48,148 nt of DNA, taken from NCBI GenBank assembly GCA_030835125.1, contig JAUQWM010000010.1, forward strand, positions 1 to 48,148. Reading direction: 5' to 3'. This document shows, piece after piece, positions 1-48,148 of the stretch. Origin of the DNA: Gemmatimonadaceae bacterium (GTDB lineage: Bacteria > Gemmatimonadota > Gemmatimonadetes > Gemmatimonadales > Gemmatimonadaceae). The position numbers were made by a program, and so were the translations under genes. Positions within the stretch are counted from its first letter, which is position 1. Each line of letters opens with the position of its first letter. The notes under the pieces were generated by a model, which worked only from the letters and a program-made list of their open reading frames with translations, made no database searches and had not been told where the DNA came from.

Positions 1-11
1 CGTCATTGCTC

Positions 12-39
12 CCAACTCTCAACTCTCAACTCTCAACTC
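12..39 (-). repeat. Heptamer tandem array, GAGTTGA x4
   Basis: Four tandem 7-bp units (TCAACTC on the plus strand, first unit CCAACTC; GAGTTGA on the minus strand). The array ends two bases before the stop codon of the envC-like gene (stop 42-44). The same heptamer type recurs at 26761-26795 and 48114-48148. It belongs to the heptamer family described in the findings. Confidence 0.9.
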
Positions 40-41
40 GA

Positions 42-1223
42 TCACGGCTTCCGCTGCTGGAGCCAGGTCAACGGATCCGTCGCGCGCCCCTTCGGGCGGA
101 TCTCGAAGTGCAGGTGCGGGCTCATGTCCGGGTCCGCCTGCCCGACGGTCCCGATCACTTGGCCCTTCTTCACCTTGGCGCCCTTGGCCACCGATGGCCT
201 GTCGAGCGACCCGTAGACCGAGTAGTCGCCGCCGCCGTGCTGGACGATCACGGTCATGCCGTACGTCCCGATCGGCTCGGCCACCATGACCTCGCCGTCG
301 GCGATCGACCGGACCGCCGTGCCTAACGTCGCCTCGATCCCGATGCCGTTCCACCGGATGGCGGTGTTGTTCGGGTTGATCGCCCGGCCGAAGCTGTACA
401 TGATCGAACCCTGCACCGGCCAGTCCAGCGCGCCGAAGTCGCTCGTCTTGAGCGTGCTCGTCGTCGGCGCCGCGCCCGGGGTGGCCGTCGCCGCCCGCCG
501 CGCCGCCGCTTCCGCGGACGCGATGAGCTGCGCCACCCGCGCCTCGTCGCGCTGGATCTGCGACAACCGGCTCGCCACCTGCTGCGAGCTGCGCCGGGCC
601 TGGGACAGGGCCCGGGTCCGCTGCGCTTCCAGGTCCTTGAGTCGCACCTGCTCGCGCGCCTTCTCCTCGCGGCTGCGCTCGAACTCGTCCTGCAGCCGGA
701 CCAGCAGCTGCCGCTGGGCGTCGATCTGGCGATAGAGGTCCTCGACCCGCTTCACCACCGCCCGGTCGTACAGCGCCAGTTCGTGCAGGTACTTGTAGCG
801 CGCCACCAGCTCGCCGAACGAACGCGCGGCCAGGAATGCCTCGGTCGCGAACAGGGGGCCGCGCTTGTAGATGTCGCGCACGCGATCCCGGAGCCGCTGC
901 CGACGCGACCCCACCTCGGCCTGCGCGACCGCGACCCGCTGGTTGGCCGTGTCCACCTCGGCGCCGATGCTGGCCAGTTGCTGGTCGAGTGACTTCACCA
1001 GGCGCTGCGTCGCCAGCGCCTGGCGGCCGAGCAGCGTGACCTCATCCGAGAGCGTCCGCACCCGGCCCTGCAGCTGTCGCGATTCGGCCTGGAGCGAGTC
1101 GCGCTCGCGGCGGATCCGGTCCAGTTCATCGCGCTGCTGGCGGAGTCGCGCATCGGTGCCCTGTCCGACCGCCACCAGGGCGGGCACGCAGAGCAGTGAC
1201 AGGAACAGGACGACCCGGCGCAC
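42..1223 (-). CDS. envC: EnvC-like murein hydrolase activator with degenerate LytM/M23 domain
   Basis: A 393-aa protein with an N-terminal signal peptide (hydrophobic residues about 4-20, cleavage near VAVGQG). A long Arg/Gln/Glu-rich coiled coil follows (about 25-240), then a C-terminal LytM/peptidase M23 fold (about 270-390). The first zinc-ligand region, normally HxGxD, reads NGIGIEA, so His and Asp are missing, while HLHFEI near the C-terminus is kept. This is the pattern of E. coli EnvC, which activates amidases at the septum under FtsEX control and is not itself an enzyme. The gene starts with GTG at 1221-1223, and its first base is the last base of the ftsX stop codon. It is third in ftsE-ftsX-envC, so an FtsEX-controlled activator is the natural reading. 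An active M23 endopeptidase is less likely. Confidence 0.85.
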   Translation of the reverse strand: MRRVVLFLSLLCVPALVAVGQGTDARLRQQRDELDRIRRERDSLQAESRQLQGRVRTLSDEVTLLGRQALATQRLVKSLDQQLASIGAEVDTANQRVAVAQAEVGSRRQRLRDRVRDIYKRGPLFATEAFLAARSFGELVARYKYLHELALYDRAVVKRVEDLYRQIDAQRQLLVRLQDEFERSREEKAREQVRLKDLEAQRTRALSQARRSSQQVASRLSQIQRDEARVAQLIASAEAAARRAATATPGAAPTTSTLKTSDFGALDWPVQGSIMYSFGRAINPNNTAIRWNGIGIEATLGTAVRSIADGEVMVAEPIGTYGMTVIVQHGGGDYSVYGSLDRPSVAKGAKVKKGQVIGTVGQADPDMSPHLHFEIRPKGRATDPLTWLQQRKP

Positions 1224-2074
1224 TACTTCAGCCGGCTGAGGTGGCGACGGACCGACACGGAGCTCACCATCGTCCCGAGGAGCGCCCCCGCGGCCACCCC
1301 GAGCATCGCGATGCTCGGCGGAAAGAAGTCGACCTCGAGGAACGACTTCGAGACCACGGTGCGGGCCAGCCAGGTGAGGAGGAGCGCCAGCAGTCCGCCG
1401 AGGACTCCCTTCACGAAGCCGTCGACGAGGAACGGGCGCCGGACGAACGCGTCCGTGGCGCCGACGAGCCGCATGATCGAGATCTCCCGCGCGCGCGCCA
1501 GCACCGTCATGCGGATCGACGCGCTGATGATGATGATGGCGACGGCGGCGAAGGCGATGCCGAGCACCACGCCGGTCGCGGTCGCGATGTTCCGGATGCG
1601 ATGCAGCTTCTCGATCCAGTCGGCGCCGTAGCGCACCTCCTCCACGAAGGGCAGCAGGCGCACCTGCTCGACCACCTGCTGCACTGCGGCGGGGTCGCGG
1701 AAGCCCTCGCGCATGCGGATGTCGAGCGACGCCGGCAGGAAGCCGGCCTCGAACACGTCCTTGAACTCGCCGAGCTCGGCGCGGGCCCGCACCAGCGCCT
1801 GTTCGGCGTCGATGTACTCGACGCGCTGGACCTCGGGGCGCTTGCTCAGTTCCTCCATGAGGCCGGCGATGCTGTCGACGGGGGTGTTGTCGACGAGGAA
1901 CGCGCGGACCTCGACCCGCTCCTCGACGCTGCGGAGCGCCGACCGGATGTTCAGCGCCACCAGGGAGAAGAGCCCGAACGCCAGGAGCGAGAAGGCGATC
2001 GTCGTCACGCTCAGCGCGCTCAGGAGGGGCGAGCGGCGGAAGGCCAGCATCGCCTCACGGACCGCGAGCCTCAC
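1223..2074 (-). CDS. ftsX: Cell-division ABC transporter permease FtsX
   Basis: A 283-aa integral membrane protein with the FtsX layout: one membrane segment at about 17-41, a periplasmic domain of about 120 residues, then three segments at about 165-187, 218-240 and 250-272. The FtsX-like motif AREISIMRLVGAT lies between the second and third segments. FtsX pairs with the FtsE ATPase and passes ATP-driven conformational change to a periplasmic amidase activator. The start is GTG at 2072-2074, overlapping the ftsE TGA stop by 4 nt (GTGA). The stop touches the envC-like start. Length and topology are normal for the family. Confidence 0.9.
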   Translation of the reverse strand: MRLAVREAMLAFRRSPLLSALSVTTIAFSLLAFGLFSLVALNIRSALRSVEERVEVRAFLVDNTPVDSIAGLMEELSKRPEVQRVEYIDAEQALVRARAELGEFKDVFEAGFLPASLDIRMREGFRDPAAVQQVVEQVRLLPFVEEVRYGADWIEKLHRIRNIATATGVVLGIAFAAVAIIIISASIRMTVLARAREISIMRLVGATDAFVRRPFLVDGFVKGVLGGLLALLLTWLARTVVSKSFLEVDFFPPSIAMLGVAAGALLGTMVSSVSVRRHLSRLK

Positions 2075-2763
2075 GGCGTCGCCTCCACCTTCACGCTGGC
2101 GTCGCCGGAGTCGAAGACCAGCTGGCCGCGATTGACCTCGAGGACGCGGTACTCGTTCCGCCGCACCAGCTCCAGGTTGTGCGTCGCCATGACGACCGCG
2201 GTCCCGGACGCATTGATGTCCTTCAGCAGCTGGAAGACGCCGCGCGTCGCCCGGTCGTCGAGGTTCCCGGTCGGCTCATCGGCGATCAGCACGAACGGGT
2301 CGTTGACGAGGGCGCGGGCGATGGCGACGCGCTGCTGCTCGCCGCCGCTCAGCTCGCGCGGATAGTTGGTCGCCTTCGAGGCCAGGCCGACCCGCGTCAG
2401 CAGCCGGCTCACCTTCGTCCCGATCTTGTCCGACGGCGTGTCCACCACCTCGAGCGCGAAGGCGACATTCTGCTCGATGGTCCGGTCCTCCAGCAGGCGG
2501 AAGTCCTGGAAGACGACGCCGAGCTTGCGCCGGACCTGCGGGATCGCCGAGCGCTTGATGTCGGGGGACTTCGTGCTGCCGACCCACAGGGCGCCCCGCG
2601 AGGGGAACTCGTCCATGTAGATCATCTTCAGGATCGTGCTCTTGCCGGCGCCGCTGGGTCCGGTGAGGAAGACGAACTCGCCGCGGTTGACCAGGAACGA
2701 GACGTCGTTCAGGGCCAGTCCGGTCCGCGGATACTCCTTGTAGACGTTGGCGAATCGGATCAT
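2071..2763 (-). CDS. ftsE: Cell-division ABC transporter ATP-binding protein FtsE
   Basis: A 230-aa ABC ATPase. Walker A is GPSGAGKST (about 36-44), the signature is LSGGEQQRVAIARAL (about 139-153), Walker B is VLIADEPTGNLD, and the switch His is in MATHN. The start MIRFANVYKEYP matches the usual FtsE N-terminus. The ATG is at 2761-2763, about 27 nt from a candidate promoter -10 element at 2790-2795. It is the first gene of ftsE-ftsX-envC. FtsE binds FtsX at the septum and couples ATP hydrolysis to cell-wall hydrolase activation. No odd features were seen. Confidence 0.93.
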   Translation of the reverse strand: MIRFANVYKEYPRTGLALNDVSFLVNRGEFVFLTGPSGAGKSTILKMIYMDEFPSRGALWVGSTKSPDIKRSAIPQVRRKLGVVFQDFRLLEDRTIEQNVAFALEVVDTPSDKIGTKVSRLLTRVGLASKATNYPRELSGGEQQRVAIARALVNDPFVLIADEPTGNLDDRATRGVFQLLKDINASGTAVVMATHNLELVRRNEYRVLEVNRGQLVFDSGDASVKVEATP

Positions 2764-2789
2764 CGGGAAGGGCTGGGCGTGGCTCCGTA

Positions 2790-2818
2790 CTTAGACGAGC
2801 GGCCCCCGCAAAAGGCAA
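2790..2818 (-). promoter_or_regulatory. Candidate sigma70-type promoter for ftsEX-envC
   Basis: On the minus strand, TTGCCT (2813-2818) and TCTAAG (2790-2795) are separated by exactly 17 nt. They lie in the gap between the PLP-enzyme gene and ftsE, an AT-richer patch in otherwise GC-rich DNA. Predicted transcription would start about 20 nt before the ftsE ATG. Both boxes match the consensus at 4 of 6 positions. Confidence 0.4.
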
Positions 2819-2897
2819 GGAAGAATTCCGGGCGGGAGATTCGCGTCAGGCACCCACGGTTGGTCACCACTCCGGGGCGCGCGCGTTGCCCGCGTCC

Positions 2898-4046
2898 TCA
2901 CCGCAAGCCGGCCTCGAGATCCTCGATGAGGTCCTCCACGGCCTCGATCCCCACGCTCATGCGGATGAATCCATCCGGGATCCCCGCCGCGGCCCGCTCC
3001 GCTGGCGTCATGTGCGCATGGGACGTCAGGCGCGGTTCGGAGACGATCGTGTCCACGCCGCCGAGGCTGGGTGCGTTACGGATGAGCCTGAATCGCTTCA
3101 GCAGCCGTTCGGCCGCCGCGGCCCCGCCGGCCAGCTCGAAGGCGAGCATCCCGCCAAACCCCGCCATCTGGGTCTTCGCGACCTGGTGGTCGGGATGCGC
3201 GGGCAGCCCGGCGAAGTGCACCGTCGCGACGTCGGCGCGGGCCGCGAGCCACGTGGCGATGGCCATCGCATTCCGGTTCTGCCGCTCCACGCGGACGTCG
3301 AGGGTCTTGAGCCCGCGCTCCAGGAGCCAGCAGGCGAAGGGGTCGGGGGCCTGGCCCCAGACCATCATCTTCTGGCGCACTTCCTCCACGTACGACGCCG
3401 TGCCGGCGACCACGCCGCCCAGCACGTCGTTATGCCCGTTGAGGTACTTGGTGGCACTGTGGATGACGACGTCCGCCCCGTGCTCGAGCGGCCGGAAGTT
3501 CACCGGGCTGGCAAAGGTCGCGTCCACGACGAGGGCCAGGCCCTGGCCGCTCGCCAGGCGTCGCAGCGGGCCCATGTCGATCACGCGGCAGGCCGGGTTG
3601 GAGGGCGACTCGAGGAACATCGCCCGCGTCTCGCGGCGGAGGTGGCGGCGCCATTCGCGGCTGCCGGTGGGATCGACGAGCGTGACGTCGATGCCGAGCG
3701 GCGGGAACTCCTCGGCGAAGAGCCGGCGCGCGCCGCCGTAGATCCACTCGCTCGCCAGCAGGTGGTCGCCGGGCCGCAGCAGGGCGAGCATCCCGCAGGC
3801 CAGCGCCCCCATGCCGCTGCCCAGCACCAGCGCCGCCTCGGCCCCTTCCAGCGCCGCCAGCCGCCGCTGGACCTGCTCCGCGTTAGGCACGTTCCCGTAG
3901 CGCGGGTAGCGGAGCCCCTCGGCGCTGCCGACCGGCTCGACGAAGTTCACGCTCTGCACCAGCGGCGCCACGACCGGGTCGCCGGTGGCCGGCACGCGTC
4001 CGCCGTGCACCGCCAGCGTCGCGAGGCGGGGTGGCCGGTCGCTCAT
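2898..4046 (-). CDS. Cys/Met-metabolism PLP enzyme (cystathionine gamma-synthase / gamma- or beta-lyase family)
   Basis: A 382-aa fold-type I PLP enzyme. The PLP lysine is in SATKYLNGHND. The family signatures YPRYGNVPNAEQVQRRLAALEG (split by other residues only at its ends), LESPSNP, VVDATFASP and the C-terminal IRMSVGIEAVEDLIEDL are all present. These enzymes make or break cystathionine or release methanethiol, and the sequence alone does not say which. The start is ATG at 4044-4046, overlapping the preceding TGA as ATGA. In-frame sequence upstream belongs to the preceding gene's region in another frame. It is the last gene of a five-gene overlapping run. Its link to the regulatory genes ahead of it is unexplained. 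Confidence 0.85.
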   Translation of the reverse strand: MSDRPPRLATLAVHGGRVPATGDPVVAPLVQSVNFVEPVGSAEGLRYPRYGNVPNAEQVQRRLAALEGAEAALVLGSGMGALACGMLALLRPGDHLLASEWIYGGARRLFAEEFPPLGIDVTLVDPTGSREWRRHLRRETRAMFLESPSNPACRVIDMGPLRRLASGQGLALVVDATFASPVNFRPLEHGADVVIHSATKYLNGHNDVLGGVVAGTASYVEEVRQKMMVWGQAPDPFACWLLERGLKTLDVRVERQNRNAMAIATWLAARADVATVHFAGLPAHPDHQVAKTQMAGFGGMLAFELAGGAAAAERLLKRFRLIRNAPSLGGVDTIVSEPRLTSHAHMTPAERAAAGIPDGFIRMSVGIEAVEDLIEDLEAGLR

Positions 4047-4348
4047 GCCAGCGTCCCGCGCGACGAGCCGGTGTCGAGGTCCGGCTTCACGATCCGCACG
4101 ATCTCGCTCACCCCCAGGCCGGTGATGTCGCGCACGACGACGCCTCCCTTGGGCACCGCGTCGTCGATCCGCACCGTGGCGAGTTCCTGGCGGCGGGGAC
4201 CCTGCACCCACACCATCTCGCCGTCCTGCACCATCCGCAGCGCCGCCTCGTCGCCCCGGATCCTCACCTGCGGGCCCCGGTCCGGTTCTCCGCGGCGCGT
4301 GCCCAGGAAGGCGACGACCTGCAGCGGCGGGTTGTACAGCCGAGTCAC
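4043..4348 (-). CDS. Small conserved-looking beta-rich protein, unknown function
   Basis: A 101-aa protein starting with GTG (4346-4348), which overlaps the upstream TGA by 4 nt; its own TGA overlaps the next ATG by 4 nt. I do not recognise the family. It alternates short beta-like segments (QVRIRGDEAA, MVWVQGPRRQELATVRID, GGVVVRDITGLG, EIVRIVKP). This pattern resembles a small barrel, such as a double-psi or aspartate-decarboxylase-like fold, but that is a guess from appearance. It has no signal peptide, membrane segment or Cys. The two-sided overlaps and lack of gaps support it as a real coupled gene rather than a shadow. Confidence 0.6.
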   Translation of the reverse strand: MTRLYNPPLQVVAFLGTRRGEPDRGPQVRIRGDEAALRMVQDGEMVWVQGPRRQELATVRIDDAVPKGGVVVRDITGLGVSEIVRIVKPDLDTGSSRGTLA

Positions 4349-4899
4349 ATCACGCTCTGGAGCGAGACGTAGGCATCGTCGTCGCGCATGACGAGCCGGC
4401 GCGCCACCAGTCCGTCCAGCGCCTCGGTGACGACGACCATCTCCGCGTCCAGCGCCGACGCCAGTTCGGCGGGCCCGGCGCGGCCGCGCGACTGCACGAC
4501 GTCGAGCGTGCGGCGCATGCGATCGTCCAGCGGACCGACTACGTGCCAGCCGCCATCCTCGGTCTCGACGATGACCGCCTGGTCGTACCGCTGCATGACG
4601 GCCTCGATGGCCTCGAGATGGTCGTCGCGCACGCCGCGCACGAGGACGTAGGCGTCGGTGACGATGACCTGGCGGCGGACGCCATCGAGCAGCTTGCCCA
4701 CCACCTCGTCCGCGCACGAGAAATCGAGCAGGCCCACCTGCGAGAAGTCGATGACGGTGAGGCTCGGCGAGTCGAGCCCGGTGAGGACCCCCTCGATCTC
4801 CCGGCGGACCGCGGCGCCCGTGGGACGCGTCACCAGGTTCGAGTAGAGATCGCAGACGGTGCGCCGCAGCACGGAACCGACGTCGATGTGGTTCGTCAC
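4345..4899 (-). CDS. STAS-like domain protein with C-terminal helical (possibly winged-helix) region
   Basis: A 184-aa protein. Residues about 45-75 (SLTVIDFSQVGLLDFSCADE) have the beta strand-loop-helix pattern of a STAS/anti-sigma-antagonist-like domain, with SC at the place where antagonists carry a phosphorylatable Ser. The C-terminal part (about 125-180) looks like a small helical DNA-binding or dimer domain (AELASALDAEMVVVTEALDGL followed by RRLVMRDDDAYVSL, an HTH-like helix set with a wing). The GTG start at 4897-4899 overlaps the upstream stop by 4 nt. The neighbour is an HATPase protein, so a partner-switch pair is plausible. Function is inferred from fold resemblance only. Confidence 0.6.
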   Translation of the reverse strand: MTNHIDVGSVLRRTVCDLYSNLVTRPTGAAVRREIEGVLTGLDSPSLTVIDFSQVGLLDFSCADEVVGKLLDGVRRQVIVTDAYVLVRGVRDDHLEAIEAVMQRYDQAVIVETEDGGWHVVGPLDDRMRRTLDVVQSRGRAGPAELASALDAEMVVVTEALDGLVARRLVMRDDDAYVSLQSVM

Positions 4900-5786
4900 C
4901 CGGATGTCACCCGTTCGGGGATCGTGATCTGGACCTGCGCCCCCGGAAAATGCGGCAGTCCTTCCAGCAACGGAACGGCGTCATCCCAGGCGGGCACGAT
5001 GGCGATCCGCGCGGTGCCACTCCGGATCGACAGCTTGCCATCCCACTTGCCCACGAAGCGTCGCACGCCGGCCAGCCCCTGCCCGCGACCGGGATCGCGA
5101 TACCGGCTCACGCCGCGCACCAGCGCATCCTCGAGCGCGGCGGCGTCATCCCAGCGGTCGCGCGGCTTCCACCCCGGCGTGCTCTCGAGCGACCGGCGAA
5201 ACCCCAATCCCGCGTCGCAGACCGCGATCACCACCGCCCGACGCCCGAGGCGCTGCCGGTAGTTGTACGTCTGCACCGCGACCCATCCGCCCTGACCGGC
5301 ATGCTCGACGATGTTCTGGCAGACTTCGGAGAGGGTCATCGCGAAACGCATGGTGGCCTGCGGATCCAGGTTCAACTCGTGCACCAATATGGCCTGTGCG
5401 CGCGATTGTATGCGCTCCACGACGGTGTGGACATCGTCGCTCCGGGACACTTCTGTGATCTCCAGCAGCACATTCGATTCCGCCTGCGCCTCGCGCGCGC
5501 GCGGCACGCGCCCGTGCAGTTCATACAACTCCGCGGCATGCCGGTAGAACCCGGCGCGGGCCCAGTAACTCGCGGTGTTCTCCTCCTCGGGACCCGCGAA
5601 CGCGGCGCGCTCGGCGCGCGACTGGGCCACCGTCAGCAGTCCCGTCAGCCCGTAGGGTGAGGCCCAGCGCGTGTGGCGCGCATCGACGAGGATCTTCTGG
5701 TCCGGGGAGACGGCGACCACCTGTTCCAGGACCTGTTCGAAGGTCTCGTCGTCGAGCGACGGTGGTACCGTGATGACCGTGGTCAC
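4896..5786 (-). CDS. STAS-like plus HATPase_c (anti-sigma/serine-kinase-like) protein
   Basis: A 296-aa protein. Residues about 1-95 look STAS-like (KILVDARHTRWASPYGLTG). From about 130 onward there is a GHKL ATPase: N-box SEVCQNIVEHAG, G1 box DAGLGF and a glycine loop GRGQGLAGV, so ATP binding looks intact. Proteins of this type act as anti-sigma kinases or partner-switch regulators (RsbW/RsbT class). I see no sigma factor or PP2C phosphatase in the window. GTG start at 5784-5786 overlaps the kinase stop by 4 nt. Fusion of a STAS-like half to its own ATPase half, next to a second STAS-like gene, is unusual. Confidence 0.7.
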   Translation of the reverse strand: MTTVITVPPSLDDETFEQVLEQVVAVSPDQKILVDARHTRWASPYGLTGLLTVAQSRAERAAFAGPEEENTASYWARAGFYRHAAELYELHGRVPRAREAQAESNVLLEITEVSRSDDVHTVVERIQSRAQAILVHELNLDPQATMRFAMTLSEVCQNIVEHAGQGGWVAVQTYNYRQRLGRRAVVIAVCDAGLGFRRSLESTPGWKPRDRWDDAAALEDALVRGVSRYRDPGRGQGLAGVRRFVGKWDGKLSIRSGTARIAIVPAWDDAVPLLEGLPHFPGAQVQITIPERVTSG

Positions 5787-6739
5787 GTCCGGAGCAGTTC
5801 TCCTCGAAGGAATGCCGCCAGCCCTCCGGCGCCACGAAATGTGACGTTCCGCGAAGCGGCCCGAATCGCGGCTTTCAGCGCCACGGAGAAGCTATCACCC
5901 GCCAGCAGCCGCGAGAAATGGGTTGCGCCGAAGACGTCACCGCATCCGGTCGGGTCCCCCGAGGTCTCCACGGGCTCCGCCGGTACCAGCGCGGTGCGCA
6001 CCGCCCCGAGGCGTGCATCGCTGGGCCGGCCCAGGTCGGCGAGCGTGTCGAATCCCGGCGCCACCACGGTCACGACGCCTCGCTTCCCCAGCGTCACCAT
6101 CAGCGCCTGCACGCCGGACTCCATCGCGGACGCTGCCAGCGCCATCGGGTCGGGCGCCATCATCGACATTTCCGTCTCATTCACCTGCAGCAGGTCGGCG
6201 CAGCGGAACCACGCCGCCGGATCCGCGATCGGCCGGAGGAAACGCGTGCCGTCCGGCTGGATGCCGAGCAGCAGCGAGTGGAGGTCGAGGTACACAGGGC
6301 CGCGGAAGTGCCGGCGGATGAGCTGCATCGTCTCCAGGTCCAGCTCGAAGCCGCTGATCAGGTTGACGTACAGGGCATCCAGGTCCCGCAGCAGGGGCTG
6401 CAGGCCCGCCCACGTCCACGGCGGCACGCCACCCTGCAGCACCTCCGATCGCAACTCGTCGGTGGCGTACTCGAGCCGGACGCGGTTGTTAGGCGACGGG
6501 ACCGCGATCGGCATCGCGTCCGGCGCGAGGTGGCGCAACCCGGCCACGAAGCGCTGCGCCTGCGGCCACAGGTCCGCCCCCACCCGGGCCAACGGCACGA
6601 CCTGCCAGTCGGCGGGGAGCGCCGCATCGAACGCGCTCAGCGCGTAGGTGATGCCGCCCCATTCCTCCACCGGACCGCGGAGCGGGTCCCGGCCGTGGAT
6701 GATGTCCCAGACGAAGGACCCGATGACGCCGACACGCAT
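5783..6739 (-). CDS. PfkB-family carbohydrate kinase
   Basis: A 318-aa protein with a ribokinase/PfkB fold. The N-terminus is MRVGVIGSFVWDII. The C-terminal PfkB signature reads DPTGCGDVFGATHF with the catalytic Asp in GCGD. This is a slight variant of the usual DTTGAGD. It phosphorylates a sugar or nucleoside hydroxyl; the substrate cannot be read. The ATG is at 6737-6739. The heptamer arm starts two bases upstream (6742), so no Shine-Dalgarno is visible. It is the first gene of the five-gene overlapping operon. Confidence 0.85.
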   Translation of the reverse strand: MRVGVIGSFVWDIIHGRDPLRGPVEEWGGITYALSAFDAALPADWQVVPLARVGADLWPQAQRFVAGLRHLAPDAMPIAVPSPNNRVRLEYATDELRSEVLQGGVPPWTWAGLQPLLRDLDALYVNLISGFELDLETMQLIRRHFRGPVYLDLHSLLLGIQPDGTRFLRPIADPAAWFRCADLLQVNETEMSMMAPDPMALAASAMESGVQALMVTLGKRGVVTVVAPGFDTLADLGRPSDARLGAVRTALVPAEPVETSGDPTGCGDVFGATHFSRLLAGDSFSVALKAAIRAASRNVTFRGAGGLAAFLRGELLRT

Positions 6740-6741
6740 CA

Positions 6742-6882
6742 GAGTGCAGAGTGCAGATCGCAGATTGCGGAGTGCAGAACGGTAGCAAAAGGCGGAGCGG
6801 GTTCGTCGGAGCGAACGCGAGAGGGACCCGCCTCCCCTTCAGTAATCAGCAATCCGCAATCTGCACTCTGCACTCTGCAATC
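6742..6882. repeat. Two-armed heptamer element, GAGTGCA x5 / inverted x5, filling the intergenic gap
   Basis: Left arm 6742-6776 has five 7-bp units on the plus strand (GAGTGCA, GAGTGCA, GATCGCA, GATTGCG, GAGTGCA). Right arm 6848-6882 has five units in inverted orientation (AGCAATC, CGCAATC, TGCACTC, TGCACTC, TGCAATC). The 71-nt spacer holds a perfect small hairpin, GTTCG-TCGGAG-CGAAC, inside a longer imperfect GGCGG...CCGCC stem. The right arm overlaps the ROK-kinase stop codon (6881-6883) and the left arm begins 2 nt from the PfkB start, so the whole intergenic gap is element. It is probably a non-coding member of the family that also carries the S23 gene. Confidence 0.85.
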
Positions 6883-7858
6883 ACTGCTGCTTGTACGCCG
6901 CCACTGCGCCGACCACGCCCGCCGCGGCCAGCGTTCCGGGGACGATCCGGCACGCTTCCACCGCCGGCCGGAAGGCGCGCTTCCGCACCTCGCGACGCAG
7001 GGGTTCGAACAACGCCTCGCCGGCCTGCGTCACGCCGCCCGCGATGACCACCACGTCGGGATTGAAGATGTTCAGCAGGTTGGCCACGCCCGCCCCCAGG
7101 AACCGCGACGTCTCCCGCACCACGTCGAGCGCGACGTCATCGCCCAGTTTGGCCGCCTCGTACACCGTCGCCGCGGTGATCCGTTCGAGGTCGCCGCCCA
7201 CCATGCGCACGAGCAACGCGTCCCCGTCCGAGCTCACGGCCTCGCGCGCCCGCTCCGCGATCGAGGGACCGGAGGCGTACGCCTCCAGGCAGCCGTAGTT
7301 GCCGCACTTGCACCGGCGACCCGTGATGTCGATGGTCGCGTGCCCGATCTCCCCGGCGACGTCCGAGGCCCCGTGGTAGAGCCGGCCGCCCAGGATGATG
7401 CCGCCGCCGATGCCGGTTCCGATCGTCATCCCGATCACGTTGTCGGCCCCCTGCGCGGCGCCTAACCACCACTCGCCCAGCGTCGCGCAGTTCGCGTCGT
7501 TGTCGATGCGCACCGGGAGGCCGGTCCGCCCGGCGATCACGTCGCGCAGCGGGAAGTTCGTCCAGCCCAGGTTGGGCGTGGTGACCACGATGCCCTTCTC
7601 GCGATCGAGCGGACCCGGCGCCCCGACCCCGATGCCCACCACGTCACTGGGTCGCGCCCCCGTCTGCGCGACGGTGTCCGCGATCACGGCCTCGATCATC
7701 CCCACGATGCGATCGATGACCGCATCCGCGCCCAGGTCGGCGCGGGTCGGCTCGGAGCGCAGGGCCAGCACCTCGCTGCCGTCCTCGGCGAGCGCGCCGG
7801 CCACGATGTTGGTGCCGCCGAGGTCGACCCCGACGAGGTACCTGGTTGCAGGGGGCAT
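6881..7858 (-). CDS. ROK-family sugar kinase (glucokinase-like)
   Basis: A 325-aa protein. The N-terminal phosphate loop is VGVDLGGTNIVAGAL. The ROK zinc motif is CKCGNYGCLEAYAS, preceded by EIGHATID. The catalytic Asp lies in IDNDANCA. ROK kinases phosphorylate glucose or related hexoses with ATP. The start is ATG at 7856-7858. A degenerate heptamer array (7862-7889) sits directly upstream and no Shine-Dalgarno is seen. The stop codon overlaps the end of the two-armed element at 6742-6882. The gene is intact and of normal length. Confidence 0.88.
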   Translation of the reverse strand: MPPATRYLVGVDLGGTNIVAGALAEDGSEVLALRSEPTRADLGADAVIDRIVGMIEAVIADTVAQTGARPSDVVGIGVGAPGPLDREKGIVVTTPNLGWTNFPLRDVIAGRTGLPVRIDNDANCATLGEWWLGAAQGADNVIGMTIGTGIGGGIILGGRLYHGASDVAGEIGHATIDITGRRCKCGNYGCLEAYASGPSIAERAREAVSSDGDALLVRMVGGDLERITAATVYEAAKLGDDVALDVVRETSRFLGAGVANLLNIFNPDVVVIAGGVTQAGEALFEPLRREVRKRAFRPAVEACRIVPGTLAAAGVVGAVAAYKQQ

Positions 7859-7861
7859 GCG

Positions 7862-7889
7862 GGAACTCGAGGTTCGTGAATCGTGACTC
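7862..7889 (-). repeat. Degenerate heptamer array, GAGTCAC-type x4
   Basis: On the minus strand four consecutive 7-mers read GAGTCAC, GATTCAC, GAACCTC, GAGTTCC, in register and ending three bases before the ATG of the ROK kinase. It appears to be an aged copy of the GAGTCAC array at 23673-23749. Confidence 0.6.
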
Positions 7890-7915
7890 GGCAGGAAGAC
7901 GGGGGCCGCCAGGTC

Positions 7916-8692
7916 CTAGGCTCCGCCGAAGAGCGCGCGCAGCACGAGATAACCGCCGAGGACAAGGATCAATAAAGCGAAGCCCTGCTTGATTCGCACC
8001 TGCGGGACGCGGCGGTTCAGCCGCGAGCCCAGGAGCGCGCCGACCGCGGCCACCCCGGTGAAGGACAGGACCAGCGTCCAGTCGATGTATTCCTGCCCGA
8101 TATAGCCGGCAAATCCGCTGGTGGCATTCAGCGTGATGATCAGGAGGGAACTGCCCACCGCCGCCCGGATGGGGACGCCGGCCAGGTAGACGAGCGCCGG
8201 CACGATGACGAACCCCCCGCCGGCCCCGATGAGCGCCGTCAGCGCGCCCACCCCCAGGGCCTCGAGCGCGAGCACGGCCGTGAACCGCGATTCGCGCGCC
8301 GGTGCCGGCGCCGCGATCGGCGTCCGGAACGAGTCGAAGAGCATGATGATCGCCGCCGTGAACGCGAACACCCCGAACAAGGACAGTTGCACGACCTCCG
8401 GAACCCGATCCGACACGCGCGCGGTGAAGAACGCCGAGACCATCGCGACCACGCCGAACGGCAGCCCGACCTTGAAGTTGACCGTCCCCATGCGCCAGTG
8501 ACCGAGGAAGCCGACGAACGCACTCATGCCGACCACGGCCAGGCTCATGGCGATCGCCGGCTTGGGGTCCACGCGAAACACGTACAGGAAGATCGGCACC
8601 GCCAGGATGGACCCGCCGCCGCCGAGCAACCCGAGCACCACGCCCACGCCGAATCCGAGGATGATCCCGAAGACTTCGTTAGGCACGGTCAT
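7916..8692 (-). CDS. TSUP / TauE-SafE family membrane transporter
   Basis: A 258-aa hydrophobic protein with about seven to eight membrane segments in two homologous halves. The N-terminal signature is GFGVGVVLGLLGGGGSILAVP and its second-half counterpart GVGALTALIGAGGGFVIVPAL, both typical of the TSUP (TauE/SafE, DUF81) family. These carry sulfite, sulfonates or other small organic anions, and the substrate here is unknown. The ATG is at 8690-8692 and overlaps the upstream glycosyltransferase stop by 4 nt (ATGA), so translation is likely coupled. The codons for Pro-Asn near the start carry one copy of the CGTTAGGC octamer. Confidence 0.85.
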   Translation of the reverse strand: MTVPNEVFGIILGFGVGVVLGLLGGGGSILAVPIFLYVFRVDPKPAIAMSLAVVGMSAFVGFLGHWRMGTVNFKVGLPFGVVAMVSAFFTARVSDRVPEVVQLSLFGVFAFTAAIIMLFDSFRTPIAAPAPARESRFTAVLALEALGVGALTALIGAGGGFVIVPALVYLAGVPIRAAVGSSLLIITLNATSGFAGYIGQEYIDWTLVLSFTGVAAVGALLGSRLNRRVPQVRIKQGFALLILVLGGYLVLRALFGGA

Positions 8693-9681
8693 GCGGCGGT
8701 CGCCTCGAGGGCGCGCGCGGCCACGACCGTGGCCGGCAGGTCGCGCATGCACGCGTGGTGGCCCAGCGGGCAGGTGGGAGGCCCGTGCGGGTGGCAGGGC
8801 CGGCACGGGAGGCCCTCGTGGCCGAGGGCGAGCGACCCGGGAGCGAGTGGCCCGAAACCGAAGCCCGGCACCGTGGGCCCGAAGATGGTGAGCGTGCGCG
8901 TGCCCATGGCCGAGGCGAGGTGCTGGGGCAGGGAGTCGTTGGTGACGAGGAGCAACGCACGCCCGATCAGCTCCGCCGACCCCAGCAGGCCGAGCCGGCC
9001 CGTCGCGTCGATGGCCCCCGGAACGCGCGCGAGGATGGCGTCCGCCAGGTGGCGATCGCTCGACCCGCCGATGATGGCGATCCGCGCACGACCCGACAGG
9101 GTGTCGGCAAGCTCGGCGAACCCGGGCCAGCGCTTGGTGCCCCAGATGCTCCCCGGAGCCAGCGCGATGATCGGTTCGCGGGACGCGCCGTGGAGGGCGA
9201 GCAACTCGTCTACCGCCGTGCGGTCGGCCTGCGAAGGGAACAGCGACGGCCGCAGGTCGGATGCGTCGATCGATGCGGTCTCACCCACCGCCAGTCGCAG
9301 CAGCCGCTCGGCGTGGTGCTGACTGGCATGGTACGCGACCCGCCGCGTGTACAGCAGCCGACCGGCGGACGTGTCGAAGCCGATCCGGTGGCGATACCGG
9401 GCGAGGAGCGCGAGCGCGCCGGAGCGGACCGATCCCTGCGCGCAGTAGGCGACGGCGTCCCGGTCCGCGGCGCGCACCGTGGCGGCGAGTCGCCAGAGCG
9501 GCCCCGGGCCACGTTCGGAACCCTGCTTGTCGTACGCGATCACGCGCTGGACGGCCGGGTGGTTGGCCAGGAGCGGAGCAGCGGCGGGCGTCGTGACCAC
9601 GGTGACGGGCCCGCGCGTCGCGAGGTGGCGAAGCAGGGGCGTGGTGAGGACGACGTCGCCAAGGTAGGAGGTCTGGATTAC
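8689..9681 (-). CDS. GT9 glycosyltransferase (ADP-heptose:LPS heptosyltransferase-like), 5' end disrupted
   Basis: A GT-B glycosyltransferase of family 9. The first recognisable family sequence is VIQTSYLGDVVLTTPLLRHL, followed by ALAPGSIWGTKRWP and TNDSLPQHLASAMG. It would add heptose or another sugar to LPS core at the inner membrane. About 330 residues belong to the family. The start is a problem: homologues begin with Met two to four residues before VIQTS, but here the frame runs straight into a GAGGTCN heptamer array. Reading backwards there is no ATG, GTG or TTG until 9862-9864, inside the antisense S23 gene. A CTG within the array is possible. The 5' end looks overwritten by the element. 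It is coupled to the TSUP gene downstream. Confidence 0.75.
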   Translation of the reverse strand, partial: VIQTSYLGDVVLTTPLLRHLATRGPVTVVTTPAAAPLLANHPAVQRVIAYDKQGSERGPGPLWRLAATVRAADRDAVAYCAQGSVRSGALALLARYRHRIGFDTSAGRLLYTRRVAYHASQHHAERLLRLAVGETASIDASDLRPSLFPSQADRTAVDELLALHGASREPIIALAPGSIWGTKRWPGFAELADTLSGRARIAIIGGSSDRHLADAILARVPGAIDATGRLGLLGSAELIGRALLLVTNDSLPQHLASAMGTRTLTIFGPTVPGFGFGPLAPGSLALGHEGLPCRPCHPHGPPTCPLGHHACMRDLPATVVAARALEATAA

Positions 9682-10234
9682 GAGGTCAGAGGTCAGAGGT
9701 CCGAGGTCTGAGGTCGAGGTCCGAGGTCCGAGGTCCCAGGGTCGGAGGTTACCGAGGCTGGGCGTGCGTGGAAAGGATGGGGAGTGCGTTCCGGTGATGA
9801 CTGGTCGTCGCCTTCTTCGAGCTACTCTGGCTCCATGTCCACGAACCCCCCAGGACCTGCCCACTACCGCCTCATTGTCTGGCAACGATCGATGCAACTG
9901 GTCAAGTCCGTGTACATCGCAAGCGACTCCCTGCCACCCGAGGAGCGGTTTGATCTGGCGAGGCAACTCCGACGGTCAGCGGTTTCGGTCGTTGCCAACA
10001 TCGCTGAGGGAGCGGGCCGCCGTCGACGGCGGGCCTACGCACGGTTCCTGGCCATGGCGAGAGGCTCTGTACGTGAAGTCTCGGTACACCTCGACGTGGT
10101 GGCGTGTTGTGCACTTGCGCCAGCCGAAGTGCTGGAAGAGCCGCGACGGCTGGCGGACGAGGTCTCGCGAATGCTCAGCGCGATGTTGCGCCGACTCGAT
10201 CCCCTCTGACCTCGGACCTCCGACCTCGGACCTC
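9682..10234. mobile_element. Putative S23-carrying heptamer element with inverted GAGGTCN arms
   Basis: The left arm (9682-9736) has eight GAGGTCN units on the plus strand, one short by a base, with decayed units to about 9749. The right arm (10207-10234) has four inverted units (NGACCTC). Between them lies one gene, the S23 four-helix-bundle protein, whose stop codon is inside the first right-arm unit. The right arm ends 2 nt before the lepA stop codon, and the left arm begins at about codon 3 of the GT9 gene, so the element fills the whole intergenic space. I see no transposase, reverse transcriptase or target duplication. Mobility is inferred from the architecture and from related arrays elsewhere in the window. 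Confidence 0.5.
9835..10209 (+). CDS. S23 / four-helix-bundle protein (23S rRNA intervening-sequence protein family, Avd-like)
   Basis: A 124-aa protein. YRLIVWQRSMQLVKSVYIAS, ARQLRRSAVSVVANIAEGAG and YARFLAMARGSVREVSVHLD are the three conserved blocks of the four-helix bundle family (TIGR02436 type). Members are known inside 23S rRNA intervening sequences of Leptospira and Coxiella and are related to Avd of diversity-generating retroelements, which binds nucleic acid. The basic patch GRRRRRAYARF would fit RNA or DNA binding. The start is ATG at 9835; a GTG at 9784 is in frame but adds a low-complexity leader. The gene lies alone on the plus strand among minus-strand genes, inside inverted heptamer arms, far from any rRNA. 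Confidence 0.85.
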   Translation: MSTNPPGPAHYRLIVWQRSMQLVKSVYIASDSLPPEERFDLARQLRRSAVSVVANIAEGAGRRRRRAYARFLAMARGSVREVSVHLDVVACCALAPAEVLEEPRRLADEVSRMLSAMLRRLDPL

Positions 10235-10236
10235 GC

Positions 10237-12033
10237 CTAGTCGACCTGCAGCACCGCCAGGAACGCCTCCTGCGGGATCTCCACCGCCCCCACCTGCTTC
10301 ATCCGCTTCTTGCCTTCCTTCTGCTTCTCCAGGAGCTTGCGCTTGCGCGTGATGTCGCCGCCGTAACACTTCGCCAGCACGTCCTTCCGCAGCGGCTTCA
10401 CCGTCGTCCGCGCGATCACCTTGTTCCCGATCGCCGCCTGGATCGCGACCTCGAACAGTTGCCGCGGGATGAGCTCCTTCAGCTTGTCGGCGATCTTCCG
10501 GCCCCACTCGTACGCCTTGTCCTGGTGGATGATCACCGAGAACGCGTCGAGCAGGTCGCCGTTGATCAGCATGTCCAGCCGCACCAGCTTGCTCGTCCGG
10601 TAGTCGGCCAGCTCGTAGTCCAGCCCGGCGTAGCCGCGGCTGATCGTCTTCAGCCGGTCGTAGAAGTCGAGGATGATCTCGGCCAGCGGGAAGTCCCACT
10701 CGAACTCCACCCGGGTGGGATCGAGGTACTTCATGCCCCGGTAGATCCCGCGCCGCTCGGTGCCTAACGTCATGATCGGCCCGATGTACTCGGCCGGCGA
10801 CACGATCCGCGCCTTCACGAACGGCTCGTCCACGTGGTCCAGCGATGCCGCCGGCGGCATCTTCGACGGGTTCTCGATCAGCTCCATCGACCCGTCGGTC
10901 CGGTACACGTGGTACTCCACGTTCGGCACCGTCGTGACCAGGTCGAGGTCCGACTCGCGCTCCAGCCGCTCCTGCACGATCTCCATGTGCAGCAGCCCCA
11001 GGAAGCCGCACCGGAACCCGAAGCCCAGCGCCGTCGACGTCTCCGGCTCGTACTTCAGCGACGCATCGTTGAGCTGCAGCTTGGACAGCGCGTCGCGCAG
11101 GTTCTCGTACTGGGTGGTGTCGGTGGGGTAGATCCCGGCGAACACCATCGAATGCACGTCCTTGTAGCCCGGCAGCGCCTCCGCCGCGTGATGGTCGGCG
11201 TCGAAGATCGTGTCGCCGGCGCGTGTCTCGCGCACCGACCGCACGTTGGCCAGGACGTAGCCCACCTCGCCCGCCGTCAGCCGCTCGCCCTTCACCTGGC
11301 GCAGCTGCAGGTAGCCAACCTCCGCCACCTCGTAGCGCGCATCGTTGGCGCCAAACGTGATCTGCATGCCGGGGTGGAGCTCGCCGTCGACGACCCGCAC
11401 GCTCGGGATCGCGCCACGATACCGGTCGTAGTACGAGTCGAAGATCAGCGCCCGGAGCGGTGCCGCCGGGTTGCCCCGTGGCGGCGGGACCCGCCGCACG
11501 ATCGCCTCGAGCAGCTCGTCGATCCCCTTGCCCTCCTTCGCGCTCACCAGGAGGATGTCGTCGGGATCCACGCCGATCAGGTCATGCACCTCCTGCTTGC
11601 GACGCTCCGGCTCCGCGCCGGGCAGGTCGATCTTGTTCAGCACCGGAACGATCTCGAGCCCGGCGTCGAGCGCGAGGAACAGGTTGGACAGCGTCTGCGC
11701 CTGGATCCCCTGCGACGCGTCCACGACGAGGATCGCCCCCTCGCAGGCGGCCAGCGAACGCGACACCTCGTAGGTGAAGTCCACGTGGCCCGGCGTGTCG
11801 ATCAGGTTGAGCTCGTACTGCTGCCCGTCGCGCGCGGCGTACTGCATCCGCACCGCATTGAGCTTGATGGTGATGCCCCGTTCGCGCTCGAGGTCGAGCG
11901 TGTCGAGCACCTGGTCCTTCATCTCGCGCTTCTCGAGGGTGCCAGTGACCTCGATCAGCCGGTCGGCCAGGGTGGACTTGCCATGATCGATATGCGCGAC
12001 AATGCAGAAGTTGCGGATGTTCGGGAGCTTCAA
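10237..12033 (-). CDS. lepA: Elongation factor 4 (LepA), ribosome back-translocase GTPase
   Basis: About 598 aa. GTPase motifs: AHIDHGKST (G1), DTPGHVDF (G3), NKIDLPGA (G4), SAKEGKG (G5). The LepA C-terminal domain is present ([20 protein letters not shown]). It remodels stalled or mis-translocated ribosomes. The family N-terminus here is [20 protein letters not shown], so I place the start at TTG (12031-12033). The frame stays open to 12249, but that leader is Arg-rich and runs through a degenerate heptamer array (12039-12059), so a longer form is unlikely. An original ATG may have been lost to the array. The stop codon is 2 nt from the right arm of the S23 element. Confidence 0.9.
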
Positions 12034-12038
12034 AACGC

Positions 12039-12059
12039 GGGACTCGTGATTGGTGACTC
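12039..12059 (-). repeat. Degenerate heptamer array, GAGTCAC-type x3
   Basis: Minus-strand units GAGTCAC, CAATCAC, GAGTCCC in register, ending a few bases before the probable TTG start of lepA. Short and decayed, so its membership rests on the pattern seen at the other loci. Confidence 0.5.
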
Positions 12060-12117
12060 CAGGCTCGGCGGTGCGCCGGCCCGGAGAAGTATAGCGGGAC
12101 TCGCGTTGATCCCGGGG

Positions 12118-12155
12118 AAAACGGAAGCGCCCCGACGCATGTCGAGGCGCTTCCG
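12118..12155 (-). terminator. Intrinsic terminator after the DUF4384 gene
   Basis: A perfect 10-bp stem, CGGAAGCGCC / GGCGCTTCCG (12122-12131 with 12146-12155), encloses a 14-nt loop. On the minus strand TTTT follows (12118-12121). It lies 27 nt past the stop of the DUF4384 gene and separates it from lepA. Confidence 0.8.
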
Positions 12156-12181
12156 GGACCTCCGACCGCACCCGCGGTCGC

Positions 12182-13564
12182 CTACATCGGGGGCTTCTTC
12201 TTCTCCGTCGTCGAGCCCTGGATCGTCGTTGGCTGCGTGGTGGTGCCACCGCTCGAGCCCGTCGTCGGCCGGCTCACCTGGTCGGGCTTCGAGCGCGGTT
12301 CGGACGTTCGACCCGTGTTGCCGAATCCCGTCCGGGAATCGGTCCGCGACCCCGTCGCGCGACGCGGTTCACCAGCGGGCTTGGCCTTGGTCGGCTCACG
12401 CGGCGGCGGGACGCGCGTGGCGGCGTCGCCGTTGTCGGCGACCCGCGGCTTCTCCTTGTTCGCCGCTTCGGCGCGGTCGAACCCGCCCGTCGTCGCGGCG
12501 CCCGGCGTCGCGGCACCCGGCTGCTTGCGGGCGTCCTCGGCCTTCAGCTTTCGCGTCGCGCGCACCGGGATCGACATCACGTCATCCCAGTCGGTGGGCA
12601 CACCGGACGGCTGGTCGAACCGGCCAGGTCGCTCCGCCGGGGGCGCGTCGGGCCCGGAGACCGGGACCGGCACGGGCGTGGGCGCGAACAGGCCGCCGCG
12701 CACCACTGCGTCGTTAGGTACGATCGTGGCGCTGTCGGTCGGCTGCCCCGTCCCCGGCGGGAAGGGCCCGCTGGCCACGACGACGCCGGTGTTGCACGCA
12801 TACGAAACCAGCGACAGCGACGAGTAGCAGTACACACCGCGATAGAAGTCGCGGCACATCGACCGAAGCGGATACGGCGTCAGGTCGAAGTCGACCAGCC
12901 GCCACCAGGGAACGCCGGCCACCGCCGACCCGCCGTTGCGCAGCAGCGTCCCGCAGAGCGCATAGGCGCTCATGGTGCTGCTCGGGTATCCCGTCGGGAA
13001 GTAGTAGTCGACATCGTAGTCGTACGGTGTGGACGCATCCCAGAGGACCCGGGCCGCGAAACGCTCGATGAATACGTCCGGGCGGCGGGCAATGGAGCGG
13101 TTGTCGACCGTGAAGTGACTCCACCCACCGATCCGGTCCCAGTCGCGGTTCTCGAAGGTCGAAAAGTCGAGCGGGGCGTAGCTCGCGACCGCAAAGACAT
13201 ACCCGCCCATCTGTCCCGAGGCGACGAAGGAGTACTCCCCGCCAAGCCGGTGATTCCGGGCGTAGTAGACCTGTCCGGCCCGGACCGCGGCCCGCTGTGT
13301 GCGGGACTGCGGATACAAAATCTGCATCCGACCGTCGCCGCCGACGCTGACCACGGCCACGTAGGCGTTGTCGCTGACCTCGAATCGCACACGCATCGGC
13401 GTCCCGGAGACGACGCCGCGGTCCCCGTCGATGGAAACCCGCACACGCGGTGCCTCATCCGACCAGGTACCAGTCGGCCGGTCGTTCCAGCGCGCTGCCT
13501 GCGCGGGCCCGACGCTGGGGGCGGCCAGCGCAAACGCTGCCGCGAGAAACATGGTCCTGCTCAT
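12182..13564 (-). CDS. Secreted DUF4384 domain protein with disordered Pro/Thr-rich tail
   Basis: A 460-aa protein. The signal peptide is residues 1-23 ([23 protein letters not shown]). Residues about 35-150 contain a beta-rich DUF4384-type domain ([38 protein letters not shown]). Residues about 150-270 are Tyr/Cys-rich with five or so Cys that could pair outside the cytoplasm. The tail from about 300 is Pro/Thr/Lys-rich and probably disordered. A clear Shine-Dalgarno (GGAGG) lies 5 nt before the ATG at 13562-13564. A terminator follows the gene. The function is unknown. DUF4384 is found in surface-associated and kinase-linked proteins. Confidence 0.75.
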
Positions 13565-13686
13565 GTGACCTCCGACCGGGAAGCGCGGACCCTGTCCGCG
13601 ACACGGTGAAACGACCGGCTGTGTAGCAAGCTAACGACGCAGACGGCGAGTGCCAGAACTGCGGTATCTTCGTGTGCGAAAGGCAT

Positions 13687-13715
13687 TTGACCCTGTTCTT
13701 CCCGCCCCCTACCTT
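13687..13715 (+). promoter_or_regulatory. Candidate promoter giving a near-leaderless mRNA for the DUF58 gene
   Basis: TTGACC (13687-13692) matches the -35 consensus at 5 of 6 positions and is followed after 17 nt by TACCTT (13710-13715). The ATG is only 9 nt downstream (13725), with no Shine-Dalgarno, so transcription would begin within about three bases of the start codon. Confidence 0.45.
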
Positions 13716-13724
13716 CCGCCTCCC

Positions 13725-14636
13725 ATGCCGACCGCCGCACCAACTCGCGCTGACCTGATCGATCCGGCCTCCCTGGCGTCGCTCGGGCGGATCGAGATCG
13801 TCGCGCGGTGGGTCGTGGACGGTTTCCTGACCGGCCTACACCGCTCACCCCGCAAAGGTTTCTCGGTCGAATTCGCCGAGTTCCGGCCCTACCAGCCGGG
13901 GGATGACCTCCGGTACATCGACTGGCGGGTGGTGGCCCGGTCGGACCGCTGGATGATCAAGCAGTTCGAGGAGGAAACCAACACCCGGGCGGCGATCGTC
14001 CTCGACGTCAGCCGCTCCATGGACTGGAGCGGCTCCCCTGACCGGCTCACGAAGCTGCGGTACGCCGAACAGGTCGTCGCCGCCATTGCCCTCCTGCTGA
14101 TCCGCCAGCGCGATGCCGTGGGGCTGGTCCGCTACGACGACCGGCTGCGCACCGTACTGCCCCCCCGCGCCCGGACCATGCAGTGGCGCCGGATCGTGAG
14201 CGCCCTGGAGGAAAGCGGCGCCGGACCGGATTCCCGCATGGGGGAAGGCGTCCAGCAGGCGGCACGCCTCATCCGGCGCCCCGGCATCGTGATCGTGATT
14301 TCCGACCTCCTGGTCGACCAGGGGGAAATGGAGCAGGCCCTGCGCGTTGCCCGCGCCGCCGGCCACCAGGTCACGGTCCTCCATATCATGGACCCCTCCG
14401 AACTCGACCTCGACGCCCGCGGTGAGGCGATCTTCTACGATCCGGAGGGGACGCTGGAGGTCACCGCGACCGTCTCGGACGTGCGTCAGGCGTATGCCCG
14501 CACCGTGGCGCACGCCATCGAGGAGTGGCGGCTCAAGCTGGCGGCGCTCGGCGCCGGATACGAGGTCATTCGTACCGATTCGCCGTTCGGCGTGCCGCTG
14601 CGCCGCGCCTTCGCCACCCGCCAGCGCCTCCCGTGA
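13725..14636 (+). CDS. DUF58 / MoxR-associated von Willebrand-like protein
   Basis: A 303-aa protein. The DUF58 signature FRPYQPGDDLRYIDWRVVAR lies near the N-terminus. A vWA-like fold follows with a metal-site motif DVSRSMD (DxSxS). These proteins work with MoxR AAA ATPases and Bat proteins in envelope or enzyme maturation, though no MoxR gene is in view here. The ATG at 13725 has no Shine-Dalgarno but a promoter-like pair sits just upstream. Its TGA overlaps the next GTG (GTGA), so DUF58 and the BatA-like gene are coupled. Confidence 0.85.
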   Translation: MPTAAPTRADLIDPASLASLGRIEIVARWVVDGFLTGLHRSPRKGFSVEFAEFRPYQPGDDLRYIDWRVVARSDRWMIKQFEEETNTRAAIVLDVSRSMDWSGSPDRLTKLRYAEQVVAAIALLLIRQRDAVGLVRYDDRLRTVLPPRARTMQWRRIVSALEESGAGPDSRMGEGVQQAARLIRRPGIVIVISDLLVDQGEMEQALRVARAAGHQVTVLHIMDPSELDLDARGEAIFYDPEGTLEVTATVSDVRQAYARTVAHAIEEWRLKLAALGAGYEVIRTDSPFGVPLRRAFATRQRLP

Positions 14637-16447
14637 GCTTCCTCGCCCCGATCTGGCTGGTGCTGACGGCCGCGGTGGCCGTCCCGCTGTTCCTGCACCT
14701 GATGCGTCGGCGGATCGACATCCGGCGCGAGTTCCCGGCCGCCCGCTACCTCCTGCGCGCCGAAAAGGAGAACGTCCGCCGGCTCAAGCTCCGAAACCTG
14801 TTCCTGATGCTGCTGCGGACGCTGGTGCTCCTCTTCCTTGCACTGGCCGCGGCGCGCCCCATCGGCGCACTGCTCGGGTCCGGCCACGTCCCCACCGCCC
14901 TCGCCGTCGTCGTCGACAACTCGATGAGCAGCGGGGCGATCGTGGACGGCCGTCCGTTGCTGGCACGGCTCAAGGCGACGGCGCGCTCCATGATCGAGGG
15001 CACCGGGGCCAACGACCAGTCCTGGCTCCTCACCGCCGATGGCGTGGTGACCGGAGGAGCACGGAACGTCGTCCTCGACGCGCTGGACCGCCTCGAGCCG
15101 CTCGGCGGCCGCGGCGACATCGGCGGCGCGATCACCCGCGCCGCGGGGCTGGTGCTGGCGGCCGACCTGCCCGCCGGTACCGTCGCCGTCCTCACCGACG
15201 CGCAGGCATCGCAGTGGCCGGGCGACGTATCGTTAGGCGACGTCCGCCTGGTGGCGTTCGTGCCGGCCGGACGCGCGCCGGTCAATCGCGCGATCTTGCT
15301 CGCCGACCCCCATCCCCCGCGCTGGAGCCCGAAGGGGGCGGTGATGGTCGGTGCCGCGGGCGCCGATTCGGTGACGTTCCGCGTGACCCTGGGCGATCGC
15401 ACCGTCGCCCGCGGCCTCCTGCGCGGCAGCGACGAGCAGGTGGTGCGGCTCGAGCCGGCCGAACGCGGCTGGCTCGCCGGCAGCGTCGAGCTTGCGCCGG
15501 ACGAACTGCGCGGCGACGACGTCCGCCACTTCGCCGTCTGGATCGGTGACGCCCCGGCGGTCCAGGTCCATCCCGGCGCCGGGATCTTCGCGCGCGAGGC
15601 GGTGGACGCCCTCGTCCAGAGCGGCCTCGTTACCCACGGACAGGCCATCGAGGTCGCCCCGGTGGACGCCGCCAGCCGACTGCCCGCCCTGTTGATCGCG
15701 CCGTCCGATCCGGTGCGACTCGGCGCCGCCAACCGGAGCCTCGAGCGGCTTGGCATCCCCTGGCGCCTCGCTGACCCGCGTCGCGATGAGACCGTCGCCC
15801 GCGGCGCCGAGGTCGAGGGAACCGCGGTCCGTTTCCGGTTTCCCCTGCGCAGTGCGCCAGGATCCGGCGCATCGGACACGCTCGCCACAGCGTCCGGCGA
15901 GCCATGGATCGTCGCCGGGCCCGATTATGTGCTGGTGGGGTCTCCGCTGGCCACCGAGGCCACCGCGCTCCCGATCCGGGCGCCGTTCCTGCCGTTCCTG
16001 TCCAACCTCCTCTCGCAGCGCCTGACGAGGGAAGGTTCCGGCCTGGTGCGGGCTGACCCGGGCGCCCCGGTCCGCCTGCCGGCCGCGGTCACCGGCTGGG
16101 AGCGCGACAGCCAGGTCGTCGCGGTCGGCGAGGCCGCCACCGCCCCCTCGCGCGCCGGGGTGTACTTCCTCCGGAATGGCGACGCGCGTGTGGGCGCGCT
16201 GGTGGTGAACCCGGAACGCGAAGAGTCGAGGCTCGACCGGTTGTCGTCGTCCGAGTTGAAGTCACGGTTCAAGGCCGGCGAGGTGGTCGTCACCGGCGAC
16301 CCCGCCGACCTCGGTCGCAGCGCGTTCGATGCGTCGGCGCGACGGCCCCTGCAGGCGGTGCTCCTCCTCCTGGCACTCGCCTGCCTGGTGGCGGAGATGA
16401 TCGTGGTCAGGAGCGCCGAACCTCGAGGGCAGCGGCGGGCCGCCTGA
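14633..16447 (+). CDS. BatA/aerotolerance-type membrane protein with vWA-like domain
   Basis: A 604-aa protein. The N-terminal BatA region (MSFLAPIWLVLTAAVAVPLF, HLMRRRIDIRREFPAARYL) has two membrane segments at about 1-20 and 58-80. A vWA-like domain follows with a DxSxS metal site (VVVDNSMSSG). The C-terminus has one more membrane segment (about 577-597). The start is GTG at 14633-14635, overlapping the DUF58 stop. The long middle part probably lies outside the membrane as a beta-rich domain. It belongs with DUF58 in a MoxR/Bat-type system whose precise role is unknown. Its stop overlaps the mfd ATG by one base (TGATG). Confidence 0.8.
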   Translation: MSFLAPIWLVLTAAVAVPLFLHLMRRRIDIRREFPAARYLLRAEKENVRRLKLRNLFLMLLRTLVLLFLALAAARPIGALLGSGHVPTALAVVVDNSMSSGAIVDGRPLLARLKATARSMIEGTGANDQSWLLTADGVVTGGARNVVLDALDRLEPLGGRGDIGGAITRAAGLVLAADLPAGTVAVLTDAQASQWPGDVSLGDVRLVAFVPAGRAPVNRAILLADPHPPRWSPKGAVMVGAAGADSVTFRVTLGDRTVARGLLRGSDEQVVRLEPAERGWLAGSVELAPDELRGDDVRHFAVWIGDAPAVQVHPGAGIFAREAVDALVQSGLVTHGQAIEVAPVDAASRLPALLIAPSDPVRLGAANRSLERLGIPWRLADPRRDETVARGAEVEGTAVRFRFPLRSAPGSGASDTLATASGEPWIVAGPDYVLVGSPLATEATALPIRAPFLPFLSNLLSQRLTREGSGLVRADPGAPVRLPAAVTGWERDSQVVAVGEAATAPSRAGVYFLRNGDARVGALVVNPEREESRLDRLSSSELKSRFKAGEVVVTGDPADLGRSAFDASARRPLQAVLLLLALACLVAEMIVVRSAEPRGQRRAA

Positions 16448-19400
16448 TGGCGCTGGAAGGGATCCTCTCCGCATTCGAAGGCCTCCCCGCGTTCCGCCGG
16501 CTGCTCGCCGAGCTGCCGCCAGTGGGCGAACGGCGCGCGATCGCGGGCCTGGCCGGGTCCACGGACGCCGTGCTCGTCGCCTGCCTGGCGCAGCGCCTGA
16601 CGAGGCGGCTGCTGGTGGTGGTCACGGACACGGTGAGCGACGCCGAGCGCTGGCTGGCGGACCTGCAGGTGCTGAGCGGCCCCACCGGCCTCGCGCTGTA
16701 TCCGCCGCGCGAGGGATTCGGCGAGGTGGAACCCCACGCCGAGATCGCCGGCGAACGGGTCGAGACGCTCGAGCGGTTGATGCGCAGCGACGTCCACGTC
16801 CTGCTGACCATATCACGCGCCGTGATGGAGCGCTCCCACCTGCCGCGCGCGCTGCTGGCCGCGCGCCTCGAACTGCGGAAGGGTGACGTGCGGCGACCCG
16901 AGGACCTGGCGTCGCACCTCGAGCGCATCGGCTTCAGTCGCGTGCCGATGGTCGACGACGTGGCGCAGTTCTCGGTGCGCGGAGGGATCGTCGACATCTA
17001 TGGATTCGGGATGTCGGACCCCGTCCGTCTGGAGTTCTGGGGCGACGAAGTCACCGACCTCCGTCACTTCGACCTCAGCACGCAGCGGTCCGTCCGTCCC
17101 GCGGAACTGGCGTTGATCCTCCCGGCGGAATCGGCGTCGTCGACGGACGAAGGGGTCGAGCGGCGCTCCATCGCCGATCTCTGGCCGCCGGACACACTCC
17201 TGGTGCTGCCGGACGAGCGCCACGTCGAGCCGGAACTGACGCGGACGTGGGAGGAGGCCGCCCATCACGTGGACCTGGCGCGTCGCCGGGGCGAGGACGC
17301 CCCTCCCCGCGAGCTGTTGTTCGAGCCCCCGTCCGCGACGTCAGGGGCCCTGCGGCGGTTCGCGCGGGTGGCGTTCGCCGACCCGCAGGCGGAACGCGAC
17401 GTGCTCACCTTCCCGGTGCGCGAGCCCGAGTCGATCGGCCGCGACGTGAAGCTCCTCCGCCGCGTGGTGCGTGAGGGCACGCCGACGATCATCCTCTGCG
17501 ACAACTCGGGACAGGCCGAGCGGCTCGAGGAACTGCTGAACGAGGGCGAGTGGTCGCCGAGTCCCGCCGCGATCACGATCGGCGTGCTGAATGGCGGTTT
17601 CATCCTGCCGCCGGGTATCGGGAATCGGGAATCGGGAAGCGCCGACTTCGGGTCCGATTCCCGATCCCCGACGCCCGATTCCCGTGGTCTGCGGGTGCTC
17701 ACCGACCACGAGATCTTCCGCCGGGACCGCCGCCTCCGCCGGTCGCGTCGGTATGTGGCGGGCATCGCCATCGAGGCGGTCACCGGCCTCAAGTCCGGCG
17801 ACTACGTCGTGCACCTCGAGCACGGCGTCGGCATCTACCGCGGCATCGAGAAGATCTTCGTCCGCGAAAGCATGGTGGAAGTCGCGGTCATCGAGTACGA
17901 AGGCGGCGACCGGCTCAACGTGCCGCTGTACCGCCTGGACCAGGTGGAGCGGTATCGCGCCGCCACCGGCACCGACGAGGAGGCGCCGCCACCCAGGCTC
18001 CACAAGCTCGGCGGGCGGAAGTGGAAGCAGCAGCGCGACCGCACGCAGTCGGCCATCCGCGAGATGACCGAGGAACTGCTGCAGCTCTATGCACGCCGCA
18101 GCCTCGCGACCCGGCCGCCGCACGTGCCCGACACCCCCTGGCAGAAACAGCTGGAGTCCTCGTTCCTGTTCGAGGACACGCCGGACCAGCGCAAGGCGAC
18201 GGATGACGTCAAGCGCGACCTCGAACGGCCCCAGCCGATGGACCGCCTGCTGGTGGGCGATGTGGGGTACGGGAAGACCGAGATCGCGATCCGCGCCGCG
18301 TTCAAGGCCATCCAGTCAGGGCGCCAGGTCGCGGTGCTGGTCCCCACGACGATCCTGGCCGAGCAGCACGCGCGGACGTTCGGCGATCGTTTCGCCGACT
18401 TCCCGGTGAAGGTCGCGACGCTGAGCCGCTTCCTCACCGCGGCGGGCCAGGCGCCGGTGATCGCCGGCGTGGCTGACGGGAGCATCGACGTCATCATCGG
18501 GACGCACCGGCTGCTCAGCAAGGACATCACATTCCGCCGGCTGGGCCTGATCGTGGTGGACGAGGAGCACCGCTTTGGCGTGAAGCACAAGGAGCGGCTC
18601 AAGGAATTGCGGCTCGAGACCGACGTCCTGACGCTGACCGCGACGCCGATCCCGCGGACGCTGCACCTGGCGCTGGCGGGCCTGCGCGACCTCACGCTGA
18701 TGCAGACGCCGCCGCGCGACCGGTCCCCGGTGCTGACGTTCGTGGAGCCGTGGGACGATGCCCTGATCGCCGAAGGCATCGCGCGCGAGCTCGACCGCGG
18801 CGGGCAGGTGTTCTTCGTCCACAACCGCATCGAGACCATCGTGGCGGTGAGCGACCACGTGCAGCGGCTGGCCCCGCGGGCCCGGGTGGCGGTCGGGCAC
18901 GGCCAGATGCCCGAGCGGGCGCTGGAGGACGTCATGCGGCGCTTCGTGGCGGGCGAGGTGGACGTGCTCGTGTCGACCATGATCGTCGAGTCGGGGCTGG
19001 ACGTGCCTAACGCGAACACCATGTTCGTGAACCGGGCGGATCACTTCGGGCTGGCCCAGCTGTACCAGCTGCGGGGGCGGGTGGGGCGGTCACACCGCCG
19101 CGCCTACTGCTACCTCATGGTCCCCGACTCCGTGGACGAGGACAGCGAGCGGCGGCTGCAGGTCCTGGAGCACCACACCGAGCTGGGCGCCGGGTACCGG
19201 GTCGCGCTCAAGGACCTCGAGCTGCGCGGGGCAGGGAACCTGCTCGGGCCCGAGCAGTCGGGATTCGTGCAGGCCGTCGGCTTCGACCTGTACCTGCGCC
19301 TGCTCGATGACGCGGTGCGGCGGGTCCGGGCCGGCGACACGGCGCCCCGCGACGTGCCGGCCGACGTATCCCTCGACCTGCCGGCCTACCTGCCCGACGA

Positions 19401-19812
19401 GTTCGTCCCGTCACAGGAGGCCAAGCTCGAGGTGTACCGGCGGCTCACGTCGACCACCGACGTCCCGGGGATCGAGGACCTGCGGGCCGAGGTGCGCGAC
19501 CGGTTCGGTCCCGTGCCGGCGCCAGCACAGCACCTGTTCGCGGTCTCGCTGCTGCGCGCCATCGGGGGACGGCTGGGGATCGAGGGAATCCTCGTGCATG
19601 GCGAGGAAGCCCGTATTACCTTTCGGGACACCGCGACACCCCGGTTGAAGGGGTTGCAGGCGGCGTTTCACGAGGTGCAGTTCCGTGCCGACATCCGGCG
19701 CGCGCACCCGCTCTCGTTGAAGCTCACGCGGCTTGGTGGGTCGGGGATGCTGGAGGGCCTCGTCCGGGCGCTCCAGTCGCTGCTGGCGGGCCCCGACCGC
19801 ACCGTCGCGTGA
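16447..19812 (+). CDS. mfd: Transcription-repair coupling factor Mfd, with in-frame repeat insertion
   Basis: A 1121-aa protein. The UvrB-like N-terminal region contains GGIVDIYGFG. The CarD-like RNA-polymerase-interaction domain is at about 450-520 (YVVHLEHGVGIYRG). The translocase has Walker A GDVGYGKTEIA (about 604-614) and box II DEEH (about 704-707), and the TRCF C-terminal domain begins near 955. Mfd pushes stalled RNA polymerase off damaged DNA and recruits UvrA. Residues 390-413 (between the N-terminal module and the RID) are encoded by a 4+4 heptamer inverted repeat at 17613-17683. They read as a Gly/Ser/Asp/Pro-rich insert and the frame is kept, so the protein is probably functional. 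Confidence 0.93.
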   Translation: MALEGILSAFEGLPAFRRLLAELPPVGERRAIAGLAGSTDAVLVACLAQRLTRRLLVVVTDTVSDAERWLADLQVLSGPTGLALYPPREGFGEVEPHAEIAGERVETLERLMRSDVHVLLTISRAVMERSHLPRALLAARLELRKGDVRRPEDLASHLERIGFSRVPMVDDVAQFSVRGGIVDIYGFGMSDPVRLEFWGDEVTDLRHFDLSTQRSVRPAELALILPAESASSTDEGVERRSIADLWPPDTLLVLPDERHVEPELTRTWEEAAHHVDLARRRGEDAPPRELLFEPPSATSGALRRFARVAFADPQAERDVLTFPVREPESIGRDVKLLRRVVREGTPTIILCDNSGQAERLEELLNEGEWSPSPAAITIGVLNGGFILPPGIGNRESGSADFGSDSRSPTPDSRGLRVLTDHEIFRRDRRLRRSRRYVAGIAIEAVTGLKSGDYVVHLEHGVGIYRGIEKIFVRESMVEVAVIEYEGGDRLNVPLYRLDQVERYRAATGTDEEAPPPRLHKLGGRKWKQQRDRTQSAIREMTEELLQLYARRSLATRPPHVPDTPWQKQLESSFLFEDTPDQRKATDDVKRDLERPQPMDRLLVGDVGYGKTEIAIRAAFKAIQSGRQVAVLVPTTILAEQHARTFGDRFADFPVKVATLSRFLTAAGQAPVIAGVADGSIDVIIGTHRLLSKDITFRRLGLIVVDEEHRFGVKHKERLKELRLETDVLTLTATPIPRTLHLALAGLRDLTLMQTPPRDRSPVLTFVEPWDDALIAEGIARELDRGGQVFFVHNRIETIVAVSDHVQRLAPRARVAVGHGQMPERALEDVMRRFVAGEVDVLVSTMIVESGLDVPNANTMFVNRADHFGLAQLYQLRGRVGRSHRRAYCYLMVPDSVDEDSERRLQVLEHHTELGAGYRVALKDLELRGAGNLLGPEQSGFVQAVGFDLYLRLLDDAVRRVRAGDTAPRDVPADVSLDLPAYLPDEFVPSQEAKLEVYRRLTSTTDVPGIEDLRAEVRDRFGPVPAPAQHLFAVSLLRAIGGRLGIEGILVHGEEARITFRDTATPRLKGLQAAFHEVQFRADIRRAHPLSLKLTRLGGSGMLEGLVRALQSLLAGPDRTVA
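17613..17683. repeat. Two-armed heptamer element inside mfd, GGGAATC x4 / inverted x4
   Basis: Left arm 17613-17640: GGGTATC, GGGAATC, GGGAATC, GGGAAGC. Right arm 17656-17683: GATTCCC, GATCCCC, GACGCCC, GATTCCC. The spacer is 15 nt. The arms can form a long hairpin. The insert is close to 72 bp, a multiple of three, and encodes residues 390-413 of Mfd without a stop. It has the same plan as the elements at 6742-6882 and 9682-10234 but with a different heptamer. Confidence 0.85.
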
Positions 19813-19849
19813 GTTCTTTTTTGCATTCCAGCCACCACTCTCCCGACAC

Positions 19850-21283
19850 ATGATCACAGCACGCATCGCGGCCGTCGCCGCCCTTGTATCCGTCACGGCC
19901 TGCGAGGGCCTCAAGGAGGCGATGACCGCCCATGTCGACGTCGTCGCGCGCGCCGAGTCGCAGGAACTCTCCGTGCAGCGCCTGGCCGACCTGATGGGAG
20001 GGTCGCAGGTCCCGCTCGCCAAGCCGGTCGCGGAGCAGATCGCGTCGGTCTGGGTCAGCTACCAGCTGCTCGGCAAGGCCGCGGCGGAGGGCGATTCGCT
20101 CACCGACGACAAGCTGATCGACAAGGTCATGTGGCCGGTCTACTCGCAGAGCAAGACGCAGAAGTGGCTGCAGGTCGTGCAGGAGAAGTTCACGGTCGAC
20201 ACGTCGAACCTGGAAGCGTCGTACACCGATGGCCGGCTGCTCTCCGCCCGGCACATCCTGTTCCCCGTGCCGGAGGGCCAGCAGGCCACGGGAAGCGATT
20301 CGGTCATGCGGCGCGCGGAAGCCGTGCGGCGCCAGGCCAACGAGCGCAACTTCGCGGCGCTGGCGAAGCAGCACGGGACCGATGCCACCAAGGACGCCGG
20401 CGGCGACCTGGGCGTCTTCGCGCCGCCCGAGATGCTCCCCGAGTTCTCCTCGGCCGTGGCGGCCATGAAGCCGGGCGAGGTCGGCCCGCTGGTCCGGACC
20501 CAGTACGGCTACCATGTCGTCATGCGCAACTCCTATGCGGCCGCCCGCGCGCAGTTCGACGCGCGCTACGCGCTGCTCCTCCGCCAGACGGCGCAGAGCA
20601 CGTTCTTCGCCAACGTCGAGAAGACGGGCAAGGTCGAGGTGAAGCCTAACGCGGCGAAGCTCGTGAAGGAGGTCGCGGCCGATCTCGAGGGCCACAAGGG
20701 CGATCGCACGGCCGTCGCCACGTCGGTCCTCGGCACCTTCACCGTCGGCGATGTCGCCCGCTGGATCAGCGGCTGGGCCCAGCGCGACCAGCTCCGCGAC
20801 CAGCTCACCGCGGCGCCGGACTCCCTGGTGCCGAACTTCGTGAAGAGCCTGCTCCTGAACGAACTCTTCCTGAAGCAGGCCGACAGCGCGGGCATCACCC
20901 TCGACACCGCCGAGGTCTCCTCCGTCCGCGCCGCCTTCAAGGGCCTGGTCAGGAACGCCTGGGCGGGGCTGCGTGTGGCGCCCGAGATGCTCGCCGACAG
21001 CGCCAAGACCAGCGGTGAGCGCGAACGGCTCGCCGCGTCGCGCGTCGACAGCTACCTCGACCGCCTCCTGCGCCAGCAGGAACCCTTCGTCGAGGTGCCA
21101 CCGCCGCTCGCCGATGCCCTGCGCGAGAAGTACGACGGGAGCATCAAGCCCGCCGGCATCACTCGTGCCGTGGAACTGGCCCAGAAGATCCGTGGGGCCG
21201 CCGATTCCTCGAGAGCCGCCGCACAGCCGAAGAGCGCGGTGCCGCTGCCCGACACGGGCCGGGGCGGAGCGACGAAGAAGTAA
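19850..21283 (+). CDS. Lipoprotein peptidyl-prolyl isomerase, parvulin/PrsA type
   Basis: A 477-aa protein. The signal peptide ends in a lipobox VTAC (Cys18), so it is probably lipid-anchored. One parvulin domain is at about 130-230 (ARHILFPV, DAGGDLGVF, VGPLVRTQYGYHVV). Helical chaperone-like arms lie on both sides. The start is ATG at 19850; the frame is open further upstream but that stretch overlaps the end of mfd. It would help fold secreted or outer-membrane proteins in the periplasm. It is followed by a second foldase gene, with a GC hairpin between them. Confidence 0.8.
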   Translation: MITARIAAVAALVSVTACEGLKEAMTAHVDVVARAESQELSVQRLADLMGGSQVPLAKPVAEQIASVWVSYQLLGKAAAEGDSLTDDKLIDKVMWPVYSQSKTQKWLQVVQEKFTVDTSNLEASYTDGRLLSARHILFPVPEGQQATGSDSVMRRAEAVRRQANERNFAALAKQHGTDATKDAGGDLGVFAPPEMLPEFSSAVAAMKPGEVGPLVRTQYGYHVVMRNSYAAARAQFDARYALLLRQTAQSTFFANVEKTGKVEVKPNAAKLVKEVAADLEGHKGDRTAVATSVLGTFTVGDVARWISGWAQRDQLRDQLTAAPDSLVPNFVKSLLLNELFLKQADSAGITLDTAEVSSVRAAFKGLVRNAWAGLRVAPEMLADSAKTSGERERLAASRVDSYLDRLLRQQEPFVEVPPPLADALREKYDGSIKPAGITRAVELAQKIRGAADSSRAAAQPKSAVPLPDTGRGGATKK

Positions 21284-21293
21284 GCCATGGCCG

Positions 21294-21322
21294 GGCCGGG
21301 GTGCCACACGGCACCCCCGGCC
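21294..21322 (+). terminator. Strong GC hairpin between the two foldase genes
   Basis: GGCCGGGGTGCC (21294-21305), loop ACAC, then GGCACCCCCGGCC (21310-21322), pairing nearly fully with one bulged base. There is no U-tract, so it may be a weak terminator, an attenuator or an mRNA-stability hairpin. Confidence 0.5.
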
Positions 21323-21358
21323 GCACCTCACGCCGCTTCGAGGTGTAACTTCCGCACC

Positions 21359-22705
21359 ATGAGACGCATCCCGACTTCCTTCCTTGCCCTCGCGCTCCTG
21401 GCTCCGGCCGGAGGCGCGCAGCAGTCCACGCCAACGACGCAGTCCATCGACGGGATCGTCGCCATCGTCGGCGCGCGGCCCATCCTGTGGAGCGAAGTGC
21501 TGGAAGTGATCGGGCAGGAGCGCGCACGCGGTGCGCGCCTTCCCGAGGACTCCGCCGGCGCGGCCGAGTTCGCGCGCAACATCCTCACGCAACTCATCGA
21601 CGAGGAGGTGCTGCTGCAGCGCGCCTCCGGCGACACCAGCATCACCGTCGCCGATGCCGACGTCTCAGAGACTGTGGATCGCCAGGTCACCCAGATCCGC
21701 GGACAGTTCCCCAGCGACCAGGAGTTCCTGCGCCAGCTGCGCACCGCGGGATTCGGCACGCAGGAAGAGTACCGGAAGTGGCTTTCCGAGCAGGCGCGGC
21801 GCAGCGAACTGCAGCGCCGGCTCGTCCAGAAATACCAGGCCGAAGGCAAGATGGTGCGGGTCGCCGTCAGTGACGTCGACGTGAATGAGGCCTACGAACG
21901 CGCCAAGGCCACGTTCCCCAAGCGTCCGCCGGCGGTCACGTTCCGACAGGTGGTCGTCGCGACCCAGGCGTCGCAGGCGTCGCTCGATCGCGCCCGCGCC
22001 AAGGCCGACTCCATCCTCGTCGAGATCCGTCGCGGCGCCGACTTCGACCAGGTGGCGCGCCGTGAGTCCCAGGACTCCGGATCGGCCGCGCAGGGCGGCG
22101 ACCTGGGATGGAACCGGCGCGGTGAGCTGGTGGACGAGTTCGAGCAGATGATGTTCTCGCTCGCGCCCGGCCAGGTGAGTCCGGTCGTCCGCACCCAGTA
22201 TGGCTTCCACGTCATCAAGGTCGAACGCGCCAAGCCGTCCGAGGTGAAGGCGCGCCACATCCTCATCAAGCCGGAGTACCTGCCCGAAGACACGCTCAAG
22301 GCGCGGGCGCGCGCGGACAGCGTCCTCCAGGCCTGGCGGGGCGGGGCCGTCTTCGACTCGCTCGCAAAGCAGTACCATGACAAGGACGAACTCGAAAGCA
22401 GCCTCGAACCATTCCCCCGCGAGCAGTTGCCGCCATCGTACCGCGAGGCGATCGGCACGCACGTCAAGGGCGACTTCATCGGGCCATTCGCGATCGCGGA
22501 TCGCAATCGCGGGGTGCCGAAGTACGTCGTGCTGCAGTTGACCGACGTGATCGAGGCGGGGGACTACACCGTCGAGGAAGTCCGGGACCGGATGCGCCAG
22601 CAGCTGTCGCAGGAGCGGTCGTTCCGCCGTCTGCTCGACCAGCTCAAGCAGGAGACCTACGTGCGCATCCACCCGATCGAGCCCTTCCTCGCCAAGGGCC
22701 CCTGA
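21359..22705 (+). CDS. SurA-like periplasmic chaperone / peptidyl-prolyl isomerase
   Basis: A 448-aa protein. The signal peptide is MRRIPTSFLALALLAPAGGA. A SurA N-terminal domain (about 25-165: IDGIVAIVGARPILWSEVLE, QLIDEEVLLQRA) is followed by one clear parvulin domain (about 170-275: GGDLGWNRRGELVDEFE, VVRTQYGFHVIKVE) and a second, diverged one starting at VKARHILIKPEYLPEDTL. SurA escorts unfolded outer-membrane proteins across the periplasm. The ATG at 21359-21361 has a -10-like TAACTT 7 nt upstream and no Shine-Dalgarno. pdxA follows two bases after the stop; surA-pdxA adjacency is known in proteobacteria as well. Confidence 0.88.
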   Translation: MRRIPTSFLALALLAPAGGAQQSTPTTQSIDGIVAIVGARPILWSEVLEVIGQERARGARLPEDSAGAAEFARNILTQLIDEEVLLQRASGDTSITVADADVSETVDRQVTQIRGQFPSDQEFLRQLRTAGFGTQEEYRKWLSEQARRSELQRRLVQKYQAEGKMVRVAVSDVDVNEAYERAKATFPKRPPAVTFRQVVVATQASQASLDRARAKADSILVEIRRGADFDQVARRESQDSGSAAQGGDLGWNRRGELVDEFEQMMFSLAPGQVSPVVRTQYGFHVIKVERAKPSEVKARHILIKPEYLPEDTLKARARADSVLQAWRGGAVFDSLAKQYHDKDELESSLEPFPREQLPPSYREAIGTHVKGDFIGPFAIADRNRGVPKYVVLQLTDVIEAGDYTVEEVRDRMRQQLSQERSFRRLLDQLKQETYVRIHPIEPFLAKGP

Positions 22706-22707
22706 GC

Positions 22708-23601
22708 GTGTCCGCGGCGCGCCCGCGGATCGCCGTCACCCTCGGCGACCCGCGCGGTATCGGTCCGGAAGTCACGCGGAAGGCCATCGAGGCGTCGCCC
22801 GACCGCGACGCCTTCGTCATTGTCGGACCGACCGGCACGGGCGTCACCCCCGACGTCGTGACGGGCGAATGGACGCCTGGTTCGCCGGCCGCGGCGGCGG
22901 GTTCCTTGGCCGGAGCCGCCATCGAGCGGGCCGTCGGCATGGCGATGGCGGGTGAGGTCGACGGGATCGTGACGGCACCCATCGACAAGGCGGCGCTCCT
23001 GGCGGGTGGCTACGATTATCCCGGCCACACCGAGATGCTCGCGGCGCTCACCGGCTGCGACGTGGCGATGATGCTCGCGTCGGACCGGCTGCGCGTCGTG
23101 CTGGCGACGACGCACGTACCGCTGCGCGACGTGCCGGGACTGGTGACGGTCGAGGGCATCGAGCGCGTGTCGCGGATCGTGCGCGACGGTCTGCGGGACT
23201 GGTTCGGTATCGCGAGCCCGCGCATCGCGCTGTGCGCCCTGAATCCCCACGCCGGCGACGGCGGGCGATTCGGGACGGAAGACGACGTGATCCTGGCCCC
23301 GGCGGCGCGACGGGCGGGGCTCGCCGGCCCATTTCCCGCCGACACCGTGTTCGTGCGCGCCCTGCGCGGCGAGTTCGACGCCGTGATCGCGCCCTATCAC
23401 GACGTCGGCATGACGGCGATCAAGGTGGCATCGTTCGGTGCCGCCGTGAACGTCACGCTGGGGCTGCCGTTTCCCCGCACCTCACCGGACCACGGCACCG
23501 CGCTCGACATCGCCGGGCAGGGCATCGCGGACGCATCAAGCATGATCGAGGCGATGCGGATGTGCGTGGGAATTGCGAGAGGCGCGAGGTCTGAGGTCTG
23601 A
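22708..23601 (+). CDS. pdxA: 4-hydroxythreonine-4-phosphate dehydrogenase
   Basis: A 297-aa protein. N-terminal motif AVTLGDPRGIGPEV, metal-ligand regions GHTEML, NPHAGDGGRFG and TSPDHGTALDIAG, and YHDVG are present. It oxidises 4-phospho-hydroxythreonine with NAD+ in pyridoxal phosphate synthesis. The start is GTG at 22708-22710, two bases after the surA-like stop. The last residues, ARSEV and the stop codon, are encoded by the first two GAGGTCT heptamers of the array at 23586, so the native C-terminus has been replaced by repeat sequence. The protein is somewhat shorter than the E. coli enzyme but has all motifs. Confidence 0.9.
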   Translation: MSAARPRIAVTLGDPRGIGPEVTRKAIEASPDRDAFVIVGPTGTGVTPDVVTGEWTPGSPAAAAGSLAGAAIERAVGMAMAGEVDGIVTAPIDKAALLAGGYDYPGHTEMLAALTGCDVAMMLASDRLRVVLATTHVPLRDVPGLVTVEGIERVSRIVRDGLRDWFGIASPRIALCALNPHAGDGGRFGTEDDVILAPAARRAGLAGPFPADTVFVRALRGEFDAVIAPYHDVGMTAIKVASFGAAVNVTLGLPFPRTSPDHGTALDIAGQGIADASSMIEAMRMCVGIARGARSEV

Positions 23602-23655
23602 AGGCCGAGGTCGGAGGTCTGAAGGCCGAGGTCGGAGGTCTGAGGTCGGAGGTCG
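23586..23655 (+). repeat. Heptamer tandem array, GAGGTCT/GAGGTCG/GAAGGCC x10
   Basis: Ten units in strict 7-bp register, with a visible higher-order pattern: GAAGGCC-GAGGTCG-GAGGTCT is repeated twice as a 21-bp block. The first two units encode the end and the stop codon of pdxA. The unit family is the same as that of the S23 element arms (GAGGTCN). Confidence 0.95.
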
Positions 23656-23672
23656 GAGAGAGCAGCGTTATC

Positions 23673-23749
23673 GAGTCACGAGTCACGAGTCACGAGTCAC
23701 GAGTCACGAGTCACCAGTCACGAGTCACGAGTCACGATCTACGAGTCAC
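23673..23749 (+). repeat. Heptamer tandem array, GAGTCAC x11
   Basis: Eleven 7-bp units, nine identical (GAGTCAC) and two variants (CAGTCAC, GATCTAC). The array ends six bases before the CDF exporter ATG. It follows the GAGGTCN array after a 17-nt spacer, so two different heptamers lie next to each other in one intergenic gap. Confidence 0.95.
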
Positions 23750-23755
23750 GAGTGA

Positions 23756-24655
23756 ATGTCCCACGCCCACGCAGGACCACACTTCCACGTCCACGAAACG
23801 CCGGACCACCAGCGACGCCTCCGGTGGGCGCTCGTGCTCACGGCGCTGTTCTTCGTGGCCGAGGTGGTGGGGGGGATTGCGTCCAATTCGCTGGCGCTGT
23901 TGGCGGACGCGGGTCACATGTTCACCGACGTCGGCGCGCTCGCGCTGTCGCTGTTCGTGGCATGGTTCAGTCACCAGCCGGCTGCGCCCGAGAAGACATA
24001 CGGGTACCTGCGATGGGAGATCCTCGCCGCGCTGCTCAACGGCAGTGTCCTGCTGCTCGTCTCCGGCTGGATCGTCTTCGAGGCAATCGGCCGGCTGCGG
24101 ACGCCGGAGCCCCTCGAGGGCGGGATCATGCTGGCGGTGGCCGTTGGGGGACTCGCGATCAACGCCCTCTCGGCGATGCTGCTGTACCCCGTGCACCAGC
24201 ACAGCCTGAATGCGCGGGGGGCGTACCTGCACGTCATTGGGGACCTGCTCGGTTCGCTGGGCACGGTGGTGGCCGCGGTCATCGTGCGCTGGACGGGCTG
24301 GCTGTCTGCCGATCCCATTGCGTCGATCATGGTGACCCTCCTCGTGGTGCGGTCCGCCTGGCGCCTGGTGCGCGAATCGGTGGACGTCCTGCTCGAGTCG
24401 ACGCCGGCGCACATTTCGCTCGGGCGGGTGCGCGAGGGCCTGCAGGCCATCGGCGGCATCGAGTCCGTGCACGACCTCCACGTCTGGACCGTCAGCTCGG
24501 GGATGGTGGCCATGAGCGCCCACGCGGTCGTACGGGAGCCGGGCGAAAACCAGAAGGTCCTCGAGGCGGCCGTCGAGGCGATGCGTGGACTCGGCATCGC
24601 CCACGTGACACTTCAGGTCGAACGCGACCGCATCTGCGAGACACCCTGCCCGTAG
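23756..24655 (+). CDS. Cation diffusion facilitator metal exporter (CzcD/ZitB-like)
   Basis: A 299-aa protein with six membrane segments. The N-terminus is His-rich (HAHAGPHFHVHETPDH). Metal-site motifs are HMFTD in segment 2 (LADAGHMFTDVGALAL) and HVIGD in segment 5. The C-terminal cytoplasmic domain begins near HDLHVWTVSSG. It exchanges zinc or a similar divalent metal for protons at the inner membrane. The ATG at 23756 follows a GAGTCAC array with no visible Shine-Dalgarno. A longer reading frame over the same region in another phase is a shadow. Confidence 0.9.
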   Translation: MSHAHAGPHFHVHETPDHQRRLRWALVLTALFFVAEVVGGIASNSLALLADAGHMFTDVGALALSLFVAWFSHQPAAPEKTYGYLRWEILAALLNGSVLLLVSGWIVFEAIGRLRTPEPLEGGIMLAVAVGGLAINALSAMLLYPVHQHSLNARGAYLHVIGDLLGSLGTVVAAVIVRWTGWLSADPIASIMVTLLVVRSAWRLVRESVDVLLESTPAHISLGRVREGLQAIGGIESVHDLHVWTVSSGMVAMSAHAVVREPGENQKVLEAAVEAMRGLGIAHVTLQVERDRICETPCP

Positions 24656-24807
24656 CGGCTCTTCACGGGACCTGTAAGGTGGCCCCGGCACTGATGTTAG
24701 CGACCGTTCTGGCCGGAGTGTGATGTTCTGCGTTGCTGGCCTGTAACACTCGGCGTCTGGTTCCGGCGGGGGGTGGTGGTGGCCAACCAAATGGACCTGG
24801 GGCCGGC
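24656..24807. other. 152-bp intergenic region with a G-rich tract
   Basis: Carries a run of GG/GGGGGG blocks (about 24764-24782) and an AT-richer patch near TGTAACACT (about 24742-24750) that could be a -10 region for the downstream pair. No clear -35 box, terminator or RNA gene was seen. Confidence 0.3.
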
Positions 24808-25281
24808 ATGACGCAGACGCACAACGAGTACTTCATAGAAAAGCAGCAGCTCCCCGTCCAGGTGGTCCTCGTGAACGGCGAGGACCTGCGCGGTCGCCTG
24901 TTCGTGGCGCCGTGCTGGCGGGAGCCGATCCTTGAGGTCGATGCGCCGGCCCTGCTCAACGCGCCGGACCGGTTCCTTCCGATGCAGCTCGACGACGGCA
25001 CGGCGCGGCTCGTCGCCAAGTCGCACATCGTGCTCATTCGCGGCAGCGCCGCGGACCACGAACTCATCGGCGAGCCGGCCTACGTATCGGTTCGCTGCAC
25101 CAATGGCTGCTCGGTTTCCGGCAGGCTGATGATCGCGGCCGTGGCTCCGAATACGCGCGTCCTCGACTTCCTCAACCACACCAGCGACGACTTCCTGGCG
25201 TTGCATGAGCCGGAGACCACCGTGCTGGTGCATCGCCGCCATATCATGGTGGTCCTGGACGAGACCGATGGCGCAGCTTGA
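24808..25281 (+). CDS. Unknown 157-aa protein upstream of pilT-like gene
   Basis: I do not recognise the family. The first half (QLPVQVVLVNGEDLRGRLFV) has the strand-turn-strand look of small Sm-like or SH3-like barrels, and the second half repeats it (AYVSVRCTNGCSVSGRLMIA), so it may be a duplicated small barrel. There are no membrane segments or signal peptide. The start is ATG at 24808 after a GGGGCCGGC stretch. Its last 14 nt overlap the start of the PilT-like gene, so the two are probably translated together and may act together in pilus control. This last point is inferred from position only. Confidence 0.6.
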   Translation: MTQTHNEYFIEKQQLPVQVVLVNGEDLRGRLFVAPCWREPILEVDAPALLNAPDRFLPMQLDDGTARLVAKSHIVLIRGSAADHELIGEPAYVSVRCTNGCSVSGRLMIAAVAPNTRVLDFLNHTSDDFLALHEPETTVLVHRRHIMVVLDETDGAA

Positions 25282-26746
25282 CCGCCTCCTGGCCGTGCTG
25301 GTGTCGCGGCGCGGTGACGCCCTGCGGCTGGTCCAGGACGAGCCGGCGTTCCTGGTGCGCGGCCTCGAGAGCCAGGCGCTGACGAGGGGGCCGCTCACGC
25401 CCTCGCAGATGCTGACGATCGTTCGCGAGGTCGCACCATCCGGGACCGAGCAACGTGTCGCGAGTGGTGAGGGGGCGCAGTTCGAATACCGGCTGGGCGC
25501 CGACGCCTTCCTGGGCCGTGTGCACCACCACAACGGGCGCCTGACGCTGGACGTGACGCCGCAGGGGGTGCCGGCCAGCGGGCGCGCGAACGGGTCGGGC
25601 ATGCCGACGCCGGTCGTCCTGTCGGTTACGCCGCCGCGCATCGACGAATCGGCGCGCGTCGCGATCGATGACCTCCTGCGCCTGCAGGCGACCCGCAAGG
25701 CATCGGACCTGCACCTGCGCAGCGGGGAACGACCCCTGTTCCGCATCGATGGCGACATCGTCCAGGCGGCAGACAGCCCCGCGCTGGAGCGCGGCCAGCT
25801 GGAGCGGATGCTGCAGTCGATCATGCCCGAGCGGAACCAGCGCGAGTTCGAGGAGCAGAACGACACCGACCTCGCCTACGAACTCGCCGACGTCGCCCGG
25901 TTCCGCGTCAACGTCTTCCGCGACCGCCACGGCATCGGGTCGGTGATCCGCGCCATTCCGTCGCGCGTGGTGACGGTGGAGGAGATGGGCGTCACGCCGG
26001 AGGTGCAGCGGCTCTGCGACCTCTCGAAGGGCCTCGTGCTCGTCACCGGCCCCACCGGCAGCGGCAAGTCGACGACGCTGTGCAGCCTGATCGACCTCGT
26101 CAACCGGTCGCGCAAGGACCACATCATCACGATCGAGGACCCGATCGAGTTCGTCCACGCCAACAAGGGATGCCTCATCACGCAGCGGCAGGTGGGGCAG
26201 CACACGGGATCGTTCAAGAACGCCCTGCGCGCGGCGCTGCGCGAAGACCCGGACGTGGTGCTCGTCGGCGAGTTGCGCGACCTGGAAACGGTCTCGATCG
26301 CCATCGAGACGGCGGAGACGGGTCACCTCGTCTTCGGAACGCTCCACACGTCGACCGCGCCCAGCACGATCGATCGCATCATCGACCAGTTCCCCGCCGA
26401 CCGGCAGGGACAGGTGCGCGTCATGCTGTCCGAGTCGCTGAAAGGCGTGATCTCGCAGACGCTCTGCCGGAAGGTGGGCGGCGGCCGGGTCGCCGCCCGG
26501 GAAATCCTGCTGGCGACACCGGCGATCTCGAACCTCATTCGCGAGGCAAAGACGTTCCAGATCCAGAGCGTGATGCAGACGTCACGCCGCCTGGGAATGG
26601 TGACGCTGAACGACTCCCTGGTGGAACTGGTCGAGTCGGGCCAGGTGGAGGCGACCGAGGCCTACGCGAAGGCGGTGGACAAGGGGATGATCCTGCAGGC
26701 GCTCAAGTCGAAGGGCCACGACGTGTCCTTCGCCGAGAGGAGATGA
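25268..26746 (+). CDS. PilT-family type IV pilus ATPase with extra N-terminal domain
   Basis: A 492-aa protein. The PilT core starts near residue 135 (LLRLQATRKASDLHLRSGE) with Walker A GPTGSGKST, Walker B VVLVGELRDLET, His box TGHLVFGTLHTSTA and the C-terminal AISNLIREAKTFQIQSVM (like AIRNLIRE). PilT hexamers drive pilus retraction. Normal PilT proteins are about 340-380 aa; here about 130 residues precede the core and look like a separate alpha/beta domain. The start is ATG at 25268, overlapping the upstream gene. A heptamer array and a shared terminator follow. No other pilus genes are visible in the window. Confidence 0.85.
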   Translation: MAQLDRLLAVLVSRRGDALRLVQDEPAFLVRGLESQALTRGPLTPSQMLTIVREVAPSGTEQRVASGEGAQFEYRLGADAFLGRVHHHNGRLTLDVTPQGVPASGRANGSGMPTPVVLSVTPPRIDESARVAIDDLLRLQATRKASDLHLRSGERPLFRIDGDIVQAADSPALERGQLERMLQSIMPERNQREFEEQNDTDLAYELADVARFRVNVFRDRHGIGSVIRAIPSRVVTVEEMGVTPEVQRLCDLSKGLVLVTGPTGSGKSTTLCSLIDLVNRSRKDHIITIEDPIEFVHANKGCLITQRQVGQHTGSFKNALRAALREDPDVVLVGELRDLETVSIAIETAETGHLVFGTLHTSTAPSTIDRIIDQFPADRQGQVRVMLSESLKGVISQTLCRKVGGGRVAAREILLATPAISNLIREAKTFQIQSVMQTSRRLGMVTLNDSLVELVESGQVEATEAYAKAVDKGMILQALKSKGHDVSFAERR

Positions 26747-26760
26747 CCCCCTCTGTTCTC

Positions 26761-26797
<37 letters not shown>

Positions 26798-26807
26798 CCT
26801 AATGAAA

Positions 26808-26830
26808 ACGGCGCCCTGACCGGGCGCCGT
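26808..26830. terminator. Bidirectional intrinsic terminator between converging genes
   Basis: Perfect 9-bp stem ACGGCGCCC (26808-26816) with GGGCGCCGT (26822-26830), loop TGACC. AAAA just before the stem gives a T-tract on the minus strand, which ends the small gene at 26869-27048. It also lies downstream of the PilT-like gene on the plus strand. Confidence 0.8.
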
Positions 26831-26868
26831 CGCTGTATGGGTTTGCCAACGAACGTGTGTCCGCCGCG

Positions 26869-27048
26869 TCACTCCCGGTCAGGACCCGGGTCTCGGTCTT
26901 TGTCGCCCAGCTCACCACGCCGCTTGTCGTACTCCGCGCGTTCGCTGTAGCCGTACCCCCCCAGGACCTCGCCGCCGCGCATGTAATCGTGACCATAACC
27001 GCGACCTTGGGGGTAGCTGTCCTTGCCGGGTGCCTGCGACTGACTCAT
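26869..27048 (-). CDS. Small Gly/Tyr-rich hydrophilic protein, 59 aa
   Basis: I do not recognise the family. The protein begins [20 protein letters not shown], has a Gly-Tyr stretch in the middle ([11 protein letters not shown]) and a charged tail rich in Arg, Asp and Lys. It has no Cys, signal peptide or membrane segment. It is supported as a gene by a good Shine-Dalgarno (GGGAGA, about 7 nt before the ATG at 27046-27048) and by a terminator 38 nt after the stop. A much longer open frame that runs on antisense to typA shares this end, but only this part has start and stop signals of its own. Confidence 0.65.
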
Positions 27049-27113
27049 GGGAACATCTCCCGCGTTGAGGACGTGGAAGGACGGTGCGACGCGAACTCCG
27101 GCCGCACAAGCGC

Positions 27114-27142
27114 TTGAATGACCGAGCCAGCCGGGACATACT
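27114..27142 (+). promoter_or_regulatory. Candidate promoter for typA, predicting a leaderless mRNA
   Basis: TTGAAT (27114-27119), 17-nt spacer, CATACT (27137-27142). The ATG at 27151 lies 8 nt after the -10 box, where transcription would begin, and has no proper Shine-Dalgarno. The in-frame ATG at 27118 would fall inside the -35 box, which favours 27151 as the start. Confidence 0.45.
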
Positions 27143-27150
27143 TCAAGGCT

Positions 27151-28986
27151 ATGCAGATCCGGAACATCGCCATTATCGCGCACGTGGACCACGGCAAGAC
27201 GACGCTCGTCGACAAGATGCTGCGCCAGGCCGGGGCATTCCGCGAAAACCAGGTCGTGCAGGAGCGCGTGATGGACTCCAACCCGCTCGAGCGCGAGCGC
27301 GGCATCACCATCCTGGCGAAGAACACCTCGATCCGCTGGCATGGTACCAAGATCAACATTGTCGACACGCCCGGCCACGCGGACTTCGGCGGCGAGGTCG
27401 AGCGCATCATGCGCATGGTCGATGGTGTGCTGCTGGTGGTCGACGCGTTCGACGGACCCATGCCGCAGACCCGCTTCGTCCTCCGGAAGGCGCTCGAGCT
27501 CGGCCGTACCCCGATCGTCGTCATCAACAAGATCGATCGGCAGGGCGCCGACCCCATGCGCGTGCACGACGAGGTGCTGGGCCTGCTGATCGAACTCGAG
27601 GCCGACGCGGCACAACTCGATTCCGCCGTCCTGTACGCCTCGGCGCGCGAAGGCATCGCGACGGCGGACCTGAGCGTGCCCCCGGTCGACCTCGTGCCCC
27701 TCTTCGAGGCGATCGTCAAGCACGTCCCCCCTCCCTCCGCGGACCTGACGGGGCCGTTCCAGATGCTCGTCTCGACCCTCGACTACTCGCCCTACCTCGG
27801 GCGGCTCGCCGTCGGCCGCATCGAGCGTGGAACGGTGCACGTGGGCGACACGGTGGCGCTGCTCCCCATCGAGGGGATGCCCGGCGTGGAGACGGCCCGC
27901 GTGACCAAGCTCTACACCCACGAAGGACTCGAGCGCATCGAGGTGCTTGAAGCATCGGCCGGCGACATCGTCGCCGTCGCGGGGCTCGAGGGCGTGGAGA
28001 TCGGGCGCACCGTGAGCGACGTCGAGCACCAGGATCGCCTCGAGGGCATCGCCGTCGAGGAACCCACGATCTCCGTGGACTTCGTCGTGAACAACTCGCC
28101 CTTCGCCGGCCGCGACGGGAAGTACGTCACGTCGCGTCAGCTCCGCGAGCGGTTGTACAAGGAGCTCGAGCGCAACGTGGCCCTGAAGGTCGAGGACACC
28201 GATGCCACCGACACGTGGACGGTGTCCGGCCGCGGTGAGCTCCACCTGTCGATCCTCATGGAGACGATGCGCCGGGAGGGTTTCGAGTTCCAGGTGTCGC
28301 GGCCGCGCGTCATCACGCGCGAAGGACCCAACGGTGAGCGCCTTGAACCGTATGAAGAACTCAGTATCGACGTCCCGGAAGGCTTCCTCGGGACGGTGAT
28401 CGAACGGCTCGGCACGCGGCGGGCCGAACTGCTGGACATGAAGAACCCTGGTTCCGGGATGGTACGACTCCGGTACGCCATTCCCGCCCGCGGGTTGTTC
28501 GGTTACCGTGGGGAGTTCCTGACCGACACCCGCGGCACCGGCATCATGCACCATCGATTCTACCACTACGGCCCCTGGGCAGGACCGATCGAGGGACGCA
28601 CACGCGGAACGCTCGTGTCCATGGAAGCGGGCGTCGCCGTCGCCTTCGCCCTGTTCAACCTGCAGGAGCGATCGACACTGTTCATCGCGCCGGGCACCAG
28701 TGTCTACGAAGGCATGATCGTCGGGGAGAACTCCCGGCCGGGTGACATGGATGTCAACCCGTCCAAGGAGAAGAAGCTGACCAACATGCGGAGCAAGGGC
28801 AGCGACGAGAACATCCAGCTCGAACCGCCCCGGGAGTTGACGCTGGAAGGCGCGTTGGAGTATATCGAGGACGACGAACTCATCGAAGTCACGCCGCACT
28901 CCATCCGCCTCCGCAAGCGCCTGCTCAGCGCCAACGACCGCAAGAAACTCTCGCGTGAACTCAAGCGCGAACGCGCCACCGTCTGA
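27151..28986 (+). CDS. typA: Translational GTPase TypA/BipA
   Basis: A 611-aa protein. GTPase motifs: AHVDHGKTT (G1), DTPGHADF (G3), NKIDRQGA (G4). The TypA-specific C-terminal region includes [20 protein letters not shown] and [20 protein letters not shown]. It acts on the 70S ribosome in stress and low-temperature growth and in ribosome assembly. [17 protein letters not shown] matches the family N-terminus, so the start is put at 27151; an ATG at 27118 is in frame. A GTG-started acidic-protein gene follows after 19 nt. Confidence 0.93.
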
Positions 28987-29005
28987 TCACCCCAAGGAGA
29001 CTTTC

Positions 29006-29386
29006 GTGAAACGGGACGAGCTCGAGTCGTCCGAGCTGCTGGACACGCCGTGGCCCCCGATCCCGGGGATGTCGTTGAGCCCGCGTGACGAAGACGACGC
29101 CGAGTCCGATGACGAAGAGGGTGATGATGAGGACGACGACCTCGAGGAAGACGACCTCGAGTTCGACGACGACTTCGATGACGAATTCGGCGACGGCGAC
29201 GATGATGCCGACGACGAGGACGCCGCCGGGGACGATGACCTCGATGACGACGATGACGCGGACGATGAGGAGGAAGACGAGCTGGAGACGGAGCTCGACG
29301 AGGACCTCATCGACCTCGACGATGAGTACGACTCATTCGACGAGGACGAGCGCCACAAGCCGGGTCACGGCCCCTACGAGGAGTAG
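29006..29386 (+). CDS. Extremely acidic low-complexity protein, 126 aa
   Basis: I do not recognise the family. By my count 70 of 126 residues are Asp or Glu, mostly between residues 28 and 115 in long D/E runs. The ends are different: MKRDELESSELLDTPWPPIP at the start and HKPGHGPYEE at the end. The start is GTG at 29006-29008 with a perfect Shine-Dalgarno AAGGAG 6 nt before. It lies 19 nt after typA, so co-transcription is likely. It is probably disordered. It could bind divalent metal or basic proteins, or mimic nucleic acid, but nothing in the sequence decides this. Confidence 0.7.
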   Translation: MKRDELESSELLDTPWPPIPGMSLSPRDEDDAESDDEEGDDEDDDLEEDDLEFDDDFDDEFGDGDDDADDEDAAGDDDLDDDDDADDEEEDELETELDEDLIDLDDEYDSFDEDERHKPGHGPYEE

Positions 29387-29402
29387 GAGGGCGGCATCGC
29401 CT

Positions 29403-29431
29403 GGCGCGGAGGAACTGGTCCTTCCCCGCGC
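29403..29431. terminator. Possible shared terminator hairpin between converging genes
   Basis: GGCGCGG (29403-29409) pairs with CCGCGCC (29425-29431), with further partial pairing of AGGA and TCCT inside. It lies in the 56-nt gap between the acidic-protein gene and the TPR gene, which run towards each other. There is no U-tract. Confidence 0.35.
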
Positions 29432-29442
29432 CCGGACGCCGG

Positions 29443-30564
29443 CTACGGAAACCGCAGGCGAACGCCCGCGCCGACCCGGTCGCGCGACAGCTCGAGGTAC
29501 CCCTGGGCTGGATTGGATACCGGCGTCCCGACCTGGATGATCGACTCCGCGCGTGCGCGCGAACGCCGGGCGAACGACATCGCCTCCCAGGCGCCGCCCA
29601 GCCACAGGACCCCGGCCGCTGCTGCCGCAATCGGTGCGTTCGGTCTCGTCGTGCGCGGGATCGAGTCCACGTAGGGATTGCCGAACGGATCCTGGAAGGT
29701 CGCCACCTCGAAACCGTCCTCCTTCATCATGCCCCACGTGACGGCGCCCGCGACCGCGCCAAGGATCGCGACGCCGAGCACGGGACGGGCGGTGGACATC
29801 TGGCCCATCCCGGGCAGCAGCAGGCCGGAGCCAAGCGCCTGTCCCGTCCCGAAGACGCGATCCTGCAGGCTCCCCACCGCCGACCGGATGGCCACCCGGT
29901 CCGGCGGGTTGCTGCCGCTCAGCTCGAGGTACTTCTCGAAGTCCTCGGTGGCCGGGCCGCGCTCCCCGCGGGCGGCGCGGGCCAACCCTCGGTTGTAGTA
30001 GATCTCGGGCGTGTTCGGCAGCTTCTGCGCGATCGCGCCGAACATCGAGTCTGCGGCGAAGAACTGTCGCCGTTCCAGCAAGGCAACGCCGGAACTGAAG
30101 TTGGCCCGCGCTTCGTCCACCTCGGCGAGCTGGGACGCCGGCACCAGCCGGACGATGCGCCCGCGCACCTCGTCGGCGTCGCGCGCGTTGGGCGAGAGTT
30201 GCAGGTACCGGCAGTACTCGGTGACGGCCTCGGTCGTCGCTGCCAGCGCCTCGTACTCGCGCCCGAGGTAGTAGGCGATGAGCGCGTTGCCCGGGCTGCG
30301 CCGCGCCGCCTGGGCGAAGGCGTCCCGCGCCACGCTGTGCTCGCCCTGGAGCGAGGCTTCCTGGCCATCATTGATGAGCCGGCGCGTCTCGGCGTCGTCG
30401 CCTAACGGGGACGTCGAGGCCGGGAAGGCGGGGGCAAGCGTCGCACAGCCGGTCGGCGCGCTGGCGGCCAGCGTCCGCTTCGGCGCGAGCTGCTGTGCCC
30501 CCGCCCCGGGCGCGGACCCGGCGGCAAGGACGGTGAGTGCCCCGAAAAGGATCAGTCGGTTCAT
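29443..30564 (-). CDS. Secreted/envelope TPR-repeat protein
   Basis: A 373-aa protein. Signal peptide MNRLILFGALTVLAAGSAPGAGA. TPR-like helices at about 65-215 (HSVARDAFAQAARRSPGNAL, ALAATTEAVTEYCRYLQLSP, IYYNRGLARAARGERGPATE). Two hydrophobic segments follow (about 258-276 and 308-324), suggesting a membrane-anchored C-terminus. The ATG at 30562-30564 overlaps the stop of the giant Ig-repeat gene by 4 nt (ATGA), so it is translated with it. It may serve as an envelope assembly or docking partner. Function is inferred from position only. Confidence 0.75.
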   Translation of the reverse strand: MNRLILFGALTVLAAGSAPGAGAQQLAPKRTLAASAPTGCATLAPAFPASTSPLGDDAETRRLINDGQEASLQGEHSVARDAFAQAARRSPGNALIAYYLGREYEALAATTEAVTEYCRYLQLSPNARDADEVRGRIVRLVPASQLAEVDEARANFSSGVALLERRQFFAADSMFGAIAQKLPNTPEIYYNRGLARAARGERGPATEDFEKYLELSGSNPPDRVAIRSAVGSLQDRVFGTGQALGSGLLLPGMGQMSTARPVLGVAILGAVAGAVTWGMMKEDGFEVATFQDPFGNPYVDSIPRTTRPNAPIAAAAAGVLWLGGAWEAMSFARRSRARAESIIQVGTPVSNPAQGYLELSRDRVGAGVRLRFP

Positions 30565-33500
30565 GGCAGGACGATCGCGGTCGACACCGCGGGAGTCAGC
30601 GCGCCGGCACTGAACTGCAGTGTGTGGCTCCCGCTGCCGGTGATCGCAAGGTCGTTGGATATCGCCCAGCTTGCCACCCCGCTGCCATCGGTGTCGACGC
30701 TCACGGTTCCGCCCAGAGTTCCGGTGCCCGATGCGAGTGTCACCGTCACCGTGACACCGCCCTGGCTGACGAGGTTCCCCGAAACGTCGAGGAGCTGGAT
30801 GACGGGCTGCTGCGTCAGCGGCACACCCGTCGCCGCCGTGGACGACGGTTGCACCGTGATCGAGAGCTGGGTCGCCGTGCCTGCGCTGATCGTGATGGTG
30901 CCTGACGGCAGCGGCGCGATGCCGGGCGACGTGAAGTCGAGCGTCCGGTCGCCGATGAGGCCGGTGATCTTCAGGTCGCCGAAGGTGGCCAGACCGGTCC
31001 CGTCGGTGTTGACCGTCACGGTTCCCCCGAGTGTGCCGCCGCCGCTCGCGATCGTCGCCGTCACGCCGATGTTCGACTGTGCCACCGCGTTCCCGGAAAT
31101 GTCGCGGACCTGGATCACGGGCTGCTGGGCGAACGCCACGTCGTTGACCGCCGTCCCGGAGGGTCCCTGTTCCAGGGTGAAGTGGTGGGCGGCGCCGAAG
31201 GTGACGCTGATCGTGCCTGACGTCGCCGTCAGGCTGGCGCCGGCGAAGCCCAGGGTCCGGTCCCCCGTGAGCCCCGTGATCGTCAGGCCCGTGAAGGTGG
31301 CCGTCCCCGCCGCGTTCGTCGTCGCGGTCAGTGTCCCGCCAAGCGTGCCGCCACCGGAGGCGATGGACGCGGTGACCACCACGCCGGCCACCCCGTTGCC
31401 CGACCCGTCAGACACCTGGATCGACGGCTGCACGGGCAGGACGGCGTCGTTCGCCACGGTCGCCGACGGCTGGACCGCCATGGTCATCGCGGTCGGGGTG
31501 CCCGGGGTGATCGTGATGATGCCCGACGTCACGCTGATCGGCCCCGCGATCGTGAAGCTCAGTGTGCGGTCGCCTACGAGGCCGGTGATCGCGAGGTCGC
31601 TGAACGTCGAGAGCCCCGACCCGTTGGTGTTCACCGTCAGCGTTCCGCCGAGGACGCCAGCGCCGGAGGCGATCGCCGCGGTGACCGGCGTCCCCGCCGT
31701 CGGCACGTCGTTCCCCGAGATGTCACGCAACTGGACGGTGAGGTCCGGCTGAAGCGTCGTGCCGTTAGGCGCGGTGGAGGGCGGTCCCTGGAGGAGCGCC
31801 AGCTGGGTCACCGCCCCGGGGGTCACGGTGATGTTGGTCGAGGGCGCGGACAGTGCGCCCGCCGTGAATCCCAGGGTCCGGATCCCGGTGAGGCCGGTGA
31901 TCTTCAGTCCGGAGAACGTCGCCACGCCGAGGACATCGGTGGCGGCGGTGAGCGTGCCGCCCAGCGTGCCACCGCCGCTCGCGATCGCGGCGGTCACGGT
32001 GACCCCGGGGACGGGGTTGCCGGACACGTCGGTGAGCGTGACCTGCGGTTGCGTCGTGAACACGGCGTCATTCTGGACGGTGGCATCGGGCTGGAGCGTA
32101 ACCGACAGCGACGTGGCGTTCCCCGCGGTGACACCCACCGTGTTCGACGTCCCCGACAGGAGGCCGGCGGCAAACCCGAGCGTCCGGTCGCCGACGACGC
32201 CGGTGATCTTCAGGTCGGTGAAGGCGGCGGTGCCCAGCGCGTCGGTGGTCGCGGTCAGCGTTCCGCCAAGGGTTCCGGCGCCGGTCGCGATGGAGGCCGT
32301 CACCACCACGCCGGGCACGGGGTTGCCGGATCCATCGTTCACCTGGATGAGCGGCTGCGCCGCGAAGGCCACGTCGTTCACCGCGCTGGGCGACGGCTGT
32401 CCGGTCACCGTCAGGAGGGCCGGTGGACCCGGGGTGATGCTGATGGTCCCCGAGGTGGCGGAGGCGAGCCCCGGGCTCGTGAAGCTGATCGTCCGGTCGC
32501 CCGTGACGCCGGTGATCGCGAGGTCCGTGAAGGCGGACACGCCGTTGGCGTCCGTGTTCACCGCCAGCGTGCCGCCTAACGTGCCGGCGCCGCTGGCGAG
32601 GGCGGCCGTGATCGGGGTGCCGTTGGCCAGCACGTCATTGCCCGACACATCGCGCAGGCGGACCACCGGTTGCGGCGACAGGAGCGCGCCGTTGGCCGCG
32701 GTGCCGCCCGGGGCCGTGGTCAGCGCCAGCTGGGTGGCCGCGCCCGGTGTCACGGTCACGGTGCCGGAGTTGGTGGTCAGCGACGCCGCGCTGAAGGCCA
32801 GGGCCCGGTCGCCGATGGTGCCGGTGATCCTGAGGTTCGTCCAGGTGGCCACGCCGGCGGCGTCGGTCGTTGCGGTGGTGGTGCCGCCCAGCGTGCCACC
32901 ACCGCTCGCGATCGATGCCGTCACCACCACGCCGACGAGCGGGTTGCCGGAGACGTCGGTGAGCTGCACCGACGGCTGCGGGGAGAGGGGCAGGTCGTTC
33001 ACCGCGGGGCTGCCCGGCTGCTGCGTGATCGCCAGGCTCGTCGCGGCGCCCACCGTCACGGACACCGTGTTGGAGGGGTTCGACAGGGTGGCGCCGCTGA
33101 AGTCGAGGGTGCGATCCCCGACGGTGCCGGTGATCTTCAGCCCGGAGAACGCCGCGTTGCCCAGGCCATCGGTCGTCGCGGTCGTGGTGCCGCCGAGCGT
33201 GCCACCGCCGGTCGCGATCGACGCCGTGACCAGCACGCCGCTCACGGGGTTCCCGGCGCCGTCCTGCAGGTGGACCACCGGTTGCTGTGGGAACACCACG
33301 TCGTTGGCGACCGGGGACGACGGCTGCGTGGTGATCGTGAGCCCGGTGGGCGTGCCGGCGCCGACACTGATCGTGCCGGAAGTCGCGGTGACCGGGCCCG
33401 GGACGGTGAAGCTGATGGTGCGGCTGCCGACGGGTCCCGTGATCACCAGGTCGGTGTAGGTCGCCAGTCCGGAAGCGTCCGTGACCACACCCAGCGTGCC

Positions 33501-36500
33501 ACCAAGCGCGCTTGCGCCCGACGCCAGCGCCGCCGTGACCGTGACGCCGGACACCGGGTTGCTCGAGATGTCGCGGACGAGGATGATGGGCTGTGTGGTG
33601 AAGGCGATCCCGCTCTGGGCCGCGGCCGACGGCTGCTGGTTGATCGTGACGCTGGTGGGGAGTCCCGCCGTGACCGTGATGGTGCCTGACGACACCGGGA
33701 GGTAGCCGGACGCCGAGAAGAGCAGTGTGCGGTCGCCGGCGGTCCCGGTGATCGAGAGGTTGGTGAACGTCGCGAGACCCGAGGCGTCCGTGAAGGCGCT
33801 GGTCGTTCCGCCGAGCGACCCGCCACCCCCGGCGATGTTGGCGAACACCTGCACCCCGGCCTGCATGACGGGATTGCTCGACGCGTCCTGCAGCTGGATC
33901 GCCGGCTGCACGGGGAACGCGATCGCGTTCTGCACGCTCGCCGACGGCTGCTGGATGACGGCGAGCTTGCTGCCCGTGCCGGCGCTCAGCGCGACGGCGC
34001 CGGAGGTCACCGGCGCGAGCGCGCCGCTGGAGAACGACAGCGTGAAGGTCCCGGCGGTCCCGGTGAGCGTGAGCGTCGAGAACGTGGCGGCGCCGGCGGC
34101 GTCGGTGGTGGCGAGCGTGCCGCCGAGCGTAGCGCCGCTGCCGGTCGCGATGGCGGCGGTGACCTGGACGCCGGCCTGCGGCACGTCGTTGCCGGAGACG
34201 TCGCGCAGCTGCACGACGGTCGGCGACGTGAACACCTCGCCGCTGGTGGCGGTCCCGGGCGGCGGGGTGGTGAGCGCCAGCTGCGTCGGCACGCCCGGTT
34301 GCACGTCGACGTTCGCCGAGGTCACGCCCGCCAGCGGCGGCGACGTGAAGTCGAGCGTCCGGATCCCGGTCACTCCGGTGATGGAGAGCCCGGTGAACGT
34401 CGCGGCGCCCGCGGCGTCGGTGGTGGCGGTGAGCGTCCCGCCTAACGTGCCGGTGCCGCCGGCGGAGAGGGCCACGCCCACCACCACGCCCGCCTGCGCG
34501 ACCGGGTTCCCCGAGGCGTCCCGCAGCTGGATCACCGGCTGCACGGGGAACGCGATCGCGTTCTGCGGCGCCGCCGAGGGTTGCGTGGTGAGGGCGAGCT
34601 GCGTGGCCGCGCCGGCGCCCACGCCGACCGGCGTCGAGCTCACCGGCGTCAGGCCGGGGGCGCTGAAGTCCAGCGGGTACGACCCGGCCAGGCCGGTGAT
34701 GGCGAGGTCGGTGAAGGTGGCCACCCCGGCGGCGTCGGTGAGGACGGCCACCGTCCCGCCTAACGTCGCGGCGCCGCTGGCCAGCGCCGCCGTCACGGTA
34801 ACGCCGGCCGCGGCCACCGGGTTGCCGCCCGAGTCCGTCACCCGCACCGCCGGTTGCGCCGCGAACGGCGCGCCGTTGGTGGCGGTGGCCGACGGCTGCG
34901 CCGCCATCGCCCGCGCCGCTGCCGCGCCCGGGCTCAGGGTGACGGTGCCCGAGATCGCGTCGGTGAGGCCGGGCGCCGCGAACCGCAGCGTGAACGCGCC
35001 CGCCAGGCCGGTGATCGAGAGGTCGGTGAACGTCGCGACCCCGGCGGCATCCGTCGTGGCCACGAGCGTCCCACCCAACGACCCGCTCCCGGTCGCGATC
35101 GACGCGGTCACGACCACGCCGGCCAGCGCCACCGGGTTGCTGGAGCCGTCCAGCAACGTCACCGCCGGTTGCTGCGCGAGCGCCACCGCGTTGACCGCCG
35201 CCGGCGAGGGCTGCGTGGTCACCGCCAGTTGACTCGCCCCGCCGGCGCCAAGAATGACGCTGCCCGACACGACGCCCGCCAGCGACGGCGCGGAAAAGGC
35301 GAGCGTGTAGGGTCCCGCGGGTCCCGTGATGGCGAGGTCCGTGAACGTCGCGATGCCGGCGGCGTCCGTCGTCGCGGTCAGCGTCCCGCCCAGCGTGCCG
35401 GTGCCCGAACCCAGCGCCGCCGTCACCACCACGCCCGCCTGCGGAACGGGGACGTTGATGTCGTCGAGTAACTGGACCGCCGGCTGCTGGGCGATGGCCA
35501 CGCCGCTCTGCGCCACCGACGCCGGTTGCGTGCTCATCCCGAGCTTGCTGGCGGGGCGGGGAATGACCGTGACCAGGGCCGTCCCCACCTTGCCTTCGGC
35601 CGTCGCCGTGATCGAGACCGGGCCGCCCACGGCGACGGTCGTCACGAGCCCGGCCTGGTCCACGGTCGCGACCAGCGGATTGTCGCTGGCCCAGGTGAAG
35701 ACGCGGCCCGGCAGCAGGCCGCCCAGCGCGTCCTGCGCCGTCGCCGTCATGACGACGCTCGTGCCGAGCGTGAGCAGCTGGGGCGACGGCGCGACGACGA
35801 TGCTCGCGATCGGGATCGAATTGACCGTGATGCTCGACTGCCCACCCGTCCCGCCGATCGTCGCAGTCACGGTCGACGTCCCCTGGGCCACCGCCGACAC
35901 CACGCCCGCCACGCTCACCGTGGCCACGGCCGCGTCGCTGCTGGCCCACGTCGTGCCCCGTCCGCCTAACGCCGATCCGGCGATGGCGTTCCCGGCGGAG
36001 TCGCGTGGGGTGGCGACCAGTGGCTGTTCCTGCCCGGGGGTCATCGTGACCGCCGCCGGCGCCACCGTCACGGCCGACACGGGCACCAGGTCGACCGTGA
36101 CGCTGCTGACGCCCTCGATGCCTTCCGACGTGGCGCGGATCTGCACCGTCCCCGGTGCCACTCCCGTCACCACGCCGGTCCCGGCATCCACGCGCGCGAT
36201 CGCCTGGTTCGACGACGTCCAGACGATCGTACGCCCCGGGAGCGGCTGGTTCGCCCCGTCGAGCGCGACGGCGCTGAACGGCCGGGCGTACAGGGCGCCG
36301 GCGTGCACCGTGGCCGGGTCGGGCGTCACCACCACGGCGACGACCGGCTGGTTGCTCACCGAGAGTGCCACGGTGGCCTGCACGGTGTTCGGCTGACCCG
36401 GCGTGACGATGCTGGCCGTGATGGTCGCCGTGCCGACCGCGACGCCAGTCGCGCTACCGGAACCGCTGACGGTGGCCACCGCCGCGTTGCTCGTGGCCCA

Positions 36501-37526
36501 CGTGATCGTGCGCCCGACCGGCGACAGGGGCTCGCTCCCCGCGTCGAAGAGGTTGACGGTGAGGGTGATCACGCCCCCCACCTGGACGCTGGCGGGTGAC
36601 GGCACGATCACCGCGCTGGCGACCGGCCTCGGTTGCACCAGCACGTCCACCGAGGTGCTCGGCGTCGTGCCGCCCGGACCGGCCCCGGGTGCCGAGACGG
36701 TGATTGCGACCGCGCCAGGCGTGATCGCGGTGACCAGCCCGTTCGAGGACACCGTGGCGACACCGTCATTGTTCGACTGCCACGTCAGCGGCCGATCGGC
36801 CAGCGGCTGCCCGCCGGCGTCCCGGGCCGTGGCGAAGAGCTGCAGGGTGTTGCCGGCGGCGACCGTCCCCCCGTCCGGGGACACCGAGATGCTGGCTACG
36901 GACGGCGGCAGGACCGTCACCACCGCCGACCCGGTCTTTCCCTCTCCGGTGGCGGAAATGGTCGCGAGTCCCACAGCCACGCCGGTCACCACGCCGTTGT
37001 TATCGACCGTGGCGATCGCCGGGCTGTCACTCGACCACGCCAGTGGCCGGTTCGGCAGAATGCCCCCGGTCCCATCCAGCGCCTCACCCTGCAAGGGAAG
37101 CGACTGCCCCACGACCACGCTGCCGGCCGACGGCGTGACGCGGACGAGCGCGATGGGCCGCTGCTCGACCGTGACGGCGATGGTGCGCGACTGGCCGCCA
37201 CTCGACGCCGCGATCTGCGCGGTTCCCGCCGCCACCGCGGTCACCCCACCGCTCTGGTTGACGGTCACGACCCCCGGGCTCTGGCTCGACCAGAAGACCT
37301 TCGCGCCTGGAAGCAGGGCGCCGCCGGTGCCGTAGACGCGCGCCACGAGACTGGCCGTACCGCCCACCACGAGCTGGAGCACCGGCGGGGCGATCTCGAC
37401 GCGCGTGACCGCCTCGACCTCCGGCGCCAGCGGGTTGTCGCAGGACGCGAGCAGGGCCGTGTAGGCGACGGCGAGGATCCAGCGCCGTCGCCGATCGCGC
37501 GATCGGCCGGGGGTTGCTGCAGGCAC
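30561..37526 (-). CDS. Giant lipoprotein with 7 BIG2 and 16 longer Ig-like repeats
   Basis: A 2321-aa protein. The N-terminus has a basic start, a hydrophobic stretch and a lipobox LLASC near residue 29. Seven BIG2-type domains follow (about 40-655; typical ends GVVTGVAVGLATISA). Then come 16 longer tandem repeats of about 100-105 aa, each built as TQPS...QP..QL.D.SGNPV...VTA.IASG.GTLGGT.TA.TDA.G.ATF..L.ITG..GDRTL.F. Such proteins are usually long surface fibres for adhesion or matrix binding. The start is GTG at 37524-37526, 10 nt after the kinase-RCC1 stop. Long open frames on the other strand are an effect of the repeated, GC-rich codons. Confidence 0.85.
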   Translation of the reverse strand: MPAATPGRSRDRRRRWILAVAYTALLASCDNPLAPEVEAVTRVEIAPPVLQLVVGGTASLVARVYGTGGALLPGAKVFWSSQSPGVVTVNQSGGVTAVAAGTAQIAASSGGQSRTIAVTVEQRPIALVRVTPSAGSVVVGQSLPLQGEALDGTGGILPNRPLAWSSDSPAIATVDNNGVVTGVAVGLATISATGEGKTGSAVVTVLPPSVASISVSPDGGTVAAGNTLQLFATARDAGGQPLADRPLTWQSNNDGVATVSSNGLVTAITPGAVAITVSAPGAGPGGTTPSTSVDVLVQPRPVASAVIVPSPASVQVGGVITLTVNLFDAGSEPLSPVGRTITWATSNAAVATVSGSGSATGVAVGTATITASIVTPGQPNTVQATVALSVSNQPVVAVVVTPDPATVHAGALYARPFSAVALDGANQPLPGRTIVWTSSNQAIARVDAGTGVVTGVAPGTVQIRATSEGIEGVSSVTVDLVPVSAVTVAPAAVTMTPGQEQPLVATPRDSAGNAIAGSALGGRGTTWASSDAAVATVSVAGVVSAVAQGTSTVTATIGGTGGQSSITVNSIPIASIVVAPSPQLLTLGTSVVMTATAQDALGGLLPGRVFTWASDNPLVATVDQAGLVTTVAVGGPVSITATAEGKVGTALVTVIPRPASKLGMSTQPASVAQSGVAIAQQPAVQLLDDINVPVPQAGVVVTAALGSGTGTLGGTLTATTDAAGIATFTDLAITGPAGPYTLAFSAPSLAGVVSGSVILGAGGASQLAVTTQPSPAAVNAVALAQQPAVTLLDGSSNPVALAGVVVTASIATGSGSLGGTLVATTDAAGVATFTDLSITGLAGAFTLRFAAPGLTDAISGTVTLSPGAAAARAMAAQPSATATNGAPFAAQPAVRVTDSGGNPVAAAGVTVTAALASGAATLGGTVAVLTDAAGVATFTDLAITGLAGSYPLDFSAPGLTPVSSTPVGVGAGAATQLALTTQPSAAPQNAIAFPVQPVIQLRDASGNPVAQAGVVVGVALSAGGTGTLGGTLTATTDAAGAATFTGLSITGVTGIRTLDFTSPPLAGVTSANVDVQPGVPTQLALTTPPPGTATSGEVFTSPTVVQLRDVSGNDVPQAGVQVTAAIATGSGATLGGTLATTDAAGAATFSTLTLTGTAGTFTLSFSSGALAPVTSGAVALSAGTGSKLAVIQQPSASVQNAIAFPVQPAIQLQDASSNPVMQAGVQVFANIAGGGGSLGGTTSAFTDASGLATFTNLSITGTAGDRTLLFSASGYLPVSSGTITVTAGLPTSVTINQQPSAAAQSGIAFTTQPIILVRDISSNPVSGVTVTAALASGASALGGTLGVVTDASGLATYTDLVITGPVGSRTISFTVPGPVTATSGTISVGAGTPTGLTITTQPSSPVANDVVFPQQPVVHLQDGAGNPVSGVLVTASIATGGGTLGGTTTATTDGLGNAAFSGLKITGTVGDRTLDFSGATLSNPSNTVSVTVGAATSLAITQQPGSPAVNDLPLSPQPSVQLTDVSGNPLVGVVVTASIASGGGTLGGTTTATTDAAGVATWTNLRITGTIGDRALAFSAASLTTNSGTVTVTPGAATQLALTTAPGGTAANGALLSPQPVVRLRDVSGNDVLANGTPITAALASGAGTLGGTLAVNTDANGVSAFTDLAITGVTGDRTISFTSPGLASATSGTISITPGPPALLTVTGQPSPSAVNDVAFAAQPLIQVNDGSGNPVPGVVVTASIATGAGTLGGTLTATTDALGTAAFTDLKITGVVGDRTLGFAAGLLSGTSNTVGVTAGNATSLSVTLQPDATVQNDAVFTTQPQVTLTDVSGNPVPGVTVTAAIASGGGTLGGTLTAATDVLGVATFSGLKITGLTGIRTLGFTAGALSAPSTNITVTPGAVTQLALLQGPPSTAPNGTTLQPDLTVQLRDISGNDVPTAGTPVTAAIASGAGVLGGTLTVNTNGSGLSTFSDLAITGLVGDRTLSFTIAGPISVTSGIITITPGTPTAMTMAVQPSATVANDAVLPVQPSIQVSDGSGNGVAGVVVTASIASGGGTLGGTLTATTNAAGTATFTGLTITGLTGDRTLGFAGASLTATSGTISVTFGAAHHFTLEQGPSGTAVNDVAFAQQPVIQVRDISGNAVAQSNIGVTATIASGGGTLGGTVTVNTDGTGLATFGDLKITGLIGDRTLDFTSPGIAPLPSGTITISAGTATQLSITVQPSSTAATGVPLTQQPVIQLLDVSGNLVSQGGVTVTVTLASGTGTLGGTVSVDTDGSGVASWAISNDLAITGSGSHTLQFSAGALTPAVSTAIVLP

Positions 37527-37535
37527 CGCGGCTGC

Positions 37536-40304
37536 CTAACGCGCTGGAAGGAGGATCCGGACCGGGCTGCTCGCGCTTTCGCGGTCGCCGCGCCCGATCT
37601 GCCCGTCCACGTTGAACCCCCAGCAGTACGCGGCGCCGGTCTCGGTCGTGGCGCACGCGTGCGCGGCACCGGCGTTGAGCCCGGCCACCCGCTGTACCAC
37701 GCGCACCGGCACCGGCACCGTCTTGTCCACGGTCGTCCCGTCGCCCAGCTGCCCGTAGAAGTTCCGGCCCCAGCACCACGCCGTGCCGTCGCGCCCGCGG
37801 GCGCAACTGAACGTGCTGCCGGCGACGATGGCGGTGAAGGGCGTTGCCCCGCTCACGGTCCGCGGGGTGGGGCTGTCGGTGAGCGTCCCGGCGCCCAGTT
37901 GTCCGTACTGGCTCCGTCCCCAGCAGACGGCGTCGCCCGTGGACGTCACGGCGCAGCTGTGCCAGGTGCCGGCCGCGATGCTGACCAGGGGCGCGTCGGC
38001 GCGGACCCGCACCGGGGACGGGCGGCTGGTCGTCGTGCCGTCGCCGAGCTGGCCGTAGTCGTTCGCGCCCCAGCAGTACGCGGACCCGTCCGACGTGATC
38101 GCGCAGGTGTGGCTCCGGCCGACCGTCAGCGCGGCCACCGAGCCGCCCGGCACCTCCACCGTCACGGGAGACGTGCGTGCCTGACGAGTGCCGTCCCCGA
38201 GCTGCCCCTCGGCATTGGAGCCCCAGCACCAGACGGTGCGCGCGCTCGACAGGCCGCAGGTGTGGTCACGGCCGGCCCGCACCAGGCGGAAAGACACCGC
38301 GCTGTTGAGGCGCACCGGCGCGGTCCGCGACTGGGTCGTCCCGTCGCCCAGCTGGCCCGAACCGTTCGCGCCCCAGCAGACGACCTCGTTTCCCGTGGTG
38401 AGTCCGCAGGAGTGGTTCTGGCCGGCCGAGATCTGCGAGAACGTGAAGTCACCCTGGATGACCTCGGGGGACAGGTTGCCGTTGGCAGTTCCATCCCCGA
38501 GCTGTCCGTCGATGTTGTTCCCCCAGCAGGCGGCGCGCCCGTCGGCGGCGAGGGCACAGGTGTGGCTGCCACCCGCGCCGATGCGAGCCAGGTCGCTGGG
38601 GAAGTTGAGCGTCGGGACGGGCGGAGGCACGACCGCCGGCACCACCGGCGGCGGCGAAACCGGCAGGGTCCCCCGTCCCGCCAGCAGGCTGTCGCCGCGG
38701 GGCGTGGTGCGCGTCGCGACCGGTGGTGTCGTCGCCGCCAGCCGGCCCGAGTCCGCAATCGCCGCCCCGCCCGCGGCCGGGTCTGCCGACGCCGCGACGC
38801 GCGCCGCGGAGTCCGCGGCCACGAACGCCGCGCTGTCGGTCGCCGGGATCACTGGCACGTCGATCGCGCGGTCATCCCGGGTCACGTCAGGCAGCCCGAT
38901 CATCTTCGCGGGCTCCCTGGCCTCGGGTCCGAACTGGACCCAGGCCAGCACCGAGGCGCCGGCGACGAGGAGCGTGACCGCCGCGGCGCGCAGGAACCGC
39001 GATCGGGGGCGATCGGGAATCGCGTTGACCCCGTACGTGAACGGCGTGTTGGCCTGGTGCGCGGGTCGCTGCACCGAGAAGCCGCCGGACGGCGTTGCAC
39101 CGGTGCCTCGCCGCGCCGCCGGGGTCGGCCGCATCGTGGGGATGCGCGCGGGCGTGGGCCGCACCGTCAGGGGCGCGGTCTCGGACGTGGCTGGTGGCGA
39201 TGACTCCCCGGCCTCGACGACCGGCTGGGCGAGTGGCGTGCGCCGGGCTGGATCCTGCGCGGGCACCCCCCCGAGCGGGGTCGGCGGGCGCGCAAACTTC
39301 ACCGTTTCGAGCGCGGCCTCGATCACCGAGTCGCCACGCTCGCGGGCCTGCTGGAAGACGCGCGTGCGACGGCGGCGGCGCTGTGCGGACTCCCACTCCT
39401 TGAAGCCCGGCAGGGCCTGGTCGGAGCCGAGCAGCGTCAGGAACCGCGCGGCGCTGGCCCAGCGCCGGTCCGGGTTCTTCGGCATCAACCCCTCGATGAG
39501 GTACTGCAGGCGCGGGGGGATGTCGTCGCGGAAGGCATCGATCGGCGTGAGCTGGTCGTGCTTCTGCCGGTAGATCACGCTGTACAGGCTTTCGCCCGAC
39601 CAGGGTCGCTCGCCGGTCAGCATCTCCCAGCCGACCATGCCCAGGCTGTACAAGTCGCTCCGGCCGTCGAGCTGGACGCCGTCGATCTGCTCCGGCGCCA
39701 TGTACGTCGGCGTGCCGATCGTGGTGCCGGTGGCGGTGAGCTCGGTGGGGGCGTCCATCACCCGCGCCACGCCGAAGTCGGACAGCATCGCGCGGCCCGA
39801 GGCGGCGTCGAGGAAGATGTTCTCCGGCTTCACGTCGCGATGCACGACGCCGGCGCGATGGGCGTAGGCGAGCGCGCGCGCGATGTCGCGCAGCACCTGC
39901 TCCGCCGCCGCCGCGTCGAACGGGCCGCCTCCGGTCACCGCCTGCTTGAGCGTCTGCCCGGGGATCAGCTGCATAACGAGCGCGACGCTGCGGTCGGACA
40001 GGTGCCGGATGGAATAGACGCCGACGATGTTCGGGTGCTCCAGCTGGGCGACGGTGCGCGCTTCCCGCGCCAGTCGCGCCACGGCCTCCTCGTCGGCGGC
40101 GAAGCGCGGACGCACCACCTTGACGGCGACTTCGCGGCCCAGGTCGCGGTCGCGGGCCCGGAACACCACGGCCATGCCGCCGCGTCCCAGCTCGCCCATC
40201 AGCTCGTAGTCGGCATCGAGCTCGGCCGGCCACAGGTGGGGAACGGCGTCGTCGGCGGGGCGCGCGGGCTCCGTCATCGCCTGGTCCAGGTCGTCACCGG
40301 CCAT
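37536..40304 (-). CDS. Membrane Ser/Thr protein kinase with extracytoplasmic RCC1 seven-repeat propeller
   Basis: A 922-aa protein. Hanks-type kinase at about 33-290: glycine loop GELGRGGMAVVF, Lys62 in AVKVV, catalytic HRDVKPEN (Asp157), DFGVAR and GTPTYMAPEQ, all intact. A Pro/Thr-rich linker leads to one membrane segment (about 438-458). Outside are seven RCC1-type repeats (about 555-920), each with CWG...GQLGDG and a second Cys near HTC, as if each blade held a disulfide. It probably senses something outside and phosphorylates proteins inside, with the neighbouring FHA proteins as readers. The start is ATG at 40302-40304, 16 nt after the FHA gene; ATG 40277 is an alternative. The stop TAG is inside a GCCTAACG octamer. 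Confidence 0.88.
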   Translation of the reverse strand: MAGDDLDQAMTEPARPADDAVPHLWPAELDADYELMGELGRGGMAVVFRARDRDLGREVAVKVVRPRFAADEEAVARLAREARTVAQLEHPNIVGVYSIRHLSDRSVALVMQLIPGQTLKQAVTGGGPFDAAAAEQVLRDIARALAYAHRAGVVHRDVKPENIFLDAASGRAMLSDFGVARVMDAPTELTATGTTIGTPTYMAPEQIDGVQLDGRSDLYSLGMVGWEMLTGERPWSGESLYSVIYRQKHDQLTPIDAFRDDIPPRLQYLIEGLMPKNPDRRWASAARFLTLLGSDQALPGFKEWESAQRRRRRTRVFQQARERGDSVIEAALETVKFARPPTPLGGVPAQDPARRTPLAQPVVEAGESSPPATSETAPLTVRPTPARIPTMRPTPAARRGTGATPSGGFSVQRPAHQANTPFTYGVNAIPDRPRSRFLRAAAVTLLVAGASVLAWVQFGPEAREPAKMIGLPDVTRDDRAIDVPVIPATDSAAFVAADSAARVAASADPAAGGAAIADSGRLAATTPPVATRTTPRGDSLLAGRGTLPVSPPPVVPAVVPPPVPTLNFPSDLARIGAGGSHTCALAADGRAACWGNNIDGQLGDGTANGNLSPEVIQGDFTFSQISAGQNHSCGLTTGNEVVCWGANGSGQLGDGTTQSRTAPVRLNSAVSFRLVRAGRDHTCGLSSARTVWCWGSNAEGQLGDGTRQARTSPVTVEVPGGSVAALTVGRSHTCAITSDGSAYCWGANDYGQLGDGTTTSRPSPVRVRADAPLVSIAAGTWHSCAVTSTGDAVCWGRSQYGQLGAGTLTDSPTPRTVSGATPFTAIVAGSTFSCARGRDGTAWCWGRNFYGQLGDGTTVDKTVPVPVRVVQRVAGLNAGAAHACATTETGAAYCWGFNVDGQIGRGDRESASSPVRILLPAR

Positions 40305-40320
40305 GGGTCGTCGGCACGCC

Positions 40321-41109
40321 TCACCGCGCGTGGAAGACGAAGAGGACCGCGCCCATCTCGAGGCGATCGCCTTCCTCGAGCGTGATCCCGGCGCCATGGT
40401 CGGGCAAGGGCGAACCATTGAGCAGCACCGCGTTGGTCGCGGACAGGTTGACCAGGTGCCACCGCTGGCCGCTGTACGTCATGCTCGCATGCTGCCGGCT
40501 GACCGTCGGGTCCAGGAGCTGGATGTGCCGGAGGGGCGGCCCCTCGCTGCGACCGAACGTGACGGTCATGTCCTCGTCACCCACCTGGCGCGCGAAATGG
40601 ATCTCCTGCCCCACGTCCTCGCCCCCTACGATCTCGAGGCGCCCGGGGAGGAACTCCAGGGTGCCTTCCTCGGCGCGGAAGAAGCGGACCTGGGTCCCCT
40701 GGACCAGGTGCGCCGACGGCGAGCCGGGGCGCGCCTCGGACGGGCGGAACGGACCGGTGGAGATGGTCTCATGGTCCTCGTCAGGCACGACCAGCACGTC
40801 GGGCTCCAGCGCGGGCATCGGCGAAGCCACCGGCGTCACGCTGCGCACGCTGACGGGTGAGGGCTGCCCGATCCGGGGCGACGACCGCGGCGAGTAGCGT
40901 GGTGGCGGCCATTCCTCGCGCGGCAGCGCCGGACGCGGGGCCGTGGCGAGGTCGCCCTGTCCGAGCGGCATAACGAGTATCGGCGCGCCGTGCTCGCGCA
41001 GCTTGCGATCCCGGCGCCAGCGGGCGGCGCGGAGCGCAAGCAGCGTCACTGCCAGCACCAGGGCGAGCAGCCCGACGATGATGCCAATATTGACCAGACT
41101 GACGCGCAT
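40321..41109 (-). CDS. Membrane-anchored FHA-domain protein 1
   Basis: A 262-aa protein. One N-terminal membrane segment (about 7-28), then a basic stretch, a disordered Pro/Ser-rich linker, and a C-terminal FHA domain (about 180-258). The FHA binding residues are visible: GRSEGPPLRHIQL, TVSRQHA and NLSATNAVLLNGSPL. FHA domains bind phosphothreonine peptides. The gene directly precedes the kinase-RCC1 gene (16 nt), so the kinase or its substrate is the likely partner. It is a paralogue of the next FHA gene upstream, sharing GRLE, GQEI.F.RQ, VTFGR and TVSR.HA blocks. Confidence 0.88.
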   Translation of the reverse strand: MRVSLVNIGIIVGLLALVLAVTLLALRAARWRRDRKLREHGAPILVMPLGQGDLATAPRPALPREEWPPPRYSPRSSPRIGQPSPVSVRSVTPVASPMPALEPDVLVVPDEDHETISTGPFRPSEARPGSPSAHLVQGTQVRFFRAEEGTLEFLPGRLEIVGGEDVGQEIHFARQVGDEDMTVTFGRSEGPPLRHIQLLDPTVSRQHASMTYSGQRWHLVNLSATNAVLLNGSPLPDHGAGITLEEGDRLEMGAVLFVFHAR

Positions 41110-41298
41110 CCGAGTCGGTTGGAGGTCGCAAGCAAGCTCACTCCCCGCGTGCCGGGCCGGCTGCAGGCTGGGAGATGCGCGCGCCGGGATTCGTCGCGGC
41201 GGCAGGTACGAGCCGGCCCCGAACGACCCGACGACGCGGGTGCCGAAGCAGGGAAACTTAGAGGAGTCTCAGGGGCGCGCCAGTGCGTTGCGGCGTCG

Positions 41299-42063
41299 TC
41301 ACTTGGCTCGAAAACGAAAGACGACCTCACCCATCTCGATCCGGTCGCCATCTCGCAGGATTACCGAGCCGTTCTCGGCCGGCAGCGGCCTGCCGTTGAC
41401 CCCGGCAGGATTGGTGGCGGAGAGGTTGGTTATCCGCCAGTCCCTGTCCTCGAGGGACACCTTGGCGTGCAGCCGGCTGACCGTCGGTTCGTGGAGCTGG
41501 ACGTGCCGGTACGGAATACCGTCCTGGCGGCCGAACGTGACCTCCGTCACGGCCGCGCCCGGCTGGCGAACGAAGCGGATCTCCTGTCCGATCTCGCGCC
41601 CTTCGATGACCTCCAGCCGTCCCGGAAGGAACTGCAGGGTTCCATCGAGGGGACGGTGCATGCGCAAAGGAGGCCTTGGCTCGCCCGGCATGACGGCCCC
41701 GGCCCGTTCGCCAACCGTTTCCAGGCGCAGGCGCGGCGGGTCCCCCGCGCCATAGGGGGCGGCTCCGAGCGTCCCGGTAGCCGCCTCACGGCGAGGGGGG
41801 GCAAAGGGGGAGACGGTTTGCGCGTTGCTGCCTCGGGGCGGCGTGGCGGCGCTGGCGCCAATGGCCGCGTTCGCTTCGGGTGTCGGGGGCCGTGTGGGAC
41901 GCGGGGGGACGACGATCGACGGGTCGGCGAATGCGGCGAGGGTGATGCCCTGTTGGCGCTGCCGGTGACGGCGGGCGCGCGGCAGGACAAGCCCGAAGAG
42001 GAGGGCGATCGCGACCGCCACGATGGGGATGCCGACGATAATCAACAGCCGGGAGACGCCCAC
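41299..42063 (-). CDS. Membrane-anchored FHA-domain protein 2
   Basis: A 254-aa protein with the same plan as its neighbour: N-terminal membrane segment (VSRLLIIVGIPIVAVAIALL), linker, C-terminal FHA domain (EVTFGRQDGIPYRHVQL, TVSRLHAKVSL, NLSATNPAGVNGRPLP). I place the start at GTG (42061-42063), immediately before the membrane segment. A TTG at 42115-42117 would add 18 His/Arg-rich residues and is less likely. It is the first gene of the FHA-FHA-kinase-Ig-TPR series. The 189 nt that follow it before the second FHA gene hold no feature I can support. Confidence 0.82.
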   Translation of the reverse strand: MGVSRLLIIVGIPIVAVAIALLFGLVLPRARRHRQRQQGITLAAFADPSIVVPPRPTRPPTPEANAAIGASAATPPRGSNAQTVSPFAPPRREAATGTLGAAPYGAGDPPRLRLETVGERAGAVMPGEPRPPLRMHRPLDGTLQFLPGRLEVIEGREIGQEIRFVRQPGAAVTEVTFGRQDGIPYRHVQLHEPTVSRLHAKVSLEDRDWRITNLSATNPAGVNGRPLPAENGSVILRDGDRIEMGEVVFRFRAK

Positions 42064-42225
42064 GTTCGTTGCCCGCCTCTGATGAGAATGGTGCCCATCG
42101 GTCCCGCGCCCCTGCAATCTATCACCGTTCGCGTCAGGCAGAGCGACGAGCTACGGTGACGGGCTCCGGCAACCGACGCGTGAGGCAGGCGCGCGGATAC
42201 GCGCCTGCATGGGTGAGGGTGCCGA

Positions 42226-42254
42226 TTGTGATTGCCCTCAGTGGGGATTAGGTT
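42226..42254 (+). promoter_or_regulatory. Candidate promoter for tRNA-Ile
   Basis: TTGTGA (42226-42231), 17-nt spacer, TAGGTT (42249-42254), 15 nt before the tRNA 5' end, in an AT-richer patch. A 9-bp hairpin (GCAGGCGCG/CGCGCCTGC, 42185-42208) lies just upstream. Confidence 0.4.
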
Positions 42255-42269
42255 CCGCCGTTCTGGTAA

Positions 42270-42343
<74 letters not shown>

Positions 42344-42357
42344 TCGTACGACACGCG

Positions 42358-42392
42358 AAACCCCGCCTGGACGTTCCGTCCTGGCGGGGTTT
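42358..42392. terminator. Strong intrinsic terminator after tRNA-Ile, works both ways
   Basis: AAACCCCGCCTGGACG (42358-42373), loop TTC, then CGTCCTGGCGGGGTTT (42377-42392): 15 of 16 positions pair. A and T ends allow termination of the tRNA transcript and of the minus-strand lipoprotein gene that ends at 42432. Confidence 0.9.
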
Positions 42393-42431
42393 CCTCATCG
42401 ACACAGGTGCATCTCCGGCCGAGCCCGGCGC

Positions 42432-43697
42432 TCACTCCGGCCGGCTGATTCCGTAGAGCCTGATGTGCGTGACGCCATCTGCGTCATCCCAGCGTGCCAG
42501 GAACAGCCCGCCTGCGATGTCGAGGGGAGTGGCACCCGCCGGGATGCGCACGGTCCCGAGCCAGCGACCGCTCGACTCGATGACCTCCCATTCGCCAGGC
42601 GCCCGCTCCGCCTGCCAATGCGGCGTCCGTTCCACCCACAGGTCGCCCTCCGCGCTCACCGCGAAGGTACGGTACGCGGGGCGCGTCGCGGGGAACTCGA
42701 TGCGCTGCGCCGCCTCGTCCAGGCTCACCGGCCGGAATCCGGGCGTCAGCGCCGAGATGGCGTGGAGTTCCGACGTACGCCACGCCGCGAGCTCGCCCGG
42801 ATCGATGCGCACCGCCGCGGGCGACCAGCGCACACTGCCCACCAGGCGGCCATCCTGGTCGTACCGGTCGATGCGTGCCCCATCGCCCCTGCCTAACCAG
42901 AAGCCGGCCGGATGCCACCGGAGCGTCGTGGTCGGAGCGTACGGGGACTCGAGCGAGGCGATGAAGCCGGGGGCCATCACCACGATCGTCTCCCGCCAGG
43001 GCCATCGCCCCAGGAGGGCGTCGCGCGTCCCATCGGCACGGACCCGGACCACCGCGAGCGTCTCGTGCAGGGCCACGATCGGCAGCTCGGAACGCAGGCT
43101 GCTCGTGATGGACACCAGGAAGCTCCCGTCGCTCCATCGTCCCTCGGGACGTCCCTGGTCGAGGTGGTAACTCCGTCCATACCGTCCCGCGGCATCGAGC
43201 AACGAGACGCGCTTCAGGTTCGGATCCCAGGCGAGAAGGGAGTCGCCGGCCGGCCGCAAACGCGAAAGCGACTCGTACTCGCCCGGTCCTCCACCCTTCC
43301 GTCCCGCGGTCGCCCGCAACGCGCCGCGCAGGTCGTAGCGGCGGATCGTGCGATCGCTCGCTTCCCCCACGACGAAGGTCGAGTCGGGGAGCAGCCTCGC
43401 CCCCGCGATCGAGCTGAATTGCAGCGTCGAGTCGTTCTCGTCGGCGCCGACATCCACCAGCGGGACGGAATCCACGCGCCAGCGGGTGGCGTCCGTCCAG
43501 GCCGGGGCCGTGCTGACGGCGATGCGGACTCCCGCGGAATCGCTGGTGTGAAAGGTCGTCTCGCGCGCCGGGTCGCCGCATCCCAGGACCAACCCAAGAC
43601 CGAGCACGCGTGCCGCGACCCCTGGCCATGTGGTGCGCGCCCCGTGCCCCGGGATCCACCCCCAATGCCGCGACGGACTCGTCAGGCGGTGTGACAC
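42432..43697 (-). CDS. 6-bladed beta-propeller lipoprotein
   Basis: About 421 aa from GTG (43695-43697). The signal region ends in a lipobox LVLGC. The rest has the repeated beta pattern of 6-bladed propeller proteins (TIRRYDLRGALRATAGRKGG, GPGEYESLSRLRP, KRVSLLDAAGRYGRSY, ARIDRYDQDGRLVGSVRWSP). It is probably on the outer face of a membrane with an unknown ligand. The start is uncertain: the frame stays open further upstream, but that stretch runs through the terminator of the desaturase gene (43698-43732), and a later GTG nearer the lipobox is possible. Confidence 0.75.
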   Translation of the reverse strand: MSHRLTSPSRHWGWIPGHGARTTWPGVAARVLGLGLVLGCGDPARETTFHTSDSAGVRIAVSTAPAWTDATRWRVDSVPLVDVGADENDSTLQFSSIAGARLLPDSTFVVGEASDRTIRRYDLRGALRATAGRKGGGPGEYESLSRLRPAGDSLLAWDPNLKRVSLLDAAGRYGRSYHLDQGRPEGRWSDGSFLVSITSSLRSELPIVALHETLAVVRVRADGTRDALLGRWPWRETIVVMAPGFIASLESPYAPTTTLRWHPAGFWLGRGDGARIDRYDQDGRLVGSVRWSPAAVRIDPGELAAWRTSELHAISALTPGFRPVSLDEAAQRIEFPATRPAYRTFAVSAEGDLWVERTPHWQAERAPGEWEVIESSGRWLGTVRIPAGATPLDIAGGLFLARWDDADGVTHIRLYGISRPE

Positions 43698-43732
43698 GAA
43701 ACCCCCGCCGGGCAACCCGGCGGGGGTCTCGA
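43698..43732 (-). terminator. Intrinsic terminator of the desaturase gene
   Basis: On the minus strand GACCCCCGCCGGG-TTG-CCCGGCGGGGGTTTC: a near-perfect long stem with a 3-nt loop and a short T run. It lies 28 nt past the desaturase stop. Confidence 0.85.
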
Positions 43733-43759
43733 TCGTCGCGGACGTACGTGGGCCCGGAC

Positions 43760-44782
43760 TCAGTTCGGCTGCACCGCGTCGAAGCCCACCAGCCTCCGCT
43801 GCTGCGGATCCCACAGCTTGAGCCCCGTCGTCCGCAGGCTCTTCCAGAAGGTCAATTCGGGCACCGCGTTGAACTCGGGCACGCCCTCATGGGCGTCCTT
43901 CAGGCGGTAGTTGGGGATCCGCGGGTCGACATGATGCACGTGGTGGCGGCCGATGCTGCCGGTGAACCACTCGAGGACCTTCGGGAGCCGGTAGAACGAA
44001 CTGCCCATCATGGCGGCCGTCACGTAGTCCCACTCCTCGTGGCCTTCCCAGTACGCTTCCTCGTGCTGGTGCTGCACGTAGAACAGCCAGATCCCGGCCA
44101 TCGACGCGAAGTAGACCACCGGCGCATACACCAGCAGCATCGCCTTCCAGCCCACGAGCCAGGTGAGCGCGCCGATCATCACCGCCACCGCCAGGTTCGT
44201 CCACTGCACGCTCGAGACCTTCGAGGCGCGGGTCGTGGTGGAGGGCGGCGTGCGGCGGTAGTGCACCATCAGGTACAGGGGCCCGAGCACCAGCATGACG
44301 AAGGCGTTCCGGTAGAACCGGTACTTGAACCGGGCCCGCCGGTCGAGCGCGCGGTACTCCTCGACGGTGAGCGTGTCGATGTCGCCGTGGCCGCGGCGAT
44401 CGAGGTCGCCTGACGAGGCGTGATGCAGCGCATGGTCGCGCCGCCACTGCGCGAACGGCGTGAGCGTGAGGGCGCCGGTGAGGAACCCGATGACCTCGTT
44501 CGCGCGCTTCGACCCGGTGAACGACCCGTGCGCGCAATCGTGCATGATGATGAACGTCCGCACGAACAGCAGCGCGGTGACGGGCAGCAGGAGGACGGTG
44601 AGCCACCAGGCATGCGTGAGACCCCAGAACATCAGCGCAAACCCGGCGCTGAGCGGGATCAGGGTATTCGTCATCTGCCACGTGGCCCGGCCCGCATCGG
44701 ACTTCCGGAAGGCGGCGGCGCGCTCCTGGATCGACCGCGAGCGCGTAGCGGTTGGGGCGGATGGTGTGGATACGGCTGTCAT
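43760..44782 (-). CDS. Membrane fatty-acid desaturase (acyl-lipid type)
   Basis: A 340-aa protein with four to five membrane segments. The three di-iron His boxes are HDCAHGS, HALHH and HHVHH (in GRHHVHHVDPRIPNY), as in delta-12/omega-type acyl-lipid desaturases. It would insert double bonds into membrane lipid acyl chains using oxygen and reduced electron carriers, so the cell is at least able to use oxygen. The ATG at 44780-44782 has no Shine-Dalgarno but has promoter-like boxes immediately upstream. Confidence 0.9.
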   Translation of the reverse strand: MTAVSTPSAPTATRSRSIQERAAAFRKSDAGRATWQMTNTLIPLSAGFALMFWGLTHAWWLTVLLLPVTALLFVRTFIIMHDCAHGSFTGSKRANEVIGFLTGALTLTPFAQWRRDHALHHASSGDLDRRGHGDIDTLTVEEYRALDRRARFKYRFYRNAFVMLVLGPLYLMVHYRRTPPSTTTRASKVSSVQWTNLAVAVMIGALTWLVGWKAMLLVYAPVVYFASMAGIWLFYVQHQHEEAYWEGHEEWDYVTAAMMGSSFYRLPKVLEWFTGSIGRHHVHHVDPRIPNYRLKDAHEGVPEFNAVPELTFWKSLRTTGLKLWDPQQRRLVGFDAVQPN

Positions 44783-44788
44783 CCCTGA

Positions 44789-44817
44789 AGGCTAGCGGAA
44801 TCCGGGGGTGTTGACCA
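44789..44817 (-). promoter_or_regulatory. Candidate promoter for the desaturase gene (near-leaderless)
   Basis: On the minus strand TGGTCA (44812-44817) and TAGCCT (44789-44794), 17 nt apart. The ATG is 6 nt after the -10 box, as in the DUF58 and typA genes. Confidence 0.35.
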
Positions 44818-44868
44818 GTGCGCAGATGGCGCGGTGGGCGTTCCGTACGGGCGGATCGCGGCGAGGAT

Positions 44869-46341
44869 TCACGAAGCGCCTGACGCGAGGCCGCGCAGGG
44901 CGTGCAGCAGCCGCAGCATCGCTTCCGTATCGCGCTGGCAGTACGCCAGCAGGTCGGCGCGCACGCGGTCCCGTTCGTGCGCGGGGATCCGGTCGGCGAC
45001 GAACAGCAGTCGCGCGATCTCGACGCTCGCCACCATGCCGTTCACGATCACCAGGTCGGTATACGAGAGGTCCGGCACCAGGGGCTCGAGCACGTGCTTG
45101 ATGCTGAAGCTGCCGCGGAACCCCGGGTGGTACACGTTGTTGCGGATCACCGGCAGCAGGTCGACGAGCTTCGCCTCGAGCGCGCGGAGGTCGGGGGCCA
45201 GCTCCGGCACCACGGCCTGGAGGTCGCGGATCCGCGTCTTCTCGAACGCCGAGTAGGTGACGACCGCCCTGGCGTTGCGCGTCGCCTCGACGAGCCGGCG
45301 CGCGATCACCGGGCGCGCGTCGAGCGGGCCCTCGGCCAGGAACTCCTCGTGGCGCAATCCGTCGGCCGAGACCTCGTGGTAGCTGAACTGCGCGGCCGCC
45401 ATCGTCCACGGCGACATGCCGTCCCAGACGGGCACGGCCCGCGCGATCGTCTCGAAGTCGAGGAACCCCAGCGGCGCCACCGCGAACGGCGCCAGGGCGT
45501 GCGACAGCGTGCGCTCGACCACCACCGTCCCGCCCGCCAGCGCGCGCCGCTGCCGCCGCGCCGCGTCAGGCAGCTTCTCGTCAGGCGGCAGGTCGTCGAT
45601 CCGGTGGATCCCGCGCTGCATGTAGGCGACGGTCTTCTTCGGGCCGACCAGGTACAGGTGGCGGATGTGGTTCGCGTCCGCCGGCCAGCAGCGGTCGTGG
45701 AACGGGCACTGGCGCGGCTCGTGGCAGTGCAGGCCCGGCGCGACGTCGGGCAGGGGGCCGGCCACCACGGCCAGCTGGGCCGCGACCTCGCCCGGCACCG
45801 TGGTGCGCCGGGCGCGGACCTCCGCGGTCACGTCCGTGGCGGCAAAGAGGTCGCCACCGTCGGGGTGCGTGAACCCGGGATTGAGGTGGAGGATCTCCAC
45901 CGTCGACGGCTCGAGGCCGTTCCGCGACAGCACGTGGGCCTGGATCGCCGCATCGGCCACATGCTCGGGCTTCACCGACGACGACGACTTCACCTCGGTG
46001 AGCCGCCACCCCTGGTCGTCGCGGCGCAGCACGTCCGCCGCCACGTGCACCCCGTCGGCCTCGAACGCCGGCTCGAACAGGACGGTCGCCCCGGCCTCGA
46101 GCGCCCGCGCGGTGTCGGCCACCCGCTCGTCCCGGGAACGGCCCCGGTCGAGCAGCACGCCGCCTGCATAACGAGTCCGCGCGAGGGCGCCGACGTGCGT
46201 CCCCTGGTCGAACAGGTCCTGCAGGACGATGTCCGGCTGCAACTCGACCGCGGTGGGTTCGTGCACCTGCCACCAGAGCTTCCGGTGACATTGCACCCCG
46301 GCGACGAAGAGCGTCTTGGTGAGGCGCGCGCGCTCAGGCAT
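44869..46341 (-). CDS. DUF2779 nuclease-like protein with Cas4/RecB-like N-terminus
   Basis: A 490-aa protein. N-terminal half: PD-(D/E)XK-like core (VHVAADVLRRDD, WRLTEVKSSSSVKPEH) and Cys residues arranged as in Cas4/AddB-type Fe-S nucleases (CHRKLWW near residue 18, then C.EPRQCPFHDRC). C-terminal half: DUF2779, which has the acidic pattern of DEDD exonucleases (FLDFETI, TYSAFEKTRIRDL, YCQRDTEAML). It likely degrades or trims DNA or RNA; the role in the cell is not known. The start is ATG (46339-46341), chosen because MPERARLTKTLFVAGVQCHRK is the expected N-terminus. An ATG at 46369-46371 is also in frame. No CRISPR or defence genes are adjacent. Confidence 0.78.
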   Translation of the reverse strand: MPERARLTKTLFVAGVQCHRKLWWQVHEPTAVELQPDIVLQDLFDQGTHVGALARTRYAGGVLLDRGRSRDERVADTARALEAGATVLFEPAFEADGVHVAADVLRRDDQGWRLTEVKSSSSVKPEHVADAAIQAHVLSRNGLEPSTVEILHLNPGFTHPDGGDLFAATDVTAEVRARRTTVPGEVAAQLAVVAGPLPDVAPGLHCHEPRQCPFHDRCWPADANHIRHLYLVGPKKTVAYMQRGIHRIDDLPPDEKLPDAARRQRRALAGGTVVVERTLSHALAPFAVAPLGFLDFETIARAVPVWDGMSPWTMAAAQFSYHEVSADGLRHEEFLAEGPLDARPVIARRLVEATRNARAVVTYSAFEKTRIRDLQAVVPELAPDLRALEAKLVDLLPVIRNNVYHPGFRGSFSIKHVLEPLVPDLSYTDLVIVNGMVASVEIARLLFVADRIPAHERDRVRADLLAYCQRDTEAMLRLLHALRGLASGAS

Positions 46342-46448
46342 GGGTGGCAAGATGGCGACGCGTCGGGCCATGGGACCAGCCGCCGGGGCGTTGCCGCGCT
46401 GCCGGTGCGTGGTGACCTTTGACGCTCCTCCCCGAACCACACGCTTCC

Positions 46449-47060
46449 ATGGTCCGGATCCTTGCGGTCGTCCTGCTGGCCGCGGTGGTGTCGGCGTGCG
46501 CCGCCCGGGCGCCCGACGACGCCACGGCGATGGTGGCGTGCGGCGGCCAGCCGGGGCGGTACTGGACGCTGCCGCCGGGATCGGCGCAGCGGTCCCTCCG
46601 CGTCTGGATGGACAGGGGACGCCAGGACCTGGACGGATGGGGGCCGTACGGCGCCCGTCGGCTCGGGTTCGCGATGGACGCGTGGAATGCCCTCCGGCTT
46701 CCCCTGCGCCTCACCGCGGCGTCATCGGCCCGCGAGTCCGACATCGTCGTCGACGTCATCGCGTCCATTCCCCCGCAGCGCGATGGCTCCGACCGCGACC
46801 AGGCGGGGATCACCAACCTCACCTTCCAGGCCTCGGGGGAGATCACGCGGGCGCACGTCTTCGTCGCCGTGTCGGCGCCGTTCGGCGTCAGGTATCCGGT
46901 GCAGGACCAGCAGGCGAACCTCGTCCACGAACTCGGTCATGCGCTCGGGATGCTGCACGCCGGTGGCACCAGCGCCCTGATGGCGCCCCGCCGCGGGTCA
47001 CTCGCGCTGACGGGCGCCGATATCGCCCTCGCGCGCGCGCACTTCACCTGTCCTGCCTGA
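46449..47060 (+). CDS. Matrixin-like zinc metalloprotease lipoprotein
   Basis: A 203-aa protein. Signal peptide with lipobox VSAC (VRILAVVLLAAVVSAC). Zinc site HELGHALGMLH (HExxHxxGxxH) followed by the Met-turn region SALMAPRRG, as in matrixins. It is short, only the catalytic domain, with no visible pro-domain. It would cleave extracytoplasmic proteins. The ATG at 46449 has TTGACG 25 nt upstream but no clear -10 or Shine-Dalgarno. Its last 63 nt overlap the 3' end of the MscS gene on the other strand. Confidence 0.85.
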   Translation: MVRILAVVLLAAVVSACAARAPDDATAMVACGGQPGRYWTLPPGSAQRSLRVWMDRGRQDLDGWGPYGARRLGFAMDAWNALRLPLRLTAASSARESDIVVDVIASIPPQRDGSDRDQAGITNLTFQASGEITRAHVFVAVSAPFGVRYPVQDQQANLVHELGHALGMLHAGGTSALMAPRRGSLALTGADIALARAHFTCPA

Positions 47061-48107
47061 CGAGTCACCGCCGGGCGGCCCCCCGCCGCCGGCGAGGTGG
47101 ATGGTGCGCGTGGGAAAGGCGAGGGACGTCCCGGCCCCCTCGACGACGCCGAGGAACCGCAACAGCGACTCCTGCCGGTACTCGAGGAACTCGGCCCATT
47201 GCTCGGTCTGGAACGCGGCCACCACCTCGATGTCGAGCGATGAGGCGCCGAGCGACACCAGCCTGACGCTGACCGAGTCGGCGACGATCTTCGGGTGGCT
47301 CCGCAGGGCGTCCTCGACCCCACCCAGGACCTGGCGCACCTGGCGCTCGGTGGTGCTGTACCGCAGGCCCAGGAGCATGGCCATCCGCAGCCGGTCCCGC
47401 GCCGTCAGGGACTCGATGCGGCTGTCGGCCAGCCTGCCGTTCGGGATGGTGACGACCGAGCGATCGAGGGTGCGGAAGCGCGTGGATCGCAGGCCGATGC
47501 GCTCGACCGTCGCCGTGAAGTCCTCGACCTTCACCGTGTCCCCCACCCGGAACGGCTGGTCGACACCGATGGAGAACGCGCCAAACAGGTTCTCGACGGT
47601 CTTCTGCGCCGCCAGGGCCAGCGCCAGGCCGCCGATGCCGAGCCCCGCAATCAGGCTGGCGACCGGGAAGCCGAGGTACGAGAGCACGGCCACCGCCGCG
47701 ATCGCGAGGACGCCGACCTTCACCACGCGCGAGCCTAACGGGATGAGGGATCGCGACGGGCCCGAGCGCGCCCACATCGACTCCCCCAGCATGTGGAAGC
47801 CGATGTCCACCAGGCGGAACAGCGTCCAGAAGAAGACGGCGAAGTAGCTCGCCCGCACCAGCCGGTATGCGTTCCCGGCGAACGCCGGCGGCAGGCTCAG
47901 CGTCAGGATCACCGCGGACAGCACGGCCAGGGCCAGGGCCGCGCTCAACGGACCCGCGAGGCGCTTGAGGGCGATGTCGTCCCACGTCGTGGCCGTGCGC
48001 CGGACCAACCGGCCGACCACCAGCCTGACGAGTGCGCTGACCAGCAGGCCCAGGACGAGCGAGCCGACGGCCGCGCCGGCCAGCGACAACCATTGCATCC
48101 AGGTCAT
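46998..48107 (-). CDS. MscS-family mechanosensitive channel
   Basis: A 369-aa protein. Several N-terminal membrane segments, then the MscS pore helix and beta domain: GLGIGGLALALAAQKTVENL, VGDTVKVEDFTATVERIGLR, STRFRTLDRSVVTIPN. It opens under membrane tension and releases solutes. The start is ATG at 48105-48107 (a second Met is 3 codons later). The upstream gap is a GAGTTGA array with no Shine-Dalgarno visible. The C-terminal 21 residues, Gly/Arg/Glu-rich, are coded in the stretch that overlaps the matrixin-like gene tail to tail. Confidence 0.9.
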   Translation of the reverse strand: MTWMQWLSLAGAAVGSLVLGLLVSALVRLVVGRLVRRTATTWDDIALKRLAGPLSAALALAVLSAVILTLSLPPAFAGNAYRLVRASYFAVFFWTLFRLVDIGFHMLGESMWARSGPSRSLIPLGSRVVKVGVLAIAAVAVLSYLGFPVASLIAGLGIGGLALALAAQKTVENLFGAFSIGVDQPFRVGDTVKVEDFTATVERIGLRSTRFRTLDRSVVTIPNGRLADSRIESLTARDRLRMAMLLGLRYSTTERQVRQVLGGVEDALRSHPKIVADSVSVRLVSLGASSLDIEVVAAFQTEQWAEFLEYRQESLLRFLGVVEGAGTSLAFPTRTIHLAGGGGPPGGDSSGRTGEVRAREGDIGARQRE

Positions 48108-48113
48108 TGACTC

Positions 48114-48148
48114 GAGTTGGGAGTTGAGAGTTGAGAGTTGAGAGTGGG
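48114..48148 (+). repeat. Heptamer tandem array, GAGTTGA x5 (runs off the window end)
   Basis: Units GAGTTGG, GAGTTGA x3, GAGTGGG, starting 6 nt from the MscS start codon. Same unit as at 12-39 and 26761-26795. The array may continue beyond the window. Confidence 0.9.

Follow-up and report, generated by a model that had tools for sequence, protein, structure and literature searches.

What is an S23 gene doing between two inverted arrays of heptamers, in the gap that separates lepA from a glycosyltransferase gene? Structures of S23 proteins have been solved and, to our knowledge, no job is known for them outside the intervening sequences (IVSs) of 23S rRNA. The locus lies in a stretch of 48,148 nucleotides from a Gemmatimonadaceae bacterium, hereafter the window, and an earlier note on this DNA had taken it for a candidate new mobile element. 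The analysis described here indicates that it probably belongs to a class of minimal mobile elements, widespread among bacteria and 0.4-0.6 kb long, which we denote S23 elements, each with an S23 gene inside inverted arms of tandem heptamers.

The locus between lepA and GT9

The anatomy that the earlier note had read from the letters is borne out by pattern scans and profile searches, which give the following features of the window.

9682..9735, plus strand: left arm, eight GAGGTC(N) units (sequence, pattern scan)
9835..10209, plus strand: S23 four-helix-bundle gene, 124 aa, PF05635 (profile match, predicted fold)
10208..10234, minus strand: right arm, four inverted units, overlapping the S23 stop codon (sequence, pattern scan)
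10237..12249, minus strand: lepA, one flank, its stop 2 nt off the right arm
8689..9690, open frame to 9966, minus strand: GT9 (glycosyltransferase family 9-like), the other flank, its frame invaded by the left arm
23586..23654, plus strand: gene-less GAGGTCN array, of the same family as the window element (pattern and array scans)

The left-arm units start at 9682, 9689, 9696, 9703, 9710, 9716, 9723, and 9730, with one spacer base short between the fifth and the sixth, and the inverted GACCTC units of the right arm start at 10208, 10215, 10222, and 10229. Two-unit GAGGTCN matches, with up to two mismatches allowed, number 29 in the window, against 9.9 expected and a shuffle maximum of 18. The enclosed gene matches the S23/23S_rRNA_IVP family, PF05635 (E 2.5e-30), at 105 bits, where the curated cut-off is 33.8. 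It opens with ATG at 9835 and closes with TGA at 10207-10209, so that its stop codon, as the earlier note had it, runs into the right arm, whose first unit begins at 10208. The outer edges also fall where they had been placed, 2 nt from the lepA stop (10237) and on codons 2-3 of GT9. The GT9 frame reads on through the left array and contains no in-frame ATG; the in-frame starts left to it are GTG or TTG opposite the S23 gene, or CTG inside the array. The native start codon of GT9 is lost to the left arm. As RNA, the element is more stably folded than any of 100 shuffles (z -4.86).

S23 genes are under purifying selection, with a dN/dS of 0.05-0.15 in diverged pairs, and their products are basic, a positive charge being found in 40 of 41. 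The predicted fold of the window protein (m96f2562b0289, pLDDT 94) has XCC0516 as its nearest structure and superimposes on Avd of diversity-generating retroelements (DGRs) with Z about 14 and an rmsd of 1.9 over 107 residues. Both ends of the contig (window 7-42 and 48112-48148) consist of GAGAGTT arrays, so the assembly was probably broken at heptamer repeats.

Arms, arrays, and their genomes

Scored for inverted arms, 48 of the 51 S23 loci in the order exceed the 99th percentile of swapped controls, and 48 of 73 scorable named loci exceed that of displaced controls. The named loci come from Acidobacteria, Gemmatimonadetes, Alpha-, Beta-, Gamma-, and Deltaproteobacteria, Planctomycetes, Cyanobacteria, Bacteroidetes, and Chloroflexi, and in most of them the arm period is 7. 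The contig scan relied on a tighter S23 profile, one made from 18 diverse S23 proteins being too loose. The check proposed in the earlier note, whether heptamer arms flank many S23 genes, therefore comes out in favor of its reading, with units that differ. What does not hold is the treatment of the arms as specifically GAGGTCN: S23 genes generally carry period-7 inverted arms, each with a unit of its own, and because the unit differs from one S23 gene to the next, S23 genes lacking heptamer flanks would be misleading as counterevidence if read as GAGGTCN only. No 23S rRNA motifs were found near the fetched S23 loci and no S23 genes in phage records; Rfam returned no matches on four loci, and the assignment of one locus, L059, to a 23S rRNA position proved wrong.

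The genome of the window encodes eight S23 genes, with the arm units GAGAGTT, GCAGAGT, AGGCATC, GAGGTCN, ATCGTGA, GGGAGAC, the 6-mer GGGGCT, and GCAGATT/GCAGAGT; the GGGAGAC arms, at L036, lie below the automatic arm score and were recognized by eye. A de novo census of 832 kb of this 4.48-Mb genome recovered 135 period-7 arrays, against none in shuffles, and no arrays of periods 5, 8, 10, or 11, which places the genome among the bacteria with dispersed tandem heptamers. The scan recovered as dispersed families the heptamers of which the S23 arms are built, GGGAGAC and GCAGATT being only weakly dispersed, that is, without exact long arrays outside S23 loci; for the CACGAGT, AATCGGG, and GAGGGTC/GAGGCTC families, no S23 gene with such a unit was found in the window's genome. 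The gene-less copies that the earlier note expected elsewhere are plentiful: the three-unit GAGGTCN pattern matches 125 times in this genome and once each in two of 98 relatives, and three units of AGGCATC likewise match 125 times here and not at all in the 98 relatives.

In the 832 kb, 11 close pairs of arrays form gene-less hairpins, whose orientation is constant within each family; array pairs that face inward at a distance of 300-700 nt all enclose S23. By a crude gene call, arrays lie near gene 3' ends, at a median distance of 14.5 nt, and seldom in divergent gaps, which hold 6 of 91 but make up 27% of gap bases. Within the window, a gene-less GCAGAGT/GCAGATT hairpin with a 75-nt spacer, of the family of the S23 genes L032 and L038, occupies 6740-6883, and at 23586-23744 a GAGGTCN array is directly followed by a CACGAGT array. 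Such side-by-side families recur in the genome, and CACGAGT arrays often share the boundary GTGCCGAGTCAC.

Arm units recur as arrays in the genome of their own S23 gene and hardly ever in another. Exact arrays of an arm unit outside S23 loci numbered 53 in the unit's own genome and 2 in other genomes (6.3 vs 32.1 Mb x units); the matching was exact, one mismatch being too permissive to discriminate. Ten S23-free genomes yielded no period-7 arrays in 609 kb, whereas fifteen genomes with at least five S23 genes yielded 178 in 1.55 Mb, or 43 in 714 kb when the window's genome is set aside; the correlation between S23 genes and heptamer arrays (Spearman 0.67, P 7e-5) is not corrected for phylogeny. 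Three genomes depart from this pattern: G005, G009, and G019 contain many S23 genes but hardly any tandem arrays. The S23 arms of G005 and G019 (L148-L159) are long and inverted, with little clean tandem structure, and several show GAACG or AACTGA towards the outer end; these loci may represent an older or different sub-class. For most elements, the heptamer is dispersed in the same genome as gene-less hairpins and arrays.

These observations bear directly on the possibility that polymerase slippage, with no part for S23, produces the arrays, the association being coincidental. Heptamers are known as the most frequent long simple repeats of many bacteria, and slippage has been suggested for them (PMC4679880, PMC6344855); the unit number differs between two near-identical plasmid copies of an S23 element considered below. 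Slippage probably accounts for such changes in unit number. As the whole story it is unlikely, and coincidence most improbable, given the lack of arrays in the S23-free genomes, the exact identity between the heptamers of the arms and those dispersed in the same genome, and the inverted pairing around S23.

In at least 22 Alphaproteobacterial loci (L180, L182, L207, L209, and L229 among them), an S23 gene lies between nuoC and nuoD of the complex I operon, and here the arm units vary by species, both arms jointly (GGCAATA, GCGAATA, GGCAGTC, GTGATTA, and others). In fixed windows at 22 loci, arm pairing scored 17.4 for the native arms and 11.6 for swapped ones, a difference reached in 0 of 20000 permutations. 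The nuoC-nuoD elements are apparently long fixed, which counts against the mobile reading, with their arms still co-evolving; the two arms of an element evolve jointly.

Insertion and what might drive it

Does the unit move? In 29 relatives, we matched lepA and read the adjoining 1.4 kb. The adjacency of lepA and GT9 is kept in 25 of the 29, and in none of them does an S23 gene appear in the 1.4 kb next to lepA, so that the insertion is specific to the window's genome among the relatives compared. The earlier note had held that the S23 locus being conserved at lepA/GT9 in all strains, with no empty sites, would speak against mobility; what 25 of the relatives contain is the pair without the S23 unit, as expected if a unit was inserted. 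Two of them carry other gene-less heptamer arrays or hairpins in the same gap (AGCTGAT in L281, AGCCGGA in L302), which makes the gap a repeated target.

The clean joins that the earlier note had hoped for come from sister elements on cyanobacterial plasmids. At a first site, on Trichormus variabilis plasmid C and Scytonema NIES-4073 plasmid1, an S23 element lies between two transfer genes; six plasmids with flanks 97% identical lack the element, and two of these read through the join. The empty sequence is AAAAAGTAATTAACAAAT and the filled one AAAAA-GTAAT-AAATCAGAATTCAGG...GAGTTCTTCTTT-GTAAT-TAACAAAT, a duplication of 5 bp, GTAAT; between the two filled copies, one arm differs by two heptamer units. 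At a second site, in another operon, the element sits inside duplicated TTCTA in pC052_D and pNsp_a, most clearly in the latter, and four homologous plasmid copies are without it; in pNsp_c, a different S23 element occupies the next gap of the same operon. Filled and empty states of one locus, the hallmark of a transposable element, are thereby both represented, and together with the GTAAT and TTCTA duplications they show that S23 elements move as units. Sister elements appear to insert intact, with 5-bp target duplications, into short operon gaps, typically at a stop codon. At the window locus no duplication can be seen, and the outer arm edges of 90 pooled S23 loci show no excess of direct repeats, so the 5-bp duplication is documented at two sites, both from a single closely related family of elements.

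Comparisons at cas6-cas4, cas10-cmr3, nrdB-nrdA, TraM, and pC052_A likewise showed presence and absence of S23, with joins that are not clean because the gap sequence itself has diverged. Two of these elements lie inside CRISPR operons of cyanobacterial plasmids, one within cas6-cas4 of type I-D (L251), with an unusually long upstream array of over 250 nt, and one within cas10-cmr3 of type III-B (L261). On Nostoc plasmids, two S23 elements (L342, L345) are nested in a longer repeated sequence, which also occurs free of S23 (L344).

The empty sites weigh on another reading, in which S23 and its arms form an immobile, vertically inherited mRNA hairpin, akin to the 23S rRNA IVS, with the arms kept only for cleavage by RNase III. 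The conserved nuoC-nuoD position with co-evolving arms and the stable fold of the element would fit it, and RNase III cuts the stem of the Coxiella IVS (PMC4990558). Empty sites with target duplications, along with dispersed gene-less copies, contradict it as the sole explanation and render it improbable, even if it could describe the fate of arm transcripts.

If the unit moves, an enzyme must be sought elsewhere: as the earlier note had recognized, nothing in the element cuts or copies DNA, S23 being its sole gene and no catalytic domain being encoded. The search for a transposase-coding parent covered the RVT_1 and Y1_Tnp profiles. RVT_1 had no match in the window's genome, G006, or G059, and Y1_Tnp none in the window's genome or G006, both of which are rich in arrays; the bAvd profile PF22296 had no match in the window's genome and matched nothing in controls either. 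Movement by reverse transcription, as in DGRs, or by a RAYT-like route, as for REP hairpins, which are moved by Y1 transposases, has in its favor the Avd fold of S23, Avd being the partner of reverse transcriptase in DGRs. With neither enzyme found in these array-rich genomes it is very improbable, and the reverse-transcriptase partner to which the kinship with Avd had pointed is left unsupported by the lack of an RVT_1 gene in the window's genome.

The strongest rival is a trans-acting DDE transposase of the host that moves the unit as a MITE-like passenger, with S23 as cargo or regulator and no part in movement. A 5-bp target duplication is what cut-and-paste enzymes typically leave, and the lack of a catalytic domain inside the element agrees with this scheme. 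Transposases, however, read fixed ends, whereas S23 arms differ within one genome and turn over at one site; moreover, the enclosed gene is S23 wherever the arms were followed, and it is under purifying selection. We therefore consider the passenger scheme unlikely, if by no means negligible.

Our own proposal gives S23 the leading part. The basic, Avd-like protein would recognize the arms built of its own heptamer, whether paired or single-stranded; the arm-bound protein may bring in a host or resident enzyme for cutting and joining; and copies that lost the gene, or simple arrays of the same heptamer, could be carried along as non-autonomous members. Tentatively, then, S23 proteins might confer mobility on a new class of elements, each protein reading its own heptamer; most of the heptamer repeats that abound in many bacteria would then be cognate sites of such elements, extant or lost, and their gene-less offspring.

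Comparison with known systems

This proposal joins two long-standing puzzles, the job of S23 outside 23S rRNA IVSs and the unexplained heptamer repeats, both of which become directly testable. S23 elements would add to the known mobile elements a type that encodes no cutting enzyme and whose end sequence is not fixed, in a design, with a copy-specific heptamer, that recurs across about ten phyla. REP/RAYT systems and MITEs are short hairpin elements in intergenic gaps, mobilized by trans-acting proteins, and S23 elements resemble them in form and location. They differ from REP/RAYT in that no Y1 transposase (Y1_Tnp) was found in the window's genome, and from MITEs in that their ends are not a fixed sequence, the arms differing between S23 copies in one genome. 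With DGRs they share the predicted fold of Avd, which is essential for retrohoming (PMC10053308), and they depart from them in that no reverse transcriptase (RVT_1) was found in the window's genome.

Heptamer repeats have been described without a mechanism in Xanthomonas (GGGAATC) and Nostoc (GGGGAYT) (PMC4692102) and in Beggiatoaceae (TAACTGA) (PMC4679880), and heptamer periodicity has been termed unexplained (PMC6344855). Those repeats are, like the ones described here, tandem, mostly intergenic, dispersed, and genome-specific (PMC4692102, PMC4679880), and the Xanthomonas heptamers often form inverted pairs, like the arms of S23 elements (PMC4692102). A term search of PMC4692102 and PMC4679880 found no mention of S23, and no paper linking S23 to heptamer repeats was found in a search that did not take in most subscription journals or any preprints.

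The closest counterpart is the IVS of the Coxiella burnetii 23S rRNA, 428 nt long, with a 28-bp terminal stem and an S23 ORF, for which mobility has long been suspected, though only as a hypothesis (PMC4990558). The window element is of similar size and likewise holds an S23 ORF between complementary, stem-forming terminal inverted repeats. It lies, however, between lepA and GT9 rather than in a 23S rRNA helix; its arms are tandem heptamers, with cognate gene-less arrays dispersed; and its sister elements insert with target duplication.
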